Assembly (NCBI GenBank): GCA_020444065.1
Contig: JAHLLQ010000003.1
Coordinates: forward strand, 320,979-384,978
Reading direction: 5' to 3'
DNA from: a bacterium
GTDB taxonomy: Bacteria; Sumerlaeota; Sumerlaeia; SLMS01; JAHLLQ01
Length of the DNA: 64,000 bases
Shown: one piece after another, positions 1 through 64,000 of the stretch
Numbering within the stretch: position 1 is the stretch's first letter
Layout: each line of letters starts with the position of its first letter
Made by a program: the position numbers and the translations under genes
Notes under the pieces: model-generated
What the model saw: only the letters and a program-made list of their open reading frames with translations
What the model was told of the DNA's origin: nothing
Databases searched by the model: none

Positions 1-47
1 CGGAATCGCTGATGGAAGACATCGAACGCGCGCTGGAAGACGAATAG
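1..47 (+). CDS. 3' end of an unidentified protein
   Basis: The window opens inside a reading frame whose last codons read ESLMEDIERALEDE and stop at TAG 45-47. Only this acidic, probably helical tail is visible, so no function can be given. The AGGAG that overlaps the stop serves the next gene, 13 bases downstream on the same strand, which suggests a shared transcript. Confidence 0.6.
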   Translation, partial: ESLMEDIERALEDE

Positions 48-60
48 GAGTTCGCAACGC

Positions 61-600
61 ATGACGCTCCCCGGACGACGAGGGTTTTCCTGGATACCAA
101 TCGCAACGGCGCTGGGACTGGCGCTGATTATGATTTTCGTGTTTGTCGATTTCGATCGCGCAGTGGCTCCCGAACGGACGCCGAACAGTTACGTCCTGCC
201 GCCTGGGTTCAGCGGACACGTCAAGATTCTGTACGAGGTCGAAGACGCCGAACCGCTCGCGATCGAGGACGGCTTTCGCGTGCTGCCGATCAACGCGAGC
301 GGTTACCTGGAGACATCGAGCAAAATGCTGTACGGGCACGCCGAAGATCGCTTCCTGCGCCGCAAGCCCGAGGGGGGATTCGAGGAACTGACGCTTCAGG
401 ATTTGAAGATCCGCAAGAATGGACTCGAAGGCGATCAGAAGGAGTACTTCGCGAGCGCGACGGAGGAATTGCCGAAGCGCGACGCCATGTTCCAAGCCCA
501 GGGCCGAGTCGATGCCGACGGGGAAAACATCCTCGGGCATCCGTATGAAATCATGGTCTTCCGCGGCGACGACGAAGAAGGCATGCCGCAGCGAATGTAA
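61..600 (+). CDS. membrane-anchored protein, DUF6843-like
   Basis: This 179-residue protein has one N-terminal hydrophobic segment (about residues 10-30, WIPIATALGLALIMIFVFV) followed by a soluble domain, so it is probably anchored in the membrane with the rest outside the cytoplasm. The domain opens with YVLPPGFSGHVKILYEVEDA and continues with DGFRVLPINASGYLETSS. This layout resembles DUF6843 proteins, in which a proline/glycine-bounded strand precedes a residue-rich loop. The function of that family is unknown. The start is supported by AGGAG 10 bases upstream. It follows an unidentified gene closely and converges on dapB. The family match is from memory of the pattern and is moderate at best. 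Confidence 0.7.
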   Translation: MTLPGRRGFSWIPIATALGLALIMIFVFVDFDRAVAPERTPNSYVLPPGFSGHVKILYEVEDAEPLAIEDGFRVLPINASGYLETSSKMLYGHAEDRFLRRKPEGGFEELTLQDLKIRKNGLEGDQKEYFASATEELPKRDAMFQAQGRVDADGENILGHPYEIMVFRGDDEEGMPQRM

Positions 601-615
601 GTTGCGGGGCGGCGG

Positions 616-1443
616 TTAGCCCTGATCCATCAACACATCGGTCATGTTGAAGACCTCGCCGCGCGAACCTTCGGCCAGGCGACGAGCCAGGAAATCGGCG
701 GCAACCAACGCGCCTTCGGCATACACACGCCGACCGTCGACGCAGTGGTTCAGCCCGAGCCGCACACTGCCATTCGACGACTTGATGTCGTAGTAATGGT
801 ACGCGTGGCCGGCCAAGTGCTCCGCCGGGACGTTCATGCGCGATGTCTGCTCCTCGGGCTCGCGGATCATCTCGATCTCGTCGACCTTGGCCGGCAGACC
901 GAGGCGCGCGAAGTCCGCCACGAGTGCCTTGGCGGTGCCGCTCGTGTCCTTCTTGCCCTTCTGGTGCGACTCGACCACATGAAAGCCGTAGCCTTTCATG
1001 GCGCCTGGGAAGTTGTCCGCCAGGTTCGCCATCGCCGTCTGCAGTAACACGATCGGGATCGCCATGTTCGGCGCGATCACGGCGGACGCGTCGCTCGCCT
1101 GAACCAGCTTCACCGCCTCGTCGCGATCGAACCCGGTTGTTCCCATTACAAACGGAATCCCCGCCGATGCGAAGAAGCGCACGTTGTCTAGCGCGGCCGT
1201 TGGCTCGGTGAAATCCACCGCGATGGTGTTCGGCGGCAGTTCCAGGCTCTCGCGTGTGGATGGTCGACGGAGCTGGATCTCGCGACCGCTGACGACATGA
1301 ACGGCGTCATTGACCACCTCACCTGTCAGCGCAACATCGAGCAGTGTGAAGCGTTCCGCGGCCGCGGATTCGAGAGCCGCCAGGGCGACTTCGTTGGCCA
1401 TGCGGCCAGGTAGTCCGGAAAGAAGGAGATGGATCGCGCTCAT
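616..1443 (-). CDS. dapB: 4-hydroxy-tetrahydrodipicolinate reductase, plant-type
   Basis: DapB reduces hydroxy-tetrahydrodipicolinate with NAD(P)H in the diaminopimelate/lysine pathway, which feeds both peptidoglycan and lysine synthesis in the cytoplasm. The 275-residue protein starts MSAIHLLLSGLPGRMANEV, a short glycine-containing Rossmann loop, and has the substrate/catalytic signature VVESHQKGKKDTSGTAKAL. The ESHQ...DTSGTAK form, together with PAEHLAGHAYHYYDI and DGRRVYAEGALVAADFLARR, matches the plant/cyanobacterial DapB class rather than the E. coli class (which has HHRxKxDAPSGTA). The reading frame stays open 26 codons upstream, but the start at 1443 fits the fold. The tRNA-Thr gene lies 64 bases upstream on the same strand. 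Confidence 0.93.
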   Translation of the reverse strand: MSAIHLLLSGLPGRMANEVALAALESAAAERFTLLDVALTGEVVNDAVHVVSGREIQLRRPSTRESLELPPNTIAVDFTEPTAALDNVRFFASAGIPFVMGTTGFDRDEAVKLVQASDASAVIAPNMAIPIVLLQTAMANLADNFPGAMKGYGFHVVESHQKGKKDTSGTAKALVADFARLGLPAKVDEIEMIREPEEQTSRMNVPAEHLAGHAYHYYDIKSSNGSVRLGLNHCVDGRRVYAEGALVAADFLARRLAEGSRGEVFNMTDVLMDQG

Positions 1444-1507
1444 AAGGGACCTCGCAATAGAAACCCCCGCCTGGATCACTCCGGCGGGGGACGGATTGTT
1501 GAAGGGG

Positions 1508-1583
1508 TGGAGCCGCCACACAGATTCGAACTGTGGACCCCATCCTTACCATGGATGTGCTCTACCGGCTGAGCTATGGCGGC
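1508..1583 (-). tRNA. tRNA-Thr (anticodon GGT)
   Basis: Read on the minus strand, the gene folds into a full cloverleaf. The acceptor stem pairs GCCGCCA with TGGCGGC, the D arm contains GCTCAGCCGGTAGAGC, and the anticodon stem CATCC/GGATG encloses loop ATGGTAA with anticodon GGT. The T arm is CACAG-TTCGAAT-CTGTG. The discriminator is T and the 3' CCA is encoded in the DNA. GGT decodes the threonine codon ACC, which is common in this GC-rich genome. Confidence 0.97.
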
Positions 1584-1734
1584 CCATCGCGGGTATCGCC
1601 CCCGCGAGGGCTCCTTACTTGGGAGAATGGCCCCCGGCGCGCAACCAGAAAAGTGGTCACCCCCCAAAAAAGGCAGGGCGCAGTTGGGGCGCACTGACCG
1701 CGGCCTGCCCGCAACACTTGTAAATTCCGTGTTC

Positions 1735-1753
1735 TATTTCAATTATTGAAATA
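1735..1753. promoter_or_regulatory. palindrome upstream of fic (site 1)
   Basis: TATTTCAAT-T-ATTGAAATA is a perfect inverted repeat around a single T. It is AT-rich in otherwise GC-rich DNA and shares the TATTTCA/TGAAATA arms with the larger palindrome 20 bases downstream. It is a likely protein-binding site controlling the Fic gene that starts at 1861. Confidence 0.6.
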
Positions 1754-1772
1754 AGGCCCCCCAAAACCGGCG

Positions 1773-1808
1773 CCTTATTTCACAAAATCGCGATTTTGTG
1801 AAATAAGG
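1773..1808. promoter_or_regulatory. 36-bp perfect palindrome upstream of fic (site 2)
   Basis: Bases 1773-1808 are a perfect inverted repeat with 18-bp arms. The outer arms are CCTTATTTCACAAAA and its complement, meeting at TCGCGA. A 26-bp core (1778-1803) recurs imperfectly inside the first codons of fic (1871-1896). The arrangement looks like a set of operators. It could also form a cruciform, but there is no T-tract to make it a terminator. Confidence 0.7.
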
Positions 1809-1810
1809 GC

Positions 1811-1835
1811 TTGAGATAAACACCAGTTGTCTCAA
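1811..1835. promoter_or_regulatory. TTGAGA/TCTCAA inverted repeat before fic
   Basis: TTGAGA at 1811-1816 and TCTCAA at 1830-1835 form an inverted repeat. The half-site TTGAGAT occurs again at 1856-1862, across the fic start codon. It is a second, distinct repeat type in the same leader. Its role is unknown. Confidence 0.4.
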
Positions 1836-1860
1836 AAAATGAAATTCGAGGACACTTGAG

Positions 1861-3066
1861 ATGACTTCTATTTCACGATCTGGCCATTTTGTGAAACAAC
1901 CAGGGGGCTTTAGAGCGTTCATTCCAGCCTCCTTTCCCCCCAGCCCACCCGTTCGGATGAACACCAAGCTGGAGAAACTGCTCTCCCAGGCCGACCTTGC
2001 CGTCGGGGGGCTGAGCACCATAACGGACATCTTGCCCAATACAGACTTATTCCTCGGAATGTATGTGCGTCGCGAAGCAGTGCTCTCCTCCCAGATCGAA
2101 GGAACGCAGAGCACTCTCGAAGAGGTCCTGCGCTTCGAAATAGCTCCTTCAAAAGCCGAACGATTCGTGGATGCGGGCGAGATCGTGAACTACGTGGCTG
2201 CCCTCAATCATGGCTTGGAGCGCCTGGCAGATCTTCCGATCTCGCTTCGCCTGTTTCAGGAGATCCACGCGATTCTCATGCGGTCTGGGCGGGGAAGTCA
2301 CTCGACCCCGGGTGAGTTCCGGCGATCCCAGAACTGGATTGGCCCGCCAGGATGTACCCTCGAAACGGCGTCTTTCGTACCGCCGCCAGTGCCTCACATG
2401 AAGGATGCTCTGGGCGAACTGGAGAAGTTCCTGCATTCCGATTCCCTTCCCATTCTGATTCTGGCAGGGCTGGCTCATGCACAGTTCGAGACGATCCACC
2501 CTTTTCTGGATGGCAATGGTCGAATCGGGCGGCTGCTCATCACCCTCCTTTTGTGTGAAAGGGGAATCCTATCACGTCCAGTCCTGTATCTTTCTCATTT
2601 CTTCAAACGCAATCGCTTGGAATACTATGATCGACTGACTGCGATTCGAGAGAAAGGCGATTGGGAAGGCTGGTTAGGTTTCTTCCTTCGGGGTGCAGAA
2701 GAAGTAGCTCGAGAAGCGATTGAAACAACTCGGAGTATCCGGGCTCTGAAAGAGCGGCACCAGCAGTTGATCATCCATCGCGTGGGAGACAATCCTCGCG
2801 CGCGAAGCCTTCTCGATCTTCTCTTCCGTCGGCCAATGATCTCTGTCCGTCTCGCAGAGCAGGAACTGGGGTGCTCCTACAACACGGCGAACAAGTTCGT
2901 TGGCCTGTTCGAGGAACTCGGACTGCTTGAGACGGTCACCGGCGACGGCCGAGGGCGCGTTTACTCCTATCGCGAATACCTCGATCTCTTCGATGCGCGG
3001 GAGGGAGCCGCTGACTTTGGACCTCCCTGGGATAGTTCGTGGGAACTGACGGGGCAGGAGGATTGA
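1861..3066 (+). CDS. Fic-domain AMP-transferase, class II
   Basis: Fic proteins usually transfer AMP from ATP to hydroxyl groups of target proteins. The active-site motif HPFLDGNGRIGRLL is complete at residues 213-226. The autoinhibitory motif S76-xxx-E80-G81 (SSQIEG) lies N-terminal to it, which makes this a class II, self-restrained enzyme. The N-terminal GGFRAFIPASFPPSPP segment is typical of the long Fic family that carries a C-terminal winged helix, here around residues 300-370 (LLFRRPMISVRLAEQELGCSYNTANKFVGLFEELG). The start at 1861 has GAGGA 8 bases upstream and keeps the conserved N-terminus. Palindromes at 1735-1808 and a third copy within codons 4-12 suggest autoregulation through the winged helix (inference). 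Confidence 0.92.
   Translation: MTSISRSGHFVKQPGGFRAFIPASFPPSPPVRMNTKLEKLLSQADLAVGGLSTITDILPNTDLFLGMYVRREAVLSSQIEGTQSTLEEVLRFEIAPSKAERFVDAGEIVNYVAALNHGLERLADLPISLRLFQEIHAILMRSGRGSHSTPGEFRRSQNWIGPPGCTLETASFVPPPVPHMKDALGELEKFLHSDSLPILILAGLAHAQFETIHPFLDGNGRIGRLLITLLLCERGILSRPVLYLSHFFKRNRLEYYDRLTAIREKGDWEGWLGFFLRGAEEVAREAIETTRSIRALKERHQQLIIHRVGDNPRARSLLDLLFRRPMISVRLAEQELGCSYNTANKFVGLFEELGLLETVTGDGRGRVYSYREYLDLFDAREGAADFGPPWDSSWELTGQED
1871..1896. promoter_or_regulatory. third copy of the fic operator, inside the coding sequence
   Basis: TTTCAC at 1871 and GTGAAA ending at 1896 bound a 26-bp site of the same length as the core of the 1773-1808 palindrome, and ATTTTGTGAAA is identical in the two. 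It lies in codons 4-12 of fic, where a bound repressor would block early elongation. Confidence 0.5.
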
Positions 3067-3097
3067 GGAAGGCAGAGCCAGTCCATCCTGGAATCAA

Positions 3098-6061
3098 TCA
3101 TCTCTTCTTCGTAGTGCGCTTGGCCGCCTTCTTCGCGATCTTCTTCGTGGCGCGTTTGCGGGCTGGCTTGGCGGGGGTCAGGATGGGGGCGAGGAACTGG
3201 CCGGTGTGGCTTGTCTTTACGGCGGCGATTTCCTCGGGGGTGCCGGTTGCGATGATTTCGCCGCCGGCTTCGCCGCCTTCGGGGCCGAGGTCGATCAGCC
3301 AGTCGCAGGACTTGATGACGTCGAGGTTGTGCTCGATGATCAGCACCGTGGACCCCGCGTCGACCAGCCGGTTGAGCACTTCGATCAGCTTGCGTACATC
3401 CTCGAAATGCAGGCCGGTCGTCGGCTCGTCGAGCACATAAAGCGTCCGCCCCGTGTTGCGCTTGGAGAGCTCGCGCGAGAGTTTGATGCGCTGCGCTTCG
3501 CCGCCGGAGAACGTGGTCGCCGATTGCCCGAGCGTGATGTACGATAGCCCGACGTCGTGAAGTGTCTGCAATTTGCTCGCGATGAAGTGCACCGGCTGGA
3601 AGAACTCGAGCGCTTCCGCGACGGTCATTTCCAACACGTCGGCGATGTTCTTTCCGCGATAAGTGACCTCGAGCGTTTCGCGATTAAACCGGCGACCGCG
3701 GCACGCTTCGCACTCCACAAACACGTCCGGCAGAAAGTGCATTTCGACGCGCTTCATGCCGTCGCCATTGCACTCTTCGCAACGGCCGCCCTTTACGTTG
3801 AACGAGAAACGTCCCTTCTTGTAGCCGCGCATGCGGGCCTCGGGCGTTTGCGCAAACAGATCGCGGATCAGGTCGAAGATCTTCGTGTACGTCGCAGGAT
3901 TCGACCGCGGCGTGCGGCCGATCGGCGATTGATCGACGTTGATCACTTTGTCGAGCGCTTCCATGTTTTCGATCGTGCGGTGCGGGCCGACGGTATGGTT
4001 GCCGTTGTGCAAGTGGTTCATCAGCGCGGGCACGAGCGTCTCAATGACCAAGCTCGATTTTCCGGAACCGGACACGCCCGTGACGCCGATCATCGCCCCG
4101 AGCGGCAGTGCGAACTCGATGTCCTTCAGATTGTGGTGCCGCGCGCCCCGAAGGACGAGTTGGTTCTTAGGATCGATCGGGCGGCGCTCTCCTGGGACAT
4201 CGATTGAGCGGCGTCCGGCCAGGAAATCGCCGGTCAGCGAGTCCTTGACCTTTACGAGTTGCTTCGCCGTGCAACTGGCGACGACGTGGCCACCGAGCGT
4301 TCCCGCTCCCGGCCCGAGGTCCACCACGTGATCGGCCGTGCGGATCGTTTGCTCGTCGTGTTCGACGACGATCACGGTGTTGCCCAGATCGCGCAGACGA
4401 CAGAGCGCTTCGATCAGGCGCTCGTTATCGCGCTGGTGTAGACCGATGCTCGGCTCGTCCAGGATGTAGAGCACGCCGACCAGTTGCGATCCGATCTGCG
4501 TGGCCAATCGAATGCGCTGCGCCTCGCCGCCGGAGAGCGTCCCCGCCTGGCGATCGAGCGTGATGTAGTGCAGCCCGACGTTCAGCAGGAACGACAGGCG
4601 ATCGCGGATTTCCTTCAGTGGCTGGTTCGCGATCATCGCCTCGCGTTCGTCGAGCTTCAAGTTCGCAAAGAAGTCGTGTGCTTCGCCGATCGTCAGCGCG
4701 CAGGCCTCGCCGATGTTGCGGTCGCCGATTGTTACCGCGAGGCTCTCAGGGCGCAGCCGCGCGCCTTTGCATTCCGGGCAGGCCGCATCGCGCAGATAGC
4801 GGATGTAGCCGTCGCGCATGGCTTCGCTCTGCGTCTCGTTCATCAGTCGCTTGATGCGCGGCACGAGGCCTTCCCAGTCCACCTTGTGAACGTGGCCCTT
4901 ATCCTCGGCGCTCATGTGCACGGTGTACTTCTTGGAACCCGTCCCGTGCAGCAGCGCGTTGCGCACTTTCGCCGGCAGCTTTTCCCACGGTGTGTCGAAC
5001 TTGAACTTCAGTGCTTTCGACAGCGCCAACAACACCCGATATCCCCATGCCGACGTTCTGGGCTCCACCACGCCGCGTCGCACGGGGAAGTACCCGCGCC
5101 ACGGCACGACAGCGCCTTCCTCGATCGAGCGAGAGGGATCAGGCACGATCGCGTCCTCGTCAATCTCCGGCGTTGTGCCGAGTCCGTTGCAGTTTGGACA
5201 CGCGCCGTACGGCGAGTTGAACGAGAACATGCGAGGCGCCAACTCGATGATCTGCGGGCCGTGTTCGGGACACGCCAGGGCTTCGGAGAAGGTGCGTTCG
5301 CCTTCCCACTCGATGCCCTTCGGGAACTTGCCGCCACTGTCCGGTACCGTCTCGACGATGACGAGGCCGTCCGCTTTGCGCAGGGCCAACTCCACCGAAT
5401 CGGTCAGTCGCTGGCGCTGATCCTTGCGCACGATGAAGCGATCGATCACGAGACTGATGTCGTGCTTGAACTGGCGCTTCAGGCGCATCTGCGGGTCCAG
5501 TTCGATCGTCTCGCCGTCGACCTTTGCGCGGACGAAACCTTCCTTCAGTGCCTGTTGAAACAGCGCCTGATATTCGCCTTTTCGGCCGCGCACGATTGGC
5601 GCCAGAACCAGCAGCCGTGATCCCTCCGGCAGACTCATTGTGCGATCCACGATGTCCTGCACGGTCTGCTTCTGCAGCTTCCGCCCGCACAGCGTGCAGT
5701 GTGGCGTACCGGCGTTCGCAAACAACAGTCGGAGGTAGTCGTAGATCTCCGTCACGGTTCCGACGGTGGAGCGCGGGTTTCGGCTGACGGTTTTCTGCTC
5801 GATCGAAATGGCGGGGGAGAGGCCCTCGATGTGCTCGACGTGCGGCTTCGGCATCTGGTCGAGGAACTGGCGCGCGTAGGCCGACAGGCTCTCGACGTAG
5901 CGGCGCTGGCCCTCGGCGTAGATCGTGTCGAACGCCAGCGACGACTTGCCAGAGCCGCTCAGCCCCGTCACAACGGTCAGCGTGTTGCGCGGCACGCGCA
6001 CATCGATGTTCTTCAGATTGTGTTCGCAGGCGCCGAAGACCTGGAGATCGATAGGAGACAT
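3098..6061 (-). CDS. uvrA: excinuclease ABC subunit A
   Basis: UvrA is the damage-sensing ATPase dimer of nucleotide excision repair; it recruits UvrB to lesions. The 987-residue protein has two ABC modules. The first has Walker [11 protein letters not shown] near residue 33 and signature [17 protein letters not shown]; the second has [13 protein letters not shown] and [18 protein letters not shown]. Zinc modules appear as CTLCG with CPNCNGLG, and as CEECNGDG with CEACRGRRF. Length is slightly above the usual 940 because of a C-terminal tail of about 25 residues rich in Lys, Arg and Ala ([15 protein letters not shown]...), resembling a histone H1 tail and plausibly adding DNA affinity. It converges on fic with 31 bases between them. 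Confidence 0.98.
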
Positions 6062-6164
6062 GACCGCCGTCCGGAGGAAAATGCGAGGCGACTCGCAAGC
6101 GTGCAGGAGTTATGCCTGCCCGCGGGGTGGTGGTCAAGGGCGAAGAAAAGGTGAAGACGTGGTC

Positions 6165-6256
6165 TTCGCCCCCTCCAGGCACGGGGCTGTCTCTTTGCGC
6201 CAACCCCGGGCTCCTGTCGTCGCCCGGGGCCATTCACCTGATCCTCCTCCGGAGGA
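6165..6256 (+). repeat. intergenic repeat family B, copy 1
   Basis: The order is CGCCCCCTCC, a short spacer, CCCCGGGCTCC, then CGCCCGGGGCCATTCA and a CCTCCGGAGG hairpin. The same order occurs at 52784-52882, and in reverse complement at 6313-6409. Confidence 0.6.
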
Positions 6257-6312
6257 TGTGGCGGAGTAGCACTCAAGCTCCATTTCCAGGATACACACCT
6301 GGAACGAAGGCG

Positions 6313-6409
6313 TCCCCCGACAGGGGGGCGAAGTTCAATGGCCCCGGGCGACCTTTGGGAGCCCGGGGTAGGGGATTACGTTCTCTCCGGTCCCTGGAAG
6401 GGGCCAAGG
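6313..6409 (-). repeat. intergenic repeat family B, copy 2 (inverted)
   Basis: TTCAATGGCCCCGGGCGAC, then GAGCCCGGGGT, then TCCCTGGAAGGGGCC is the reverse-complement order of copy 1. The two copies face each other across 56 bases and could pair into a large hairpin. Confidence 0.55.
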
Positions 6410-6412
6410 CCG

Positions 6413-7252
6413 TCACCCCATGCGGCGCCGGGCGGCTTCGATCTCGCGGTTCTCGATGTACGTGTCGAACAGCTCATCGAAGGAGTGATAGCGCGAGTAG
6501 AACCGCCGGATACGCCACATCTGCCACCAGCGCATCGGCCAGGTCGAAAGGAAGTAGGTGATCGCGAAGGCAAAGATCACTGTGTACTTGCGAACCGGCA
6601 TCGGCACCCCGAACAAGCCGAAGGCGATGTCAGTCCCGAAGAAGATCCCAAAGAACATTGTGAACCAGATTGTCTGCGGCACCAACACAGCCAAGCCCAC
6701 GAAATACAAAGTCAGCGGGTTGCGTTTGCGAAGGTAGCTTTCGACATCGGGCAGGAAGACGAACGGAGAGTCCCAGAGACGCCTCAATATCAGGTAGGCG
6801 ATCAGCGCATAGAAGCCGAGCATGATCGCGTCGGTATGGTTGGAAATCGCCCAGTATGCAATGATACCGCCGACTGCCAGATACTCCGCCAGCACAGCGG
6901 GATAGATGATCCCGAGCGCAACGTCGGCGCGGCTGAGCCCCGAGTTCAGGTAGTCGTCGAGTGTCCCCGTGGCGGCCAGTGATGAGAACTCGAACCAGCA
7001 GAAGAACCTCTGGATCGCCATGATGATCGTCCAGAAGAGGATCACGAATCCGAGGAGAGGGATCAGGCCGGTCGGGAGCTTCAGGATCGATTCATAGACG
7101 GACAATGCGATCGCTGTAAAGACCACGGACCGCACAATCGGGCTGCGGATGATCGAGCGGAAGCCTCTCGGGAGAAGCGTCCGTTTGAAGACGGGATTGG
7201 CTCGCAGATCCTCCCAACTCGCCACCAGGCCAGATACGGTTGCGTTCGCCAT
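6413..7252 (-). CDS. polytopic membrane protein of unknown function
   Basis: This 279-residue protein has five or six hydrophobic segments, for example SVVFTAIALSVYESIL, LIPLLGFVILFWTIIMA, AIMLGFYALIAYLIL, LYFVGLAVLVPQTIWF and YTVIFAFAITYFLSTW, so it is an inner-membrane protein. The stretch SLAATGTLDDYLNSGLSRADVALGII resembles a segment of ABC-2 type permease-related proteins, but no ATPase lies next to it. The start at 7252 has GGAGGGGAA upstream; an in-frame ATG 30 codons earlier lacks this. It is divergent from the large protein kinase gene, 226 bases away. No function can be assigned. Confidence 0.78.
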   Translation of the reverse strand: MANATVSGLVASWEDLRANPVFKRTLLPRGFRSIIRSPIVRSVVFTAIALSVYESILKLPTGLIPLLGFVILFWTIIMAIQRFFCWFEFSSLAATGTLDDYLNSGLSRADVALGIIYPAVLAEYLAVGGIIAYWAISNHTDAIMLGFYALIAYLILRRLWDSPFVFLPDVESYLRKRNPLTLYFVGLAVLVPQTIWFTMFFGIFFGTDIAFGLFGVPMPVRKYTVIFAFAITYFLSTWPMRWWQMWRIRRFYSRYHSFDELFDTYIENREIEAARRRMG

Positions 7253-7478
7253 GCGATTCCCCTCCGACGCGAATTGGGGCGAGGATGCAGATGGCTTGTA
7301 CGGCTGTCGAGGCGAAAGCGGGTGTGTCTTCCGGCGCATCAACGAATTGCTGATTTCTACCGGGGCGGGTCCGATCGGTGCTTAGGTGTTCCGCATTGGA
7401 GCGAAACGTGCACTACCGATGGTTGCCGGGAGCTGCTGGTGGATTGAAGCAGCCCGTGGCGTCGCCAGGGAGACATTG

Positions 7479-10400
7479 ATGGACAACAACGAGGACCGGC
7501 CGGGCGGCCCTCCCAACCAGCAGCCCGAGGAATCGAAGACCCCCGAGCCGTCGAGCGGCTTCGTCGTGAGTGGCGATCTGTCCGATGCTTTTGTCCCTCA
7601 ATATCTGCCGGCGGACGCGACCTCGTCGTACATCCCGCCGTCTATCCCCGAGACAATCGTGCGGCCGGGGGAGGGCAAGCCCGGCGGCGAACTCACGGTT
7701 TCGCGCTGGGCGATTAGAGCGGAAGGCACCAAGACCGAAGACGAAATCGCGGGTGAGAATCTTTCGATCGTCGGACCGCGTTTCGAGTTGGATCGATTGA
7801 TCGGTCGCGGCGGCATGGGCGAAGTCTGGGAAGCCCGTCAATTATCCCTTGGCCGAATCGTTGCCGTGAAGCGCGTTCGTCCGGACAAGTCCGAGGGCCC
7901 CGACGACGAGCGCATGCGCGTGATGAGCTTCCAGCAGGAAGCCGTCGTGACCGCCGCGCTCGAGCATCCCAACATCATCCCGGTGCATGACCTCGGGATA
8001 GATGATGCCGGCAAACCGCTGCTGGCGATGAAGCTGGTTCGCGGTCGGCCCTGGAGCGAGATCCTCAAGGCTGATCGAGAGAGCCTCGACCTGCCCGATT
8101 TCCTTGGAAAGCACATTCCCATCCTGATCGACGTTGCGGAGGCCGTGGCTTTCGCGCACTCGCAGGGCATCGTCCATCGCGACCTGAAGCCGAGTCAGGT
8201 GATGGTCGGCGACTTTGGCGAAGTGTTGCTCGTCGATTGGGGGCTGGCGCTGGATTACCGGCGCGACGATCAGGACGAGCAGCAGGAGGAGCCGATCCTC
8301 GACGAATTCCGTCAGTTGATTCCCTCGCGCAGTTCTGCATCGAGCCCATCCGGGACACCGGCCTACATGGCGCCGGAACAAACCCGGCCGCGGGCCGACG
8401 GCATCGGTCCCTGGACCGACGTATACCTGCTGGGCGGGACGTTGTACTATCTGCTGGCCGGTTCGCCGCCGCATCGGGCGCAGACTTCGGAGGTGGCTTT
8501 CCTGCGCGCTTCGATCGGGCAGATCGAACCGCCGGCGCAACGTGCGGGGACAAACAATCTGCCGGAAGAACTCGTTGCCCTTGCGATGCGAGCGCTTTCT
8601 CCACGCCCGGAACATCGCACGCCGAACGCCCTGGCATTTGTGGAAGGCCTGAAAGATTACCTGACTGGCGCGGGCAAGCGTCGCGAATCGCAGACGCTCG
8701 TGCAGCACGTGCGCGCCGCGTTGCGCACTGGTCTGCGCGACTACTCTTCGTTCAACGAGGCGCTGGTCGACCTGGATCGCGCCGGTACGTTGTGGCCGAC
8801 GAATCCAGCGATCGCACCTCTGCGCAACGAGGGATTGGCCGCGTACGCGCGTGCGGCGCTCACGATGGGCGATCTCGTTCTGGCAGAAGTGCAGACCCGT
8901 CGATTGCCCGACGGTGAAGATCGTAAGCGCTTGTTGCAGGAAATTGCCGCGGCGCAGACGCGCGCTCATCGGCGCGAACGCCAGCGTCGCTATGCGCTGG
9001 CCGCAATCGCATTGCTGATGATTGTGGTGCTGGCCGCGATGATTATGGTGCAGCGCTCGCAAGCCGACAAACAACTGGCCGTCGAACGCGCCCTGCTGGC
9101 CCAGGAAAAGGAAAGCCAGGCAAACCGCACGGCTGAATTGCTCGAGCGCATCAACACGCTGCGGCGCGACGAGGAGGAACTGGCCTCCGAGATCGCTGCG
9201 GTGCTATCCGTCCCGACAGAAATTGATCCCGAGGGCAATATCGAAGCCGATGCACTCGACGAAGCAGCGATCGAACGGTTGCTCTCAAGGCGCGATGCGT
9301 TGCGAAAGACACGTGCCCAGTTGGAAGCATCTCCTGCGATCGGCGATCGCCTTGACCCGGAACCCTTCCCGCTCGTTCTGGCGGAAGCGAATCTCGCATT
9401 GGAGCGAGCGCAAACCACCGACGAATACAACGCCGCATTCGACCTTTACGAGCAGGCCCACAACGCTCGTTCGGATGCACCGGAGCCGCTCTCGGGAATG
9501 GGTGTTGCCGCCGCGCGCGCAGGCAATCTGACGCAGGCGACGAAGCTGCTGGCACAAGCGACTGCCGCGACGTCGTTGACGAAGGGCGAACGGCACAAGG
9601 AATACGCCGATGCGCTCGCCCGTGAAGGCGAAGCAAACCGGATGCTCGACGAGACGAGCCAGGAGTACTTGGACTACTATCGTCAGTCGTTGGAAGTGCT
9701 CGAACCGCAACTCTATGAAATGACGCAGGCGCTCTCCGATCGATACCATTCGCTGGGTGAACTGGAGAAGGCGCTGGCCGTCACGTCGCAATCTCTTGAA
9801 CTGGCAAATGACTTGGGATTCTCCGACGACATCCAGGGCGCGGCGATCATGGAACGCCTCGGTTCCATTTACATCGCCAGGGGAGAGTTTGCCCGCGGTG
9901 TCGAATCCGCGCGCAAAGCCCTCCAGATTATGGACGACGCCGGGCTTCAGTCTCACAAAAACTACGGTTACACTGAACTGGATCTCGCGAGTGGCTTGAT
10001 GTTGGTGGGGGAGTTGGATGAAGGCAGCGATGTTCTCGACAAAGCGCTGGCCGACATCGAAGCGAACCCGGACGTCACAGAACTGGAAAAGGCGATGGGC
10101 TACTTCAGCGCGGCCAATACACTGCTGAACGAAGGCTCGTTCGATCATGAACGGCCGGAACGATACATCCGCCGTTCGATCGAGGGGTACCAGAAGACGG
10201 TGGGAGATCGGCACCCGAAGACGGGCAAGGCGTATTCGCTGTTGGGCAGCAGCTTGTCCTACCAAGGAAACTACGAGGACGCCGAAGAGGCCTTCCTGAA
10301 GGCGCTCGATATTCTGGAACACAGCTATGGCCCGGATCACATGTTTACGGGAATCATGCACAACAATCTCTCGTCCAACTACATGGGACGAGAGATGTAC

Positions 10401-11189
10401 CGCGAGGCGCTCTATCATCAGGCGCAATCACTGCGGATTCTGAAGCTTTGGTGGAAGAAGGATAATCCCGCCATCGGGATTCTTTACAACAACATCGCGT
10501 ATGTGCTGTTCCACAATGGACAGATCGATGATTGCCGACTGATGTTCGTGGCCGCGATTCAGCACATCTGTCGCGTTCTCGGTGCCGACCATCCCAACGT
10601 GCGCCGTATGATGGCGAACTACTATGATGACATTCTGCCTCAATCACTGAACGAAAGAAGAACGGGTGCGGCCGAAGAGGCCCTGCACTTCGGCAGTTGG
10701 ATTCTGGACTTTGACAACAACCGACATGGCTTTCCGCCGGACTACGTCGAGAGTCGACTCCTGAAGCGCTACGTCCAGATGACCTCCGCCACGCTTCAAC
10801 TCGATCCACCGCAGCCCGACTGGGCGAAGAACCTTGTTCGCGAAGCCATTGTGATCGCAACGATCGCCGAGGTGGATCCCGACGATCACGACTATCGGGA
10901 TCTGATGAATCGTGTTGCGGAGTTTGACCTCTCAGAAGACGCCGCGGACTTGATTCAACGCACGAACGACCTGCGTGGGGTCACCTATCCACCAACGCGG
11001 GACGACTTATCCGCCGAGGACTATCCGCGCACGCTCGATCGATTGGGTGTGGCGTTTGATTTACGAGAAGCCGCGGGACTCGATGAGTGGGAACCACAGG
11101 ATCTGGAACCGAAAGGCGAAGAACTCGACCAGGCCGTCCAGGACATTCTGGACAGCCTGATCGCGACGGAACCGTCGAGGGATGAATAG
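7479..11189 (+). CDS. Ser/Thr protein kinase with transmembrane segment and TPRs
   Basis: This is a Hanks-type kinase of 1236 residues. The catalytic domain spans about residues 100-395: glycine loop IGRGGMGEVW, lysine in VAVKRV, catalytic HRDLKP near residue 232, DWG in place of DFG near 252 (common in bacterial kinases), and GTPAYMAPEQ. A transmembrane helix (RRYALAAIALLMIVVLAAMIM) lies near residue 505. A coiled-coil stretch and a long array of tetratricopeptide repeats follow from about 640 onward (for example KAYSLLGSSLSYQGNYEDAEEAFLKALDILE). The kinase is therefore cytoplasmic, with the TPR part on the other side of the membrane, presumably sensing or binding proteins. The start at 7479 has AGGGAGA upstream; a GTG 31 codons earlier is less likely. 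It ends 12 bases from convergent ppk2. Confidence 0.93.
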   Translation: MDNNEDRPGGPPNQQPEESKTPEPSSGFVVSGDLSDAFVPQYLPADATSSYIPPSIPETIVRPGEGKPGGELTVSRWAIRAEGTKTEDEIAGENLSIVGPRFELDRLIGRGGMGEVWEARQLSLGRIVAVKRVRPDKSEGPDDERMRVMSFQQEAVVTAALEHPNIIPVHDLGIDDAGKPLLAMKLVRGRPWSEILKADRESLDLPDFLGKHIPILIDVAEAVAFAHSQGIVHRDLKPSQVMVGDFGEVLLVDWGLALDYRRDDQDEQQEEPILDEFRQLIPSRSSASSPSGTPAYMAPEQTRPRADGIGPWTDVYLLGGTLYYLLAGSPPHRAQTSEVAFLRASIGQIEPPAQRAGTNNLPEELVALAMRALSPRPEHRTPNALAFVEGLKDYLTGAGKRRESQTLVQHVRAALRTGLRDYSSFNEALVDLDRAGTLWPTNPAIAPLRNEGLAAYARAALTMGDLVLAEVQTRRLPDGEDRKRLLQEIAAAQTRAHRRERQRRYALAAIALLMIVVLAAMIMVQRSQADKQLAVERALLAQEKESQANRTAELLERINTLRRDEEELASEIAAVLSVPTEIDPEGNIEADALDEAAIERLLSRRDALRKTRAQLEASPAIGDRLDPEPFPLVLAEANLALERAQTTDEYNAAFDLYEQAHNARSDAPEPLSGMGVAAARAGNLTQATKLLAQATAATSLTKGERHKEYADALAREGEANRMLDETSQEYLDYYRQSLEVLEPQLYEMTQALSDRYHSLGELEKALAVTSQSLELANDLGFSDDIQGAAIMERLGSIYIARGEFARGVESARKALQIMDDAGLQSHKNYGYTELDLASGLMLVGELDEGSDVLDKALADIEANPDVTELEKAMGYFSAANTLLNEGSFDHERPERYIRRSIEGYQKTVGDRHPKTGKAYSLLGSSLSYQGNYEDAEEAFLKALDILEHSYGPDHMFTGIMHNNLSSNYMGREMYREALYHQAQSLRILKLWWKKDNPAIGILYNNIAYVLFHNGQIDDCRLMFVAAIQHICRVLGADHPNVRRMMANYYDDILPQSLNERRTGAAEEALHFGSWILDFDNNRHGFPPDYVESRLLKRYVQMTSATLQLDPPQPDWAKNLVREAIVIATIAEVDPDDHDYRDLMNRVAEFDLSEDAADLIQRTNDLRGVTYPPTRDDLSAEDYPRTLDRLGVAFDLREAAGLDEWEPQDLEPKGEELDQAVQDILDSLIATEPSRDE

Positions 11190-11201
11190 GGTTGTCCTCG
11201 T

Positions 11202-12086
11202 TCAATCCTTCTGCTCGTACCAATCCTGTACGATTGCGTGTTCTTCTCGTGGTGGGCGGACGTAGCTGTGGTCGATCTTGCGCGCGGGCAGATCGATCGG
11301 ACCGGGCATGATGTCCTTGTATTCAATCTGGCCGAGAATGTGGCGAATGCAGTTCAGGCGAGCGCGTTTCTTGTCGTCAGACTCGACGGTGTACCACGGC
11401 GCTTCGCGAATGTCCGTGTAGAAGAACATCTCGTCCTTGGCGCGGGAGTAATCCTCCCAACGGTCGCGCGAGCGAATATCCATTGGGCTCAATTTCCAGC
11501 GTTTCCGGATGTCGCGTGCACGGGCCTGGAAGCGCCGCTCCTGCTCTTCGTCGCTCACCGAGAACCAATATTTCAGCAGCACGATTCCGGAACGGACGAG
11601 CATGCGTTCGAACTCCGGACAGGACCGCAGGAACTCGCGGTATTCGCGATCCGTGCAGAAGCCCATGACGCGTTCCACGCCCGCGCGGTTGTACCAACTG
11701 CGATCGAACAGGACGATCTCGCCCGCGGCGGGCAGGTGTTGCACGTAGCGTTGGAAATACCACTGCGTGCGCTCGCGATCGCTCGGGACACTCAGGGCGA
11801 CGACGCGCGCGCCACGAGGATTCAGGGGCTCGACGATGCGCTTGATCGTTCCACCCTTGCCGGCCGCATCGCGTCCTTCGAACAGGATCACAACGCGCAG
11901 GCCCTGGTCTTTCACCCAGTACTGCATCTTGACCAGTTCGGCGTGCAGATGGGCGAGTTCCTTCTCGTAGTCTTTCTTCTTCATCTTCTTGACGCGCTTC
12001 GGCTTTTCTTCGCTCGGCACCTTCTCCAACACCGCCCCCTTGCCGTTCGAGCCGGGATTCTTCTGCTTTCTGGCCTTTTTCGTCAT
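11202..12086 (-). CDS. ppk2: polyphosphate kinase 2
   Basis: PPK2 enzymes transfer phosphate between polyphosphate and nucleoside di- or monophosphates in the cytoplasm. The P-loop FEGRDAAGKGGTIKR (near residue 71), the lid GARVVALSVPSDRERTQWYFQRY and the Walker B-like EIVLFDRSWYNRAGVERVMGF are all present. One PPK2 domain of about 230 residues suggests the single-domain class I type, which favours NDP phosphorylation. The first 45 residues are an extra, strongly basic tail (MTKKARKQKN... RVKKMKKKDY). It converges on the kinase gene. The upstream gap holds repeat family A. Confidence 0.95.
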   Translation of the reverse strand: MTKKARKQKNPGSNGKGAVLEKVPSEEKPKRVKKMKKKDYEKELAHLHAELVKMQYWVKDQGLRVVILFEGRDAAGKGGTIKRIVEPLNPRGARVVALSVPSDRERTQWYFQRYVQHLPAAGEIVLFDRSWYNRAGVERVMGFCTDREYREFLRSCPEFERMLVRSGIVLLKYWFSVSDEEQERRFQARARDIRKRWKLSPMDIRSRDRWEDYSRAKDEMFFYTDIREAPWYTVESDDKKRARLNCIRHILGQIEYKDIMPGPIDLPARKIDHSYVRPPREEHAIVQDWYEQKD

Positions 12087-12163
12087 GACGGGAGCCTCCG
12101 GTCAGAGTAACCAAATTCTGCCGCAGGGGAGGGCTATTGCTCAACCGGAAAAGCTCTCCCGCT

Positions 12164-12240
12164 CCAGGGCGTTCTCATTGTACCAATCTCTTCGTTGAAC
12201 TGCGGTCGACTGGCCTGGTCGCGTACTTCAGCGCATCTTA
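12164..12240 (+). repeat. intergenic repeat family A, half copy
   Basis: CCAGGGCGTTCTCATTGTACC, then TCTTCGTTGAACTGCGGTC and GTCGCGTAC match the reverse complement of the right half of the full element at 38974-39099. The copy ends at the stop codon of the adjacent minus-strand gene. Confidence 0.6.
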
Positions 12241-13374
12241 GGGGGCGTCCAGGTGCTGCCTTTCTGCAACATACTCATCGACCGCATTCACGTACTTCTT
12301 CTTGTTGAGGTACCACTGGACGACGTCTTCGGTTTTCGAGTCGGCGAACAGATTGAGGATGAGATCGAAAACATCGCCACAGTCGGCCAGCACCCGGGCC
12401 TTTCGCCATTCCGTGCGTCGGCCCGCCAGGAATTCTGCCAACCAGATCAGAAGCGCGAGTTCGACGAACATCAGGCTGAAGCCATACGCGGCGGCATGGT
12501 TGACTAGGTGCGATAGGATAGCGCCGGATGCGCCGGCCATCCCTGACGCCAAACCCATCACGAATGCAAACTGGAACACAAACAGCGTGATGATCACAAA
12601 CCCGGCCACAATCCAGGCCACCACGACGGCCGCATGCAGGGCTTCCCTTCGGAATCGTCGCCAGAAGGGGAACTTGAATTTCGCCTGCCAGAACATGACT
12701 TGCTTCTCCAGATAGGAGATCGATTGGTGCGTGTTCAGTTTCAACAATGCCCAGAAGAGGCGATAGGACAGAAACGCCGTCGCCGCCAGGAAGACAAACG
12801 TGTGCAGAGACAGAAGCCAACCGGGCCAGCCTTTCATCGACGTCAGGACAAAGGTAATGATCGATCCAACCGCAAAGAGAACACCGAAAAGCAACGACAC
12901 AAGATGCGCGTCGCGTTGGCGCTCAAAGTAGATTGCCTTTGCGAAGTCCTCTCCGGAAATCCCGCACATCCAAAGCTCGAGCGCCGTCTTCTTCACAACG
13001 CCCTTCTCTACAAAGACATGCGATGCATAGCGTGGCGGCGCGCTTTCGTCCTCGGGAGTGCGCATCTTCCTCATGATGCGTCGGGTGAGCGATGAGACGA
13101 TCCAAATAAGGAGCCACAGGGGCGGGCTCATGAGGAAAACGATCAGGAGCAGGGCACGCCAGATGACCGTCTTGTAGTCGGCGTGGGTCATCCAACCCCA
13201 GATCGAACGCATCCCCGTCCTGCGATAGTCGCGTCGCGAACGGAAAACATCCAGCAGGGGGCACGTGTCTGCTTCCGCAAGCAACGGATCGCGCCGCACC
13301 TGGTAAGGCCGAAAGAGCGGCCGACGCCGGAGTCGCTTCTCATCGTAGAATCGTTCGAAGAAATCTACCGCCAT
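12238..13374 (-). CDS. membrane protein of unknown function
   Basis: This 378-residue protein begins with a basic cytoplasmic segment (DFFERFYDEKRLRRRPLFRPYQVRRDPLL) and has about six hydrophobic helices: VIWRALLLIVFLMSPPLWLLIW, LVSLLFGVLFAVGSIITFVL, LLSLHTFVFLAATAFLSY, a long pair around HAAVVVAWIVAGFVIITLF, and YGFSLMFVELALLIWLAEFL. No known domain is recognised. Its N-terminus is copied in a short truncated frame immediately upstream (13438-13551), which indicates a tandem duplication. The general architecture recalls the membrane protein at 6413-7252, but I cannot show homology. Confidence 0.78.
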   Translation of the reverse strand: MAVDFFERFYDEKRLRRRPLFRPYQVRRDPLLAEADTCPLLDVFRSRRDYRRTGMRSIWGWMTHADYKTVIWRALLLIVFLMSPPLWLLIWIVSSLTRRIMRKMRTPEDESAPPRYASHVFVEKGVVKKTALELWMCGISGEDFAKAIYFERQRDAHLVSLLFGVLFAVGSIITFVLTSMKGWPGWLLSLHTFVFLAATAFLSYRLFWALLKLNTHQSISYLEKQVMFWQAKFKFPFWRRFRREALHAAVVVAWIVAGFVIITLFVFQFAFVMGLASGMAGASGAILSHLVNHAAAYGFSLMFVELALLIWLAEFLAGRRTEWRKARVLADCGDVFDLILNLFADSKTEDVVQWYLNKKKYVNAVDEYVAERQHLDAP

Positions 13375-13437
13375 TCCGTGCTGCCTCCTGCGGCTGAGTG
13401 AATCAGGGCATCGATGTGGGACTGGGCGTGTACGGTG

Positions 13438-13551
13438 CTACGCATGGCCCCCGATCAGGAGGGCATCGCGCCGCAACTGAAAGGACCGGAACGGCGGCTT
13501 TAGAGTCTTGCCATCGTTCGCGTAGAATCTGTCGAAATCGGTGTTAGCCAT
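13438..13551 (-). pseudogene. truncated paralogue of the downstream membrane protein
   Basis: A 37-codon frame reads MANTDFDRFYANDGKTLKPP then FRSFQLRRDALLIGGHA and stops. It parallels the first 35 residues of the following gene (FFERFYDEKRLRRRPLFRPYQVRRDPLL): FxRFY, PxFRxxQxRRDxLL. All membrane segments are missing. It is most simply the remnant of a tandem duplicate whose 3' part was lost. Confidence 0.55.
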
Positions 13552-13699
13552 CGCGCTCGCTCGCTCCCCAGTCCGCTCGATGAACAACTCTTTACCTGGA
13601 GGTCCCGAGGGGCTCCAACAGTTTTTCGCGCTTTCCCCTCGCGTCTCATCCATGTTGTCCTCACGATTCAGAACATCTGCTTCTGCGGAGGGATCAGCG

Positions 13700-14272
13700 A
13701 TGAAGAAGTCCTTGGGCGCACATACACTGCTGCACCCGGTTCCGGTGTACCTGGTCGGGACCTACGATCTGGAGGGCCGTCCGAACATCATGACGGTTTC
13801 CTGGGGAGGCATTGTCTGCAGCCGTCCGCCTTGCGCGGCCGTTTCGCTCACCAAGCGGCGTCATTCCTTCGAGGGGATGGAGCATAACAAGGAATTCACC
13901 ATCAGCGTTCCGTCCGTCGACCAGGCAAAAGCGGCGGATTTCGCCGGTCTCTTCAGCGGCCGTGACGTCGACAAGTTCGCCAAGGCCGGCCTGACGCCCG
14001 TGCGCAGCGAGCATGTCAACGCGCCGTATGTCGACGAGTGCCCGCTCGTTCTCGAATGCCGCCTGCTACGCACCATCGAGCTCGGCCTGCACACGCAGTT
14101 CATCGGAGAGATTCTCGACGTAAAGGCCGACGAAAGCGTTCTTGCTCCGGACGGAATGCCCGACATCGAGAAGCTGCGCCCGTTCATCTACGCGATCGGC
14201 ACGAAGACCTACCACGCCATCGGCGATCCGATCGGCAAAGCCTTCGAGATGGGCAAGGAACTGGGCGAGTAG
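13700..14272 (+). CDS. flavin reductase-like FMN-binding protein
   Basis: The 190-residue protein matches the flavin reductase-like (FMN-binding split barrel) family. It has PVPVYLVGTYDLEGRPNIMTVSWGG, then RPPCAAVSLTKRRHSFEGM and the EFTISVPS strand. Members bind FMN and either supply reduced flavin to a partner or act as small oxidoreductases; the partner is not evident here. A GCGGAGGGA sequence 7 bases upstream fixes the start at 13700, and longer in-frame starts lack a ribosome site. It is followed after 7 bases by a convergent GNAT-like gene. Confidence 0.88.
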   Translation: MKKSLGAHTLLHPVPVYLVGTYDLEGRPNIMTVSWGGIVCSRPPCAAVSLTKRRHSFEGMEHNKEFTISVPSVDQAKAADFAGLFSGRDVDKFAKAGLTPVRSEHVNAPYVDECPLVLECRLLRTIELGLHTQFIGEILDVKADESVLAPDGMPDIEKLRPFIYAIGTKTYHAIGDPIGKAFEMGKELGE

Positions 14273-14279
14273 CAGCTTA

Positions 14280-15239
14280 TCAATAACGATCCAGGCAAAG
14301 ATCCGCGGGCGTTTGGAACCAGACGTCGCTCCGAACCAAGGTGCGGCCGGCGTTCTTCTCCAGCGGATCGCCGATCAGCCAGTGCAGCGGCCACCGCGGG
14401 CGCAGGCGCTCGAAGCCGTATTCGATCAGCTTCTGCGACCAGGGGGCGCTGATCACGGACCAGTACAGATCGCGTTCGCGCTCGCGGGCCATCTTCTGCA
14501 GCGCCAGAACCATTCTGTCGGCTTCCAGAATTGGCGCCGCAAAATCCTCCACATGCAATTCCGGCCCGCTGACACCGGGGACTTCGCTGATGACGGCATA
14601 GGCGTCCAGCGGCGAGTTGTCCCGGCTGGCGTAGATCTCAAACTCGCGGAACGGTCCGGCGAAATGCCACGTCAAGTGGTCGGGGCGCCTCAGGCTGAAG
14701 ACCTTTCGCTCGCTGACCAGTCCATGGTTCAGGTCCTCGACCGCCGGCGGGAACTCGTGGATGCGTTCGAGATCGAAGGGCAGGCTCTTCATGGCGCCGC
14801 CTTTGCCGGCTTTCGCGGGACGAAAGCAGAAGCGCTCGATGTAGCCGGCCAGTTCGAAACGTTCGAGTTCCAGGAGCGGTGACAAGGCCGGCGGCGCACC
14901 GCCGACCAGCGTGACGACTGCCTGCCCGGCAGCCTCCAGAATCATTGCATGCACCGTGCGCCCCGCATCCTGATCCGGGTCGGCGACGATGTCGTGCATC
15001 ACTTGGGCATCCAGGAATCCGTGGTCCACGTGCAGTTGAATCGGCCGCAATCCCATGAAGCCGACGGGCTGGTCGTCCTCATCCAGGGCGACAAAGGGGA
15101 CGCTCGGATAATCGGCCGGAGCTTCGGGCGAATAGGCGCGCAACCAGCGATTGGGTTCGACGGGCAAACCCATCCGGGCGAACAGAGCGGTTACGCCCTC
15201 CTCGTACTCCTCCGTTGCTGGTTCGAGCCGAATAGCCAT
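14280..15239 (-). CDS. GNAT-like acetyltransferase family protein
   Basis: The 319-residue protein starts MAIRLEPATEEYEEGVTALF, a usual GNAT N-terminal strand-helix. It continues with FVALDEDDQPVGFMGLRPIQ and DIVADPDQDAGRTVHAMILEAA, where the acetyl-CoA-binding turn would lie. The C-terminal half repeats a strand-rich pattern (EIYASRDNSPLDAYAVISEVP), which suggests a second, degenerate GNAT unit. The substrate is unknown. It is cytoplasmic, with no membrane segments. A strong hairpin separates it from the next upstream gene, so it is likely to be transcribed alone. Confidence 0.65.
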   Translation of the reverse strand: MAIRLEPATEEYEEGVTALFARMGLPVEPNRWLRAYSPEAPADYPSVPFVALDEDDQPVGFMGLRPIQLHVDHGFLDAQVMHDIVADPDQDAGRTVHAMILEAAGQAVVTLVGGAPPALSPLLELERFELAGYIERFCFRPAKAGKGGAMKSLPFDLERIHEFPPAVEDLNHGLVSERKVFSLRRPDHLTWHFAGPFREFEIYASRDNSPLDAYAVISEVPGVSGPELHVEDFAAPILEADRMVLALQKMARERERDLYWSVISAPWSQKLIEYGFERLRPRWPLHWLIGDPLEKNAGRTLVRSDVWFQTPADLCLDRY

Positions 15240-15254
15240 GTCTGGAAAACCTTC

Positions 15255-15294
15255 GGCCCCGCCCGCCTCCGCAAAGAGGTTCCCGGGCGGGGCC
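15255..15294 (-). terminator. GC-rich hairpin between two minus-strand genes
   Basis: GGCCCCGCCCG at 15255-15265 pairs with CGGGCGGGGCC at 15284-15294 over 11 bp. On the minus strand it follows the stop of the 149-residue gene by 25 bases and is followed by GAAGGTTTTCC. It is a probable intrinsic terminator. Confidence 0.65.
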
Positions 15295-15319
15295 GTGGAA
15301 AGCGGTCAGATGGTGGGGC

Positions 15320-15769
15320 TCAGCGCAAGCGAGCGGGCAGAACTTCGTTCTTCGCCACGGAGAACACCGCGACGCCCTTGTCATTGCGCACCAGGAACGA
15401 CGCCATGTCGTCCAGCACGATGATCTCATCGTAGCCGGCCGAGGTCAGCGGAATCTCGCCGATCCTCACGTTCACGGCGGTTCCATCGCTGGTGTCGACG
15501 CGGAAAACGATCAGGGCGGCCGTCGTGGCAACCAGGTAGACGTTGTCCTTGCCGAAGGGAATGACTTCTTCGACCGAGACGCCGGACTGGCGGGGGACGA
15601 TCTGGTCGACCGCTAGCAGCGAGTAATTGGTTGTTGTATCATCGTCCGTCGAGGACTGGGCATCGACCGGGCCGGCTCCGAAGTGCGCCAGCGCCAGCAG
15701 CAGAATTCCCAACAAACCAATGGCGCCGGCCAAAGACCGGACGGGGGGAGTGATTCTCTCTTTCCACAT
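15320..15769 (-). CDS. secreted or membrane-anchored protein of unknown function
   Basis: The first 38 residues look like a signal peptide or anchor: a basic start, the hydrophobic core LAGAIGLLGILLLALAHFGAG and a possible cleavage after VDAQ. The mature part of about 110 residues is strand-rich, with SLLAVDQIVPRQSGVSVEEV, a central VYLVATTAALIVFRVD and IIVLDDMASFLVRND. This is a pattern of short repeated beta strands like one blade-rich domain. I recognise no family. It is followed by the 15255-15294 terminator. Confidence 0.6.
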   Translation of the reverse strand: MWKERITPPVRSLAGAIGLLGILLLALAHFGAGPVDAQSSTDDDTTTNYSLLAVDQIVPRQSGVSVEEVIPFGKDNVYLVATTAALIVFRVDTSDGTAVNVRIGEIPLTSAGYDEIIVLDDMASFLVRNDKGVAVFSVAKNEVLPARLR

Positions 15770-16271
15770 AGGAAGGAAGCCTCCATCGAAATGCGCCGCA
15801 ACGCCAGCGGGCCAGTTTCCGAGCCTCGCGCCGCGGCGGTTGGGGTGTCAACGGCGATGAGAAGGCGCGATTCCGGGACAGCCGGTCTCTCATTGCCGCC
15901 CCTTCCACGGCCTGACCGCATTGCAGAGCGGAAATTCATTGACGGAGGCTTTCGTTGTGAGGCATTGTGATGTCTCGAAGGCCCGCCCTTCGTTTACGAT
16001 ATCAAAACATCTTTGGGGAGAGGAGGTTCCGAGAGACTCGAAGCGAGCCTGCCCTTTTGGCATGACCCGAGGCAGTCCTGCCGGAATACAGGCTTGGTCC
16101 GATTGGTTCGCGATTTGACCGCGAACTCACCCCCCGCTCGCAAATGCGCAACAGTTGGAGTCAAGAATACATCCCAGTCGGGAGTATTGGTCCGCCTGTT
16201 GCAATTGCGAGAATGCAGAGCACGACAATTTCCCCCGCACCCGATCCGATACCCCCTTCGGGAGCCCGTAG
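15770..16271. other. 502-base gap between divergent secreted-protein genes
   Basis: No reading frame here has both a ribosome site and gene-like composition. The region must hold the promoters of the divergent genes at 15769 and 16272. I see no tRNA, clear operator or family A-E repeat. Confidence 0.4.
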
Positions 16272-16919
16272 ATGAGAACTCTGCTGATTGCTTGTATTGC
16301 CTGCCTGGCGCTGGCAGGCGTTGCCGTACCCGCCTCAGCCCAGCCCAGCTTTGCCGACGACCCGCCTTGGGTCGATCCACCGCGTCGTGTGGAATCTGAA
16401 CCACCTCACGCGGCCAATCTCTCCAGTATGAACAAGAAGGACCCTGATTCTTCGACGGTCACGGCCATCGTGGAAATCCGAACCCGTGAGCCCCAGCGGC
16501 TCTTGCGTCTGGCCACCCCGGCTGTAGAAGCGGTTGGCGGAACCGCCGAAATCATCCAGTGGGCCAATCGCGAAAACACCGATGACGTCGCTATCGAGGT
16601 CATCGCCAACGAAGAACGCATGCTTGAAATTATTGCCACGGTTCAGTCCCTGGACCGGGAAGCAACCGAGGCGGATGGGGATGAGGAATTTCAGGCTCGG
16701 GTGATCCCCGAGACCGATGAGTCCATTCCTCAAGTGCATTTCTTCGAGGGAGACTTGACCGAAATGGCCGAGCTCCGTCCGATCCTGCCCGAGCCGATCG
16801 ATCCCGCACCGCGGCTCGACCAGGTGGAGATTATTCACTCCAACTTCTCGACCAATGATCTTTACACGGAACCGCCCCAGGCGGAGCGGCTTGTGACCCC
16901 GACGGCGACATCCATCTGA
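16272..16919 (+). CDS. secreted protein of unknown function
   Basis: A clear signal peptide (MRTLLIACIACLALAGVAVP followed by ASA-Q) directs export. The mature protein of about 190 residues has one compact domain near residues 62-130 (TVTAIVEIRTREPQRLLRLA ... IEVIANEERMLEIIATVQSL), with a ferredoxin-like strand-helix-strand pattern. An acidic and proline-rich tail follows, with no predicted structure. GGGAG lies 6 bases before the start. A hairpin with CGCGCCCCG arms follows the stop, so the gene probably forms its own transcript. No family is recognised. Confidence 0.65.
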   Translation: MRTLLIACIACLALAGVAVPASAQPSFADDPPWVDPPRRVESEPPHAANLSSMNKKDPDSSTVTAIVEIRTREPQRLLRLATPAVEAVGGTAEIIQWANRENTDDVAIEVIANEERMLEIIATVQSLDREATEADGDEEFQARVIPETDESIPQVHFFEGDLTEMAELRPILPEPIDPAPRLDQVEIIHSNFSTNDLYTEPPQAERLVTPTATSI

Positions 16920-16951
16920 CGCCTCACAGGCCTCCTGAACTTGCAAACAAC

Positions 16952-16989
16952 CGCGCCCCGGCAGCCTGCAAGCTGACCGTCGGGGCGCG
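16952..16989 (+). terminator. intrinsic terminator after the 215-residue secreted protein
   Basis: CGCGCCCCG at 16952-16960 pairs with CGGGGCGCG at 16981-16989, and an inner CAGC/GCTG pair shortens the loop. The stem is followed by TTTCC. It lies 33 bases after the stop codon. Confidence 0.7.
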
Positions 16990-17077
16990 TTTCCATCTGT
17001 CGCACCTGTGGGATTTCTCTGGTCAGACGGACCCTCCCAAGCCATAACCTGACCATCCTTTTCGGAAGCTCAGATCG

Positions 17078-17866
17078 ATGTTCGAAGCGCGTGCCCGCGT
17101 CCGCGGGTTCCTTCATGATCGCCTGCCCGGCCTCTACAAGCGGCGCATTCGCGCGGCCGCGCTCTCCGGCAATGATCCTCGGTTCGAACCGGAGATCCGA
17201 ATCGTTCGGCGACTCGTCCAGCGGGGAAGCTCCTTCCTGGACGTCGGCGCCAATACCGGGATTTACAGCATCGTCGTGGAGGATTTGCTCGGGGCGCGAA
17301 ACGTCTACAGTATCGAACCGGGCGAATCGGCGTTCAAGGAACTGGCTCGGTTGCGAACGCCCGCCCGAGCTTACCAACTAGCGATCTCGGACAAGGAAGG
17401 GACGGCCCGATTGCACATCCCGCGAATCAACGGGGAGTTGGTTGGCACACGTGCGTCGCTATCTGCCGATTCTGGCGAGACTCAGATCGTGCAACTGATG
17501 ACGATCGATCGATTCGTCGAGCGCGAAGTGAAAGCCGCCGTCGGCTTCATCAAGATCGACGTCGAGGGGCACGAGGACCAGGTCCTCGCGGGCGCCGCGG
17601 AGACGCTTGCCCGATGTCGCCCCGCTCTCCTCGTCGAAATCGAGCAACGGCATCACGAGGAGCCGCTGGCCGATTGTTTCGCCCGCCTCGCGGAGGATGG
17701 CTACCGGGCGCACTACTTCGAACCTGACGATCGGCGTATTCATCCCGTCTCGGAATTCGATCTGGAACGCGACCAGGCGTCCGAAGATGGGGGACGTTGG
17801 ATCAATGATTTCTTCCTTCTCCCGGAAGAGCGGGAAGAAGAATTCCTACGCCGCGCGCAGTCCTGA
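17078..17866 (+). CDS. FkbM family methyltransferase
   Basis: The 262-residue protein is a class I SAM-dependent methyltransferase of the FkbM type, which usually O-methylates sugars or polyketides. The SAM-binding glycine motif is FLDVGANTGIYSIVVEDLLG, followed by acidic VYSIEPGESAFKEL and the post-motif AISDKEGTARLHI. The family hallmark FIKIDVEGHEDQVLAGAAETL is present, as is RPALLVEIEQRH. The substrate cannot be read from context, because no glycan cluster surrounds it. GGAAG precedes the start. It ends against a hairpin shared with convergent argG. Confidence 0.9.
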   Translation: MFEARARVRGFLHDRLPGLYKRRIRAAALSGNDPRFEPEIRIVRRLVQRGSSFLDVGANTGIYSIVVEDLLGARNVYSIEPGESAFKELARLRTPARAYQLAISDKEGTARLHIPRINGELVGTRASLSADSGETQIVQLMTIDRFVEREVKAAVGFIKIDVEGHEDQVLAGAAETLARCRPALLVEIEQRHHEEPLADCFARLAEDGYRAHYFEPDDRRIHPVSEFDLERDQASEDGGRWINDFFLLPEEREEEFLRRAQS

Positions 17867-17874
17867 AAAGACAA

Positions 17875-17898
17875 CGGGCGACTCCGAAGAGCCGCCCG
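17875..17898. terminator. bidirectional terminator between the FkbM gene and argG
   Basis: CGGGCGACTC and GAGCCGCCCG form a stem with one A-C mismatch around the tetraloop CGAA. Read on the minus strand it is followed by TTGTCTTTT, a good intrinsic terminator for argG. Confidence 0.75.
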
Positions 17899-17926
17899 AT
17901 ATCGTGTTCATCAATGCTTGCTTCGA

Positions 17927-19267
17927 TTACTTGATTCCGCGGGCCTGGCGACGTGCCTGGATCAACAGAGGCATGCCGTAGATTTCGATGAAACCTTCGG
18001 CCTTCGACTGATCGTACTCGTCGTCCGCTTCGTAGGTCGACAGCTTGCGGTCGTAGAGCGAGTTCGGCGACTTGCGCGCGATCGGACGAACGCTGCCCTT
18101 GAACAGGCGCAGGGTCACTTGGCCACTGATCACCTCTTCCGACTTCTGGATGAACGCCAGCAGCGCCTCGCGCAGCGGGCTGTACCACATGCCGTTGTAG
18201 ATGATGTCGATGAAGCGCAGGTCCACGACTTCCTTGAAGCGGTGGCTGTCCTTGTCGAGCGCCAGCGTTTCGATCTCGCGGTGTCCCTGGATCAGCATGA
18301 TCGCCGCCGGGGCCTCGTAGACTTCGCGGCTCTTGATGCCGACCAGGCGATTCTCGATCACGTCGATACGGCCGACGCCGTGGCGGAAGCCGATCTCGTT
18401 CAGTTTCTCGATGATCGCGCGCGCCTTCATCTTCTTGCCGTTCAGCGACACGGGCACGCCGTGGCGATAGCCGATGGTGACGTCCTCATGCTTGTCCGGA
18501 GCCGTCAGCGGATTGGTCGTGTCCTGGAAAGCCTCTTCCGGAGCGATGTTCCAGGGATCTTCCAACTCGCCGCATTCGATCGCGCAGCCGTACAGATTCT
18601 TGTCGATCGAGAAGGGCTTCTCGCGAGAGATCGGCAGGTGAATGCCGCGGGCCTCGGCGTAGGCAAACTCATCGTCGCGGCACTTCATCTCCCACTCGCG
18701 CAGTGGTGCAACCACGCGCAACTGAGGCGCGAGGGCTTTGACGGTAAATTCGAAGCGGCATTGGTCGTTGCCCTTGCCGGTACAGCCGTGCGCGACCGCA
18801 TCGGCGCCTTCGGCGAGCGCGATGTCGATCATGTGCTTTGCGATCAACGGGCGGCCGAGGGCAGTGTGCATCGGGTAGCGCCCTTCGTAGAGCGCGTTGG
18901 CCTGGATGGCCGGCGTGATGAAATCGTTGACGAACTCGTCGCGCAGATCGCGGACGATGCACTTGGCCGCGCCTGTGTCGCGCGCCTTCTTCTTCAGCGC
19001 CGTCCAGTCGCCGCCCTGACCCAGGTCCGCAGCGAAGGCGATGACCTCGCAGCCGTAGTTTTCGCGAAGCCACGGAATCATGACGGACGTATCGAGTCCG
19101 CCGCTGTAGGCCAACACGACCTTCTTGACGCCACGACGGTGGGGGAGAAGCTCCTCCTGCGTGGGGTTCTTGATCTTCAACTTCGCAGACTTGCCGCCGG
19201 GCTCATAGCTGACCTTCGGCTGGACCTTCTTGGGGGCGCTTTTTTTCTTTGCCAATTTACGTATCAC
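17927..19267 (-). CDS. argG: argininosuccinate synthase
   Basis: ArgG joins citrulline and aspartate with ATP in arginine synthesis. The N-type ATP pyrophosphatase loop VVLAYSGGLDTSVMIPWL is at about residues 49-66. Further signatures are AHGCTGKGNDQCRFE and GRIDVIENRLVGIKSREVYEAP. The protein is 446 residues against a usual 400, because about 45 lysine-rich residues precede the P-loop (KLAKKKSAPKKVQPK...). The annotated GTG start overlaps GAGGAG; a TTG at 19255, four codons in, has better spacing to that site, so the true start may be there. No other arginine genes are adjacent. Confidence 0.96.
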   Translation of the reverse strand: MIRKLAKKKSAPKKVQPKVSYEPGGKSAKLKIKNPTQEELLPHRRGVKKVVLAYSGGLDTSVMIPWLRENYGCEVIAFAADLGQGGDWTALKKKARDTGAAKCIVRDLRDEFVNDFITPAIQANALYEGRYPMHTALGRPLIAKHMIDIALAEGADAVAHGCTGKGNDQCRFEFTVKALAPQLRVVAPLREWEMKCRDDEFAYAEARGIHLPISREKPFSIDKNLYGCAIECGELEDPWNIAPEEAFQDTTNPLTAPDKHEDVTIGYRHGVPVSLNGKKMKARAIIEKLNEIGFRHGVGRIDVIENRLVGIKSREVYEAPAAIMLIQGHREIETLALDKDSHRFKEVVDLRFIDIIYNGMWYSPLREALLAFIQKSEEVISGQVTLRLFKGSVRPIARKSPNSLYDRKLSTYEADDEYDQSKAEGFIEIYGMPLLIQARRQARGIK

Positions 19268-19360
19268 TCCTCGGATAGCATTGCGTGTCGCACCGTGCGC
19301 CCCTGTCGCTCAGAATCAAGCGGAATCGCACAGATGACGCGGAAACCACGGTCCATTTGG

Positions 19361-19390
19361 ACCACGGATTGCACGGAGGACACGGATGGG
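19361..19390 (+). repeat. triple CACGRA repeat, copy 1
   Basis: The units are CCACGGATTG, CACGGAGGA and CACGGATGGG. It lies between argG and a small membrane-protein gene and has the same skeleton as copies at 19695, 21039, 21165, 37101, 38865 and 59588. Confidence 0.65.
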
Positions 19391-19415
19391 AGAGAGGATT
19401 GGTTCGCTCACAATC

Positions 19416-19697
19416 TCATGATAGCATGAATGATAAAGGCGACCAGATGTAGTAATCTCCCACAAGGGCGCCGAGACAAAGAGCCGCAGAGTCCATCAAG
19501 GTCCAGAACGCCTCATCGTATCTTCGGCGACAGGCGAAGACGATTGCCACGATGAACATCGAGAGCCCCAGGAAATATAGGAAGTCCGAAACGAGCCACA
19601 GTCTTCCCCGAAGTCCTGTGCTCGGCAGTAGCGCTAGTGTCCCTAGAAAGGAAAGGGACTGGAGGATAAGGACCCAAATCCTGGGGGTCTTCTTCAT
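19416..19697 (-). CDS. small membrane protein of unknown function
   Basis: This 93-residue protein is almost entirely hydrophobic, with three likely helices (IWVLILQSLSFLGTLALL, LVSDFLYFLGLSMFIVAIVF, SAALCLGALVGDYYIW) and a short basic loop CRRRYDEAF. It has no recognisable family. The start codon lies inside a CACGRA repeat copy (19695-19723) and another copy lies 25 bases beyond the stop, so the gene is bracketed by inverted repeats as a movable unit might be. CTGAGGG provides a modest ribosome site. The gene could be spurious. Confidence 0.5.
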   Translation of the reverse strand: MKKTPRIWVLILQSLSFLGTLALLPSTGLRGRLWLVSDFLYFLGLSMFIVAIVFACRRRYDEAFWTLMDSAALCLGALVGDYYIWSPLSFMLS

Positions 19698-19723
19698 CCG
19701 TGCCCTCAGAGAAATCCGTGGTT
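19695..19723 (-). repeat. triple CACGRA repeat, copy 2
   Basis: On the minus strand it reads AACCACGGATTT, CTCTGAGGG, CACGGATG. The last ATG is the start codon of the small membrane protein, and the other end overlaps the stop codon of the DinB gene. Confidence 0.6.
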
Positions 19724-20639
19724 ACTGAATGCCCCGTCCGATCAGGTTCGCATTCACCGGCTTGATGCCCATTTCGCGCGCCCATACGGAGAGTTGCCCC
19801 ATGTGGTGGATTTCGTGGGCCGCCGCGTGGCGCAGGATCTCACCGTGCGTGAATGTCACCATTGTGCCATCGTCATCCGGAAGCTCCAGCGTGCAGTTCT
19901 CCTGCTCCGACTGCCAGTCGTCGAAGAACGCGAGGACCTCCGCGTGCAATCGTTCCGACAGCGCCTCGACCTTTTCTAACGACGCGAAGTCCTCGAACGG
20001 CTCAGAGAAATCCGGCTCTTGCTGCAGGATACGGATCCAACTGTATTCCACATCCACCACATGGAACAGCGTCGCCAGAATCCCACCGCGCCCCCCGGTC
20101 CGAGGCGCCAGCAACTCGGATTCCGAAACCGCCCGGCACCACTCGAACCACTCGCGCCGGACCTGCCAATTGTATTCGAAAAGTTTGAAGATTGCGCCCG
20201 CACGGCAGATGCCCGCAAGCCGCTCGCAGACGACTCGCCATTGGTAGCCATCTGAGCCCAGCGGTGGAAACAGGCTGCAGTATTTCGCGAAACGCTCCAG
20301 GGCCTGGCGTTGTACTTCGGTGAATGCCACAGGTTCGTCCTCGCCCGAGAGCAAGACGCGCAAGCTCCCATCGCGAAGCAAAACTACCGTGCTCTGCTCC
20401 AATCGCATCTGGAGATCGTCGAGTGCCTCTTCGGGCACTTCCGAGCCCGCCAGCAGTTGGTCCAGCGTCACTAGGGCCGCGCATCCCACCAGCCACGGAA
20501 GAACGCCCGGAGCCTCGTACATCGACGGAAAGCCGCCCCGCGTGACTTCGTGTGCGCGGGCGACCTCTTCGCCAGTCAGGGCGAATGCGGCGGCGATTTC
20601 CTCGCGGAGTCCCTCGATCTGCTCACGAAAAGGATCCAT
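19722..20639 (-). CDS. DinB-like domain protein
   Basis: The 305-residue protein has a C-terminal DinB/YfiT-type four-helix bundle (about residues 150-305). The putative metal-binding histidines are in LFHVVDVEYSWIRIL and ILRHAAAHEIHHMGQLSVWA, the classical three-His arrangement of the family. DinB proteins include thiol-dependent transferases and unknown stress proteins. The N-terminal 140 residues are a separate, acidic helical region (EQIEGLREEIAAAFALTGEEV) without a known match. A three-unit repeat abuts its 3' end, and the GxxExxY gene lies 24 bases upstream, possibly in the same transcript. Confidence 0.8.
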   Translation of the reverse strand: MDPFREQIEGLREEIAAAFALTGEEVARAHEVTRGGFPSMYEAPGVLPWLVGCAALVTLDQLLAGSEVPEEALDDLQMRLEQSTVVLLRDGSLRVLLSGEDEPVAFTEVQRQALERFAKYCSLFPPLGSDGYQWRVVCERLAGICRAGAIFKLFEYNWQVRREWFEWCRAVSESELLAPRTGGRGGILATLFHVVDVEYSWIRILQQEPDFSEPFEDFASLEKVEALSERLHAEVLAFFDDWQSEQENCTLELPDDDGTMVTFTHGEILRHAAAHEIHHMGQLSVWAREMGIKPVNANLIGRGIQ

Positions 20640-20663
20640 TCAGTCGCTCCTGCTCGGTGGCAA

Positions 20664-21026
20664 TCATCGTACAATCCGTTTCCATTCCAGCTTTGCTTTC
20701 TTGAAATTCACCAGCAGGCCCAGCTTCAAGTCCGTTATCGCCAGGTACCCCAGCATTTGTGCGATGTGCTCGTCGTGAAACCCGGTCACGACCTTGGGGT
20801 CCACGACTACCAAGTCGTCCACGATCATGTCCGGAATCAAGCGGCCGATGTGGCGGCCCTTGTAGAGAACTTCGAACACCGCTTGCTGATCCACCTTGTG
20901 GCCCCGCTCCTCCAACTCGAGGACCATCGCGTTCTCGTAGAGCTTCTCGTCCAGCCCGGGCCGGAGCGTGTTCAACACCTCCATGCCTGCGCCGATGATC
21001 GCCTCGCTGATCTCGGCATGTATCAT
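20664..21026 (-). CDS. GxxExxY protein, PD-(D/E)XK nuclease-like
   Basis: This 120-residue protein carries the signature GLDEKLYENAM, the motif that names the GxxExxY family. That family is placed in the PD-(D/E)XK nuclease superfamily (PDDEXK_3). The expected core is seen as GRLIPDMIVDDLVVVDPKVV, although the usual E-x-K is D-P-K here, a conservative change. QMLGYLAITDLKLGLLVNF is the conserved C-terminal part. No natural substrate is known. A strong GGAGG site lies just before the start, and directly upstream of that is a CACGRA repeat copy (21039-21070). The same repeat occurs at six other places in the window, which raises the idea of a repeat-associated nuclease. Confidence 0.88.
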   Translation of the reverse strand: MIHAEISEAIIGAGMEVLNTLRPGLDEKLYENAMVLELEERGHKVDQQAVFEVLYKGRHIGRLIPDMIVDDLVVVDPKVVTGFHDEHIAQMLGYLAITDLKLGLLVNFKKAKLEWKRIVR

Positions 21027-21038
21027 GACATTCCTCCA

Positions 21039-21070
21039 ACCACAGATTTCACAGAGCGCACGGATTGGGA
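21039..21070 (+). repeat. triple CACGRA repeat, copy 3, upstream of the GxxExxY gene
   Basis: The units are ACCACAGATT, TCACAGAGCG and CACGGATTGGGA. It ends 12 bases before the start codon of the GxxExxY gene, adjoining its ribosome-binding site. Confidence 0.65.
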
Positions 21071-21164
21071 GTCAGCCCCATACGCTCTCGTAATGGCTTG
21101 AGATAGTAAAAAATCGAAAATGAAAAGAAGTCGAGCAGAAAGGCTCGATCACGAGCACGAAACC

Positions 21165-21197
21165 TCCCATCCGTGCCATCCGAGAAATCCGTGGTTC
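21165..21197 (-). repeat. triple CACGRA repeat, copy 4
   Basis: On the minus strand it reads AACCACGGATTT, CTCGGATGG, CACGGATGGGAGG. It begins immediately after the TAA stop of the 200-residue gene. It faces copy 3 across about 95 bases. Confidence 0.65.
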
Positions 21198-21800
21198 TTA
21201 CGCGTCGAAAACCACCTGGAGGTCGGTTCCGTCGATCTGGTCGAGGGCGTCCATCAGCGGGCGGAGGGTGGCGTCGGCTTCGTTCAGCGCCGCCAGGACT
21301 TCCTCGTCTTCGGCGTACTGGCGGGCGAGCAGACCGAGGAAGCCGAGGTTCAGGCCGATGAATGCGGTGGCCAGCGGGGCCTCGTCAGGACCCAGCGCGC
21401 CGTCGCGGAAGATGAGCCGGCCCCAGAACGCGCGGATGTTCTCTTCGAAGACCACTGGGTCGATCTGCAGGGCTCGCAGATCCTCGGCGTCTTCGGGCGC
21501 TTCCGTTTCGATGATCTGCTGGGCGGCCTGATTCATGAACTCGACGTAGCCGCCGAACGCGGCCAGGTTCTCCGCCTTCTCCTCCGTCGTGTACTTGCCG
21601 AACCACTCGAAGACCTGCCCGGTCGTGAACGCGACGTCCTCCGAGCCGTCCTCGCGGCGAATATCGAAGTTATCGACCAAATAGGGGAAGAACTGGCCCA
21701 TCAGGCTGCAGAGATTGTAAAAGCCCGCGATATTCGCGAACTCCTCCATCTGCTGAGGCTCCTCGGCATCCGGGGTCAAAATTCCAAAATCGATACCCAT
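21198..21800 (-). CDS. acidic cytoplasmic protein of unknown function
   Basis: The start MGIDFGILTPDAEEPQQMEE at 21800 has a near-perfect GGAGGAG ribosome site; a frame extending further upstream reads through unlikely proline/arginine-rich sequence. The 200 residues are acidic and predicted helical (QMEEFANIAGFYNLCSLMGQF; EEVLAALNEADATLRPLMDAL), with no signal peptide or clear membrane span, though LATAFIGLNLGFLGLLARQY is hydrophobic. I recognise no family. A repeat copy abuts its stop codon. It is divergent from the large secreted protein at 22567. Confidence 0.65.
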   Translation of the reverse strand: MGIDFGILTPDAEEPQQMEEFANIAGFYNLCSLMGQFFPYLVDNFDIRREDGSEDVAFTTGQVFEWFGKYTTEEKAENLAAFGGYVEFMNQAAQQIIETEAPEDAEDLRALQIDPVVFEENIRAFWGRLIFRDGALGPDEAPLATAFIGLNLGFLGLLARQYAEDEEVLAALNEADATLRPLMDALDQIDGTDLQVVFDA

Positions 21801-22566
21801 GGGCAGTGCTCCTCCGGCGGAAATCGCCCGGGCTGTGTGCCGAGCGGGCTCCAGGCGAGGCCCCACGCGCCCCGCGAAGCAAGCGAAACATCGCCCGCCC
21901 GGTCGACGCTCAGGAATCGGTCGGGAAATCCGGCCCCTGGGACCTGGCGGCAACCCGGGGCGGGGAAACCTCAATCGGGGCAAGACACACATGTAAACGG
22001 CCTCTCTGGTAAAGCGATTTAGGGCCTGTGCGGCAGCATGTTTGACCGTTCCAACGTGAAGTTCCTGTCAGATCGTTTCCTCGGGGGAAGTTTCCGCTTG
22101 CGCGACAGACAATCCTGGGCGACCCTAACACTTGATCTCCCGAGGAGTGCGTTCTTTTGTAATAGACGCAAGTCGATCCAGCCCCACCGGCGGCGTGTTC
22201 GCGACACAAAGTCGGGCGTTTTTCCCCGGGAGAGTAGCACCAGACGCAACGGATCGACGACAGCGAGGGCCCCTCGAGCCAGGCATTCGTGCTGCCCGCA
22301 CGGCTGCCGTGCCCCGGCATCTTCCGCCCGAAGATGCGTTTTGGGGCAAGATTTCCTCGACACGGCCCATCGCTTGAGACACACTTCACCCCTTAGCCCA
22401 ATGTGTTAAGGGTGGAAAACCAATCGGAGGTGCCGGTCGCCAAAAGCCATTCGATCACGAACACCGCAGGTGATCTTAAGGAATTTCCCGGGAGGCCGAC
22501 CCCCTTCCGCACCGCAGTACCGGCCCCATGCGTGGGCCGCTCCAAATCAAACTAGGAGTTTGGTGG
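21801..22566. other. 766-base intergenic region, no gene seen
   Basis: Between divergent genes I find only short frames without ribosome sites. The stretch 22390-22550 probably forms a long 5' leader for the secreted protein, whose AGGAG is at 22554-22558. I see no riboswitch signature that I can name and none of the repeat families of this window. Confidence 0.4.
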
Positions 22567-24771
22567 ATGAAGAAGAATCTTAGAAAAGTACTGGGACTCG
22601 GCCTCGTTCTCGGCCTGGGTACCATGGGCTTTGCCCAATCAGTGTTCATCAACGAGCTTCACTATGATAACACTGGCACAGACACCGGTGAAGGCGCAGA
22701 AGTCGCCGGCCCCGCCGGCACCGACCTGACCGGCTGGAGCCTCGTTCCGTACAACGGCAACGGTGGCGGCCTGTATTCCTCAACCGCCCTTTCGGGCACA
22801 ATTCCTGACGAAGGCTCCGGATACGGCGCCATCTGGTTCAACATCGGTGGCCTGCAGAACGGCTCCCCCGACGGCATCGTTCTCGTGGACGCCTCTGGAA
22901 CCAACGTTGTCCATCTTCTGAGCTACGAAGGCTCCTTCGCCGCAGCCGACGGTCCGGCCAATGGCCAGACCCTGCCCGACATGGGCGTTTCCGAATCCGG
23001 CTCCGACCCCGTCGGCTACACCTTGCAGTTGACCGGCACGGGCACCACTCTGGGCGATTTCGCCTGGCAAGCACCGTCTGCCGGCAGCCCCGGCACCATC
23101 AACAGTGGCCAGACATTCGGCACTCCAGTCATCAAGGCAGTCGTCGGTGACGACCCTGGCATTGGCAACTGGACTCCCTCTGCTGCCGCAGACATGGTTC
23201 AGGTCGGCGACTTCTACACGACGACCGTCACCCTTGCCGGCACCGGCGGTGGTGAATTCAAGGTTCTACTCGACAAGGCCGCGGAATGGGGCGGCGGCGA
23301 CGTGCTGGGCAACAACGCCCGCAGCTATACCGCGATCAACCCCTATAGTGGCCCGGTTACCTTCAACGCCGACCTGAGCGACACGTCGGGCGACGGCTGG
23401 ATTCCTGGCACCGCGTCGGTCTCCTGCTCCCTCTACGAGTCGGTTCCGTTCATCGTTGTTGGCGCCGTGCAGTCTGAGTTTGGCGGATCCGATTGGAATC
23501 CGGACGATCTGACCACCCTCATGCATGACGACGGCCTTAATGGCGACGCAGTTGCCAGCGACAACATCTTCACCTTCTCCGGCATCCCCTCGGGGCCGCT
23601 GACCGCTGCCGACGAGTGGAAGATCGTCTCGGTCGTCGATGGTGGCAACGCCTGGACCGACGAGTATCAGTTCGGTAATGATGGCGCTACCCTCAGCCCG
23701 CCGAACATCGCGGGCGTCACCGCTTCGACAGTCGACACGGTCACCTTCGAGCTCGACCTGACCTCCGGCCGCGTTCGCGCGACCGTCGTTGCCGGCACGG
23801 TTGATCCGGTTCTCGACACGGCCTTCACGACCGGCACGCTCGACACCGAGATCTACGCCAGCTTCGGTGCCCTTGCTACCTCCGGTGGCGAGACCACCCC
23901 GAGCAACTGGTCCTTCGACGACGCTTCCGGCGCGGCGGTTTCCTCCGTCAACGACCTCGGTGGCGGCGCTTACCTGCTGACCATGGACACCGCGATGAGC
24001 GGCGACCTGACCAGCGACACGCTGACCTTCGATAACGGCGCCGAAGCCGCGACCTCCGCCAACCTGTACGGCGGCATCGTCGGCCTCGACACGCTCCGCG
24101 CGGCCGTCATGGCCGACCCGGATTACAGCGCTCTGAACCTTGGCCTCGACGGCGCGCTGATCACCGTTGACGGCTGGGTGATTGAGAACCTCCTCGACGA
24201 CTACGGCGACGACAACATCACCATCCAGAATGGTGCCTTCGGTATCGTCTGCCGCGACTACTCCGCGTTCGATCTTCCTGCCGCTGTGACCATGGGCAAC
24301 GAGATCCTGTTCGTTGGTGAAGTCGACGAGTACAACGGCCTTCTGCAGATCGCGACCGGCAGCGTTGGCCTCATCGCCGACCTCGGCGCGACCCGTCGTG
24401 CGGTTCCGCCGGCCAACGTCCTCGACGCTGGCACGGCCCTTGGCGCCGACTACGAAGCGGCTGAGAGCACGATGACCGTCCTCTCCGGCCTGACCTTCGA
24501 CGATACCGGCCTCTTCACCGTCTCCGGCGGCGGCTCCAACTGGACCGTCAACGGCGGCATCACCCTGCTTGCCGTCCGTCTAGATGGCGACGTCAGTGGC
24601 GAGTTCGACGGCCAGGCCATTCCTGGCGGCCCGGGCACGATCACCGGCATCATCGGCCAGTACGACAACGGCGCTCCGCGCACCTCCGGCTACCAGACGT
24701 TCCCGCTGACCTACAGCGCGCTGAACTTCCCGTTCGCCGGTGTTGACGACTGGATGATCCTGAACGACTAA
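22567..24771 (+). CDS. large secreted protein with lamin-tail-like domain
   Basis: The start MKKNLRKVLGLGLVLGLGTM begins a standard signal peptide ending near GFAQ-S, with AGGAG 8 bases upstream. The mature N-terminus, VFINELHYDNTGTDTGEGAE followed by GTDLTGWSLVPYNGNGG, is the lamin-tail (LTD) pattern seen in bacterial surface and nuclease proteins. The middle (about residues 190-430) has strand-rich units with KAVVGDDPGIGNWTPSAAAD and a choice-of-anchor X-like region. The C-terminal third (LITVDGWVIENLLDDYGDDN onwards) resembles OB-fold nucleic-acid-binding repeats of secreted nucleases. No nuclease core or sorting signal is visible. It is probably an extracellular or envelope protein. A strong terminator follows. 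Confidence 0.82.
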   Translation: MKKNLRKVLGLGLVLGLGTMGFAQSVFINELHYDNTGTDTGEGAEVAGPAGTDLTGWSLVPYNGNGGGLYSSTALSGTIPDEGSGYGAIWFNIGGLQNGSPDGIVLVDASGTNVVHLLSYEGSFAAADGPANGQTLPDMGVSESGSDPVGYTLQLTGTGTTLGDFAWQAPSAGSPGTINSGQTFGTPVIKAVVGDDPGIGNWTPSAAADMVQVGDFYTTTVTLAGTGGGEFKVLLDKAAEWGGGDVLGNNARSYTAINPYSGPVTFNADLSDTSGDGWIPGTASVSCSLYESVPFIVVGAVQSEFGGSDWNPDDLTTLMHDDGLNGDAVASDNIFTFSGIPSGPLTAADEWKIVSVVDGGNAWTDEYQFGNDGATLSPPNIAGVTASTVDTVTFELDLTSGRVRATVVAGTVDPVLDTAFTTGTLDTEIYASFGALATSGGETTPSNWSFDDASGAAVSSVNDLGGGAYLLTMDTAMSGDLTSDTLTFDNGAEAATSANLYGGIVGLDTLRAAVMADPDYSALNLGLDGALITVDGWVIENLLDDYGDDNITIQNGAFGIVCRDYSAFDLPAAVTMGNEILFVGEVDEYNGLLQIATGSVGLIADLGATRRAVPPANVLDAGTALGADYEAAESTMTVLSGLTFDDTGLFTVSGGGSNWTVNGGITLLAVRLDGDVSGEFDGQAIPGGPGTITGIIGQYDNGAPRTSGYQTFPLTYSALNFPFAGVDDWMILND

Positions 24772-24796
24772 TCGTCAAACCTGACAACATCGACTT

Positions 24797-24826
24797 CCTG
24801 CCCCCCGGCTCACGCCGGGGGGCAGG
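24797..24826 (+). terminator. intrinsic terminator of the secreted-protein gene
   Basis: CCTGCCCCCCGGC and GCCGGGGGGCAGG form a perfect 13-bp stem with loop TCAC, followed by TTCTTT. It lies 26 bases after the stop codon. Confidence 0.9.
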
Positions 24827-24885
24827 TTCTTTAACGCACTTCCCGCTTGGCCACTACGCCCGGGAGCGCACACGTTGAATTCACG

Positions 24886-25212
24886 ATGAAGCACAAACCA
24901 CCGCCGCCCATTCTCTTCCTCTCTAAAGCCATCCGGTGGGTCCTGATCGTCCTCGTGAGAGGGTATCAGTACTCCCTCGGCTTTGTGCTGGGCGGTCAGT
25001 GCCGTTTCTATCCGTCGTGCAGCAACTACGCTCTCGACGCGCTGCGTTCCAAGCCGGCGTGGAAGGCTGTCGGGATGATCGTCTGGCGCATCGCCAGGTG
25101 CCAGCCGCTGTGCAAGGGCGGCTGGGATCCGGTGAAGCGCGAGCCCCAGGACGAGTGGTATCGCATCGGCCCGCCGCCGGATGATGAGGACGACGAACCA
25201 ACCTGTTGTTGA
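24886..25212 (+). CDS. yidD: membrane protein insertion efficiency factor YidD
   Basis: YidD is a small membrane-associated protein that helps YidC insert proteins. The signature is complete: RGYQYSLGFVLGGQCRFYPSCSNYALDAL, then IVWRIARCQPLCKGGWDPV, with the four conserved cysteines. The amphipathic N-terminal helix SKAIRWVLIVLVRGYQ is typical. The C-terminus is acidic (DDEDDEP) and ends in CC. The ATG at 24886 gives family length (108 residues); an in-frame TTG 13 codons upstream is less likely. yidD commonly sits by rnpA and yidC; here it stands with a lipoprotein instead. Confidence 0.95.
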   Translation: MKHKPPPPILFLSKAIRWVLIVLVRGYQYSLGFVLGGQCRFYPSCSNYALDALRSKPAWKAVGMIVWRIARCQPLCKGGWDPVKREPQDEWYRIGPPPDDEDDEPTCC

Positions 25213-25290
25213 CACTGTTCCCCCGCCTCTCGCAGCAGTTCGGTCAGGTCTACCCACACACTGAATTCAATCCCCGAAGGACGGAAAGAC

Positions 25291-25734
25291 ATGATCAAGC
25301 GCGCTTTTGGACTCTTCTTCCTGCTGACACTGACAGTCGGTCTGACGACCGGTTGCGGCGTCATCTACTCGACACAGAAGTACGGCTCGCCGCAATCGCA
25401 GCGGGTCTCGAAAGACGCCACCAAGGCCGAGGTATTCGCCAATCTCGGCGTTCCCAACTCGATCTACAAGGGCGCAAACGGCGAGGTCTTCTGCTACAAG
25501 TACCAGGATGGCGTGAACATCCTCGGCCTCTATGCGAAGGTCTCACGCACCGACACGATCATCGTCATGGACGAGGACGGCATCGTGCAGTTCGTCGGCG
25601 ATGTCCCGATGGGCCAGGGCATGACGATCCTCGCGTCGCCGATGCTCGACGCCACGCACCCGGTCCACACGACCGAGTTGAACTTCGATCCGGAGAACTG
25701 GGATCTGGAGTCGTCGTTGGAAATGGAAGAGTAA
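25291..25734 (+). CDS. outer-membrane lipoprotein, BamE/SmpA-like
   Basis: The signal peptide ends in a lipobox, LTTGC (about residues 18-22), so Cys22 is probably lipidated. The mature part opens with VIYSTQKYGSPQSQRVSKDATKAEVFANLGVPNSIYKGANGE, which has the form of the BamE/SmpA fold: a helix, then LGxP, then paired strands (FCYKYQDGVNILGLYAK; TIIVMDEDGIVQFVGD). Proteins of this shape act in outer-membrane assembly or are general envelope lipoproteins. The match is structural inference, not a firm family call. GGACGGAAAG precedes the start. Confidence 0.75.
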   Translation: MIKRAFGLFFLLTLTVGLTTGCGVIYSTQKYGSPQSQRVSKDATKAEVFANLGVPNSIYKGANGEVFCYKYQDGVNILGLYAKVSRTDTIIVMDEDGIVQFVGDVPMGQGMTILASPMLDATHPVHTTELNFDPENWDLESSLEMEE

Positions 25735-25822
25735 TTCTTCCGAGGGCTTCCACGGAAATCGATTGGCCGGCTCCGAATGGGGCCGGCCATCTTCTTATGG
25801 AGCGGGTGGTTGGAGGCGAGCG

Positions 25823-27709
25823 TCAGTAGACGAACCAGCCGCTCTGGGCGGCGACGATGACGGGGACTTCAGCATCACGAACCGGGCGCACGAAGTTGTA
25901 GATGCGGATGACATCGCCCTGGGGGCCGAAGCCGTACGGGTAGTCCGCCGGATCGCCGGTCTTGGGGTCGCTGCGTTGTGCGCCGGCGCCGTGGACATCC
26001 ATCAGGGTGTAGCTGCCTGAATCGGGCGGCTCTTCCATCCAGCCCAGGGCTTCGCCAAAGGCAACGTAAGAACCGTGATCACCGGTTTCATTTTCGACGT
26101 GTGTGGTGCCGCTCCAGTAGAAGGGATAATCTGTTCCGCCGCCTTCATCGGTGATGGGTGTGACGTTGAACATCGGATCGATGGCGGCCGAGTTTGTCGC
26201 CTGGGGCGAGCGCGAGTAGTCGAGGAGGCTGTGGAGTTCTTTCACGTTCGGCAGGCGCCAGTCGTTGTGCCCCAGGTAGTTCGAAGCGTTGAGTTGTTCA
26301 ACGTAAGCGAGCGCCTCTTCCCAGTTCTTGCCGGACGCGCTGTCGTCTTTCGGCCACATGAGAGCCGTCGCGCGATCGGTAATTGTGCCGTCATCGTTGT
26401 CGACGAAATCGTTTGTGCCGTAGTCGGTGTTTCCGCGCACGCAGCGGACGTAGAAGAGTTTGTCTTCGCCGGTTCCGGGGTTGGTGAGGCCGTAGCCCTT
26501 GATGCGACCATCGGCAAAGTTGACGCCGAAGTCGGTTGTGCTGCCCGGGTACTGTGGCGTGTTTCCCTCCATTGTCAGTCCGGTGTAAATCGATGTTGTG
26601 GCCCACTGGGAATCGATCATGCGCTCGCCGGCGTTTTCATCCCCGAATGCAAAATCGAAGAAGTCTTCGTCGAGATAGGGCTTCGATGTTTCGGTGGTTG
26701 TGCCGGTATAGCCGGTGAAGTCCATCAGCGAGTAGAGTTCTTTGATCGATGGCAGGCGCCAGTCGTTGTGCCCCGCGAAGTTCATCGCGTTGAGCGTTGC
26801 CGGGTAGCTCATCGCATCTTCCCACGAGAGCTTGTCGTCGACATCGATGTCGTTGTCGCCATCAAGGTCGGCGTCCTTCACCCATTCCAGACGTGTGACG
26901 TGATCGAAGACAGTGAGGCCGTCGTCGCTGATGGAGTAGCTCGGCGGCCAGCCGTCGATCTGCGCGTCCTGGCCGTAGAAGGGTTGGCCGACGGTCGGGG
27001 GCGTGATCTCGGTCATGGAATTGTAGCAGGTCGACTGGTTTGTATCGACGATCGGGTAGGGGATTGTGGGAGGAGAGAGGACTGTCAGGGTGGCTTCGGC
27101 GGACGTTGCATCTCCGAAGGCGTTCGAGACAACGCATCGATATGTCGCGGCATCGGCGGCGGAGGTGTCTGTGATCGGGTACGTCGATTCGATCGCGCCG
27201 GGAATGTTCGTCTGGTTTTTTTGCCATTGGTATTCGAGGGTTCCATCGCCGAGGGCCGCGACGGAGAATTTCGCTGTGGCTCCCTCGACGATCGAGCGCG
27301 TGACGGGATCGGCCGTGATCGTTGGCGGGCTGTTGGCAGCGCCGGTGACCGTGAAGCCGTTGGCTTTCGAGAAGACGACGTTTCCGCTGGGGCCGCCGAA
27401 AGTCACGGTGGCGTCCTTTGTGCCCGGAGTTTCGCCGGCAGGGATGTTGAAGAGCGCGGACACGTTGTAGGTATCGACGCGTGTGACGTTCGTGCCGGAG
27501 ATCGTGCCAATGGCGGCTCCGACGAGGGGCGCATCAATCGGGGGCGGCGGGGGCGTTTCCGTCAGCGTGTACGTGACGGTGAGCGCGCTTGTTCCGGCCT
27601 GCGCGGAATCGGGGGTTACGGTTGCGACTCCTTCCCCAAGTGCGGTCGCGGCGATGAGCAGCATTGCTGCCTGCATCGAATACACAAACCAGCGTCCAGT
27701 GCGAATCAT
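25823..27709 (-). CDS. secreted protein with Ig-like and two DUF1566 domains
   Basis: The 628-residue protein has a signal peptide (MIRTGRWFVYSMQAAMLLIA...ALGEG). An IPT-like region follows (VTPDSAQAGTSALTVTYTL), then an Ig-like domain at about residues 125-215 (PPTITADPVTRSIVEGATAKF ... ATYRCVVSNAFGDATSAEATL). Two DUF1566 (Lcl C-terminal) units come next, each with a WRLP core: GHNDWRLPSIKELYSLMDF and GHNDWRLPNVKELHSLLDY, with matched calcium-loop-like DLDGDNDIDVDD and DNDDGTITDRAT segments. DUF1566 proteins are exported and of unknown function, often adhesive. A GGAGCC lies before the start. It is divergent from the second Fic gene. Confidence 0.88.
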   Translation of the reverse strand: MIRTGRWFVYSMQAAMLLIAATALGEGVATVTPDSAQAGTSALTVTYTLTETPPPPPIDAPLVGAAIGTISGTNVTRVDTYNVSALFNIPAGETPGTKDATVTFGGPSGNVVFSKANGFTVTGAANSPPTITADPVTRSIVEGATAKFSVAALGDGTLEYQWQKNQTNIPGAIESTYPITDTSAADAATYRCVVSNAFGDATSAEATLTVLSPPTIPYPIVDTNQSTCYNSMTEITPPTVGQPFYGQDAQIDGWPPSYSISDDGLTVFDHVTRLEWVKDADLDGDNDIDVDDKLSWEDAMSYPATLNAMNFAGHNDWRLPSIKELYSLMDFTGYTGTTTETSKPYLDEDFFDFAFGDENAGERMIDSQWATTSIYTGLTMEGNTPQYPGSTTDFGVNFADGRIKGYGLTNPGTGEDKLFYVRCVRGNTDYGTNDFVDNDDGTITDRATALMWPKDDSASGKNWEEALAYVEQLNASNYLGHNDWRLPNVKELHSLLDYSRSPQATNSAAIDPMFNVTPITDEGGGTDYPFYWSGTTHVENETGDHGSYVAFGEALGWMEEPPDSGSYTLMDVHGAGAQRSDPKTGDPADYPYGFGPQGDVIRIYNFVRPVRDAEVPVIVAAQSGWFVY

Positions 27710-28043
27710 GGTCCGGGCTCCTATCTGGTTTCGGTGCGTCTGGGGATGGAGTAAGCGAGAAGTGTGCGACCGATTGATTTGCTGATTTCATTGTGGTTAC
27801 GTGGAACATGCATCGGACCTGGTACGTTATGGTGCGGACTTCTGATCAGGCAGTGTCCTCTGTAGTGCGCCTCTGGTGGTAATGGTTTTTGCAGAATCCT
27901 GACAATTTCTAACAATTAATCGTTGGGTATTGCGAAAAATACAGAATATAGCCTGGACAAGGCCCACAATTAATGATTTTTCAAGGAACGGGCGTAAGAC
28001 TAATTGTTTTCTGGGTACCGTAACGATTTTGGAGGAAGTGTTT
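27710..28043. other. AT-rich divergent promoter region
   Basis: The 334 bases between the DUF1566 gene and the second Fic gene are clearly poorer in GC than their surroundings and contain no convincing gene. Three ACAATTARN-type motifs lie in the half nearest fic (see the separate entry). The low GC suggests promoter function or transferred DNA. Confidence 0.5.
27912..28007. promoter_or_regulatory. three ACAATTA(A/G)T motifs upstream of the second fic
   Basis: ACAATTAAT occurs at 27912-27920 and 27966-27974, and its near complement ACTAATTGT at 27999-28007. Spacing between the first two is 54 bases. They resemble operator half-sites in the leader of the Fic gene. Confidence 0.4.
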
Positions 28044-28052
28044 GTGGGCGCA

Positions 28053-29549
28053 ATGGCCAGATCCAAACCTGTGGGTTACGAGGAGCTGATCCAGCGCTTC
28101 GAGTTGAATGTGATCCCCAATTGGCACCGGTCGAGTGTTTCTGATGGTTCGCGGCGCGTCGTGCAGAGTGGCGATTCCGTGATCGAAGAGTTCCCGTTCG
28201 CGTACTGGCCGGGCGACACGGTGGGCGACCACCTGGAGTTTGCGCTGAAGTATGATGGGGTGAATCTGGGGATTCTCGCGGCGATTTTCGACGTCATCGA
28301 TCCCTTGGACATCGTTACCTATGTGCAGTCGAAGCCGACGGGCCAGTATTCCCGCCGGATTTGGTTTCTGTACGAGTTCCTCACCGAGAAGCTGCTTCCT
28401 CTCGATAACGTGACGCAGGGGAACTACGTGGATCTGCTGGAGCGACGGAAGTACTATGTTACGGAGCCTGGCGATCGCGTCAGGCGGCAACGCATCCGCA
28501 ATAACCTGCTGGGCGATTCCCGGTTCTGTCCAATCGTTCGGCGGACGAAGAGGCTATCGAAATTCGAATCGATGGATCTTTCGACCAGAGGGCGTGAGGT
28601 CGTTTCTCAATACTCCGCGGAGATGCTGCATCGCGCGCTCGATTACCTGTACACCAAGGAGACGCGGTCGTCGTATGAGATCGAACGGATTCGACCGGAT
28701 TCCTCGCGGACACAGCGCTTCGTTGCGCTGCTTCGACTCGCCGAGAAGGAAGACTTCTGTGAGAAGGATCGACTCATCGAGCTTCAAGGAAGGACCGTCG
28801 ATCCACGGTTTGCTGAATCCGATTACCGAACGACTCAGAATTACGTCGCAGAGTCCATACCTTGGGCTTCCCCCAGAGTACACTACGTGTGTCCCAAGCC
28901 CGAGGATCTTGATTTTTTGATGGATGGAATGTTTGCGACTCATCGTCGGATTGAGAGTTCAAAGATCAACGCAGTGATTCACGCTGCAATCATTGCTTAT
29001 GGCTTTGTCTTTCTGCATCCATTCGAAGATGGAAACGGCCGTATCCATCGCTTCCTGATACACAATATCCTGGCTCGATGCGGATTCAGCCCGCCGGGAA
29101 TTATGTTTCCCGTTTCGGCGGCGATGTTGAATCACCTGGCGCAGTATGATGCTTCGCTCGAGTCGTTCTCTCGTCCATTGCTATCCATTCTGGAATACAA
29201 CCTCGACGACAATGGTCGGATGAACGTCATTGGAGAAACGAGAGATCATTATCGCTTCCTGGATTTCACGAACCAGGCGGAGGCACTCTTTGAATTCGTC
29301 CAAGTGACGATCGAGAAGGAGTTGATCGAGGAACTGAAGTTTCTCTCAAACTACGACACGGCAAAGAGAGCAGTTCAACAGATCGTCGATCTTCCCGATC
29401 GGCAGATCGACTTGTTCATTCGGATTTGCCTGCAAAATGACGGACATCTTTCGGCAAGAAAGAAGGAAAGCCATTTTGTACTCCTGACGGATGACGAGAT
29501 CGCGCAGATGGAAGAGGCCGTGCGTCGCGTCTATCTATCAGAAGAATAG
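28053..29549 (+). CDS. Fic-domain protein
   Basis: The 498-residue protein contains the complete Fic motif HPFEDGNGRIHRFL at about residues 322-335, with the supporting helix NILARCGFSPPGIMFPVSAAML typical of a long Fic subgroup. I see no clear S/T-xxx-E-G/N inhibitory motif N-terminal to it, unlike the class II enzyme at 1861. The first 200 residues (VIPNWHRSSVSDGSRR, SVIEEFPFAYWPGDTVGDHLEFALKYDGVNL) form a separate conserved domain. The exact start is open: GGAGGA at 28031-28036 suits a GTG at 28044 at least as well as the ATG at 28053. Function by family is AMP transfer; the targets are unknown. Confidence 0.88.
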   Translation: MARSKPVGYEELIQRFELNVIPNWHRSSVSDGSRRVVQSGDSVIEEFPFAYWPGDTVGDHLEFALKYDGVNLGILAAIFDVIDPLDIVTYVQSKPTGQYSRRIWFLYEFLTEKLLPLDNVTQGNYVDLLERRKYYVTEPGDRVRRQRIRNNLLGDSRFCPIVRRTKRLSKFESMDLSTRGREVVSQYSAEMLHRALDYLYTKETRSSYEIERIRPDSSRTQRFVALLRLAEKEDFCEKDRLIELQGRTVDPRFAESDYRTTQNYVAESIPWASPRVHYVCPKPEDLDFLMDGMFATHRRIESSKINAVIHAAIIAYGFVFLHPFEDGNGRIHRFLIHNILARCGFSPPGIMFPVSAAMLNHLAQYDASLESFSRPLLSILEYNLDDNGRMNVIGETRDHYRFLDFTNQAEALFEFVQVTIEKELIEELKFLSNYDTAKRAVQQIVDLPDRQIDLFIRICLQNDGHLSARKKESHFVLLTDDEIAQMEEAVRRVYLSEE

Positions 29550-29640
29550 CAGTCATGAGGCAAGGCACGGCGGCGATGACCCTTGATTCGTTTGCGGGGG
29601 CGTGGTGGGGTTGGATTGGCCGAGTGGGAGCGGCGGTGGG

Positions 29641-30450
29641 ATGATTCGGATGCGTGGCGGGATGATTGGGGCGTTGGCGCTGGCGCCGGGGGCGGTGTGG
29701 GCATGCGGCGTCTGCACGCAATCCTTAGCTCAATATCATATCCCCGGGATCCTGGGGGTCTTTTACACGTTCGTGGCGTGGAAGATTGTCCACACGGTCC
29801 TTCTCTGGATGGGCAAGCTGCCGATTCTGGAGGAGCCGTTTGGCCGCGTCATTCGTCTGGGGTCACGCGCCGGATTGATCGTGCTCGCGATCGTCCTTTT
29901 CCCGATGACGGGCTACATCGGTCTGCTTGCAATCTTCATCTATTTGTTTGTGATGTTTGCCGTCTCGCTCGTCCAGGATCGAGCCAAGGAGGGGCGGTGG
30001 CACCGTGGAGGCATCGCGATGCTGGCGAGCGTCCTGATCGTCTCCATGTCGATCGTCGTCATTGATGCGGCGCGACGAACGCAGATGACTCCGCTGGATA
30101 AATACTTCGCCTACGTGTCCCCGGGGTCGGGGCCGGCTAGGTCGCTTGCGCAGGATTTAGCGCGTGGCCCCGTTGACCACGAGCGTCTTCGGATTGCGTT
30201 CGAACGCGGCGGCGATGAGCGGTCGCTGGCGATTGATGTCTTGCGCGAGCATTCGAATCGGAATGATTTGCTCCTTTTCCGGGATGCAATCTCTCTGTTG
30301 CCGGACGAGATGCTCGATGCTTCGAGCAGTATTATGGATGCCTACAAGTTTCAATACTGGCTGAACCAATTCGACGTGCCGTGGGAGAAGATGGAATCGA
30401 TCGATGAGTTGCTGGTGTGGATCGATACCAATGTAGAGCAAACGCCGTAG
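29641..30450 (+). CDS. membrane protein of unknown function
   Basis: The 269-residue protein begins with a hydrophobic stretch followed by ACGVCTQSLAQYHIPG, and has about four helices: LGVFYTFVAWKIVHTVLLWM, AGLIVLAIVLFPMTGYIGLLAIFIYLFVMFAVSL and GIAMLASVLIVSMSIVVIDAA. The C-terminal 100 residues are soluble and charged (RSLAIDVLREHSNRNDLLLF, DAISLLPDEMLDASSSIMDAYKFQYWL). CxxC in ACGVC could bind metal or form a disulfide. No family is recognised. It converges on uppS with 3 bases between stops. Confidence 0.65.
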   Translation: MIRMRGGMIGALALAPGAVWACGVCTQSLAQYHIPGILGVFYTFVAWKIVHTVLLWMGKLPILEEPFGRVIRLGSRAGLIVLAIVLFPMTGYIGLLAIFIYLFVMFAVSLVQDRAKEGRWHRGGIAMLASVLIVSMSIVVIDAARRTQMTPLDKYFAYVSPGSGPARSLAQDLARGPVDHERLRIAFERGGDERSLAIDVLREHSNRNDLLLFRDAISLLPDEMLDASSSIMDAYKFQYWLNQFDVPWEKMESIDELLVWIDTNVEQTP

Positions 30451-30453
30451 CGG

Positions 30454-31245
30454 TCAGCGGACGCCGCCGAAGCGGCGGTCGCGCTGCTGGTAGGCTTCGA
30501 GGGCTTCGAGGAAGTGGATGCGCCGGAAGTCGGGCCACAACACGGGCATGCTGAGGTATTCGGTATACGCGATCTGCCAAAGCAGGAAGTTACTGACGCG
30601 CATTTCGCCCGATGTGCGAAGCAAAAGCTCGGGTTCGGGCAATTCGGGTTGATACAAATGACGCGCGAAGACGTCGGGGTCGATGTCTTCGGGTTTCATT
30701 TCTCCGGCGGCGACGCGTTCGGCGATGGCGCGCGTGGCGTCGACGATTTCATTCCGCCCGCCGTAATTGAGCGCGAGGTTCAGCACGAGACCGGTGTTGC
30801 TGGAGGTGACTTCGATCGTGTTGGCGAGTTTCTTCTGGGCGCTGGCCGGAAGCGCGTCGATGCGGCCGCTGGCAACGAGTCGTACGTTGTTGTCGTTGAG
30901 CTCGGGGATTTCTTTGACGAGGAAGCGTTCGAGGAGCTTCATCAACGCGGTGACTTCGCGCTTGGGGCGGCTCCAGTTTTCGCTGGAGAAGGCGTAGAGC
31001 GTGAGCGCGTCGAGCTGGAGCTGGGCGGCGGTGCGTGTCGCCGCGCGGACGGCTTCGATGCCGGCGCGATGTCCGTCGATGCGTTCCGGCAGTGAGTGGG
31101 AGCGTGCCCAACGGCCGTTGCCGTCCATGATGATCGCCACGTGGCGCGGCAGGCTCTCGAGGCGCAGCCGTGCGAAGACCGCCAGCTCTTCGGGAGAGAC
31201 GGGTTCGAGCAGGCGAGGTTTGTCGTGGCGGGTTTGTTGGGACAC
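30454..31245 (-). CDS. uppS: isoprenyl transferase (undecaprenyl diphosphate synthase)
   Basis: UppS condenses isopentenyl diphosphate onto farnesyl diphosphate to make the C55 lipid carrier for peptidoglycan and other glycans. Signatures are HVAIIMDGNGRWARSH (catalytic Asp and P-loop-like turn), TLYAFSSENWSRPKREV and LLLRTSGEMRVSNFLLWQIAYTE. Length and order match the family. A GTG at 31245 preceded by GGAG gives 263 residues; the ATG 27 codons further up adds an unlikely hydrophobic stretch. It is the last gene of the rpsB-tsf-pyrH-frr-uppS operon and follows frr after a 98-base gap containing a hairpin. Confidence 0.96.
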   Translation of the reverse strand: MSQQTRHDKPRLLEPVSPEELAVFARLRLESLPRHVAIIMDGNGRWARSHSLPERIDGHRAGIEAVRAATRTAAQLQLDALTLYAFSSENWSRPKREVTALMKLLERFLVKEIPELNDNNVRLVASGRIDALPASAQKKLANTIEVTSSNTGLVLNLALNYGGRNEIVDATRAIAERVAAGEMKPEDIDPDVFARHLYQPELPEPELLLRTSGEMRVSNFLLWQIAYTEYLSMPVLWPDFRRIHFLEALEAYQQRDRRFGGVR

Positions 31246-31292
31246 TGGGGCTCCGGAGGGGAAAGCAGTGGCGAGTAAGCAGAAAGGCGGTA

Positions 31293-31323
31293 GCTGGCAG
31301 ATGATTGGAGATCGTCTGCCAGC
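31293..31323 (-). other. intercistronic hairpin between frr and uppS
   Basis: GCTGGCAGATGAT and ATCGTCTGCCAGC form a 13-base stem with one mismatch around TTGGAG-type loop sequence. No T-tract follows, so it is more likely to be an RNA-processing or stability element than a full terminator. Confidence 0.5.
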
Positions 31324-31343
31324 CATCCGTCGCCTTTGCTTTC

Positions 31344-31916
31344 TCAGACTTCCATGATTTCGGCTTCTTTGCCTTTCAGCTTTTCGTCGATCTTTTTGAT
31401 ATAGTCATTGGTCAGGGTCTGGATCTCGTCGTGGGCATCGCGGCCGGCGTCTTCGCCGATGGCGTGGTCTTTTTCCAGCTTCTTGACGTCGTCATTGGCG
31501 TGCTTGCGGACGTGGCGGACGGCAACGCGGGCTTCTTCGGCCATGTGGGCGGCGACTTTGCAGAGTTCTTTGCGGCGCTCTTCGGTCAGGGCCGGAATGT
31601 TGATGCGGATGGCGACGCCATCATTGTTGGGATTGAAGCCGAGGTTGGCGGCGATGATCGCGCGCTCGATGCCGGCCAACTGACTCTTGTCCCAGGGGCT
31701 GATCTGAATGGTGCGGGCGTCAGGGGTGGTGATGTTGGCCATCTGGTTGATGGGCATGGCTTGGCCGTAGGCTTCGACTTCGACTTGATCGACGAGGCCG
31801 GGGTTGGCGCGGCCGGTGCGCACGGTATGAAATTCATCATCCAGCGCGCGAAGGGCGCCCTTCATCTTCGCCTCGGCGGTATCGTAGACAGTCTTGGTTT
31901 CGGGTATCAGGGTCAT
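31344..31916 (-). CDS. frr: ribosome recycling factor
   Basis: RRF splits post-termination ribosomes together with EF-G. The 190-residue protein shows all signatures: the N-terminal helix (KTVYDTAEAKMKGALRALDDEF), RTGRANPGLVDQVEVEAYG, PINQMANITTPDARTIQISPWDK, and the C-terminal helices ERRKELCKVAAHMAEEARVAVRHVRKHANDDVKKLEKD. Length is normal. Only 7 bases separate it from the pyrH stop, so the two genes are co-transcribed. Confidence 0.98.
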   Translation of the reverse strand: MTLIPETKTVYDTAEAKMKGALRALDDEFHTVRTGRANPGLVDQVEVEAYGQAMPINQMANITTPDARTIQISPWDKSQLAGIERAIIAANLGFNPNNDGVAIRINIPALTEERRKELCKVAAHMAEEARVAVRHVRKHANDDVKKLEKDHAIGEDAGRDAHDEIQTLTNDYIKKIDEKLKGKEAEIMEV

Positions 31917-31923
31917 CGTTGTC

Positions 31924-32679
31924 TCACTCCTTGGTAACCTTTGTTCCGATGTCGCCGTGGCATGCCACGCGGTGCGTGTTGCCAGGGACCTTCAGATTAT
32001 ACACCACAATGGGGACGTCATTGTCGCGGCACAAGGCTAGAGCGGCCCCGTCCATCACACCGAGATTCTCTCGCATGGCACGGCTGTAGCTGCACGTGGG
32101 GAGGAACTCTGCGTTGGGGTCCTTGTTGGGGTCCGCGGTATAGACGCCGTCGACCTTGGTGCCTTTGAGGAGCGCATCGGCGTCGAGTTCGTTGGCGCGC
32201 AGTGCGGCAGCGCTGTCTGTCGTGAAGAAGGGGTTGCCGGTGCCGCCGCCGAAGATGACGACGCGGCCTTTCTCCAGGTGACGAATGGCACGGCGGCGGA
32301 TGTAGGGCTCGGCCACGTCGGCCATGGGGATGGCGGTCATCGTGCGCGTCTGGACGCCCATGTGCTCGAGAGCGTCCTGGAGCATGAGGGCGTTGATGAC
32401 GGTGGCGAGCATGCCGACCTGGTCGGCGACGGCGCGTTTCATGTCGCGGGCGGCTTCGCTGTTGCCGCGGAAAATATTCCCGCCACCAATAACAACGCCG
32501 ACCTGGATACCCAGATCGGCGACGCTTTTGATTTCCCGGGCGATGAACAGGACCGATTCGCGGTCCAGTCCGAAGGCTTCTTTCCCCTTCATCATTTCGC
32601 CGCTGAGTTTGAGGATCACTCGTTGGTATTGGGCCATCGCTGCGGCGGGTGAGACTTCCGACTTCGAAATCACTTCCAT
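31924..32679 (-). CDS. pyrH: UMP kinase
   Basis: PyrH phosphorylates UMP to UDP in pyrimidine nucleotide synthesis and belongs to the amino-acid-kinase fold. It shows VILKLSGEMMKGKEAFGLD, the nucleotide loop VVIGGGNIFRGN, ADQVGMLATVINALMLQDAL and the GTGNPFFTTDSAAALRANEL motif. The start at 32679 gives 251 residues, slightly above the usual 240 because of a short N-terminal extension (MEVISKSEVSPAAAMAQ). A second possible start is the internal MAQYQRV. It is in the operon with tsf upstream and frr downstream. Confidence 0.97.
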   Translation of the reverse strand: MEVISKSEVSPAAAMAQYQRVILKLSGEMMKGKEAFGLDRESVLFIAREIKSVADLGIQVGVVIGGGNIFRGNSEAARDMKRAVADQVGMLATVINALMLQDALEHMGVQTRTMTAIPMADVAEPYIRRRAIRHLEKGRVVIFGGGTGNPFFTTDSAAALRANELDADALLKGTKVDGVYTADPNKDPNAEFLPTCSYSRAMRENLGVMDGAALALCRDNDVPIVVYNLKVPGNTHRVACHGDIGTKVTKE

Positions 32680-32752
32680 CGTGTCGTCCCTTCCGGCGCC
32701 CGGGGGCGCAGAGGCTTTGGTTCGCGGGGTCAGGGATACAACCGGATACGAA

Positions 32753-32781
32753 GGCGCGGCGAGCAAAAAACCCGCCGCGCC
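32753..32781 (-). other. intercistronic hairpin between tsf and pyrH
   Basis: GGCGCGGCG and CGCCGCGCC pair over 9 bp around an A/T-rich loop (AGCAAAAAACC on the plus strand). The T-run lies in the loop and not after the stem, so full termination is doubtful. It probably tunes expression between tsf and pyrH. Confidence 0.5.
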
Positions 32782-32798
32782 GATCATTCCGTTTGCTT

Positions 32799-33680
32799 TC
32801 AGCCCTCGGCTTTGGCGCCGACCTGAATGCGGACAAAGTCCGTGAGTTTGACCTTCACGCCAACCGCCTTGCTCAACTCCTCGACGACCTGGACGACGGT
32901 CTTGGAGGGGTCCTTGGCGTAGGCCTGGTCAAGGAGGCAGTTGTCCTTGTAGAAGGACTTGATCTTGCCGTCGACGATCTTGGGGATGATCGCTTCGGGC
33001 TTGCCCTCGTTGCGAGCCAGAGCGGCGAAGATTTCGCGCTCCGCATCGAGGGTCTTGTTGTCGACCTGGCTCTCGTCCAGGAAGCGGGGGGAGAACGCCG
33101 CGATGTGCATCGCGATGCCGCGGAGCTCTTCGATGACGGCCGTGCGCTTATCGTCGGCGACGCCGCCTTCAACGTCGGCGGCCAGGAGGACGCCGATCTT
33201 TCCGGGAGGGTGAACGTAGCCGGTGACCACGTCGCCGCTGACGCGGGCGTAGGTGCTCAGCTCGATCTTCTCGCCGATCTTGGTGCGGACGTCGTCGACG
33301 GCGGTCTGGACGTTGGCGCCGCCTTCGAGCGTAAGCCCCTTGAGCGCTTCGAGGTCGGCCGGCTTGTCGGCCAGTGCCTGGGCGGCAATCTGCTTCACCA
33401 GGGCAGCGAACTCTTCGTTGCGGGACACGAAGTCGGTCTCGCAGTTAAGCTCTGCCACGGTGCCTTCGGTGCAATCGGGGTTGATGGCCACGGCGGCCAG
33501 ACCCTCGGCGGCGGCGCGGCCTTCGCGCTTCGCTGCCTTGGCAATGCCGCGCTCGCGGAGGACGCGGATGGCATCTTCCATGATGCCTTCGGCTTCTTCG
33601 AGTGCCTTCTTGCACTCCATCATGCCCACGCTGGTCTTGTCGCGCAGCTCTTTCACCATCGCTGCCGTAATCTCAGCCAT
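32799..33680 (-). CDS. tsf: elongation factor Ts
   Basis: EF-Ts exchanges GDP for GTP on EF-Tu. The N-terminus MAEITAAMVKELRDKTSVGM followed by MECKKALEEA carries the family signature (LRxxTGxGMMDCKKAL, here with SVGM). GTVAELNCETDFVSRNEEFAALVKQIA and the core-domain repeat VVTGYVHPPGKIGVLLAAD are present. Length (293) is normal. It lies between rpsB and pyrH, the usual place. Confidence 0.98.
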   Translation of the reverse strand: MAEITAAMVKELRDKTSVGMMECKKALEEAEGIMEDAIRVLRERGIAKAAKREGRAAAEGLAAVAINPDCTEGTVAELNCETDFVSRNEEFAALVKQIAAQALADKPADLEALKGLTLEGGANVQTAVDDVRTKIGEKIELSTYARVSGDVVTGYVHPPGKIGVLLAADVEGGVADDKRTAVIEELRGIAMHIAAFSPRFLDESQVDNKTLDAEREIFAALARNEGKPEAIIPKIVDGKIKSFYKDNCLLDQAYAKDPSKTVVQVVEELSKAVGVKVKLTDFVRIQVGAKAEG

Positions 33681-33705
33681 TGATCTGATCCTTTATCGGA
33701 GAATC

Positions 33706-33734
33706 GCCCGCCCTGCGGATGAGGCAGGGCGGGC
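33706..33734 (-). other. intercistronic hairpin between rpsB and tsf
   Basis: GCCCGCCCTGC at 33706 pairs perfectly with GCAGGGCGGGC ending at 33734 (11 bp, 7-base loop). No T-tract follows on the minus strand. Similar hairpins lie in two of the three other gaps of this operon. Confidence 0.55.
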
Positions 33735-33752
33735 AGTCGATGTTTTCTTTGA

Positions 33753-34661
33753 TTATTCGCTGGTGCCGGGCTGGGGGATGCCAGCCGGCGGTGGCGGAGG
33801 CGGAACCTGGCCTTCGGCGGGTGCGGGTGCGGGTGCCGGTGCCGGAGCGGCAGGCTGCTCGCCGCCTTCCTGGCCCTGGTAGACCTTGAAGCGCTGCTCG
33901 AGTTCCTCGGCGGACAGGACGCCGCCTTCGGCTGCGGGGGCCTGCTGCTCTTCGGCGTCCGAGAAGGAGCCTTCGGAGACGGCCGCGCGGCCTTCGCGCG
34001 AGGAATCGCTGATGGCGGTACACATCAGGCGAATCGAACGAATGGCGTCGTCGTTGCCCGGGATCACCCAGTCAATCTCGTCCGGATCGCAGTTGGTGTC
34101 CACGACGGCGACGATGGGGATATTGAGCTTCTTGGCTTCCTTGACGGCGATCTGTTCCTTGGACGGGTCGACGATGAACATGACGTCCGGAATGCGATCC
34201 ATCTTCTTAATGCCGTTGAGGTTCTTCTTCAGGGCGGCCATCTCACGGGAGAGGGCTGCCTGCTCTTTCTTGACGTACTGATTAATGGTTCCGTCGTTGA
34301 ACATCTGCTCGAGCTCGATCAGGCGCAGCACGGAGCGACGAATGGTTCCGAAGTTGGTCAGCAGACCACCGAGCCAGCGGTTGTTCACGTAGTGCATCTC
34401 ACAGTTCGTGGCCGCTTCTTCGATGATGTCTTTCGCCTGCTTCTTGGTGCCGACGAACAGGACCGTGGAGCCCTGGGCGACCTCGTCGCGAACGAACTTG
34501 GTGGCGTCGCGCAGAAGACGAAGGGTCTTCTTGAGGTCGATGATGTAGATTCCATTACGCTCGGTGTAGATGTAGGGTTTCATCTTCGGGTTCCAGCGCC
34601 TGCTCTGGTGCCCAAAGTGAACGCCTGCCTCGAGCAACTGCTTCATGGTGACGTTCGACAT
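33753..34661 (-). CDS. rpsB: 30S ribosomal protein S2
   Basis: S2 binds the small-subunit head and is needed for S1 attachment. The start [20 protein letters not shown] has GAGAGG upstream. Signatures include [41 protein letters not shown] and [15 protein letters not shown]; the region [21 protein letters not shown] is standard. The protein is 302 residues, longer than the usual 240-260, because of an acidic then Pro/Ala-rich tail ([21 protein letters not shown]). It heads the rpsB-tsf-pyrH-frr-uppS operon. Confidence 0.98.
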
Positions 34662-34860
34662 GGAGTTACCTCTCCGTTTGGTTTTTTCCTCCGCCCTCGT
34701 CATCTGCGCTCAGGATTCGCGTCGGAGTCGACCCGCTGCGAACACCCCCGAGTGCATCGGAAGGGCGTGTGGATTCTTCGCTCGACCGCGCAATCCGGCC
34801 GAAACGGGCGCTGTTTGTAGGCAAGAGGGGGGGGCACTGCAAGGGGAATTCGGCGGCGAC

Positions 34861-34935
34861 AGGGCGTTCTCATTGCCCCAGGCTCTTCGTTGCGCGGCGG
34901 TCGGCTGCCTCGGGGCGCATACCGTGTTCGTGCTC
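34861..34935 (+). repeat. intergenic repeat family A, half copy
   Basis: AGGGCGTTCTCATTGCCCCA, then CTCTTCGTTGCGCGGCGGTC parallels the half copy at 12164 and the reverse complement of the right half of the full copy at 38974-39099. Confidence 0.55.
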
Positions 34936-34970
34936 AGCGGAACGATGCTCGTTTGTCTCATCGAGTTCGT

Positions 34971-34994
34971 TGCCGGCTGGAAGCCGGCGCTCCC
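34971..34994 (+). repeat. intergenic repeat family D, copy 1
   Basis: TGCCGGCTGGAAGCCGGCG followed by CTCCC is a short palindromic hairpin (GCCGGC-TGGAA-GCCGGC). Near-identical copies lie at 55616 and 58316. Confidence 0.6.
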
Positions 34995-35028
34995 AGGAAG
35001 GGGGGATTGGAGCGGTTCAAATTCAGGG

Positions 35029-35070
35029 TTGACAAAACGGGTCGAGCCCGGTAGTCATAGCGCTATGACT
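35029..35070 (+). promoter_or_regulatory. promoter with palindromic operator for the glycosidase
   Basis: TTGACA at 35029-35034 is a consensus -35. Seventeen bases later comes a weak -10 (TAGTCA), which begins a perfect 18-bp palindrome, AGTCATAGCGCTATGACT, at 35053-35070. A dimeric repressor bound there would cover the -10 and start site. Sugar-regulated genes commonly have this layout; the regulator is not in the window. Confidence 0.6.
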
Positions 35071-35177
35071 GAAATCCGGACAATGTTGCAAAACATGGTG
35101 CAAGAAAGTAAAAAGCAAGAGCAAAGCGCTTCAATCTTCTTTCGCCGGTTGTCCGTACTCTTCTACGGAAAGGACGT

Positions 35178-37070
35178 ATGATGACGCCCCCATATTCTCC
35201 CCAGAGGTCTTTGTTTCGAGTCTTCTCCGGTTTCGGCGCGGTGCTTGTGGCGATGTCGCTGGCGGCTGCCGGGCAGGCCGGTCCGCTGATAAACAGCGTT
35301 CGCACGGATAAGGCGCAGTACAGGACGGGCGACAGCGTGACGGTCACGGTGTCCCTCACGAACACGCTGCCGTACACCTGGAATGGCGAGGTCGGGGTCT
35401 ATCCGCGGCACCTGGGCGCCGGGTTGGGGTTGGACCAGCAGCAGTCGGTTCGGCTGCGCAAGGGGCGTTCGGCGACGTTCAACTTCACGTTCAATGTGAA
35501 CTCACCGGACGACCGGGGTTACCTGGCGGAGGTCTGGTGCTGGCGGGATGGGGTGGCGACGGATCGGGGCTCGACGGCGTTCGATTTCTCGAGCGACTGG
35601 ACGAAGTTCCCGCGGTACGGCTTTCTGACGCAATTCAGCGATCCGACGGATGCGGCGGCCATGATCGATCCGATGCGGGACCACAAGATCAATGCGGTGC
35701 AGTTCTACGATTGGTCGGACGAGCACCACATCAACTACAAGCCCGGGTTCGATTACTGGCAGGATATCGCAGCGCGCGATCCGTGGAATTCGAGGTCGAA
35801 GACGATCGAGCTGATCGACCGGTGCCATGATTACAATATGGCGGCGATGGTCTATCAGCTGATGTACGGCGCGTACGACGAGTACTGGAACGACGGCGTG
35901 CAGCTTTCCTGGGGATCGTTCACGCACTGGGAGTCGACTCAGTACGATCCGAGCGACCAGGATCGGTATGAACTGAACATCTCGGGTTGGGAGACGCCGC
36001 GGATCTATTTCTTCAACCCGGCGAGCCAGGGCTGGCGCGATTGGATCGGCAGCGACATCGCGTACGTGTTCAGCCAGTTCGATTTCGATGGCTGGCACAT
36101 CGATACGGTGGGGGATCGCGGCGAGCTGTACGACTGGGACAAGAACGCGTTCACGCTGGATGCGACGTATGCCGGGTTCGTGAACGACATGCGGTATCGC
36201 TTCGGTTGGGACAAGTTCCTGGCGATCAATACAGTCTCGAATTTCGGCGAGTCACTGGTGGCGCAAAACGCCGAGGTGGACGTGATGTATTCGGAGCTTT
36301 GGGGTGAGTCGGACGAGGATGATTTCTTCGACATCAACGCGACGCTGAATAACATCCGCGGCAATACGCTGAAGAGCAGTGTCCTTGCGGGGTATCTGCA
36401 TTACGATTACGCGAAGGGCTTCTCGTCATCGAATCCCGGGTACGTGCGCGAGCCGGCGATGTTGCTGGCGGACGCGGCAGTGTTTGCGTCGGGCGGCTGG
36501 CACATCGAACTGGGCGACGGGTTGAATGTGCTGACGAACGAGTACTTCCCATCGCACAACCTGATCATGTCGACGGACCTGAAGGCGAAGGTTCTGGACT
36601 ATTACAACTTCGCGGTGGCCTACGAGAATGTGCTTCGGGACAACGTGTGGGACGGCAACAAGCGCGTGGATTACGATCTGGGCGGTTCGATCCCGAGCGG
36701 TTACGACGGGACGGCGAATCGTGTGTGGAAGCTGGCGAAATGGCGCGGTGGGCTGGACGGGGCGAATTACTACGACATCGCGCACCTGATCAATCTGCTG
36801 AACACGAGCGACACGCGCTGGCGCGATCCGGACGGGACGAATGTGACGGTGCCGTCGGTGGTGACGAACAAACCAGTGCGGGTGTACTTCAACGATTCGT
36901 GGGGAACATCGAAGGTCTGGTACGCGAGCCCGGACTTCGAGAACGGCAAGGCGGTCGAGGTGACGGACTACACGACGAACTGGGACGCCAGCCAGGGCCA
37001 GTGGTATGTGGAGTTCACGCTGCCGGAGTTCCAGTACTGGACGATGATCTGGCTGGAGCGGCATTTCTGA
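35178..37070 (+). CDS. GH66 family glycosidase (dextranase-like)
   Basis: GH66 enzymes cleave alpha-1,6-glucans (dextranase) or form cycloisomaltooligosaccharides. The 630-residue protein has a signal peptide (FSGFGAVLVAMSLAAAGQAG), an N-terminal Ig-like strand domain with YRTGDSVTVTVSLTNTLPYTW, and a TIM barrel starting near INAVQFYDWSDEHH. The family nucleophile is Asp309 in FDGWHIDTVGDRG and the acid/base Glu373 in DVMYSELWGESDE. FASGGWHIELGDGLNVLTNEYFPSHNL is also a GH66 hallmark. AAGGA precedes an ATGATG, so the start is 35178 or 35181. The promoter has a strong palindrome. It is probably secreted or periplasmic, feeding on glucan. Confidence 0.92.
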   Translation: MMTPPYSPQRSLFRVFSGFGAVLVAMSLAAAGQAGPLINSVRTDKAQYRTGDSVTVTVSLTNTLPYTWNGEVGVYPRHLGAGLGLDQQQSVRLRKGRSATFNFTFNVNSPDDRGYLAEVWCWRDGVATDRGSTAFDFSSDWTKFPRYGFLTQFSDPTDAAAMIDPMRDHKINAVQFYDWSDEHHINYKPGFDYWQDIAARDPWNSRSKTIELIDRCHDYNMAAMVYQLMYGAYDEYWNDGVQLSWGSFTHWESTQYDPSDQDRYELNISGWETPRIYFFNPASQGWRDWIGSDIAYVFSQFDFDGWHIDTVGDRGELYDWDKNAFTLDATYAGFVNDMRYRFGWDKFLAINTVSNFGESLVAQNAEVDVMYSELWGESDEDDFFDINATLNNIRGNTLKSSVLAGYLHYDYAKGFSSSNPGYVREPAMLLADAAVFASGGWHIELGDGLNVLTNEYFPSHNLIMSTDLKAKVLDYYNFAVAYENVLRDNVWDGNKRVDYDLGGSIPSGYDGTANRVWKLAKWRGGLDGANYYDIAHLINLLNTSDTRWRDPDGTNVTVPSVVTNKPVRVYFNDSWGTSKVWYASPDFENGKAVEVTDYTTNWDASQGQWYVEFTLPEFQYWTMIWLERHF

Positions 37071-37100
37071 GCCAGGGAAGTACGGGAATTCGCTAGATTC

Positions 37101-37140
37101 ACCACGAAGTCACGAAGAGCACGAAGAAGAAGTCGAGAAA
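37101..37140 (+). repeat. triple CACGRA repeat, copy 5
   Basis: The units are ACCACGAAGT, CACGAAGAG and CACGAAGAAGAAG. It lies just after the glycosidase stop and before the paralogue pair. Copy 6 lies just after that pair. Confidence 0.65.
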
Positions 37141-37195
37141 GCGCGTGCATTGACATGCGTACGTGGCGGGCTTAGGGTTTTCGAGGAGGAGTGCG

Positions 37196-38026
37196 ATGGA
37201 ATCCTCGAAACCCAAGCCCGCCCATCCGTATCGCCGCAAGGCGATCCTGCTTACGGTGTTTGCGCTGGGGATGTTCATTGTGCTCTGGCTGGCGGTTCTC
37301 CGGCCGAGGTTTCTGTCAGACGATTATTTCCCTTCCGGCACGAATCTTCAAGTCTCGATCGGTGAGTCCATCGCATCTGGACCCCAGAGCGTGGAAGAGA
37401 TCAGCGCCGGCCCACACGTCTTCCCGGTCGAAGTCTCGGCTTATGTGCATCGGGAGCATCAGCCCTGGGAAACCTATATCGAGGTTGGCGCAGAAGGCAG
37501 TGTCCAATCGATTATCATGCACTGGTCTGAGAACGATCAGTTCTGTACCCTGCACTGGAATGACGGAGGCGGGGTACGTGTCCATCTCAGTCTGCTGAAT
37601 GGTGGGGCCCAAGGGGCATGGAGGCGGACGGATACGGGTGAGTGGGAGGAAGCCGCGCCAGAGTTCAGTCAAATCAGTGACCTTCCGCCGGAGTTGGAGA
37701 ATGTCGCGGAGGAGATTCGAGAGATCGGTGAGGCTTCGCGAGAGGTGAATTTCGGACAGAGCCGACGGTACTTCTGGATGATCGGGACCAAAGGGATCCG
37801 GTCTAGGACCTGGGGCTTCTCGCGGCGCTTGAGCACTCATCGCCACGATCGCTTCCCCAGGAAGGGTGAGCATAAGGACCTGGCTCAATATGCGGTGAAG
37901 ATCTTGGACAGCGTGGTGGAGGAATATGGAGATCAGGATGTAGCTGAGTGGTTTGCAGATATTCCAGCTCAGATGCCAGGATCGAGCGAGAGTTCCAGCT
38001 CGGCCGAATTGCACGAGGGTAGTTGA
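37196..38026 (+). CDS. single-span membrane protein, tandem paralogue 1
   Basis: The 276-residue protein has a basic start with KPAHPYRRKAI, one membrane span (LLTVFALGMFIVLWLAVL) and a soluble domain outside the cytoplasm. The next gene encodes a homologue with the same HPYRRKAI start and the same C-terminal pattern: FGQSRRYFWMIG, HRHDRFPRKGEHKDLAQYAVKILD and VAEWFADIP. No known family is recognised. The start has GAGGAGGAG upstream. The stop is 8 bases before the paralogue start, so the pair is an operon. Repeat copies 5 and 6 bracket the pair. Confidence 0.75.
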   Translation: MESSKPKPAHPYRRKAILLTVFALGMFIVLWLAVLRPRFLSDDYFPSGTNLQVSIGESIASGPQSVEEISAGPHVFPVEVSAYVHREHQPWETYIEVGAEGSVQSIIMHWSENDQFCTLHWNDGGGVRVHLSLLNGGAQGAWRRTDTGEWEEAAPEFSQISDLPPELENVAEEIREIGEASREVNFGQSRRYFWMIGTKGIRSRTWGFSRRLSTHRHDRFPRKGEHKDLAQYAVKILDSVVEEYGDQDVAEWFADIPAQMPGSSESSSSAELHEGS

Positions 38027-38034
38027 GGATTGCC

Positions 38035-38859
38035 ATGGAACCGGAGAACGGCAAACCCGCCCATCCGTATCGTCGCAAGGCGATCGTGCTTATTGTCTTC
38101 GGCGTGGGGACGTTGCTCTTGCTTTGGTTTGCGGTACTGAATCCGCGGATTCTGAGCGATGAGTTCTATCCGAAGGACTCCGACCTGGAGCTGATGGTCT
38201 GGGAGGAGCCGCCGTGGCGGACGAAGATCGACTACGATACGCACTATGGTCCACAGAGGTTGCCGGTTGATTCGTCGGTTTCCATTCAGCATCGCGACCT
38301 TCCATGGCACGTTCAGGTCTGGGAGAATTCGACCGGGCAGATCGGCTTCGTCGTTTTCCAGTGGATTCAAGATGATCAGAGATGGGACTTGATGATTAAC
38401 GACAAGGGCCGGGAAGTCCTGAGTATCTATCTCTACGATACAAAGGTAGTGGGGGGATGGGCGCGGAATCGCGGGGACACCGAGTGGGTGAGGGGAACGC
38501 GCGACTACTACCTCATCGAGGAAATCCCGCCTGACTTGGAGGCCCTCGTCGAGAAGGTGCTCGAGGCGTGGAGGCCGATGGAGCGAAACGACTTCGGGCG
38601 CAATCGCCGATTCGTTTGGGTCTTGAGAGGGGATGGCCTGGCGGCCGATATTGGTGGGATGGTCCCGGATTGGGCGCAGCCTCGCACGCATCAGCGTTTC
38701 CCGCGGAAGGGCGAACACGGGGATCTGGCCGAGTATGCGGTCGATTTGTTGGATGCGGCCATTCAATGCAATGGGGATGAGGATCCGGCGAAGTGGTTTG
38801 AGCACATCCCGCCGCCGACGCCCTCCCCAACGCCGGTGCCGGTGACGCGAGAGGATTGA
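38035..38859 (+). CDS. single-span membrane protein, tandem paralogue 2
   Basis: The 274-residue protein shares KPAHPYRRKAIVLIVFGVG, one membrane span (LIVFGVGTLLLLWFAVL), FGRNRRFVWVL, THQRFPRKGEHGDLAEYAVDLLD and AKWFEHIP with the gene before it. Its middle part (IDYDTHYGPQRLPVDSSVSI) is more divergent. The proline-rich end PTPSPTPVPV is unique to this copy. Function is unknown; the pattern of one membrane anchor plus an external domain suggests an envelope or secreted role. TGAGGA lies before the start. Confidence 0.75.
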   Translation: MEPENGKPAHPYRRKAIVLIVFGVGTLLLLWFAVLNPRILSDEFYPKDSDLELMVWEEPPWRTKIDYDTHYGPQRLPVDSSVSIQHRDLPWHVQVWENSTGQIGFVVFQWIQDDQRWDLMINDKGREVLSIYLYDTKVVGGWARNRGDTEWVRGTRDYYLIEEIPPDLEALVEKVLEAWRPMERNDFGRNRRFVWVLRGDGLAADIGGMVPDWAQPRTHQRFPRKGEHGDLAEYAVDLLDAAIQCNGDEDPAKWFEHIPPPTPSPTPVPVTRED

Positions 38860-38864
38860 ATCTC

Positions 38865-38896
38865 ACCACGAAGACACGAAGAGCACGAAGAAGAAG
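38865..38896 (+). repeat. triple CACGRA repeat, copy 6
   Basis: The units are ACCACGAAGA, CACGAAGAG and CACGAAGAAGAAG. It begins 5 bases after the stop of the second paralogue and is nearly identical to copy 5. Confidence 0.65.
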
Positions 38897-38973
38897 TTGT
38901 GAAGGGGGTCGGGCATGATCCGGGAGAGGCAGGAGAGGCCCGCGGGGAGGAAAACCGGAGTGCTCTCGAGTTT

Positions 38974-39099
38974 CCAGGGCGTTCCATTGTGCCAAGATCG
39001 AGGCGCGCAAGGCCGCGGCCAAAGGGAGCGTACCGATGTACGTGACCGAGGTCGCTGACCGCAGCGCAACGAGGAGACTGGCACAATGGGACGCCCTGG
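38974..39099. repeat. intergenic repeat family A, full element
   Basis: This 126-base element is bounded by 21-base arms (38974-38994 and 39079-39099) that pair with a single mismatch; the left arm starts CCAGGGCGTTCC and the right ends ACGCCCTGG. The centre holds the inverted pair CGTAC-CGAT-GTACG and the self-palindrome GGCCGCGGCC. Half copies lie at 12164 and 34861. Confidence 0.7.
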
Positions 39100-39196
39100 G
39101 GGGGCGACAACAGGGTTGCCTTGACAAGCCGGGGAGCCGGGCGGAGCATTCACACTGCTCTGATTTGTCCTTTTTCCCCCGAGGTTTTGTCTGACG

Positions 39197-40843
39197 ATGA
39201 GTTCTCTGTCGAACTTGCGCCTGAATGTCCGCACTGGTCCCTTGAAAGGGCGCGCTATTGATATGAATACGGATCGGCTGACGGTCGGTCGCGATCCAAG
39301 TTGCGATCTGAAAATCGACGATCCGAAGCTGTCGCGCATTCACGGGTTCTTCGAGTTCGTGAATGGCGAGCTGTATTTCCGCGACAATCACTCGACCAAT
39401 GGTTCATCAATCAATGGCGAGAAGGTGGCGACCCGGAAGCTAACGGTCGGCGATCTGATCAAGCTGGGCGGCACCGAGATGGCGCTGCTCGAGGACAGCG
39501 ATTTCAACACCATCCAGTTCGTGCAAAGCGAATCGATGGTCACGAGCGTGCTGAACACGGCGTCGGTGAGTGCCGATGCCTTGGCGAATAAATTCTCGCA
39601 GATTTTCGACTACTATAAGGACAATCAGCCCGAGATCAGCCCGATCGAGCAGGTGGAACTGGTCCGGACGCAGCGGCTGGTGAACAGCCTGAAGTCGCTG
39701 TACGGCGTGACGCAGAAGATGTCGCAGTTGTTGCCGGTGCACGATCTGCTGGAGGTCATTGCGAACGGTTTGTTCGAGGTCTTTGGCGGCGCGGAGAACT
39801 TGGTGATTCTGCTGTACGAGGAAAAGAAGGGCCAGTTCCTGCCGCGGTATGCGTCGACGCGTGATGGGGACAAGGATGAGGAAACGACGATCAGCACGAC
39901 GGTCTTGAACCAGGCGGTGAAGGACAAGGCGACGCTGGTTGCGAACGACATCGGCAGCGATTCGCGTTTCGCCGCGAGCGAATCGATCGTGGGGTTCGCG
40001 GTGAAGGCAGTGATCTGTGCGCCGCTTGTTGTCGGCGATCGGGTGCTGGGCGCGCTGTATCTCGACAACCGCCAGCGCAATATTCACTACGACGATCTGG
40101 ACGCGGAGGTCGTGACGGCGTTCGCAAACCAGGCCGCGATCGCGCTGGACAACGCGAGGCTGTGCGACAATCTTCAGGAAAGTTACCACCAGACGTTGCA
40201 GGCGCTGGTGAAGGCGATCGAGGCGAAGGATGCCTATACGATGGGCCACACGCAGCGCGTGAAGAAGTACAGTCTCGGCATCGCGCAGGAGATGGGCTTC
40301 GAGCAGGACCATCTGCGCAAACTGGAGATGGCGGCAGAGCTGCACGACATTGGCAAGATCGGCATCAAGGAAGGCATCATCAACAAGCCGGGCGGCTTGA
40401 CCGATACGGAGTACAGTACGATCAAGGCGCACGTGGAGATGGGCGAGAAGATTCTGGGCCCGATCGGTTATCTGCGCGAGCTGTTGCCTTGGATCCGCGG
40501 CCACCACGAACGGTGGGACGGCTCGGGTTATCCAGATGGGTTGAAGGGCGATCACTGTCCGCTCGAGGCGCGCATTCTAGGCGTCGCGGATTCGTTCGAC
40601 GCGATGACGTCGAAGCGTTCGTACAACAAACCGATGACATACAACGAGGCGCTGGATCGGATTAAGGAAGGCGCGGGAAAGACCTACGATCCGGAAGTTG
40701 TCGTGGCGTTTGAGACGTACGTGACGGAATTGTTGCGGCACACGAGCGGTGAATTGGGTGTCGATCCGACTCCTTCGCACACGCCATCGCATTACGCGGC
40801 GCAACCGACGGCCGGGATCGCGGATCCGCCGACGAGTCAGTGA
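39197..40843 (+). CDS. FHA-GAF-HD-GYP signalling protein
   Basis: The 548-residue protein fuses three domains. FHA (about residues 8-95: LTVGRDPSCDLKIDDPKLSRIHG and NHSTNGSSINGEKV) binds phosphothreonine. GAF lies at about 170-325. HD-GYP at about 330-505 has HDIGKIGI near residue 381 and RGHHERWDGSGYPDGLKGD near 435, the full HHExxDGxGYP signature of cyclic-di-GMP phosphodiesterases. The FHA domain could dock onto a Ser/Thr kinase such as the one at 7479, which would tie threonine phosphorylation to c-di-GMP turnover (inference). It is cytoplasmic. A terminator follows. Confidence 0.95.
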   Translation: MSSLSNLRLNVRTGPLKGRAIDMNTDRLTVGRDPSCDLKIDDPKLSRIHGFFEFVNGELYFRDNHSTNGSSINGEKVATRKLTVGDLIKLGGTEMALLEDSDFNTIQFVQSESMVTSVLNTASVSADALANKFSQIFDYYKDNQPEISPIEQVELVRTQRLVNSLKSLYGVTQKMSQLLPVHDLLEVIANGLFEVFGGAENLVILLYEEKKGQFLPRYASTRDGDKDEETTISTTVLNQAVKDKATLVANDIGSDSRFAASESIVGFAVKAVICAPLVVGDRVLGALYLDNRQRNIHYDDLDAEVVTAFANQAAIALDNARLCDNLQESYHQTLQALVKAIEAKDAYTMGHTQRVKKYSLGIAQEMGFEQDHLRKLEMAAELHDIGKIGIKEGIINKPGGLTDTEYSTIKAHVEMGEKILGPIGYLRELLPWIRGHHERWDGSGYPDGLKGDHCPLEARILGVADSFDAMTSKRSYNKPMTYNEALDRIKEGAGKTYDPEVVVAFETYVTELLRHTSGELGVDPTPSHTPSHYAAQPTAGIADPPTSQ

Positions 40844-40872
40844 TTCGCTTCCACGCATGTTAGACAAGAAAC

Positions 40873-40900
40873 GAGCGCCCAGGCGATTGCCCGGGCGCTC
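40873..40900. terminator. bidirectional terminator between convergent genes
   Basis: GAGCGCCC at 40873-40880 pairs with GGGCGCTC at 40893-40900, with an inner GG/CC pair and loop CGATTG, followed by TTCATTTG. It serves the HD-GYP gene, and on the other strand the DUF4384 gene, which ends at 40925. Confidence 0.8.
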
Positions 40901-40924
40901 TTCATTTGTTCCGGTGGTTGGAGA

Positions 40925-41932
40925 TTACCTTTGTAGTCGGATTCGGTACGATTCGTCGGCGCCGTCTTCGAGTCGAACGTGGCGTTCCCATCGATCGTAT
41001 CCGGGCTTCTCGATCATGATGTTGTAGTCACCGGGGGCGAGTTCGAGTTTGAGAGGCGTGCGGCCTTCGTAGTGGCCGTTGACGTAGACGCGGGCGCTGG
41101 TGGGCCAGGTCTTGAGTTCCAGTTCTGCCGGGTCGTCGTAGTGGCGGCTTTCGTAATGATACCGATCGCGGCCTTCGCGGTAGTAACCGTCGCGGTCGTA
41201 AGGTTCGCGCCACCATCCATCCCCGGTAATTGTGATCGTGTGCCAGTCGCGCCCGAATGCGGGAGCATGCCAGGGCGGGCGGGGGGAGACTTCGATGCGA
41301 AGCTGCGCGTTGGAGCGGGCCTGGGCCTTGAGTTCGGCTTCTTCGCGGACGAGCTGCTGAGCATCAGTCTCGGCCTGCTTCTGAAGATTGTTGAAGAGCG
41401 CTTCGGGGGCCTGCTCGCGAATCGGGAAGGCGTCGCCGCCGCGGCTGGGGATGCCGTACCCGGAATGGACCCACCCGTAACGCTGCGTGGTGGCGACGGC
41501 GTAGATTGTGTCGCGCCCGGGCGGACCATCGGCAACGAGTCGATAGCTGCTGTCCGGCAGGCGATAGGTCACGCCGGCTCGCACGCGATTGTCCGGATCA
41601 AAGCGATTGGGGAAAATCTGGCGCGTGATGCCGGAGGGGTCGGTGCTGAAAATGTAGATGTAGGAGTTGCGGTCGACCCGGAAGTAGACGCGGACGTCTT
41701 CGCCGATCCAGTAGCGGCTTTGATCGGTCCACACGTCGACATCGATTCTGCCTGGCCTGTAGTTGGGCGGCAGGGGATCGACGACAATCCCACGGGTGGA
41801 GACGTCGGGTTGGAAGCCGCGGGTCTGATCCTGGCCGATTTTCAGTTGGTTGTCGGCCGGTGCCTGGGCCTGGAGGACTGAGGCGGCCAGCAGCAGGAGT
41901 ATCGAAAGGGCGGTGAAGGTGCGCGTTCTCAT
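40925..41932 (-). CDS. DUF4384 and PEGA domain secreted protein
   Basis: The 335-residue protein starts MRTRTFTALSILLLLAASVL with a cleavable signal ending near LQAQ. A DUF4384 domain follows (IDVDVWTDQSRYWIGEDVRVYFRV to GRDTIYAVATTQ), a fold often seen on the periplasmic side of bacterial kinases. The C-terminus is a PEGA domain (LELKTWPTSARVYVNGHYEG then RTPLKLELAPGDYNIMIEKP), a surface or cell-wall-binding repeat. A Tyr/Arg/Asp-rich linker (YDRDGYYREGRDRYHYESRHY) is between them. The start has GGGAGG upstream. It is divergent from the UbiA-like gene. Confidence 0.87.
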   Translation of the reverse strand: MRTRTFTALSILLLLAASVLQAQAPADNQLKIGQDQTRGFQPDVSTRGIVVDPLPPNYRPGRIDVDVWTDQSRYWIGEDVRVYFRVDRNSYIYIFSTDPSGITRQIFPNRFDPDNRVRAGVTYRLPDSSYRLVADGPPGRDTIYAVATTQRYGWVHSGYGIPSRGGDAFPIREQAPEALFNNLQKQAETDAQQLVREEAELKAQARSNAQLRIEVSPRPPWHAPAFGRDWHTITITGDGWWREPYDRDGYYREGRDRYHYESRHYDDPAELELKTWPTSARVYVNGHYEGRTPLKLELAPGDYNIMIEKPGYDRWERHVRLEDGADESYRIRLQR

Positions 41933-42067
41933 GATGGGCCTCCCGATTGGGGGGATATTCCCGGATGTCCCGGGTGATCCATTGGACAAGGACGGGTTCA
42001 AAAAGGTTCCCGACCAGCCGGTACATATACTGCTCCCGCTTACTTCATCTTCCTCCCGGGGCCTGGA

Positions 42068-42919
42068 ATGCGTCAACTCCTCGGCACAATTTACCTGAGC
42101 CAAATTTGGATGGCCGCCTCTTCGGCAGCGTTCGTGGCGGTGTGTGCACGTCTGCTGGGCGTGGACTTACCGGGCGCTGTGTACTGGCTGGCGTTTGTCG
42201 GAACGTGGTTTGTGTACGTCGTGGACGCGGGGAGGGGCAATTCTCAGGAGGACTGGCGGAATCAGCCGCTGCGGGCGGAGTTTTTCGCTCGAAACCGCGT
42301 GGCGGTGGGGGCGGCGCTGATGGCGGCGATCCTGACGGTGCCGTGGGCTATCGGGCGGCTGCGACTGGATCCGGCGGCGGACTTGCTGCTGCTCGTGCTG
42401 GGGCTGGTGGGGGTCGGGTATGTCGTTGCGTTGCTGCCGTGGGGTGGGGAGCGCCGGACGCTGAAGCAGATCGGCGCGGCGAAGAGTATCGTCATCACGA
42501 TCGCGTGGGCCATCGGTGGGCTCGGCGTGCCGCTGGCGTTGGGACATGCAAACGGCGCGGGACGGGCCGCGCCTCTGTTTGGGATGGCGGCGTTCTTCAC
42601 GCTGCTGCTGTTTCTGGATACGTTGGCGCTGGACGATCGCGACCGCCGCGGTGATGTGCGGTCTGGCGTGGCGACGGCGGCGACGGTTCTGGGGCGTTGG
42701 ACGCGTCCGGTCTTGGAGGCAGGGACGGCGCTTGCGGGATTGTTGTGGCTGGTGCAGGTGCGCGGCGGCGACGCTCGATGGTTGGCGATGGGCGCGACGT
42801 GGCTGGCGTGGGCGGTTGCGGTGCTTCTCCATCATCGATTGAAAGAGCGTGAAATTCCGTGCGGCGTGGCGATCAGCGCGTGGCGCTTTGTGGCGTTGGT
42901 TGTGCTGCTGATGGTGTGA
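42068..42919 (+). CDS. UbiA prenyltransferase-like membrane protein
   Basis: The 283-residue protein has seven or eight hydrophobic helices. The segment LDTLALDDRDRRGDVRSGVATAATVLG keeps the second aspartate motif (DxxxD) of UbiA-type prenyltransferases. The region of the first motif reads FVYVVDAGRGNSQEDWRNQP, with a degenerate aspartate pattern. It may be a member of a UbiA-related subgroup found in cyanobacteria and others that prenylates an unknown substrate, or a non-catalytic relative. Its start at 42068 gives a natural first helix. It ends 2 bases from the convergent unknown gene. Confidence 0.75.
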   Translation: MRQLLGTIYLSQIWMAASSAAFVAVCARLLGVDLPGAVYWLAFVGTWFVYVVDAGRGNSQEDWRNQPLRAEFFARNRVAVGAALMAAILTVPWAIGRLRLDPAADLLLLVLGLVGVGYVVALLPWGGERRTLKQIGAAKSIVITIAWAIGGLGVPLALGHANGAGRAAPLFGMAAFFTLLLFLDTLALDDRDRRGDVRSGVATAATVLGRWTRPVLEAGTALAGLLWLVQVRGGDARWLAMGATWLAWAVAVLLHHRLKEREIPCGVAISAWRFVALVVLLMV

Positions 42920-42920
42920 T

Positions 42921-43652
42921 TCAGTTGCCCGGCAACCACATCGATTCGTTTTGCCATGCGGCGCAGAAGGTTTGCGCGCGGCGGCGGAGTTCGGCATCGG
43001 CGTTAAGCAGAAAGAACACACGCGCGGAGTAGGCGCTGCAGCGGACGGCGTCGATGGTGGAGAAGCCGTGTGTCTCGAGTTGCGCGCGGAGCGTTTCGAT
43101 TTCCTGAAGGTGTCCGCCTTTGCGGCGCGTCTGGTGGTGATAGACAACGACGGGGCGTTGCGTCGGGCCGGAGAGGGCGCACAGTTCGTCGACGGTGATG
43201 CTCTTGCCGGCGTTCTTGAGTGTTGGCGAGTACGTGTCGGGCGCGAGTCCGTTGTCGGGGTCGGCGAAGACGATGTCAGCCTTTGCAAGTTTTGCGAGCG
43301 TTCGCCTAAACCAGTCTTTGCGCGCGGCAAGGCGATCGTTGCTGCGCGCAACGGTGGGGTAGAGGTCGGATGCGTATCGTGCGCGAGGAAGGAGGCGCGC
43401 GGCCTCGAGTGCCGCAATGCTCCGGTTGTTGCTTGTGACGATCTTCTTGAGCGCGTCGAAGAGTTCCGGATCACGGGCGCGCCACTTGTCGGGGTCGTGC
43501 AGGTAGCGTGTGTGGCGTCCGTCGTTGGTCTTTTCGGAGGGATCGGCGTACAGCCACCACGCGATGCCAAATCGTCGATCGGTTCCGGCGAGTTGGCGCA
43601 GCAGTGCGAACTTCATGTAGTCGCCGATGTCGCCGGCGTATCGATCCTGCAT
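42921..43652 (-). CDS. conserved protein of unknown function
   Basis: The 243-residue cytoplasmic protein begins MQDRYAGDIGDYMKFALLRQ. Similar openings (DRYxGDxGDFxKFxLLR) are widespread in otherwise unnamed bacterial proteins. Conserved-looking pieces are GIAWWLYADPSEKTNDGRHTRYL, ADIVFADPDNGLAPD and RPVVVYHHQTRRKGGHLQE. The FADPDNG and VVYHHQ segments have the look of an active site, but I can name no activity. AGGAAA precedes the start. Its 5' end overlaps the DUF1232 gene by 182 bases in another frame. Confidence 0.75.
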   Translation of the reverse strand: MQDRYAGDIGDYMKFALLRQLAGTDRRFGIAWWLYADPSEKTNDGRHTRYLHDPDKWRARDPELFDALKKIVTSNNRSIAALEAARLLPRARYASDLYPTVARSNDRLAARKDWFRRTLAKLAKADIVFADPDNGLAPDTYSPTLKNAGKSITVDELCALSGPTQRPVVVYHHQTRRKGGHLQEIETLRAQLETHGFSTIDAVRCSAYSARVFFLLNADAELRRRAQTFCAAWQNESMWLPGN

Positions 43653-43950
43653 GGGCGATTTCCTGTCGGGGCTTTGCGCGTGCGCGGCATTCTTGCACGA
43701 CGTCTCGCGGGATGAATCGGACGGCGAGCCAGATGAGGCCCGGGACAATGATGACGTCGTCCAGCACACCGAGGACGGGAATGAAGTCCGGGATCAGGTC
43801 GAAGGGCAAGGCGATGTATGCCAGTGCTGCGCCGAGAAGGATCTTCGAAATTCGGGGAGTCCGGGGATGCTTCGCGACGCATCGCCAGACGTGGATTTCC
43901 CGTTTCAGGCGTGTCGAGAGCTTCTCCTTCTGGCGATTTCGGGGCGTCAT
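43471..43950 (-). CDS. DUF1232 (YkvA-like) membrane protein with long overlap
   Basis: The first 95 residues are a normal DUF1232 unit: RISKILLGAALAYIALPFDLIPDFIPVLGVLDDVIIVPGLIWLAVRFIP. The family function is unknown. The frame then continues for another 60 very basic residues (RRRHRRLHEVRTAAPTRRNR...) that overlap the next gene by 182 bases. Such a tail is most simply read as out-of-frame coding DNA that happens to lack stops, so the real ancestral stop may have been lost. The start MTPRNRQKEKL is reasonable. Translation may be coupled to the following gene. Confidence 0.75.
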   Translation of the reverse strand: MTPRNRQKEKLSTRLKREIHVWRCVAKHPRTPRISKILLGAALAYIALPFDLIPDFIPVLGVLDDVIIVPGLIWLAVRFIPRDVVQECRARAKPRQEIAHAGSIRRRHRRLHEVRTAAPTRRNRSTIWHRVVAVRRSLRKDQRRTPHTLPARPRQVARP

Positions 43951-44282
43951 GGGGGTTAGCTGTAGGAGCGGGGTTAGGGGATGTCAAGTCGGGGGGCATT
44001 CTTCGGAGTTGCTCTGCGGCATTGGGAAATGCGCAGAAGCTGGCCGGGGTCAGCGCGAAGTTCGAGCTGGAAATGGACTTCGACAGCGTGCCGATTCTGT
44101 GCGAACGCCATGGGCTGACGTTTCCGGCTATGTAGGATTCCTTTCTTATCGAATTCTGCGACTGGGAGCGCTCTTCATGATAGAGAGCGGGGTGGACGGG
44201 CGTGGAATATGGTTGACCATCGGTTCAGCGTCGGCAAGCTGGTGACGGAAGTTCGATCACCTGACGTCGGGGGGCGCGGGAC
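43951..44282. other. intergenic region with a possible gene remnant
   Basis: The region is between divergent genes. No intact gene is seen. A frame ending at TAG 44133-44135 reads LAGVSAKFELEMDFDSVPIL then CERHGLTFPAM, which looks like the C-terminal end of a real protein without a start or body (entered separately). Confidence 0.4.
44036..44135 (+). pseudogene. possible C-terminal gene remnant
   Basis: About 33 codons read QKLAGVSAKFELEMDFDSVP, ILCERHGLTFPAM and stop. The pattern of a helix then ARYG/ERHG-like ending is typical of cupin and isomerase C-termini. There is no ribosome site, and codons upstream in the same frame do not look coding. It may be chance. Confidence 0.25.
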
Positions 44283-46874
44283 ATGCCGTTCACTTTCAAT
44301 GGAGTGGGAACGCACTACTGGGGCGAGCGCAACATTGTCGTTCGGGAAGGTGCGTGCGAGGCTTGCGGAAAAGTCGGCAAGCTGAAGTCGTATGAGACGA
44401 CCCTTTTCTTTGTCGTTCTATTCATCCCGCTGATCCCGCTGCGGAAGCTTCGCGTGTTCGATCAGTGTCTGAGCTGCAGGCGACATCGTGTGATGTCGAT
44501 GAAGCAGTGGCAGGAAGCACGCGCTACGGTTTCCGAGAAGGAGATCAGCAAGTATCGCGAAGATCCCGACAACATAGAAGCGATCAAGGAGTGTCTCGGC
44601 GCACTCGTGTCGTTGCGTGATACGGAGGGGCTGGCGAACTTCGCGCGCGAAATCCTGCCGCGACACGATCGCAATCCTGAAGTGTTGACCTTGCTGGCGG
44701 ATGCGCAGGGGTTTCTTTGGCTCTACAAAGATGCAGAGGCGAATTTGCGCGCGGCATTGCGGACAGATGGAGAGTACGTGCCGGCCAAGGAGAGCCTTGC
44801 CGAGATGGTTGCGCTTGCTGGGCGACCCGATGAGGCGGAGCAGTTGGCGCAGCACATTATCGATCGCGGTGAGCCCGACAAGGCGTGGTTGCTGTACAAG
44901 ATAGCGGAGTCGCACCAAGCCATCGGGAATCACGCCGCGGCGCTTAGACTGCTGAACCAGTGCGAAGCGCTGGTACCACAGATTCGGCAGAATAAGGACT
45001 TCAACAAATCGCGCAAGTTGTCGGAAAAACTGCAGGGAACAAACAAGCCAATCCGCAAGAAGGCGAAGAAGCTGCGCTCGATCCCCAAGAGCGCGAGATC
45101 GAAGAGCAATGCATCAGGGAAGGTCGCACTGATGGTCAGTCCCGTGCTCCTGCTGTTGGCTCTGCTAGGTTGGTTGTTTGCGGCATGGTATAGCGGCCAA
45201 CACCGGGAGGTCTATCTGGTAAATGGCCTGATGAAGCCATACAGTGTGCGGGTGAATGGCGGCGAGGCGATCAGGCTGCATCCGGGAAGTCCGGTGCCGA
45301 TTGAAGTTCGGGAAGGAATCTTGAACATCGTTCCGGAACCCGGAGACTATGAGATTGAGCCGAAGACGGTGCTTGTGGAGACAGGTTTCTTCGGACGCCC
45401 GATCGCATCGCCGATCTTCGTGATTAACCCGGACCAGGCGGCGATGCTGGAGAGCGTGTTGACACATTACTATCCGAAGGACATGCCCGTTTCGCAGGTT
45501 CCCGAGAACGTGGTTCACCTTCTTGCCGGTGACGTGCTTGTTCGGAAAGATCATGTGGACTATGTCTTCGAGCGCTTTCCCGAGAAGCTTCAGCTCTCCG
45601 ACAATAAACTCGCCAAGAGGACGCGACTGACTGTCGTGGATCCGAGGCGATGGATTCTTGCCCCCGGTGTGGTCTCTGCGGTAGAGGGCTCTGACGCCGA
45701 GTCGTATGCGAATCTGGCGCGGGCAATGGTCGCCCGATTCAAGTTGGATCCGGGCGATTACGACGCGATGTATGAATTCTGTTCGATGTCCTCGATCGAT
45801 GATGCGACGGAGGTTCTCCAGCCCTTCCTCGATAGGCGCCCGATCGATCCTGTCTTGCATGAGGCGTGGTTGAATATGGCTGAAGGCAATCTACCGCCCG
45901 GGGAGCTGGAGGCGATCTATGACGAGTTGCTATCTGAGTACCCGAACGATCCGGATGTGCTGTTCCTAAGAGGGAGGTTGGCGACAGACCCAGACGAGGT
46001 TGCTTCCTACTATCGTCGGGGTATCGAGGCGGGCGGGAACAATTCGGAGTGCCTGTATGGAATGGCTTCTCTCTACCATTGCTACGGGGAGAGTCAGCAA
46101 GCGAAGGAGTACGTGGAAAAGGCGATTGCGCAAGAGCCGGACAATGTAGGCTATCTTCTTCTTGCTGAAGCCATCTCGCTTGCACGGAGGGACTACAATG
46201 CAGCCTTCGATTACTCCTGCACACGACTGGGACTTTGCCAGGTCGGCATCGCAGACATTGCGTCTCAGGCTACTTACGCAAAGGCGGCGGGGAGAGAGGA
46301 AGACTTCAAGAACTCAATGCGCCGAGCAAAGGCAATGATGGGCGAGGTTTTCGGGGCGAGCGGAATCGAAGCTCTCGTTGCGCAACAAGAGGAACGAAGC
46401 GCATTCCGAGATGGGCAGTACGAGGAGTGGTTCGCTCGATGGAAAGATTATTCGCCGGGGTATCCACACAAAGAGATGCTGGGGAAGATGTGGTACGGAG
46501 AGACGAGCGATTTGGGTGCGATCATTCAGCAAGCGCAGGACGATTTTGATCTGTCTGACGCTGCCCTTGCCTCAGTTGCCCTGAATCGAGCGGGGGCGAT
46601 TGAGGAACGCGATGCTATGATCGAGCGGATGGTCAATCTGATGGGTTCGACGGGCGAGTATGATGTCCTGATTGCAGCCCTGAATGAAGAGTCGGCTCTT
46701 CCGCCGGAGAAGTTGGTTCGCCTTGAGTGCGATCCGTCGGATAAGAAGTGTATCTTCCTTGTTCTCGGGGAGCTTTACCCCGAACACCGCGATCTCTACT
46801 GGGCAACGGCGAAGAAATTGAATTCCGGGTTCGGCCCGATTTCTCTCCTGGTGGAGAAGTACACGACGCAATGA
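44283..46874 (+). CDS. zinc-ribbon and TPR membrane protein
   Basis: The 863-residue protein opens with a zinc ribbon (CEACGK and CLSCRRH, about residues 24-67) with LKSYETTLFFVVLFIPLIPLRKLRVFDQ between the cysteine pairs, an arrangement found in a family of bacterial TPR proteins. A cytoplasmic TPR block (about 80-250) precedes one membrane span (ALMVSPVLLLLALLGWLFAAWY, near residue 290). A PEGA-like region (YLVNGLMKPYSVRVNGGEAI) and further TPRs extend to the end. Its stop overlaps the start of the M48 peptidase (ATGA), so the two are translationally coupled and probably work together in envelope proteostasis (inference). Confidence 0.85.
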   Translation: MPFTFNGVGTHYWGERNIVVREGACEACGKVGKLKSYETTLFFVVLFIPLIPLRKLRVFDQCLSCRRHRVMSMKQWQEARATVSEKEISKYREDPDNIEAIKECLGALVSLRDTEGLANFAREILPRHDRNPEVLTLLADAQGFLWLYKDAEANLRAALRTDGEYVPAKESLAEMVALAGRPDEAEQLAQHIIDRGEPDKAWLLYKIAESHQAIGNHAAALRLLNQCEALVPQIRQNKDFNKSRKLSEKLQGTNKPIRKKAKKLRSIPKSARSKSNASGKVALMVSPVLLLLALLGWLFAAWYSGQHREVYLVNGLMKPYSVRVNGGEAIRLHPGSPVPIEVREGILNIVPEPGDYEIEPKTVLVETGFFGRPIASPIFVINPDQAAMLESVLTHYYPKDMPVSQVPENVVHLLAGDVLVRKDHVDYVFERFPEKLQLSDNKLAKRTRLTVVDPRRWILAPGVVSAVEGSDAESYANLARAMVARFKLDPGDYDAMYEFCSMSSIDDATEVLQPFLDRRPIDPVLHEAWLNMAEGNLPPGELEAIYDELLSEYPNDPDVLFLRGRLATDPDEVASYYRRGIEAGGNNSECLYGMASLYHCYGESQQAKEYVEKAIAQEPDNVGYLLLAEAISLARRDYNAAFDYSCTRLGLCQVGIADIASQATYAKAAGREEDFKNSMRRAKAMMGEVFGASGIEALVAQQEERSAFRDGQYEEWFARWKDYSPGYPHKEMLGKMWYGETSDLGAIIQQAQDDFDLSDAALASVALNRAGAIEERDAMIERMVNLMGSTGEYDVLIAALNEESALPPEKLVRLECDPSDKKCIFLVLGELYPEHRDLYWATAKKLNSGFGPISLLVEKYTTQ

Positions 46875-48826
46875 CGAACAAGCACTACCGCGACCTGGTA
46901 CGAAAGCTCGAGGCGAAGTGGCAGAGTTCTCCTCGTCGCGTGATCGTTGGCGGGTGGCTATACGGCATCTGGGGTTATGTATGGATGCTGACATTCATTC
47001 ACCTGATCTTCGTGGTGCTTGCTGTACTGATTGGAGCACTCTCGTACTACTTGTCGCTCATGGCAAAGACGGATGGTTCCGATGGTGCGATCATGCTCTA
47101 TATTGGCGGAGCCATCTCGCTCGGCATTTACGTCTTTCTGTTGTCGAAAATCGTTTTCATCAGGGAGCCGGAATCAAACGATTACGTTCTGACGCGAGAG
47201 GAAGCGCCGGGCCTCTTCGAAATGGTGGAAGAGGTTCGCGAGGCATTGGGTGCGCCGGAAATTCACCGAATTGTCATTGTTCCGGAACACAATGCAGGCA
47301 TCAGTTCCTGGCCGCGCCTGGGTTTGCTTGGCTACCCCGTGAACACTCTTGTGGTTGGGATGGCCTTCATGATGGCGCATCCGCCGGACGAGTTGCGTGA
47401 CACGATCGGCCACGAATTGGGTCATTTGATCGGTCGGCATACGCGTCTTGGCCGGTGGCTCTTTCGACTCGGTCAATCATGGGGCGGGCTGAACCAAAGT
47501 CTTGATCAAACGATGCTTGATCGCGGACCAACGAGGTTCCTTGTGCGTTTCATGAGAAAGCATCTCTCGGAACGTTATTGGAGGGGGCTCAGCGCGCGGG
47601 CAGGATTCCTGAGGCGCCACCACGAATTCGAAGCTGACGCCATCGGCATGTCATTGACCAACAAGGAGACGGCGGTTCGATCGCTGTATCGCGCCGAGGT
47701 CCTGCACGAAGCAATGGTGCGCGTGTTCTGGCCGACGGTCTGGCGGCGGGCGAACGAGGATGATCTTCCTCCGGCTCGCGTTTATGATTTGATCGAGGAG
47801 GCGATGCGAAAGCCTCTGGACGAGGCTGAAGAGGAACTGATTCGCAAGAACCTCGCTTCACGTCGTACGATTATCTGGGAAGACCATCCTTGCCTTCGGG
47901 AGCGAGTTGTGGCGCTCGGCGGTCGTACGCCGGAGATCTATGATTTTCCCGAGCCGATCAGTGCAGAGGAGTCGTCCTTTGTGCAGCTTCTCATTCCGGC
48001 CGCGCGCGAGCACTATCTGACGTTGTTCTCAAATATGTGGAAGGCGGACGTGATTCAGGGATGGCGCGAGGCACACGAGCGCGGGAAGTTCGAGCAAACG
48101 AAGATCGCCGAGTTGAGTCAGAAGGAAGAGCCGCTGACGGAGAATGAGGCATGGATCCTCACGGCATGCCGAATGAATCGTTCGTCGGAGCCCCTGAAGG
48201 TTGAAATCGCGGAGCAGTTCCTGCGCGATTATCCCGAACATGCGGATGCGAATTTCGCGCTTGGGCGACTCTATCTGCGAAATGGTGAGGATGATCGCGC
48301 GGTCCCACTTCTGAAGCGCGCCTCGGCCAGTAGTACTTCATGCAGGAAGGACGCTTTGTGTGCTCTCTTCGAGTACTACGAGAAGCTTGGACGCTTTGAT
48401 GAACTGGATGCGACCGAGAAGGAGATCGAGGCGCTGAACCTGGACCTGAAGAAGGCTGGGATTGAGCGCGGCGACATCCACGTCGACGACTACTTCTCCC
48501 CACACGACTTGAGCGCAGAGTTCGTCCACAGGCTTTGTGTCATCCTGGAACGCACTGGAGTGATCGAGGAGGCCTGGCTGGCGCAGAAGCGTGTCGAGTT
48601 TCTAAGCGACATCCCGTGCTATGTGCTACTGGTTCGATTCAAGCGCTCGCCCCTTCAGGATACGCGCGAGAGAGATGCCCGTCTGATTCAGGAGCTCGCC
48701 CGTTGCACGAATCCACCACTTCTTGTAGGGAGTTTCAGTCGAACTTCGGCTCGTCCACGCAACCGGCTTTCTTCCGTTCCGGGAAGTCGTATTTATCGAC
48801 GCGATCCATGGACGGGAAAGCGCTAG
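46871..48826 (+). CDS. M48 family metallopeptidase with TPR tail
   Basis: The 651-residue protein has two N-terminal membrane spans (TFIHLIFVVLAVLIGALSYYLSLM; IMLYIGGAISLGIYVFLLSKIVF). The M48 catalytic domain follows, with HELGHLIGRHT as the HExxH zinc motif near residue 178 and HHEFEADAIG as the downstream glutamate ligand. This is the HtpX/STE24 arrangement: a zinc peptidase that cuts membrane or secreted proteins. The C-terminal part has TPR-like helices (ADANFALGRLYLRNGEDDRAVPLLKRA). Its ATG overlaps the stop of the zinc-ribbon/TPR gene. Its 3' end overlaps the response regulator by 4 bases, convergently. Confidence 0.92.
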   Translation: MTNKHYRDLVRKLEAKWQSSPRRVIVGGWLYGIWGYVWMLTFIHLIFVVLAVLIGALSYYLSLMAKTDGSDGAIMLYIGGAISLGIYVFLLSKIVFIREPESNDYVLTREEAPGLFEMVEEVREALGAPEIHRIVIVPEHNAGISSWPRLGLLGYPVNTLVVGMAFMMAHPPDELRDTIGHELGHLIGRHTRLGRWLFRLGQSWGGLNQSLDQTMLDRGPTRFLVRFMRKHLSERYWRGLSARAGFLRRHHEFEADAIGMSLTNKETAVRSLYRAEVLHEAMVRVFWPTVWRRANEDDLPPARVYDLIEEAMRKPLDEAEEELIRKNLASRRTIIWEDHPCLRERVVALGGRTPEIYDFPEPISAEESSFVQLLIPAAREHYLTLFSNMWKADVIQGWREAHERGKFEQTKIAELSQKEEPLTENEAWILTACRMNRSSEPLKVEIAEQFLRDYPEHADANFALGRLYLRNGEDDRAVPLLKRASASSTSCRKDALCALFEYYEKLGRFDELDATEKEIEALNLDLKKAGIERGDIHVDDYFSPHDLSAEFVHRLCVILERTGVIEEAWLAQKRVEFLSDIPCYVLLVRFKRSPLQDTRERDARLIQELARCTNPPLLVGSFSRTSARPRNRLSSVPGSRIYRRDPWTGKR

Positions 48827-49980
48827 TTGACAACCTGCATGACAACAGCGGTCAGGTCATCGCGGCGGGTGGTTGAGCCGGTGAAGGCGTCGACGTCTTT
48901 GGAGATGACATCGACGATGTCCTGGGGCGAGTGCGCGCCGTATTCGGCCAGCAGATCGCGAATGCGTGTGTCGGGATAGAGCTCGCCGTCGTCATTGCGG
49001 CATTTCAGCAGGCCGTCGGTGTAGAAGACGATCTTGTCGCCTTCTTCGAGGGCGACGCTGGTTTCTTCGAAGGTCGCGTCCTGGAACGCGCCGACGGGTT
49101 GGCCGCTGACGCGCATGACTTCGACGGAGTCGGTGCCCATGCGATACACGAGCGGATACGGCAGGCCGGCGGAGGTGACGGTGAACTGGAACCGGTCGGG
49201 GTTGTAGCGCGCATAGATGCACGTGGCGAGTTCCCACTTCGAGAGCGTGAGCATCAGGTGCGCGTTGATGCGCGCGGTGGTCAGCATCGCGTTGTAAAGG
49301 CCGGTGCACTGGCCCTGCAGGAAGGTCTTGATGCGGAAGGTGTTGAGGGCCGGCACGACACCGCAACCGGCGAAATCGATCAGCATAATTCCAAGCGTTC
49401 CGTCAGCCAGCGAGACGAGATCCCAGAAGTCGCCACCGAGAGTTTCGCTGGGGCGCCAGAGCGCGGAGATTTCGAGGCCATAGGAGCCGGGCATTTCTTC
49501 GAGGCGCTCGGCTTTAGGCAGGAGGCTTTCCTGGACGCTGCGGGCGGCGGCGAGTTCGCGGTAGAGGCGTTCGCTCTGGCGGCGGGATTCGACCTGGAGT
49601 TCGCGCAGCTTCAGGTGGGTCTGCATGCGGGCGAGGAGGACATCGATGTCGATGGGCTTGGTGACGTAATCGTTCGCGCCGGCCTGGAGGCCCGCGACGA
49701 CGTCCTGCGAGTCGGCCTTCGCGGTGACCATGATGACGGGGAGATCCTGGGTGCGGTGTTTCGAGCGCAAAATCTGGCAGACCTGGATGCCGCTCAGCCC
49801 TGGCATCATGATGTCGAGCAGGACCATTTGCGGGAGGTTGTGCTCGATGAGCTCGAGGGCTTCGAGCCCCGAGGCGGCGGTCTGAACCTGGTATCCGCTG
49901 TCCTCGAGATCCTGGACGAGGAGTTCGCGGTTGTACTCGTTATCATCGACGACGAGGATATGAGCCTTGCTGCCGGGCAT
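48823..49980 (-). CDS. response regulator with PP2C-type phosphatase output
   Basis: The 385-residue protein joins a receiver domain (residues 6-125: ILVVDDNEYNRELL, phosphoacceptor Asp in MVLLDIMMPG, K in VTKPID) to a SpoIIE/RsbU-like PP2C phosphatase (about 175-385: GGDFWDLVSLADGTLGIMLIDFAGCGV, AGLPYPLVYRMG, IVFYTDGLL, TRRDDLTAVVM). The metal-binding aspartates are kept, but the usual GHG turn is FAGCG. Such proteins dephosphorylate anti-sigma-factor antagonists in partner-switching pathways; no partner gene is nearby. It is divergent from exbB. Confidence 0.93.
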   Translation of the reverse strand: MPGSKAHILVVDDNEYNRELLVQDLEDSGYQVQTAASGLEALELIEHNLPQMVLLDIMMPGLSGIQVCQILRSKHRTQDLPVIMVTAKADSQDVVAGLQAGANDYVTKPIDIDVLLARMQTHLKLRELQVESRRQSERLYRELAAARSVQESLLPKAERLEEMPGSYGLEISALWRPSETLGGDFWDLVSLADGTLGIMLIDFAGCGVVPALNTFRIKTFLQGQCTGLYNAMLTTARINAHLMLTLSKWELATCIYARYNPDRFQFTVTSAGLPYPLVYRMGTDSVEVMRVSGQPVGAFQDATFEETSVALEEGDKIVFYTDGLLKCRNDDGELYPDTRIRDLLAEYGAHSPQDIVDVISKDVDAFTGSTTRRDDLTAVVMQVVN

Positions 49981-50068
49981 GGTATGGCCTCAAATGCGGA
50001 CGTTTGCGGCCGTCGGGCCTCTCGGCTCGGCGGCAGGCGGACGATTTTCCTCACACCCCGGAGACTGT

Positions 50069-50755
50069 ATGCCGACCGAAACAGCGTTGCAACGATATGT
50101 ATTGAACGGCGGCGTCATGATGATCTTCCTGGTGCCGCTGGCGCTGCTGATGATCGCCTTCGTGATCCAGGGCTTCATCAATCTGCGGCGCGGGCGAATC
50201 TGCCCGCGGAACTACGCGCAGCGGCTGGCCCAGAAGCTGGGTACGGGGATTTCGCACCGCAAGGCGGAGGAGATGCTGGAGTCGGAGAATCACAGCATCG
50301 GGCTGATTCTGCGGCGGGTTCTGCGGCACCTGGAGTTCAAGGCAGACGCGGATCCGGCGGAGTTGCTGCGGACGGAGATCGAGGAGGAATGCGCCGCGGT
50401 TCAGCAACGGAACAGCCAGTTGGCCGTTGTTTACAATGTCGCGCCGCTGATGGGGTTGCTCGGCACGGTGTTCGGCATGATCCGAACGTTCCGGGACTTC
50501 ACGGCGTCGGCGGATCCGTCGATTCGCGAGCTGAGTACGGGCATCAACCTGGCGCTGCTGACGACGGCGTGGGGCCTGTCGATCGCGATTCCGGCGTTCC
50601 TGTTTCTGTATATCTTCGCGCGTCGGATTAACACGTATGAGCAGGTGATTCTGCAGCGCGAGGGCTCGGATGCGCTGCATGTGGTGCTGCGGGCGATCGG
50701 GTTCGAGCAGGCTTCGCGCAGCACGACATCGATCCCGCGTGAGGAGTCCGATTGA
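50069..50755 (+). CDS. exbB: MotA/TolQ/ExbB proton channel protein
   Basis: The 228-residue protein has three membrane spans: VMMIFLVPLALLMIAFVIQG, VVYNVAPLMGLLGTVFGMIRTF, and STGINLALLTTAWGLSIAIPAFLFLYIFA. The APLMGLLGTVFGM and ALLTTAWGLSIAIPA segments are the family core. With the next gene (exbD) it forms a proton channel that powers TonB- or Tol-type transport. Start 50069 has CCGGAGA upstream. Stop and next start overlap as TGATG. Whether it serves ExbB or TolQ cannot be told, so the symbol is provisional. Confidence 0.9.
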   Translation: MPTETALQRYVLNGGVMMIFLVPLALLMIAFVIQGFINLRRGRICPRNYAQRLAQKLGTGISHRKAEEMLESENHSIGLILRRVLRHLEFKADADPAELLRTEIEEECAAVQQRNSQLAVVYNVAPLMGLLGTVFGMIRTFRDFTASADPSIRELSTGINLALLTTAWGLSIAIPAFLFLYIFARRINTYEQVILQREGSDALHVVLRAIGFEQASRSTTSIPREESD

Positions 50756-51216
50756 TGGCGCGTCGCCGTCGCAGCGATCCCCTCGGGCTGAAGAACATCG
50801 GGGCGACGTTGAATCTGACGCCGCTGCTGGATATTATCTTTAACCTGATCTTCTTCTTCATTCTTGCGACGAACATCCGCGAGCGCGATCGCTTCCTGGA
50901 GATCACGCTGCCGTCCTCGACCACGGCCGAGGCGCGCCCCGCCGAGAAGGAGATCCCGCGCGTGACGATGACGCGCGAGGGGGACCTGTTCTTCAAGGGT
51001 GAGAAGATCACGGCCGAGGGCCTGGCGGTGGAGTTGAAAATGGCGGCCGAGGACGGCGCCGAAGAGGTGATTCTGGCGAGCGACGGACAGTTGGCGTGGC
51101 AGCGCATCATCGATGTGACGGATATCTGTCGCGAGGCGGGAATTCTGCAGGTGACGCCGATGATCCGGAATGAAGAAACCCCTCCAGCAGGGCCGGAGGG
51201 GCAGGTGGATGAATAG
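50755..51216 (+). CDS. exbD: ExbD/TolR biopolymer transport protein
   Basis: The 153-residue protein has the basic N-terminus RRRRSDPLGLK, then one membrane span with the essential aspartate: LNLTPLLDIIFNLIFFFILAT. The periplasmic domain shows the family pattern PRVTMTREGDLFFKGEKITAEGL and EVILASDGQLAWQRIIDVTDICREAGI. It pairs with ExbB. The start is the ATG in the TGATG overlap with exbB, so the two are coupled. TolR is the alternative. Confidence 0.92.
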   Translation: MARRRRSDPLGLKNIGATLNLTPLLDIIFNLIFFFILATNIRERDRFLEITLPSSTTAEARPAEKEIPRVTMTREGDLFFKGEKITAEGLAVELKMAAEDGAEEVILASDGQLAWQRIIDVTDICREAGILQVTPMIRNEETPPAGPEGQVDE

Positions 51217-51278
51217 GCTTCATTGATCGCGAGCGGTGAAGCTCACGCGGCTCCCAGGAGCACATAACCCCTTACAGA
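51217..51278. other. short gap after exbD
   Basis: Nothing more than a short spacer is seen between the exbD stop and the end of the tiny frame at 51279. Confidence 0.4.
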
Positions 51279-51341
51279 TCAGCGTCCCAGAATCAGAATC
51301 GTCCCGGATTGCACAACGGGTGGCGCTTCGGTCGGTCTCAT
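51279..51341 (-). CDS. 20-residue ORF with a perfect Shine-Dalgarno
   Basis: An ATG at 51341 reads MRPTEAPPVVQSGTILILG plus R and stops at TGA. It is preceded by AGGAGG with a 5-base spacer, as strong a ribosome site as any in the window. The peptide has a proline-containing, charged N-terminus and a hydrophobic C-terminal end (GTILILG). It lies 70 bases downstream of the MFS stop on the same strand and may be co-transcribed with it. It is too short to judge by composition; the ribosome site is the only firm support. It could be a regulatory or leader peptide. Confidence 0.45.
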   Translation of the reverse strand: MRPTEAPPVVQSGTILILGR

Positions 51342-51411
51342 AACGTCCTCCTGAGGAGAAGTGGGCGATACCCCCGGCCCTGATTGTTCTACGCGGGTGG
51401 GGGAGAACCCT

Positions 51412-52680
51412 TCACGGCCCCGCTGCAGAATGTCGCGGCGGCAACCTTCGGTAAATCAGTAGTGCAGCACCCCCCAGGATGACAACGAACATTTTGACGG
51501 TGATGAACGGATCGAGCCATTCGGCGACGAATCCGGCAATCAGCGAGCCGATGGGCATGGAGCCACCGAAGGTCAAGGCCCAGATTCCCATGACGCGGCC
51601 GCGGATTTCGTCGGCCACGCTGATCTGCACAACGGTGTTGGCGGTCGAGATGAACGTAACGGCGCCCCAACCGGCAATCAGCAGCGGGATGATGAAACCC
51701 GCAAAGGAGTGCATGAAGGAGACCCAGCCGAGGCCGACGACCATGGCGCCGACGCCTGCGAAGAGCTGCATGCGACGGTTTGCGTGCTCGGTGCGGCTGG
51801 CGACGAAGAGCGCTCCGACCGTGGCGCCGACACCGAACATGGCCATCAGGATGCCGTAGCGCTTCTCGTCGATTTTGAGGTAATCTTGCGCGATGCCGGG
51901 CATGAGCGAGTTGAAGGACCAGCCAAAGACGCAGACGAAAAAGAGCAGGCTGAGGACGACGCGCACGCGGCGATTCACGAGGACCTCGCGGAGGCCGCCG
52001 CGGAGATGCTCGAGGCGGGAGACGGTGCTGCTTTTCTTCTCGAATCGGGGGAGACGAAGCTTGAGCAACATCGCGATCACAATCAAATACGTGATCGAAT
52101 CCATGCCGAAGCACCACGCCATCCCGACCGTGTTCATCAGAACGCCCGCCAAGGCCGGCCCGATCACGCGGGCCAGGTTCACCAGGCCGGAGTTGAGCGC
52201 GATGGCATTCATGAGGTTATCGCGCCCGACGAGTTCGACGACGAAAGCCTGGCGCGGTGGGACCTCGAAGGAGAATGCAACGCCGGCGATCGTGGCCAGG
52301 ACCATCAGGTGCCAGACCTGGATGGTGTCGGTGGCGACAAGGATGGCGATGGTCCCGGAGACAATCGCCGCAAGAATCTGGGAGTAAATGATGAGGCGGC
52401 GCTTCTCCATGCGGTCCGCGATGGCGCCTGCGATCGGGGCGAGGATGAACAGCGGCGCGAGGGACAAGGCCATCACGGCGCCGAGCAGATCCATGCGGCC
52501 GGTGAGTTCAAAGACGAGCCACCCCATGGCGGTGCGCCGCATCCACGTGCCGACGAGAGACATTCCCTGGCCGATATAGAAGAGGCGAAAGTTCCGGACG
52601 CCGAGCGCGCGGAAGGTCTGTTGCCAGCCGACGGGCTTGGTCGGGACGGCCTCTGGGGAGAACGCCGTCGTTGTCGACAT
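51412..52680 (-). CDS. MFS transporter (EntS/MFS_3-like)
   Basis: The 422-residue protein has about twelve membrane helices. ALGVRNFRLFYIGQGMSLVGTWMRRTAMGWLVFELT and the helix 2-3 loop GAIADRMEKRRLIIYSQIL are typical of the MFS_3/enterobactin-exporter group. A central charged loop (LPRFEKKSSTVSRLEHLRGGLREVL) splits two halves of six helices. The substrate is unknown. A start at MSTTTAFSPEAV (52680) begins the conserved N-terminus, though no ribosome site precedes it; the frame extends further upstream in unlikely proline-rich sequence. The tiny ORF follows downstream. Confidence 0.9.
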   Translation of the reverse strand: MSTTTAFSPEAVPTKPVGWQQTFRALGVRNFRLFYIGQGMSLVGTWMRRTAMGWLVFELTGRMDLLGAVMALSLAPLFILAPIAGAIADRMEKRRLIIYSQILAAIVSGTIAILVATDTIQVWHLMVLATIAGVAFSFEVPPRQAFVVELVGRDNLMNAIALNSGLVNLARVIGPALAGVLMNTVGMAWCFGMDSITYLIVIAMLLKLRLPRFEKKSSTVSRLEHLRGGLREVLVNRRVRVVLSLLFFVCVFGWSFNSLMPGIAQDYLKIDEKRYGILMAMFGVGATVGALFVASRTEHANRRMQLFAGVGAMVVGLGWVSFMHSFAGFIIPLLIAGWGAVTFISTANTVVQISVADEIRGRVMGIWALTFGGSMPIGSLIAGFVAEWLDPFITVKMFVVILGGAALLIYRRLPPRHSAAGP

Positions 52681-52783
52681 GCGCGGGTCGCGCGGCTCGG
52701 GCGGATTCGGCGGGGTTGGGTGGTTCGGGTCGTTCAAGGAGTTGTTCCGTATGTGTTTGTGTCGAGTTGTTCGGGCATGACTT

Positions 52784-52882
52784 GTTCGCCCCCTCCGGGG
52801 ACGAATGGAAGCGGACGATTTCCCCGGGTTCCCTCCCGCTGATCGGTCACCCGGGGCCATTCAGCTATGCCCCCTTCGGGGA
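52784..52882 (+). repeat. intergenic repeat family B, copy 3
   Basis: The string CGCCCCCTCCGGGGACGAAT, then CCCCGGGTTCCC, then CACCCGGGGCCATTCAGC and CCCCCTTCGGGG has the same order as copy 1 at 6165-6256. It fills most of the gap between the MFS gene and pdxJ. Confidence 0.6.
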
Positions 52883-52974
52883 CCGCTGCGCTTTGGTGCC
52901 CCTCTCATCCGCGGTCAGTTGCAGAGGCTATCGGCGTCTGCCTCCCCTTCCGCTTTCGCCAATGTCCCGGCGGG

Positions 52975-53697
52975 CTACTTCTCCTGCAGGACGCGCAGAT
53001 ATTCGCCGATTGTTTTCTGCCAGCCCATCAGCAGGGCGTCTCTGACGAGTGCGTGCCCGATGGAGACTTCCGCCAGGCCGGGGAGATTGCGCATCAGGAC
53101 CAGGTTTTCCAGATCCAGGTCATGACCGGCGTTGATGCCGAGGCCGATGTCGACGGCGTGCTGGGCGGCGGTTGCAAATTCCTGGTAGGAGGCTTTGCCG
53201 CGGCCGGCGGCGAATTCTTCGGCGAACGGGCCTGTGTAGAACTCGATCCGATCGGCGCCCGCTTCCCGCGCCGCATCGATTTCAGCAAGATTCGTTTCCA
53301 TAAACACGGAGACGCGCGCGCCGACGCCTTTGAGGCGCGCGATCGTGTCGCGTAGGAAAGCCTGGTGCTCGCGCGCTTTCCAGCCGGCGTTGCTTGTCAA
53401 GACGCCGGGCGGGTCCGGGACGAGGGTCGCCTGGTCCGGGCGCGTCTCCTCGATGATCTGGCAGTAGCGCTCGTCGGGATAGCCCTCGATGTTGAACTCG
53501 ACGGCCTTACAGAGGGGACGGAGATCGGTGACGTCGGTGCGGCGGATGTGGCGTTCGTCTGGGCGCGGATGCACGGTGATGCCATGCGCGCCGGCATCGA
53601 TGGCCATCTGGGCGAAGCGCGTGACGGAGGGCACTGTGCCTCCGCGAGAGTTCCGCAACGTGGCGATTTTGTTCACGTTTACGCTGAGTTTGATCAT
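52975..53697 (-). CDS. pdxJ: pyridoxine 5'-phosphate synthase
   Basis: PdxJ condenses 3-amino-2-oxopropyl phosphate with deoxyxylulose phosphate to pyridoxine 5'-phosphate in the DXP-dependent vitamin B6 pathway. The start MIKLSVNVNKIATLRNSRGG is the family N-terminus. GAHGITVHPRPDERHI contains the active-site His/Arg, and EFNIEGYPDERYCQIIEE, ARVSVFMETNLAEIDAA, GADRIEFYTGPFAEEFA and GINAGHDLDLENL follow in order. Length (240) is normal. An in-frame GTG three codons upstream is possible. Between 52683 and 52975 lies a repeat B copy. Confidence 0.97.
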   Translation of the reverse strand: MIKLSVNVNKIATLRNSRGGTVPSVTRFAQMAIDAGAHGITVHPRPDERHIRRTDVTDLRPLCKAVEFNIEGYPDERYCQIIEETRPDQATLVPDPPGVLTSNAGWKAREHQAFLRDTIARLKGVGARVSVFMETNLAEIDAAREAGADRIEFYTGPFAEEFAAGRGKASYQEFATAAQHAVDIGLGINAGHDLDLENLVLMRNLPGLAEVSIGHALVRDALLMGWQKTIGEYLRVLQEK

Positions 53698-53709
53698 GTC
53701 CGTCACCTG

Positions 53710-54066
53710 TCAGTAGTCATCCATCTTGGGCTTCTGGCGCAGTTTCTTCTTCTGCGCACGCTGGTGCTTGTGTTCGAGAATCCGTTCGCGCACGGCTTTC
53801 GGTTGGGATGTCGGGATTCGGCGCCGACGTCGGTGATTGCGCTTTTCGAGCTTCTGGCGCAGTTGGATCAGTGCGACTTCTTTGTTCTGATGCTGGCTGC
53901 GCTCGCGCTGGCAGGTCGTCACGAGTCCCGTGGGGCGATGGCGGAGACGGACGGCGGTCTCGCGGCGGTTGACGTTCTGGCCGCCGGCTCCGCTGGAGCA
54001 GAAGGTCTCCACATCGCACTGAGCCATGAGCTCGTCGTCGGATTTAGGAATGGGGAAGAACGACAT
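53710..54066 (-). CDS. RF-1 domain peptide chain release factor-like protein
   Basis: The 118-residue protein is a single RF-1 domain with the catalytic GGQ loop: [21 protein letters not shown] (GGQ at residues 28-30). [26 protein letters not shown] and a strongly basic tail ([30 protein letters not shown]) follow. Like ArfB or mitochondrial C12orf65-type factors, it lacks codon-recognition domains and would hydrolyse peptidyl-tRNA on stalled ribosomes. It is shorter than ArfB, and the tail probably binds rRNA. The start [13 protein letters not shown] at 54066 leaves a typical N-terminus. It sits 12 bases upstream of pdxJ. Confidence 0.88.
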
Positions 54067-54344
54067 CGCGAGAGACCTTGCGCAGGGCGAAAAATACCGG
54101 GAACGGCGAACGAATCGCCGTTCTATGGTGGCCATTGAGGCTGAGAGGGGGGCTGAAGGTCAAGACCGGCATCTTGTGCAGGACGTCCTGCCGATGTGCG
54201 AATGGGAATCGAATCGCCTCGGCGAGGCTTTGTTGTCTCCGTATCTTTCGTTGACAGTGTTTTTCGCTCAATGATCCACAGGGGCCGGGTAGTGGCGCCG
54301 TGTCTGGAATGGTGCCCCCGTCCCGCTGCGCCTGCGGAGGGTTC

Positions 54345-55304
54345 ATGCGCCTTGCGAAAGCACAACTGCTGTGTGTCGCCGTCTGGCTTCTGGCCGGGGT
54401 GTTTGTGCTCGGGGCGCCGCGTTCTGCGATGGCGGTGAATGGGTTCTACTATCGCGTTCAGCCGGGCGAGAATATCGATGGCGTGGCGCGGCGTTTTCGC
54501 GTGTCGGCATATGATATTGCGAAGGCGAATCGCATTGGCGTGAACAGCCAACTGGTGGGCGGATCGCAACTCTACATCCCCGCATCGCCTCAGCCGCGTG
54601 TTCCTCAACAATACGCGGCGGCGACGAACACATCGTCGCGATCGGCACCGCGGTCGGCTCCAAAGCCATCGAAACCGACGCAGGTGCGAGTGCAGAAGGG
54701 CGACAGTCTCTGGCGGATCAGTCGGAAGTACGATGTATCGATCGCGGACTTGGCGCGTGCAAACGGGATTCGCCAGGATGCCGTTCTGCAGGTCGGCCAG
54801 GTGCTGAAACTGCCGGGCGAATCGAGCGGCGGTTCTTCCCCGCAGTCCAGTTCATCCAGTCAGCAACCAACACGATCTTATGCGCCGCCCTCGCGTTCGT
54901 CCGGCGGCAGCACGTCGAGCACTTCGGCCAGTTCCCGCGGTTTCAGTTGGCCGGTCGAGGGGCGCATCTTGAGGGGATACGAGTCGAGCAGCACGCGAAA
55001 GCACTTTGGAATCAACATCGCCGTGCCGGTGGGGACGGAGATCCGAGCGGCTCGCGACGGTACGGTGGTCTATGCGGGCAGCACGATCACGGCGTACGGC
55101 AACATGGTGATTGTGAGTCACGACGGCGGCTATGCGACGTGCTATGCATTCAACGATCGGAACCTGGTGCGCGTGAATCAGCGCGTGAATCGCGGCGACG
55201 TGATTGCGCTCTCGGGCGAATCGGGTAAGGGCGACGAGCCGTATGTGCACTTTCAGCTTCGCCGCAACGGCGACGCGATCGATCCCGGGCCGTATTTGCC
55301 GTAG
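54345..55304 (+). CDS. LysM and M23-like protein, NlpD-type, catalytic site degenerate
   Basis: The 319-residue protein has a signal peptide, two LysM domains (about 35-80 and 112-157; FYYRVQPGENIDGVARRFRVSA and VRVQKGDSLWRISRKYDVSI) that bind peptidoglycan, a Ser-rich linker, and an M23 (LytM) domain at about 200-316. Key M23 residues are changed: HxxxD is H220-F-G-I-N224, the YAHL histidine is Phe269, and HxH is Y300-V-H302. It is therefore likely to be non-catalytic and act like NlpD/EnvC, which activate amidases at division. GGAGG precedes the start. Confidence 0.9.
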   Translation: MRLAKAQLLCVAVWLLAGVFVLGAPRSAMAVNGFYYRVQPGENIDGVARRFRVSAYDIAKANRIGVNSQLVGGSQLYIPASPQPRVPQQYAAATNTSSRSAPRSAPKPSKPTQVRVQKGDSLWRISRKYDVSIADLARANGIRQDAVLQVGQVLKLPGESSGGSSPQSSSSSQQPTRSYAPPSRSSGGSTSSTSASSRGFSWPVEGRILRGYESSSTRKHFGINIAVPVGTEIRAARDGTVVYAGSTITAYGNMVIVSHDGGYATCYAFNDRNLVRVNQRVNRGDVIALSGESGKGDEPYVHFQLRRNGDAIDPGPYLP

Positions 55305-55310
55305 GTGGGG

Positions 55311-55578
55311 CGCGCTTTCAGCGCTCCGTGAGCGGGCGTCGTTGAACCCAGGGCTTTCGCCCTGGGCTGGTATGTGGCGGGGCGTTGCCCCTTCAATCGA
55401 TGATCTCAGAGCAGATCCGGTTGCGCTTACGCGCACGAGGAAAACGCGGCTGCTTCTTGAGGTGTCTTGAGCATCCTTGCTCAAGCCCCATGGGCGCAGG
55501 CCATTTCCATTGGGGTTCTCGCCCATCCTGCAAACGAGTGCGGGCTGGCTCTTGGGCAAAGATGCCCAAGTCACCTCG
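55311..55578 (+). repeat. composite repeat family C, copy 1
   Basis: The order is GCGCTTTCAGCGCTCCG; CCCAGGGC, loop, GCCCTGGGCTG; GGGGCGTTGCCCCTT; CTTGAGCATCCTTGCTCAAG; and CTTGGGCAAAGATGCCCAAG followed by GTCACCTC. This makes several consecutive hairpins over about 270 bases. Copy 2 is at 59659-59891. Confidence 0.65.
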
Positions 55579-55615
55579 GGGCGAATCGATCCAAGTCGTG
55601 CATCGCGGAGTGCTT

Positions 55616-55641
55616 GCCGGCTGGAAGTCGGCGGTCCCGGC
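55616..55641 (+). repeat. intergenic repeat family D, copy 2
   Basis: TGCCGGCTGGAAGTCGGCG followed by GTCCCGG differs from copy 3 at 58316 by one base in the arm. Confidence 0.6.
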
Positions 55642-57090
55642 CTATTCTCTTGCGACCAGTTCGCGGAGGTAGAGGACGTTTCCAGGGTGGTGGGTAGTAA
55701 GGATGCCTGTCTGGTTGACGCGATAGGCGGGGTGGTTGCTGTAGGGTGTTTGTTCAATCAGGGTGATGAGCCAGATACGTTGCGGGCGGTTCTTTGGCGA
55801 TGCGATTGCCAGCGGATCGGCCGCGGGAAGAGGATCCTTCATATAGCGTTCGGCGAGTGGCTGCAGGCGCGGTGGCAGGACGAGCAGGGCATCGCCGCGT
55901 TGGGCGTGGGCTTCGATCATCTCGGCGGCGCGATCCCAAACGCGGTGTTGGCGGGTGCGCTTCATGTCGGCAATGTAGATGCTGCCGCAGAGGAGTTCGA
56001 TGGCGATGGCGACAATAATGGCTTTGCGCAGGCGAGAGAATTCCAATCCCCACAACAGCACGAGTTGAAAGACCGGCACGGCAATGATGAGGTAACGCTG
56101 TCCGTAGAGGACGATTGGCAGAAAGAACCCCACCACTGTCGGCAAGACCAGCAGAGAAACGAATGCGAGCGCGAGAGGCCATTCCCGTGGGATGGAGCGG
56201 CGCTGAATGGACTGGCGCACCGGCAAAGCGATTGCAAAGGCAAGAATCCCTGAGACGACGATCAACGCAATGACTGGCAGGGGGACGGGGATTGCCGGAT
56301 GGATCGGGCCAGCGACCTGGGCTTGCAGGATGTCCAAGAGCCGTCCGGCAGTGAGTGTCTCGGTGAGCCAGCCGAGACCTTTCTCAGAAACCAGATCCCG
56401 CACGGCACGGATCGCGATCGGTCCACCGGCGATGACGCCAAGGATCAGGCCCATGGTTTCGGGCCACTGGCGCGCGCGGCGTTGCACGACTGGATAAAGA
56501 ATCAGCGCCGTCATCGCCCAGAACCATATGAACAGCCCGAAGTAGTGCATCCAGCATGCGGCCGCGATGGCGAGGGCGCCGACGGTGCCTCCGATCGCGC
56601 GGGCTTGAGGGCGCAGGTCCTCGCGCATCAGGCGAAGCACGCCCCACATGCCGGCGAGTTCCATCGTGACCAGGAGCGAGTAGGAGCGGGCTTCCTGAGC
56701 GTACCAGGCGAGGAAAGGAGACAGGGCGGCGATGAGGGCCGCCAGGAGGGCTCTGCGCCGCGACCCCGGCCAGATCTGCAGCGCCACGAGATACATGAGC
56801 CAGACACTGGCGATGCCGCCGAGCGCCGAAGGCAGGCGGAGTGCCTTGTCCGTCAATCCAGCGTATCGCGTCCAACCGTAGAGCGTCAGGAAGTAGAGCG
56901 GCGGGTGCGGATCGCGTTGGGCGACGGCTTCGACGACATCCGCGGCGGAATCCTGGTCGACCGTCAGTAGCGTGTAGAACTCGTCCGCCCAGAGGCTTTC
57001 CTGCCCAAGCCCGGTGAGATGCACGGCCGCCGCCAGCAGAAGAATCGCGGCGAGAAAAAGCGGGGCATGTCGGTGCAGGATGGACGTCAT
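55642..57090 (-). CDS. GT39-like glycosyltransferase family membrane protein
   Basis: The 482-residue protein has about 11 membrane helices. The first periplasmic loop has the acidic motif ESLWADEFYT and DPHPPLYFLTLYGW, which is the pattern of the GT39/ArnT/PMT family of lipid-linked sugar transferases. The rest alternates long hydrophobic helices with a C-terminal soluble domain of about 110 residues (WDRAAEMIEAHAQRGDALLVLPP...). The donor would be a polyprenyl-phosphate sugar; the acceptor is unknown. The start at 57090 (MTSILHRHAPLFLAAILLLA) is preferred over an extension. It overlaps no neighbour and is divergent from the AEC gene. Confidence 0.83.
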   Translation of the reverse strand: MTSILHRHAPLFLAAILLLAAAVHLTGLGQESLWADEFYTLLTVDQDSAADVVEAVAQRDPHPPLYFLTLYGWTRYAGLTDKALRLPSALGGIASVWLMYLVALQIWPGSRRRALLAALIAALSPFLAWYAQEARSYSLLVTMELAGMWGVLRLMREDLRPQARAIGGTVGALAIAAACWMHYFGLFIWFWAMTALILYPVVQRRARQWPETMGLILGVIAGGPIAIRAVRDLVSEKGLGWLTETLTAGRLLDILQAQVAGPIHPAIPVPLPVIALIVVSGILAFAIALPVRQSIQRRSIPREWPLALAFVSLLVLPTVVGFFLPIVLYGQRYLIIAVPVFQLVLLWGLEFSRLRKAIIVAIAIELLCGSIYIADMKRTRQHRVWDRAAEMIEAHAQRGDALLVLPPRLQPLAERYMKDPLPAADPLAIASPKNRPQRIWLITLIEQTPYSNHPAYRVNQTGILTTHHPGNVLYLRELVARE

Positions 57091-57210
57091 GGCGGAGCCC
57101 GGGGATGATCTCGCCCTCACGGTGTCGGGGCTGTTGGCGCGGTGCAAGCCCTGGTTGGCGGAATATGCTTCGGCGGGACACTTGCTTCCTGGGGGCGGTT
57201 GCTATAGGAA

Positions 57211-58278
57211 ATGGCGCGCGCCTTTGTGGAGAGTGGCTTGGATCATCTGTCTGTTTCATTCCTGGATGCACTCGCTTCGTCGTTCGGAGCGGTGGCTTCG
57301 CTGTTCCTGGTCAGCCTTGTTGGTTTCATCGGAGTCCGGCGGAAGATTCTGTCGGACGAGGCAATCAATGCGCTGACGCGGTTGATTATCGACGTGATCG
57401 TGCCGGCGCGGCTTGCGGTTTCGATGATGCGCGGCTTGAGCGGCGAGACGTTCAATGACGCCGGGGCGCTGATCTTCCTGTTTCTGGTGTGGACGATTGG
57501 GAGTTGCTTGATCGCGATCGGTGTGACGCGTGTGTGGCGACGCGGGTCGACACCGGCGGGCGATCGGTCGATCTGGTGTCTGTCGACGTTCCAGAATGCG
57601 ATCTATGTTCCGCTGCCGCTGGTGCTTGCGATTCTGCCGGCAGAGTTGGAGAGCCGGGCGACGGTTTACGTGGGCGCGGCCGTGATCGTGATGTCGATGA
57701 TCATGTGGACGGCGGGCGTGTTTCTGTTGCGGGGCGACGAGGAGCGGGCGCGCCGCGTGGACGGTTCTTGGATGGATTCCATGCGGGGCGCGTTCAATCC
57801 CCCGGTGCTGGGCATTCTGACCGGTTCGGTGTTGGCATTTGTTCCGGGGTTCGCCGAGGCGGCCTCCGGCGGGCAGGCACCTGCGCTGATTATGATTCCA
57901 GTCAGGGCCGCCGACACAATCGGGGCCGCAATGGCGCCGCTGGCGATGATTCTGCTCGGCATGATGATCGGGCGCGTTCACTTGCGCAAGATGCTAAAGG
58001 TGCGGAACGTCTTGATCCCAATCGTTATTCGCCAGGTGCTGTCGCCGTTGATCATGTATGTTGTGATCCGGTGGGGCGGGCTTGGTTGGGTATCGCCGTT
58101 GATGGGACTGGTTCTGGTGATCGAAATGGCGGCACCGCCAGCCGTGAATCTCTCCGTGGCGGCGCGACGGTATGGAGGCGATTGGGAGTTGGTGTCGTCG
58201 GTGTTGCTGGTGGCTTATACGGTGACGTTGATAACGCTGCCGCTGTGGACGGCGCTTGCTCTGGCGACGTTGGGGTGA
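57211..58278 (+). CDS. AEC family transporter
   Basis: The 355-residue protein has about ten hydrophobic helices in two halves. SLVGFIGVRRKILSDEAINALTRLIIDVIVPARLAVSMM in the first half, and LGMMIGRVHLRKMLKVRNVLIPIVIRQVLSP with LVIEMAAPPAVNLSVAARRYGGD in the second, are the family (auxin efflux carrier) features. Members move carboxylates or auxin-like acids; the substrate is unknown. AGGAA lies immediately before the ATG. It is followed by a repeat D copy and convergent htrA. Confidence 0.9.
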   Translation: MARAFVESGLDHLSVSFLDALASSFGAVASLFLVSLVGFIGVRRKILSDEAINALTRLIIDVIVPARLAVSMMRGLSGETFNDAGALIFLFLVWTIGSCLIAIGVTRVWRRGSTPAGDRSIWCLSTFQNAIYVPLPLVLAILPAELESRATVYVGAAVIVMSMIMWTAGVFLLRGDEERARRVDGSWMDSMRGAFNPPVLGILTGSVLAFVPGFAEAASGGQAPALIMIPVRAADTIGAAMAPLAMILLGMMIGRVHLRKMLKVRNVLIPIVIRQVLSPLIMYVVIRWGGLGWVSPLMGLVLVIEMAAPPAVNLSVAARRYGGDWELVSSVLLVAYTVTLITLPLWTALALATLG

Positions 58279-58315
58279 GGTGGCATTGTTCGAGTGTCTA
58301 AGGTTCGCGGGATGT

Positions 58316-58341
58316 TGCCGGCTGGAAGCCGGCGGTCCCGG
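58316..58341 (+). repeat. intergenic repeat family D, copy 3
   Basis: TGCCGGCTGGAAGCCGGCG followed by GTCCCGG lies in the 65-base gap between the convergent AEC and HtrA genes, where its hairpin could end both transcripts. Confidence 0.65.
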
Positions 58342-58343
58342 GG

Positions 58344-59480
58344 TTATTTCTTCGCTTCGGAAATCGTGTATTGAACCTCGCGAGTTTGGCCGCTTCGCCA
58401 GACTTCCATGTCGACGGTTTCGCCGACTTGTTTGCTGGCGAGCAACAGCTCGACATCGGCGCGGGCTGAGACGTCGCGGTCATCGATCGAGAGGATGACG
58501 TCGCCGACTTCGAGTCCGGCTTTTTCCGCAGGGCCGTCTTCGGCCATCTGGCTGATGACCACGCCGCGAACGCGTGGGGTGTTCAGCGTCAGGCCTTCGA
58601 AATCGATCAACATCGGTCGCAGGCGTCCGTACTCGAGAATCTCGTCGACGAAGCCCTTCGCGCGGTTGATCGGAATGGCGAAGCCCATACCGCTGGAGGT
58701 TCCGCTGCCGGAGACGATGAAGGTGTTGATGCCGACGACGGCGCCGGTGGCGTCCACGAGCGGTCCGCCGCTGTTGCCGGGGTTGATCGCGGCATCGGTC
58801 TGGATCATATCCTGGTAAACGCGCAAGTGCTGGCGGTCCGGTCGGAAGGAGCGATGCATGGCGCTGATCACGCCGGCTGTGACAGTCGGGCGAGGGTCTT
58901 CGATCAGATTGCCGAACGGATTACCGAAAGCCATGGCGGTTTCGCCGATCCGCAGCGTGTCGGAATCGCCGAGGGAGAGCGGTTCGGGCAGTTCTTCCTC
59001 GGGCACATCGACTTTAAGCATTGCGACGTCCATCAAGCGCGACGCGCCAAGAACATCCGCATCGATTTCTCGGCCGTCGCCAAGGGTGATAAAGACCTTC
59101 TCGGCGTTTTCAATGACGTGGAAGTTCGTGAGGATGTGACCTTTCTTATCGAGGAGGAAGCCGCTGCCCATGTAGGGCAGGCGTTCGAGGACCTGACGCC
59201 GACGGTAGAAGAATGGCTGGAAGAAGTCCTGGTAGGGGTCGGCGACCCAGGCGCGGCGCACGGCGCCTACGGTCAGGACGCCCGGGCTGACTTGCTCGAC
59301 GACATCTACGATCGGCAGATCCGGGCGCTGTGGAAGGGGCGTCTCGGCGGCCACGGCTTCGTTGATGATCAGTGATGCTGCATCCCGGTGGCTGAGAAGA
59401 GTGACCCCCGCCGCAACGCCCAGGCCAAAAATGGCCAGTGCGACAAAGAGTCCGCGCAGATTGAGAGTTTTGTTCTTCAT
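58344..59480 (-). CDS. periplasmic HtrA/DegP-like serine protease
   Basis: The 378-residue protease has an N-terminal hydrophobic anchor (LRGLFVALAIFGLGVAAGVTLL) and the full trypsin-like triad: His121 in TNFHVIENA, Asp151 in RLMDVAMLKVD, Ser237 in NPGNSGGPLVD. A PDZ domain follows (about 285-375: GVVISQMAEDGPAEKAGLEVGDVILSIDDRDV). It removes or refolds misfolded envelope proteins. The start MKNKTLNLRG at 59480 is preferred; the frame extends about 100 codons further into repeat sequence, which is not coding. It is convergent with the AEC gene. Confidence 0.95.
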   Translation of the reverse strand: MKNKTLNLRGLFVALAIFGLGVAAGVTLLSHRDAASLIINEAVAAETPLPQRPDLPIVDVVEQVSPGVLTVGAVRRAWVADPYQDFFQPFFYRRRQVLERLPYMGSGFLLDKKGHILTNFHVIENAEKVFITLGDGREIDADVLGASRLMDVAMLKVDVPEEELPEPLSLGDSDTLRIGETAMAFGNPFGNLIEDPRPTVTAGVISAMHRSFRPDRQHLRVYQDMIQTDAAINPGNSGGPLVDATGAVVGINTFIVSGSGTSSGMGFAIPINRAKGFVDEILEYGRLRPMLIDFEGLTLNTPRVRGVVISQMAEDGPAEKAGLEVGDVILSIDDRDVSARADVELLLASKQVGETVDMEVWRSGQTREVQYTISEAKK

Positions 59481-59587
59481 AAGCCCGCTTGCTCCTGCGA
59501 AATTGACGCAAAGACGTCCCTGGGACGCCTGTCTGGTCATTGGACAAGGCAAATCCCGGGCCTGTTCCCGGGGGGGGAGAGGGGGGC

Positions 59588-59618
59588 ACCACAGAGGCAC
59601 GAAGGACACGAAGAGTGG
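59588..59618 (+). repeat. triple CACGRA repeat, copy 7
   Basis: The units are ACCACAGAGG, CACGAAGGA and CACGAAGAGTGGGG. Confidence 0.6.
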
Positions 59619-59658
59619 GGAGAAGTTCGAAGGGATCGGTTGTGTGCCGGGGATGGAT

Positions 59659-59891
59659 CGCGCTTTCAGCGCTCCGCGTAGGAGCCCAGGGTCCCCAGGG
59701 CTGGCGCCCTGGGCTGATATGGGACGGGGCGTTGCCCCTTGCGGATGGCGAGTGCGAGGAAGATCTTGCGGTGACTTGGGCATCTTGCCCAAGCCCAGAG
59801 GCGTTGGAATTTAATGGAGTTTGTGGGCTGACGATCCTGGTCAGATTGTGGCTGGCGGGTTGGCTCATGGACAAGGTGCCCAAGTCACCTC
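59659..59891 (+). repeat. composite repeat family C, copy 2
   Basis: CGCGCTTTCAGCGCTCCG, CCCCAGGGC/GCCCTGGGCTG, ACGGGGCGTTGCCCCTT, CTTGGGCATCTTGCCCAAG and GGCTCATGGACAAGGTGCCC ending GTCACCTC repeat the order of copy 1 at 55311. Confidence 0.65.
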
Positions 59892-59924
59892 AGAGAGGTC
59901 TGCCTGGCCTTCCGGACCTGGGCG

Positions 59925-61136
59925 CTACCGCCATTGGGCGCGGTAGAGCATCAAAATGCCGAGGCCGCCGATGATGAGGTTGGGGAGCATCAGGGCGAAG
60001 ATGGCGATGGGCATTCCGACACCGTATTGGCCGATCTTGGCGCCCAGGGTGAGCAGCGCGTAGTAGACGGCCATCAGAACGAAGGCGACGAGGAAGGAGA
60101 GCGATTTGGCGCGCGGGCGAACTTCGATGCCGAGCGGAATCGCGATCAGGATGAAGGCGAGCGCGGAGAAGGGGAGCGTGAAGCGCTGGAGCATCTCGTT
60201 GCGGGCGGAGAAGTAGGTCTTCCACTCGCTGTACATCTCGCGGTGGTCCTTGTCTTTGAGGACGGGGATGGTGGGCGGGTTGGAGAGGTACTCGCGCAAC
60301 TGGAAGAAGTCCATCTCGCGGGGGCGAACCTCTGCGAGTTCGACGGCGTCCTCGGAGCCGCCCTCGAGGGCCATGGTCATTTCGGAGAACCGGAATGTTG
60401 TGGTGGCGGATTGATTCTCCGGGCCGGTCGGCATCAGCAGGCCGTCGCTGAGAACGACGTTGAGTTGCTGGTCGGTGAGGTCGCCCTCGATGGTGCCCTT
60501 GTCGGAGAAGATCAGGAATTCGCGATCGCGATCGCCGCCGTCGACGCCACCGATCATGGCTTCGGGTTCGACCTTGATGCGCATGTTCACGCCGCGCATT
60601 TCGAGGAGCGAGTTGGAGGCGCGTTGGCCGCCGGCGCGTTCCTCGAAGAAGAGGGTGACTTCCGTGTCCTTCGGGCCGAGGTCGCCGTAGAAGCGGCCGG
60701 GCTGCAGGTTCGTCAGAAGTTCGAACTGGATGCGATAACGCAGGTCGTCGACTTTGCCGAACATGCGCGGGATCAGGATCGAGTTGCCCCACATCAGTGC
60801 GGCGGAGACGAGCAGGCCGAAGACGACGGCCGGCACGAACGCGCGGGTCAGGGAAATGCCGGCCACGCGGATGGCGAGGATTTCATTCTCGTTGGTCAGG
60901 CGGCCGATGGCGATCAGGGTGCCGAGCAGGATGGCCATCGGGATCGTCAGCGAGAGAAGCGTGACGACGACGACGCCGAGCAAGTGCAGGAAGATGTCGC
61001 CGCTGATGCCGGACTGGAGGAGGATCTCGGCCCAATCGAAGAGGCGCACGATCAGCAGCACAAATGTGAAGAAAAACCCGCTGATGACGATCGGGCCGAT
61101 GAGCTCTTTGATTATATAGGCGTAGAGAGTCTTCAA
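59925..61136 (-). CDS. LptF/LptG family permease
   Basis: LptF and LptG are the membrane subunits of the ABC complex that extracts LPS from the inner membrane. The 403-residue protein has the family layout: two N-terminal helix clusters (IIKELIGPIVISGFFFTFVLLIVRLFDWAEILL; VVVVTLLSLTIPMAILLGTLIAIGRLTNENEILAIRVAGIS), a periplasmic jellyroll of about 170 residues, and three C-terminal helices (FTLPFSALAFILIAIPLGI; SFLVAFVLMAVYYALLTL; MPIAIFALMLPNLIIGGLGILML). AGGA followed by a TTG gives start 61136; an ATG 16 codons upstream is an alternative. LptF and LptG cannot be told apart here. No partner is adjacent. Confidence 0.9.
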   Translation of the reverse strand: MKTLYAYIIKELIGPIVISGFFFTFVLLIVRLFDWAEILLQSGISGDIFLHLLGVVVVTLLSLTIPMAILLGTLIAIGRLTNENEILAIRVAGISLTRAFVPAVVFGLLVSAALMWGNSILIPRMFGKVDDLRYRIQFELLTNLQPGRFYGDLGPKDTEVTLFFEERAGGQRASNSLLEMRGVNMRIKVEPEAMIGGVDGGDRDREFLIFSDKGTIEGDLTDQQLNVVLSDGLLMPTGPENQSATTTFRFSEMTMALEGGSEDAVELAEVRPREMDFFQLREYLSNPPTIPVLKDKDHREMYSEWKTYFSARNEMLQRFTLPFSALAFILIAIPLGIEVRPRAKSLSFLVAFVLMAVYYALLTLGAKIGQYGVGMPIAIFALMLPNLIIGGLGILMLYRAQWR

Positions 61137-61245
61137 AACATTCCTGACGGCGGCAAGGTGCCGAAGGGGAATTGGGTGAAACAACGGCGCCCCGTGTCAA
61201 GCCGTGACACGGGGCGCAGACCAGTTGCGTACGGAGACTGCTGGC

Positions 61246-61587
61246 CTAAAGCTCTCGCAGAGCCTCCTCGTCGTAGCCGAAAACCGCCCTTTTGCCCTTC
61301 ACCGTGATGGGCCGCTTGATGAGGGTTGGGTCCCGCATCATGAGTTCGATCGCGCCCTTTTTGGTGGGTGGATCGTCCTTCAGGCCGTGGTCGCGGTAAG
61401 GAGCCGAACGCGTGTTCAAGAACGCTTTGACGTTCTTCGCATCGATGTGGGTCTCCAGCAGGGAACGCGGGGGCGGATATTCATCCAGATCCCGCATATC
61501 CAGGGAATGACCCAGGCTCTCCAACAACTTCTGGACCTTCCTGCACGTCTGGCAACGTGGCTTATAGTAGAACGTCACTTTTGCCAT
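61246..61587 (-). CDS. ArsC/Spx-like thioredoxin-fold protein
   Basis: The 113-residue protein has the CxxC opening MAKVTFYYKPRCQTCRKVQK, then DLDEYPPPRSLLETHIDA and the family end PTLIKRPITVKGKRAVFGYDE. This is the Spx/ArsC-like (YffB) arrangement. ArsC reduces arsenate, and Spx and YffB regulate or reduce thiol partners; the RPI...GF/Y end is shared by all. The function cannot be fixed. The start at 61587 lies in a 5' region with a hairpin (GCCAAAATCTGGC/GCCAAGATTTGGC-like), and GAGGAG lies 13 bases upstream. Confidence 0.85.
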   Translation of the reverse strand: MAKVTFYYKPRCQTCRKVQKLLESLGHSLDMRDLDEYPPPRSLLETHIDAKNVKAFLNTRSAPYRDHGLKDDPPTKKGAIELMMRDPTLIKRPITVKGKRAVFGYDEEALREL

Positions 61588-61726
61588 TAGAACAGAGGAC
61601 TCCTCGTGCCAGATTTTGGCAATAACGCCTGCAAAGCCAAATCTTGCCACACCCCTTTGCCGAAATTCAAGTGCCAAGTCGGCTAACGTCAAAAAACGAG
61701 GGACGGTGTCGGGGCGAGGAACGTCA

Positions 61727-64000
61727 TCACACAGCGAGCCTTTGCTCGCCCGCTTCTTCCACCAGGACATCGGCTTCGGACAGCTTGAGCAGTAGCCCCC
61801 AGCCGTGTCGCGTGGCGATGAGGCCCCCGCCGGCGGGGCAGAGGGCTTTGTCGACGGCGCGACGGTGGTGGAACACCTGCTGGCGCTCGACCGCGGCATC
61901 GGGCCACAGGGTCTGTTCGATCTCGATGTAGCTCACCGCGTTGCCGGCGCGCCCGGCGAGAAGGCGCAGGAGCGTGTACTGGGTCGGGGTGAGGGCGATC
62001 CGGCGGCCGTCGAATTCGACGTGGCCCGGGCTCTCGGAGGGGAAGACGAGGCGTGGGGTGTGTTCGGCCGAGGCGGGCTGGGCTGCGGGCGGTTCCTTTC
62101 TGTGGAGGCGTTCGCCAGCTTCCGCCAGGCGCATGTTCTCACCGAGGCCCGCGGCGAGATCCTCGAAGCCCTTGATGAGTTCCTCGGGCGCTCCAACGGC
62201 ACCTGCGGTGTCGGCCGCGGCCGTTGCCAGCCATGAGGTGGTAGCAGCGATTCGGATGATCTGACCAGCCGGAATGCCGTGGAAATCTTCGATCTCCCCG
62301 ATGGCGTCGCCAGCCAGCCAGTCGAGCATCACCATGGTACGGCGGCAGGCCTGGTGATGCGAGAAGGGCGCGCCCGATTCGGTCTCGAACATCGCGCGCA
62401 GGTGCCGGCCCAGGCCGCCGGAGCCGAACTGGTCGACAAGGCCCGTCGGCCAGACGTTGTGGCGCCAGTCACTCCACGTCACGGTGAAGGGGACGTCCTT
62501 CCATTCGTTTGCGAGCATCAGGAAGAAAAGCAAGTCTGACAAGCCGTGTTGCTTGTCGGTGTGGCGTAGGACTTCCACCCAGCGGACGAGCGTTTCGGGT
62601 TGGATTCCACCGCTGGCGAGGGCCTCGCCGAGAGCCGTCAGAGGGAGTTGATTGGCCGAGTCCTCTCGCCAGAGTCCCCACTGAGCGCCCTCCTCGATTG
62701 CGCGGGCCAGGCGGCCGCGGATGATGTCGGGGCCGCGCAATTGCCCACCGGCCGACGCCATCAGGAATGCCAGGAGCCCCTCCTGGGTGGAGGCGCGGCC
62801 TTCACGCAGCAGTTCCGCCACGGCGTTCGTCAAAGGGCCGGCGCCAAGGGGCGATTCGACGGGTTCGATGCGGGGCGTGATGAAGGTGCGCCAGGCTTGC
62901 TCGCGGGCGAATTCGCCCTCGACAAGGATCATGGAACGCCCGAAGTCGCACCCACGTCGACCGGCGCGGCCGCCTTGGTTCAGGAAGCGCCCGCGGGAGA
63001 GCGGGACGGCGGTGCTGGAACGTGCAAAGGCATTGCGCTCAATCATGTAGGGCGATTGCACGACGGTGGCGGCGGTGAGGTTCACGCCCTGGTCGAGCGT
63101 TGGCGTGGCGACTAGAATCGCTATCGCGCCGTCGTTGAACGCGGCTTCAACGAGCCGCCGGTGGGGGGCGGGCATGTCGCCGGTGTGGAGCCCGATTCCG
63201 TGAGCCAGGAGTTCTTCAAGGCGATCGCGGGAGAGCTGGCGTTCTGTGGTGGATAGCTCGGCGAGGGCGGACTCGGCTGGCGGGAAGGCCTCCTCGCGGG
63301 CGAGTTCCTGGGCGAGGCATTCGGCTTCGCGGCGTGTGGTGCAGAACCGCAGGACGGGCCCGGCGGCGCGCGCCAGCCGGATCATGGCCTTGGCCGCGCG
63401 GGTTTCGGCGGGGACGGAATCGTCGGCGACTGGTTGGATCAGGTCCTCGGTGCCGGACTGGCCGCCGTGGGCCTCGCGCCAATGGAAGACGCCAGTCTGG
63501 ACATCGAGCACACCTTCGCGCAAGGGCACGGGGCGGACCTCCGATCGCACCAATCCGATCCCCCAGGTGGCAGCGAGTGCTTCGGCATTACCAAGCACTG
63601 CGGAGAGCGCGAGGAGTTGCGGGCGTTCGGGCGCCAGCTTCCATCGCGTCAGGAAGAGATCGATTGCGGCGCCGCGTTCACCGTCGCCCAGAAGCTGGAC
63701 TTCATCGGCAACGATGAGCCCGATTCTGCCAAGCATTGATGCTTGGCGACCGAGGAGAGCGAGGGCCTTCTCGTACACGGCTACAACGAGATGAATTCGG
63801 CCTTTCAGGATGTCGCGATCGTGTTCGCGGCGGTCTCGAGTGGTGCAGGCCACGCGGATCCCGAGGGGGCCGTAGCGCTCGGCGAATTCCGCGGCCTTCT
63901 CCTCAGCCAGCGCGCGGGTCGGCACGAGAAACAGGACGAGGCGCGAGCGGGTCAGTTGGTTGAGCGCGGCGAGTTCCGCGACCAGGGTCTTGCCGCTGGC
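61727..64000 (-). CDS. Ski2/Hel308-like helicase with C-terminal winged helix (partial)
   Basis: The gene runs off the window end; 757 codons are visible. SGKTLVAELAALNQL near the window edge is the Walker A/helicase motif I region, followed by FLVPTRALAEEKAAEF (Ia), LIVADEVQLLGDGERG (motif II, DEVQ), FCTTRREAECLAQ (IV), LVATPTLDQGVNLTAATVV (V) and NQGGRAGRRGCDFG (VI). This is a superfamily 2 helicase of the Ski2/Hel308 class. The last 110 residues are distinct: LTPTQYTLLRLLAGRAGNAV, SYIEIEQTLWPD, VFHHRRAVDKAL and TRHGWGLLLKL match an OmpR/PhoB-type DNA-binding winged helix, an unusual fusion. The nucleic-acid substrate is unknown. Confidence 0.9.
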   Translation of the reverse strand, partial: ASGKTLVAELAALNQLTRSRLVLFLVPTRALAEEKAAEFAERYGPLGIRVACTTRDRREHDRDILKGRIHLVVAVYEKALALLGRQASMLGRIGLIVADEVQLLGDGERGAAIDLFLTRWKLAPERPQLLALSAVLGNAEALAATWGIGLVRSEVRPVPLREGVLDVQTGVFHWREAHGGQSGTEDLIQPVADDSVPAETRAAKAMIRLARAAGPVLRFCTTRREAECLAQELAREEAFPPAESALAELSTTERQLSRDRLEELLAHGIGLHTGDMPAPHRRLVEAAFNDGAIAILVATPTLDQGVNLTAATVVQSPYMIERNAFARSSTAVPLSRGRFLNQGGRAGRRGCDFGRSMILVEGEFAREQAWRTFITPRIEPVESPLGAGPLTNAVAELLREGRASTQEGLLAFLMASAGGQLRGPDIIRGRLARAIEEGAQWGLWREDSANQLPLTALGEALASGGIQPETLVRWVEVLRHTDKQHGLSDLLFFLMLANEWKDVPFTVTWSDWRHNVWPTGLVDQFGSGGLGRHLRAMFETESGAPFSHHQACRRTMVMLDWLAGDAIGEIEDFHGIPAGQIIRIAATTSWLATAAADTAGAVGAPEELIKGFEDLAAGLGENMRLAEAGERLHRKEPPAAQPASAEHTPRLVFPSESPGHVEFDGRRIALTPTQYTLLRLLAGRAGNAVSYIEIEQTLWPDAAVERQQVFHHRRAVDKALCPAGGGLIATRHGWGLLLKLSEADVLVEEAGEQRLAV

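Follow-up and report, generated by a model that had tools for sequence, protein, structure and literature searches.

The question raised by this locus is whether a short repeat that clusters beside a solitary nuclease-like gene belongs to a genetic system together with that gene. The initial annotation of the window, the 64-kb stretch of DNA analysed here, listed seven copies of a repeat of about 30 bp and proposed, by analogy with the REP/RAYT arrangement, that an adjacent GxxExxY gene encodes a nuclease that acts at or spreads the repeat. All seven copies are confirmed. A pattern scan allowing up to three mismatches recovers the four clustered copies (19361+, 19697-, 21039+ and 21170-), against 0.12 expected in dinucleotide shuffles and with 0 of 100 shuffles reaching four; the copies at 37101, 38865 and 59588 are missed by this fixed-spacing scan because their first spacing is 8 nt instead of 9, and they represent a second subtype, CACGAAG. 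The four clustered copies, which lie within 1.8 kb, do alternate in strand as first described, and are more exactly two inverted pairs with ACCAC outermost (19361/19722 and 21039/21195; Table 1). Their described contacts with the neighbouring genes also hold, in that one copy, just outside the GGAGG of the ribosome site, starts 13 bp upstream of the GxxExxY ATG (21026), and 2 bp separate the end of its pair from the stop codon of the gene at 21198; the arm at 19695-19722 shares bases with the stop codon of a DinB-family gene. The start codon of a supposed small membrane protein does fall within an arm, but the ORF of 93 aa may itself be spurious because neither Pfam nor NCBIfam has a match for it and none of the loci compared contains a homologue, and as a conserved cargo it is unsupported.

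Table 1 Repeat copies, inverted pairs and associated genes, in window positions
Feature	Position	Strand	Remark
Repeat copy, CACGGAT subtype, left arm of inverted pair A	19361..19390	+	
Repeat copy, right arm of inverted pair A, overlapping DinB stop codon	19695..19723	-	
Inverted-pair unit A, 363 bp, ACCAC outermost	19361..19723	.	arms 86% complementary
93-aa ORF inside unit A, start codon in right arm, family not found	19416..19697	-	
DinB-family protein gene, between unit A and GxxExxY gene	19722..20639	-	PF05163 E 5.9e-30
GxxExxY gene, PD-(D/E)XK nuclease fold (predicted)	20664..21026	-	TIGR04256, PF13366
Repeat copy, left arm of inverted pair B, 13 bp upstream of GxxExxY start	21039..21069	+	
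Repeat copy, right arm of inverted pair B, abutting stop of gene 21198-21992(-)	21164..21196	-	
Inverted-pair unit B, 158 bp, gene-less hairpin-type copy	21039..21196	.	
Single repeat copy, CACGAAG subtype, intergenic	37101..37128	+	
Single repeat copy, CACGAAG subtype, directly after stop codon	38865..38892	+	
Single repeat copy, CACAGAG/CACGAAG subtype	59588..59615	+	

The gene is indeed a GxxExxY gene, its product scoring 126.4 bits against TIGR04256 (cut-off 35) and 117.8 bits against PF13366 (cut-off 22). An AlphaFold2 model (pLDDT 96, pTM 0.87) predicts a RecB/Cas4-like PD-(D/E)XK fold, for which the best Foldseek matches in the PDB are SSO0001 (a Cas4 protein), LHK-Exo and lambda exonuclease, at modest similarity (E about 1e-3, TM 0.54-0.63), followed by Holliday-junction resolvases; by sequence, the PDB holds no structure of the family. 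D, (E/D)xK and QxxxY residues are typical of RecB/Cas4-like nucleases, and in the GxxExxY alignment D66 and K78 are invariant and E76, Q90 and Y94 are conserved at 90% or more. The window copy keeps D66, K78, Q90 and Y94, with Asp in place of the near-invariant E76 and Pro as the next residue. The family differs from Cas4 in that the Fe-S cluster cysteines are absent, there being no conserved Cys in its invariant or nearly invariant columns.

Inverted arms are a general feature of GxxExxY genes. A first sample comprised 80 loci from GTDB species (Bacteroidota, Acidobacteria, Planctomycetes, Cyanobacteria, Proteobacteria, Chloroflexi, Archaea and others), in which inverted repeats were sought de novo between the 300 bp on either side of the gene and counted at a score of at least 28. 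Arms were found in 60/78 loci, against 16 of 1011 control positions (1.6%) elsewhere in the same loci. When loci from Bacteria and Archaea are pooled (177, with locus L017/L084 counted twice), 132 (75%) carry matched inverted arms, one on each side and no more than 300 bp away, and about 25% have no detectable arms. The enrichment of adjacent copies at these genes, which had been put forward as a check on the original proposal, is thereby borne out. The arms consist of three to four tandem units of 8-9 nt, mostly of the CRCNRAG type (CACAGAG, CGCAGAG, CACGGAG, CACGAAG, CGCAAAG, CACCAAG and CACTGAG; others are CACGAAT and ACAGGATT), with ACC outermost, that is, inward-pointing, in 102 loci and innermost in six, and with a median arm-to-arm span of 473 bp. 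Motif and orientation are consistent across phyla, and arm similarity tracks GxxExxY protein identity (Mantel rho 0.39, against 0.16 for the largest permutation). Intergenic DNA often contains short repeats and hairpins, and low-complexity or terminator-like hairpins might in principle have come to lie near the gene by chance. This explanation, of negligible probability, is rejected by the shuffles, by the control positions, by a reversed-pattern control that is near zero in most genomes and by the constancy of motif and orientation across phyla. Two further kinds of unit were seen in passing: genome G009 (L156, L158, L159, L165) has conserved tandem CCCTTAG-like units (TTCCCTTAGCGACCCTTATGGCCCTTAGG) adjoining CACGGA repeats, perhaps a third arm code, and an ACAGGAT triple is present in L030, L318 and G645.

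Set beside this general layout, the order in the window, pair A, DinB, GxxExxY and pair B, leaves the GxxExxY gene with no matched downstream arm (inverted-repeat score 20), and the locus is best interpreted as a form of the arm-gene-arm unit that has decayed or been rearranged. Its genome carries 29 copies of the general motif against four of the reversed control. For each of its three subtypes, CACGAAG, CACGGAT and CGCAGAT, a copy lies beside a separate GxxExxY gene at a distance of about 25-190 bp (C7:75150, the window gene on C3, and C6:172723), and a further GxxExxY pair on C4 has arms CGCAAAG/CGCAGAG.

Many copies of the repeat have no gene between them. Gene-less inverted pairs form hairpins of about 62-123 bp in genomes that include G042, G062, G009 and Methanoperedens, with a sharp edge, typically TTC/ACCAC...GTGGT/GAA, beyond which the flanks are unrelated; the total reaches 124 copies in G042 (Acidobacteria) and 56 in the archaeon Methanoperedens. 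As a side observation, a CACAGAG hairpin in the latter (L272, G630:C36) lies within a larger inverted repeat, CCTATCCGAAAA...TTTTCGGATAGG, and looks like one small element nested in another. The number of copies depends on the GxxExxY gene, in counts uncorrected for phylogeny, so that neither of the two checks put forward with the original proposal refuted it. Among 248 Bacteroidota genomes, the genomes counted being mostly MAGs, repeats occur in 71 of 122 with GxxExxY and in 12 of 126 lacking it, with 772 copies in the former and 34 in the latter (raw counts, phylogeny uncorrected), and ten or more copies are found in 26 positive genomes against one negative. Genome size was considered as an explanation and rejected, the association persisting within each size class of at least 2.8 Mb. 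In 28 genomes there are more copies than their own arms explain, 407 in excess. Within the phylum of the window the repeats are present in 23/32 genomes that carry GxxExxY and in 0/8 of those that do not. About half of the sampled Bacteroidota genomes carry GxxExxY; the four-helix-bundle family TIGR02436 is commoner, and was rejected as a driver of CRCNRAG repeats since by itself it has no effect among these Bacteroidota (7/74 versus 5/52).

Gene and arms together form a unit, and both this unit and the gene-less pairs move or have moved. One such case comes from genome G013, where two arm-GxxExxY-arm units (L316 and L319) are identical at 448 of 468 positions (96%); because these lie in unrelated flanks, which match at the random level of 22-27%, and identity ends just outside the arms, the unit must be able to move. 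A second pair of units within that genome is 89% identical, with different boundaries. In Bacteroidaceae (L181-L210), a unit of 473-521 bp sits exactly between radA and the next gene in six genomes, a junction that measures only about 5-40 bp in many relatives; L193 and L204, in which the right arm is decayed, appear to be relics. The six proteins at this site divide into at least two groups, which the arm motifs, CACAGAG and CRCAGAT, follow, and their smallest common clade takes in 120 of 170 tips under any rooting tried, in 115-aa trees that are weak. A single ancient insertion was rejected on the ground that the proteins do not group in these weak trees; their placement in separate clades, together with the difference in arm motif, suggests that the junction was invaded at least twice. 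Comparable polymorphism is seen for gene-less copies in Methanoperedens, where site B is empty (17-24 bp) in G082, G645, G643, G653 and G628 and holds differing triple-repeat hairpins or arms in G649, G632, G630, G636/G655, G637 and G652, and where the site A hairpins of G082 and G645 differ from each other and nine others have little or nothing at this site. CRCNRAG units showed no recognisable target-site duplication, either at the duplicated L316/L319 or at the radA junction. Viral origin or carriage was rejected, with one match in 2.9 million IMG/VR contigs, none among INPHARED phages and eight in 72,556 plasmid records; since they are nearly absent from all three collections, the elements are mainly chromosomal.

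Insertions of this kind could also be read at the RNA level, with the arms pairing in the transcript as in the intervening sequences (IVS) of 23S rRNA, insertions into operons being tolerated or excised by RNase III, and the dispersed hairpins serving as protein-bound sites of RNA processing or regulation. Units do lie between co-oriented neighbours, as at the radA junction in Bacteroides and between fabD and fabG in Sphingomonas, several single copies in the window's genome are found just upstream of likely start codons, and in Coxiella the IVS, 428 nt long, has inverted ends of 28 bp and carries a four-helix-bundle ORF (PMC4990558). Neither the duplication of units nor the spread of gene-less copies is explained by such a model alone, however, and many copies are single arms that could form no stem. 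PD-(D/E)XK proteins are, moreover, mostly DNA nucleases, and we regard an RNA-level element as improbable. The Sphingomonas case (S. parapaucimobilis, L177:2437-2902) is a GxxExxY unit inserted within the fatty-acid operon.

A second alternative is that GxxExxY is a cargo or stabiliser, the arms being MITE-like ends that are moved by a host or third-party enzyme, such as a Y1/TIRYT transposase, with different small genes riding in the loop. Dispersed TIGR02436 genes (L281-L310) have inverted arms of tandem 8-nt units, TTCTAAG, TTCAAAG or TATCAAG, for example at G103:C22:241960-242330, G107:C24:168030-168393 and G328:C7:129714-130076. Arms of this same design are present at 17/30 TIGR02436 loci, and 15 of the 16 genomes with a TWCWRAG triple are TIGR02436-positive; TIGR02436 with its TWCWRAG arms is a parallel system. 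In addition, a 698-bp GCTACTC...GAGTAGC element, with perfect 8-bp target duplications (L076:4380-5077, TGCCCCCG; L088:4460-5156, CCCGGGGA), carries GxxExxY as its sole recognised gene and no recognisable transposase. GxxExxY can therefore ride as cargo, here in an element with unrelated ends, and RAYT-like genes flanked by TIRs ('TIRtrons') have been described (PMC3733652). Because the non-nuclease four-helix-bundle genes have arms of the same design, albeit of different motif, a nuclease is not required for this layout, which counts against a role for the GxxExxY nuclease and, together with the GCTACTC element, makes a third-party mobiliser possible. Random cargo would nevertheless not be expected to have its own arm motif for each gene family (CRCNRAG versus TWCWRAG), repeat number follows GxxExxY and not TIGR02436, and arm and protein similarity are correlated. 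We therefore consider the cargo explanation unlikely, if deserving of attention, and favour a system in which gene and repeat belong together.

Such a system displays individual features of several known elements. RAYT genes invariably lie between two REPs in inverted orientation (PMC2817692), and a solitary gene between two inverted repeats is likewise the arrangement at 132/177 GxxExxY loci, the window gene being one that is without its downstream arm. Both systems also have dispersed gene-less copies tied to the gene, often as REPIN- or BIME-like inverted pairs, and in both the repeat subtype matches the gene and the association is old and widespread. The analogy drawn by the initial annotation thus stands for the architecture and the mobile unit, whereas the nuclease as spreader of the repeat is a role that we infer. 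RAYTs differ in that the enzyme is an HUH/Y1 transposase rather than a RecB/Cas4-like PD-(D/E)XK protein (PF13366/TIGR04256), and REPs are palindromes tagged with GTAG or CGTC, in contrast to untagged arms of three to four direct 8-9-nt units; the GxxExxY system moreover extends to Archaea and most of the bacterial phyla sampled. The 23S rRNA IVS, which has been called a selfish element, resembles the GxxExxY unit in its size of about 430-500 bp and in the single small ORF in the loop of inverted ends, but has the S23p/four-helix-bundle fold (TIGR02436), another arm motif and an rRNA site; the window gene has protein-coding neighbours and belongs to a family other than TIGR02436. MITEs and insertion sequences share terminal inverted repeats, gene-less derivatives and insertion polymorphism with GxxExxY units, which in contrast lack any known class of transposase, show no target duplication that we could see and have arms that are themselves tandem repeats. 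A 2005 study put forward the small solitary PD-(D/E)XK proteins of COG4636 (Uma2/DUF820) as selfish genes that proliferate (PMC551604). GxxExxY proteins are similarly small and solitary, although they form a separate family. To our knowledge, no dispersed repeats or matched arms have been reported for COG4636.

With a probability that we put at about 60%, GxxExxY genes and CRCNRAG triple repeats are two tiers of one REPIN/RAYT-like mobile-element family, and we propose the following mechanism for its spread. The first tier is a unit of about 470 bp, made up of an arm (three to four tandem 8-9-nt units, CRC-N-RA-G/T/A, ACC outermost), the GxxExxY gene and an inverted arm, and the second comprises solitary arms of that subtype together with inverted pairs that enclose no gene and form hairpins of about 60-160 bp. 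The minimal RecB/Cas4-like PD-(D/E)XK protein may recognise the tandem units, the likeliest form being hairpins that are extruded or single-stranded as DNA is replicated, and could cut at the arms, whereupon host repair or replication would copy the unit. TnpA-REP is thought to act on REPs, and gene-less pairs might analogously be mobilised in trans, which would make the nuclease the putative mobiliser of the repeats. The window's genome holds several arm subtypes, each beside its own GxxExxY gene, with the cluster in the window a degenerate case. More tentatively, and somewhat less likely than not, these could be pan-prokaryotic mobile elements outside the known transposase classes, in which a solitary Cas4/RecB-like PD-(D/E)XK nuclease would act on arms of tandem units that it recognises and so propagate its own gene as well as hairpins that contain none, alongside a parallel four-helix-bundle (IVS) class with an arm code of its own.

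A search of published open-access papers, two of which contain the term GxxExxY, returned no description of function, mobility or flanking repeats for this family and nothing relevant on the repeat itself, and the system is, as far as we could find within that scope, previously undescribed. A very common 'hypothetical' family thereby gains a testable biology, and a repeat that litters many genomes is accounted for. The findings suggest that REPIN/RAYT-like systems have arisen more than once with unrelated enzymes, and they raise the question of a sequence code, that is, of which protein residues match which arm subtypes.

Follow-up and report, generated by a model that had tools for sequence, protein, structure and literature searches.

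A 126-bp hairpin element whose core appears common to ERIC and to dispersed repeats of several other phyla

The window, a 64,000-nucleotide stretch of a bacterial genome (G000:C3:320979-384978), carries an intergenic 126-bp hairpin whose core, as judged from sequence, appears to be common to ERIC and to dispersed repeats of several other phyla. We consider it likely that the element belongs to a superfamily that spans phyla and includes ERIC/IRU, that it spreads as non-autonomous, MITE-like DNA, and that its core is conserved as a single-strand fold with a role as an RNA hairpin. More than thirty years after its discovery ERIC serves as a tool for typing, yet, to our knowledge, neither its mover nor the function of its fold has been settled. 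A repeat that was thought to be enterobacterial seems to be a single branch of a far larger family. If the core is truly present in Bacteroidota, Bacillota, Verrucomicrobiota and others, carried by IS5-type ends with direct repeats in Porphyromonas and seated at a fixed distance before 16S rRNA in some Bacilli, comparison and simple experiments could address both the mover of ERIC and the function of its fold, and matches resembling ERIC outside enterobacteria would gain a plausible meaning.

The element and its copies in the genome

The features of the window that are discussed here are collected in Table 1. Orientation F denotes the strand that bears GGAGCGTAC-N4-GTACGTGACC, which is the + strand of the window element. 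The inverted repeat described by the original prediction is real: its outer arms comprise 21 paired bases with one mismatch, the inner CGTAC-CGAT-GTACG lies at 39029-39042, and the + strand, folded with four flanking bases on each side, reaches -83.3 kcal/mol (z -9.1, equalled by 0 of 200 shuffles). In the same test the - strand reaches -70.7 kcal/mol (z -6.2). The apical core is of a type that is nearly invariant across phyla. A TTGACA is located ~23 nt beyond the end of the element, between it and the FHA-GAF-HD_5 gene, and three - strand open frames (128-292 aa) that cross the element gave no Pfam match. Like a MITE, the element is short, ends in terminal inverted repeats and occurs in many copies, and its 126 bp are too few to encode a transposase.

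Table 1. Positions of the element, its truncated copies and their neighbours in the window
Feature	Position	Strand	Remarks
Full element	38974..39099	+	126-bp hairpin in orientation F; genome place G000:C3:359949-360080; R1 E 1.0e-22
Left outer-stem arm, terminal inverted repeat CCAGGGCGTTCCATTGTGCCA	38974..38994	+	Pairs with 39079-39099
Right outer-stem arm	39079..39099	+	Read from sequence
Apical core GGAGCGTAC-CGAT-GTACGTGACCG	39025..39048	+	6-bp stem and tandem G.A mismatch pair
Upstream neighbour ORF	38023..38859	+	No Pfam match
Downstream neighbour, FHA-GAF-HD_5 protein	39197..40843	+	Pfam
Truncated copy	12164..12237	-	3' half in F, inner end approximate; precedes PPK2 gene in the same sense
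PPK2 gene	11202-12086	-	Downstream of half copy 12164..12237
Truncated copy	34860..34923	-	3' half in F, inner end approximate; precedes rpsB in the same sense
rpsB	33753-34703	-	Downstream of half copy 34860..34923

The genome also holds the additional copies on which the original prediction had been staked. A covariance model, R1, was built from 12 of its copies only, with one copy that has an insertion (L012) and one degraded copy (L014) left out of the alignment. R1 finds 14 distinct full-length places at E 1.9e-27 to 1.1e-11, spread over contigs C1-C4, C7 and C10. By BLAST, 13 of the 14 (counting the window copy itself) share 76-100% identity with the window copy, and the fourteenth is L014. 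Truncated copies comprise six 3' halves (the weak one at C3:396253, E 7.5e-4), two 5' halves (L015 and L017) and one internally deleted form (C7:79640-79708). The two half copies proposed in the window stand as well, with best non-self matches to full copies elsewhere at E 1.3e-16 (12164-12237) and 1.1e-17 (34860-34923) and a match to one another at E 6.5e-8; folded singly, they are no better than shuffles. Within the window, the CAGGGCGTTCTCATTG block has two matches at up to three mismatches, a number that 12 of 100 shuffles reach and that is not significant; it is the genome-wide evidence that makes this repeat block real.

The earlier description of a dispersed, intergenic, MITE-like element was supported, and its BIME-like part was not. 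Rather than two facing halves, each full copy is one asymmetric hairpin, and the half forms are truncations. The stems of the two halves are complementary, with G.A/A.G at the apex, and a dimer of half units was rejected because the halves carry different conserved letters in the internal loop. A second short intergenic motif, ~CGTGCTCAGCGGAACGA, was noticed at window positions 34918-34945, at C7:56306, C7:54496 and C10:135653, and at other places; it lies twice near element copies and, with E-values of 0.03-0.8, is possibly due to chance.

Layout and conservation of the fold

From the outside inward, the element consists of an outer stem, an internal loop whose left side carries AGGC and whose right side carries CAACG, a variable stem, a tandem G.A/A.G, a 6-bp stem GCGTAC/GTACGT and a free loop. 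The 12 aligned copies of the genome have a mean column identity of 85%, and two-sided changes are already found within them in 16 of the 45 consensus pairs. A wider alignment, A3, contains 54 sequences from 42 loci; it is model-based and was fitted to the structure of R1, and therefore controls in which the pairing was slid weigh more than raw counts. In A3, 86.6% of cells pair (29-42% in the slid controls), and the covariation score is 0.442, compared with 0.104 for shuffles and at most 0.093 for slides. Two-sided change was observed in 40 of the 45 pairs, all 22 outer-stem pairs among them; shuffles average 35.2, and none of 500 reaches 40. The outer stem is free in sequence yet keeps its pairing, and the apex is nearly invariant. 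A3 took the place of a first MAFFT alignment (A1), in which the arms were badly aligned and no covariation was seen.

The fold is specific to one strand. Folding favours F over its complement in 181 of 189 unique core-bearing copies, as it does in 20 of the 22 loci that were inspected in the survey described below, these being the best-scoring ones, one per genome, of 49 genomes. The apical hexamer is present in all 22 of these loci, and GA is kept on either side in 16. The pairs beside the G.A tandem are CC/GG instead of GG/CC in nine of the 11 Bacteroidota and two of the 11 Bacillota survey loci. The longer copies of Porphyromonas somerae (L295, L298, L300, L301, L304, L311 and L313) contain extra GGTGC...GCACC hairpin inserts in the variable stem.

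Relatives in other phyla and the relation to ERIC

The 20 fixed bases of GGAGCGTAC-N4-GTACGTGACCG were searched for in genome contigs, where at least 119 stretches matched, and in IMG/VR, where none did. By their record titles, the core bearers among the listed matches include Porphyromonas and other Bacteroidales; Sporosarcina, Lysinibacillus and Psychrobacillus; Citrobacter, Ewingella, Pseudomonas, Marinobacter and Lysobacter; and Verrucomicrobia, Deltaproteobacteria, Sandaracinaceae, Bacteriovoracia and a Coriobacteriales MAG. These loci were chosen by their core, so that their scores are partly conditioned.

R1 was then scanned over 13 whole genomes at E <= 1, with at most 150 candidates scored per genome. 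The numbers of places, in which a palindrome may be entered once for each strand, were 144 in Deltaproteobacteria WY2.bin34 (best 4.4e-10), 142 in Verrucomicrobia GWC2_42_7 (best 3.1e-8), 89 in Pullibacteroides, 67 and 22 in two Porphyromonas genomes (the former P. somerae, best 2.0e-7), 37 in Citrobacter (best 1.8e-5), 12 in Ewingella, two each in Lysinibacillus and Marinobacter, and one each in Sporosarcina and Lysobacter. The core-bearing Pseudomonas WN033 had no R1 place genome-wide, and its copy reached E 0.078 in a separate R1 test. The reverse strand of two copies of the window's genome scores 57-65 bits, as high as many cross-phylum matches, and R1 thus rewards palindromy as well as descent.

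Among relatives of the window's genome the distribution is patchy: R1 matches at E <= 1e-3 were found in five of 60, all of them among the 11 genomes of the same order. A further survey employed R2, a model derived from A3 whose seeds include ERICs and whose E-values are rough, with 11 candidates scored per genome. It had matches at E <= 1e-4 in 31 of 296 genomes for Bacteroidota and in 18 of 299 for Bacillota, counting the two centre genomes, Porphyromonas and Sporosarcina, from which the phylum names were assigned.

The relation to ERIC is apparent from both sequence and structure. Between hsdM and hsdR of E. coli, R1 detects an ERIC at E 2.4e-6 over its full length (model positions 1-134), and in strain ER1709, a K-12 derivative, the copy between these genes contains the exact core. 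Of 5426 E. coli genomes, 5375 contain matches to the Citrobacter copy L087 at E <= 10, and in 4208 of these a place covers at least 80% of it. Among the copies searched, the ERIC2 primer site, as printed in PMC3867629 and PMC6232106, is present with two to three mismatches in 22 in the E. coli copy and in the R1-found Citrobacter copies L203 and L215. TA ends are not common to the element and ERIC.

Like ERIC (IRU, RU-1; 127 bp), the window element is a single long imperfect hairpin of similar length that is dispersed between genes, and it has the same apical stem with G.A/A.G and the same AAGGC and CAACGC blocks. The R1 matches in E. coli and Citrobacter bear out that it is, as ERIC is, an imperfect palindrome of ~127 bp with homologous sequence. 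The apical stem reads GCGTAC/GTACGT in the window element and GCTTAC/GTAAGT in the ERIC primers as printed, but GCGTAC is found in certain copies of E. coli and Citrobacter as well. ERIC is listed with 5'-TA-3' termini and a target duplication in Table 1 of PMC2229807, whereas the copies of the window's genome end in CAGGGCGTTCT (CAGGG/CCCTG), which is not of the TA type, and have no consistent duplication. Named records that bear relatives of the element include Bacteroidota, Bacillota, Verrucomicrobia and others, far outside the Enterobacteriaceae and Vibrionaceae to which a 2024 review assigns ERIC (PMC10969869). A partial literature search returned no description of ERIC-type elements outside gammaproteobacteria, and a prior report may exist. 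Enterococcus EFAR and Bacillus cereus Bcr1, both named in PMC3733652, may be members of this wider family. By their descriptions, YPAL/RU-2 of Yersinia and Correia/NEMIS of Neisseria are likewise small, palindromic, non-autonomous repeats that form RNA hairpins.

Mobility, gene context and alternative explanations

The signature of transposition was found in Porphyromonas, whose element is a true MITE with IS5-type ends. The P. somerae genome contains 166 sites of GAGACTGTTGCANGANG at up to two mismatches, compared with two for a backwards control, and such ends bracket a core-bearing element of 124-210 bp in 25 of 30 fetched loci, no end pair being found in the remaining five. Both ends are present in 40 distinct Porphyromonas copies, 29 of which are flanked by direct repeats of 5 bp or more (3.0% in shuffled pairings); 26 repeats are exactly 5 bp, three are 6 bp, three are 4 bp and eight are 0-2 bp. 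The right end of these elements, GAGACTGTTGCA, is the 12-base end that Table 2 of PMC4596501 lists for ISPg4 (IS5 family) and for MITEPgRS/MITE464 of Porphyromonas gingivalis; in most copies the left end (GAGAATGTTGCA) differs by a single base. The end match and the direct repeats together indicate that in Porphyromonas the core rides on IS5-type ends. The comparison with the P. gingivalis MITEs is one of ends alone, and the element of the window's genome differs from them in its ends. In Porphyromonas levii, L319 is a one-sided candidate for a partner: a contig that starts inside a PF01609 transposase gene encodes its last 67 codons, followed ~145 nt past the stop by the same end, TGCAACAGTCTC, and the other end is therefore out of view. 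None of the six PF01609 loci in the two Porphyromonas genomes was bracketed by ends on both sides, and searches with PF01609 and with the end sequences revealed no intact autonomous element there.

In the window's genome, the target duplications and transposase partner that the original prediction had proposed to look for did not emerge: no consistent duplication was detected in 13 copies at any boundary tried, with isolated 4-bp direct repeats only in L007 and L009; the six exact occurrences of the end sequence are all element copies, and DDE_Tnp_1 (PF01609) had no match. In a looser, fold-based boundary test, direct repeats were not clearly in excess in any of seven groups, this genome included; the test lacked power, because its P. 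somerae check set failed as well (3/10). The bases just outside the ends vary between copies yet pair across the element in 11, 8 and 8 of 12 copies at offsets 1-3 (expected fractions 0.41, 0.34 and 0.51), and pairing is near chance beyond offset 3. These paired flanks are reminiscent of YPAL, which, according to PMC2229807, targets sites in or beside dyad symmetry. The end pattern CAGGGCGTTCTNNTTG occurs at 139 places at up to two mismatches (58 for the backwards control), an excess larger than the known copies explain; the listed places are mostly single sites with two mismatches. Within the order of the window's genome, the element is present between UbiD and a glycosyltransferase gene in G018 and absent from the matching spacers of G019 and G021; the exact empty-site junction is unreadable because the three spacers are otherwise unrelated, and in G017 the matches to the two genes are far apart. 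In six G018 copies (L227, L232, L235, L241, L243 and L245), ~20 nt to the left of the element are also conserved and the right side is not, as though it extended further at one end.

In rRNA operons the core recurs at a fixed spacing. It lies 81-82 nt before 16S, always in sense, in eight distinct loci, one of which (L078) has a second copy at 205; these loci are from Sporosarcina, Psychrobacillus and one Coriobacteriales MAG, the contig of which could be misbinned. Further copies occupy 23S-5S spacers in Lysinibacillus, tRNA clusters in Sporosarcina and Alkalicoccobacillus and, in a Marinobacter MAG, the spacer between 16S and tRNA-Ile. A simple gene caller placed a sense gene downstream of 12 of the 13 full copies that were scanned in the window's genome. 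TTGAC occurs within 60 nt past the 3' end of nine of 20 scanned full and half copies and on the upstream side of one; among the 20 ends, those of L004 and L057 appear to be misplaced, and the count misses the window copy even though TTGACA is present there. The control value of 4% refers to random window positions and not to promoter regions. Gene orientation around 120 copies outside this genome was opposite/opposite for 42, same/same for 14, opposite/same for 14 and same/opposite for 17, the remainder being cut by a contig end or lying inside a called gene, and this mixture argues against one universal mRNA role. Replication-strand bias was rejected as a general cause of orientation, as GC skew along F is inconsistent between genomes: it is positive for six of 13 copies in the window's genome, none of seven in Pullibacteroides, 14 of 18 in Delta and six of six in Co_bin.20.

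In the mechanism that we favour, the element would move as DNA by means of its terminal inverted repeats, with resident insertion-sequence transposases acting in trans, and the copies of the window's genome would move as those of Porphyromonas do. The ends differ by lineage and are free in sequence provided that they pair. The inner part, with its tandem G.A mismatch on a GCGUAC/GUACGU stem and its AAGGC/AACGC internal loop, is kept as a one-strand fold, which most likely serves as a processing or insulating hairpin in transcripts. Such a hairpin would render insertions tolerable and may have become fixed before 16S rRNA in some Bacilli. Co-transcription and an orientation-dependent RNase E effect have been described for Yersinia ERICs (as summarised in PMC2229807 and PMC10969869), and from these effects, taken with the contexts above, we infer that a processed or insulating hairpin at the RNA level is the favoured role. 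A more far-reaching history, towards which we remain slightly sceptical, is that one ancient core spreads through many phyla by taking on, time and again, the ends of the IS that its host carries, with its apical RNA motif under selection, and was domesticated as a processing hairpin immediately before 16S rRNA, ERIC being no more than its enterobacterial branch.

The strand-specific conserved fold and heavy covariation would also be expected of a vertically inherited structured RNA, either cis-acting or an sRNA, with a host function, the repeats being paralogous genes. The fixed spacing and sense orientation before 16S, the sense gene just downstream of most copies of the window's genome and the TTGAC past their 3' ends would fit such an RNA. 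However, it would not account for the patchy distribution among relatives, the absence from the matching UbiD-glycosyltransferase spacers of G019 and G021, the direct repeats in Porphyromonas or the mixed gene orientation in other genomes, and we regard it as unlikely. A hairpin that is specific to one strand and retains its mismatches could instead be mobile as single-stranded DNA, in an HUH-type manner like IS200/IS605 or RAYT elements, with the G.A mismatches marking the strand. Both the lack of a consistent target duplication in the window's genome and the pairing of the bases outside its ends (11/12 and 8/12) agree with this, but the 5-bp direct repeats and IS5-type ends of Porphyromonas and the inconsistent GC skew make it quite improbable.

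Long stable stems, together with the A-run/T-run outer arms of several Bacteroidales copies, raise the question of whether terminators or RNase III target hairpins arose repeatedly and came to resemble ERIC by convergence. Convergence is very improbable given that distant phyla have in common the unpaired letters of the AAGGC/AACGC loop and of G.A/A.G as well as one length (~125-134 bp) and the same motif order, and that no T-run follows the stem in those copies of the window's genome that were examined with their 3' flanks. Mobilisation by RAYT as a REP/BIME-type repeat hardly seems credible. The element is palindromic, intergenic and present in many copies as such repeats are, but REPs are palindromes of 20-40 bp (PMC3733652) that BIMEs combine as paired inverse units, in contrast to a single asymmetric hairpin of 126 bp whose full copies do not consist of two equal, inversely oriented units.

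Among known RNA families, Rfam yielded no match at gathering level over the window element or over the copies in 25 scanned loci, and further scans of single copies gave matches below threshold or none. The Xanthomonas sRNA sX9 weakly matched one Bacteroidota copy (E 0.017), and a Lysobacter copy lent it no support. RF02818 (V_AS5, the Vibrio antisense RNA AS5) gave no match to the window element; it matches the E. coli ERIC (L196:2998-3121) over model positions 1-129 at E 6.1e-9 with 44.9 bits, below its gathering score of 96, so this Vibrio family looks ERIC-like. Elsewhere in the window, two Acido-Lenti-1 RNAs (RF01687) were found above the gathering score at 55347-55392 and 59694-59739.
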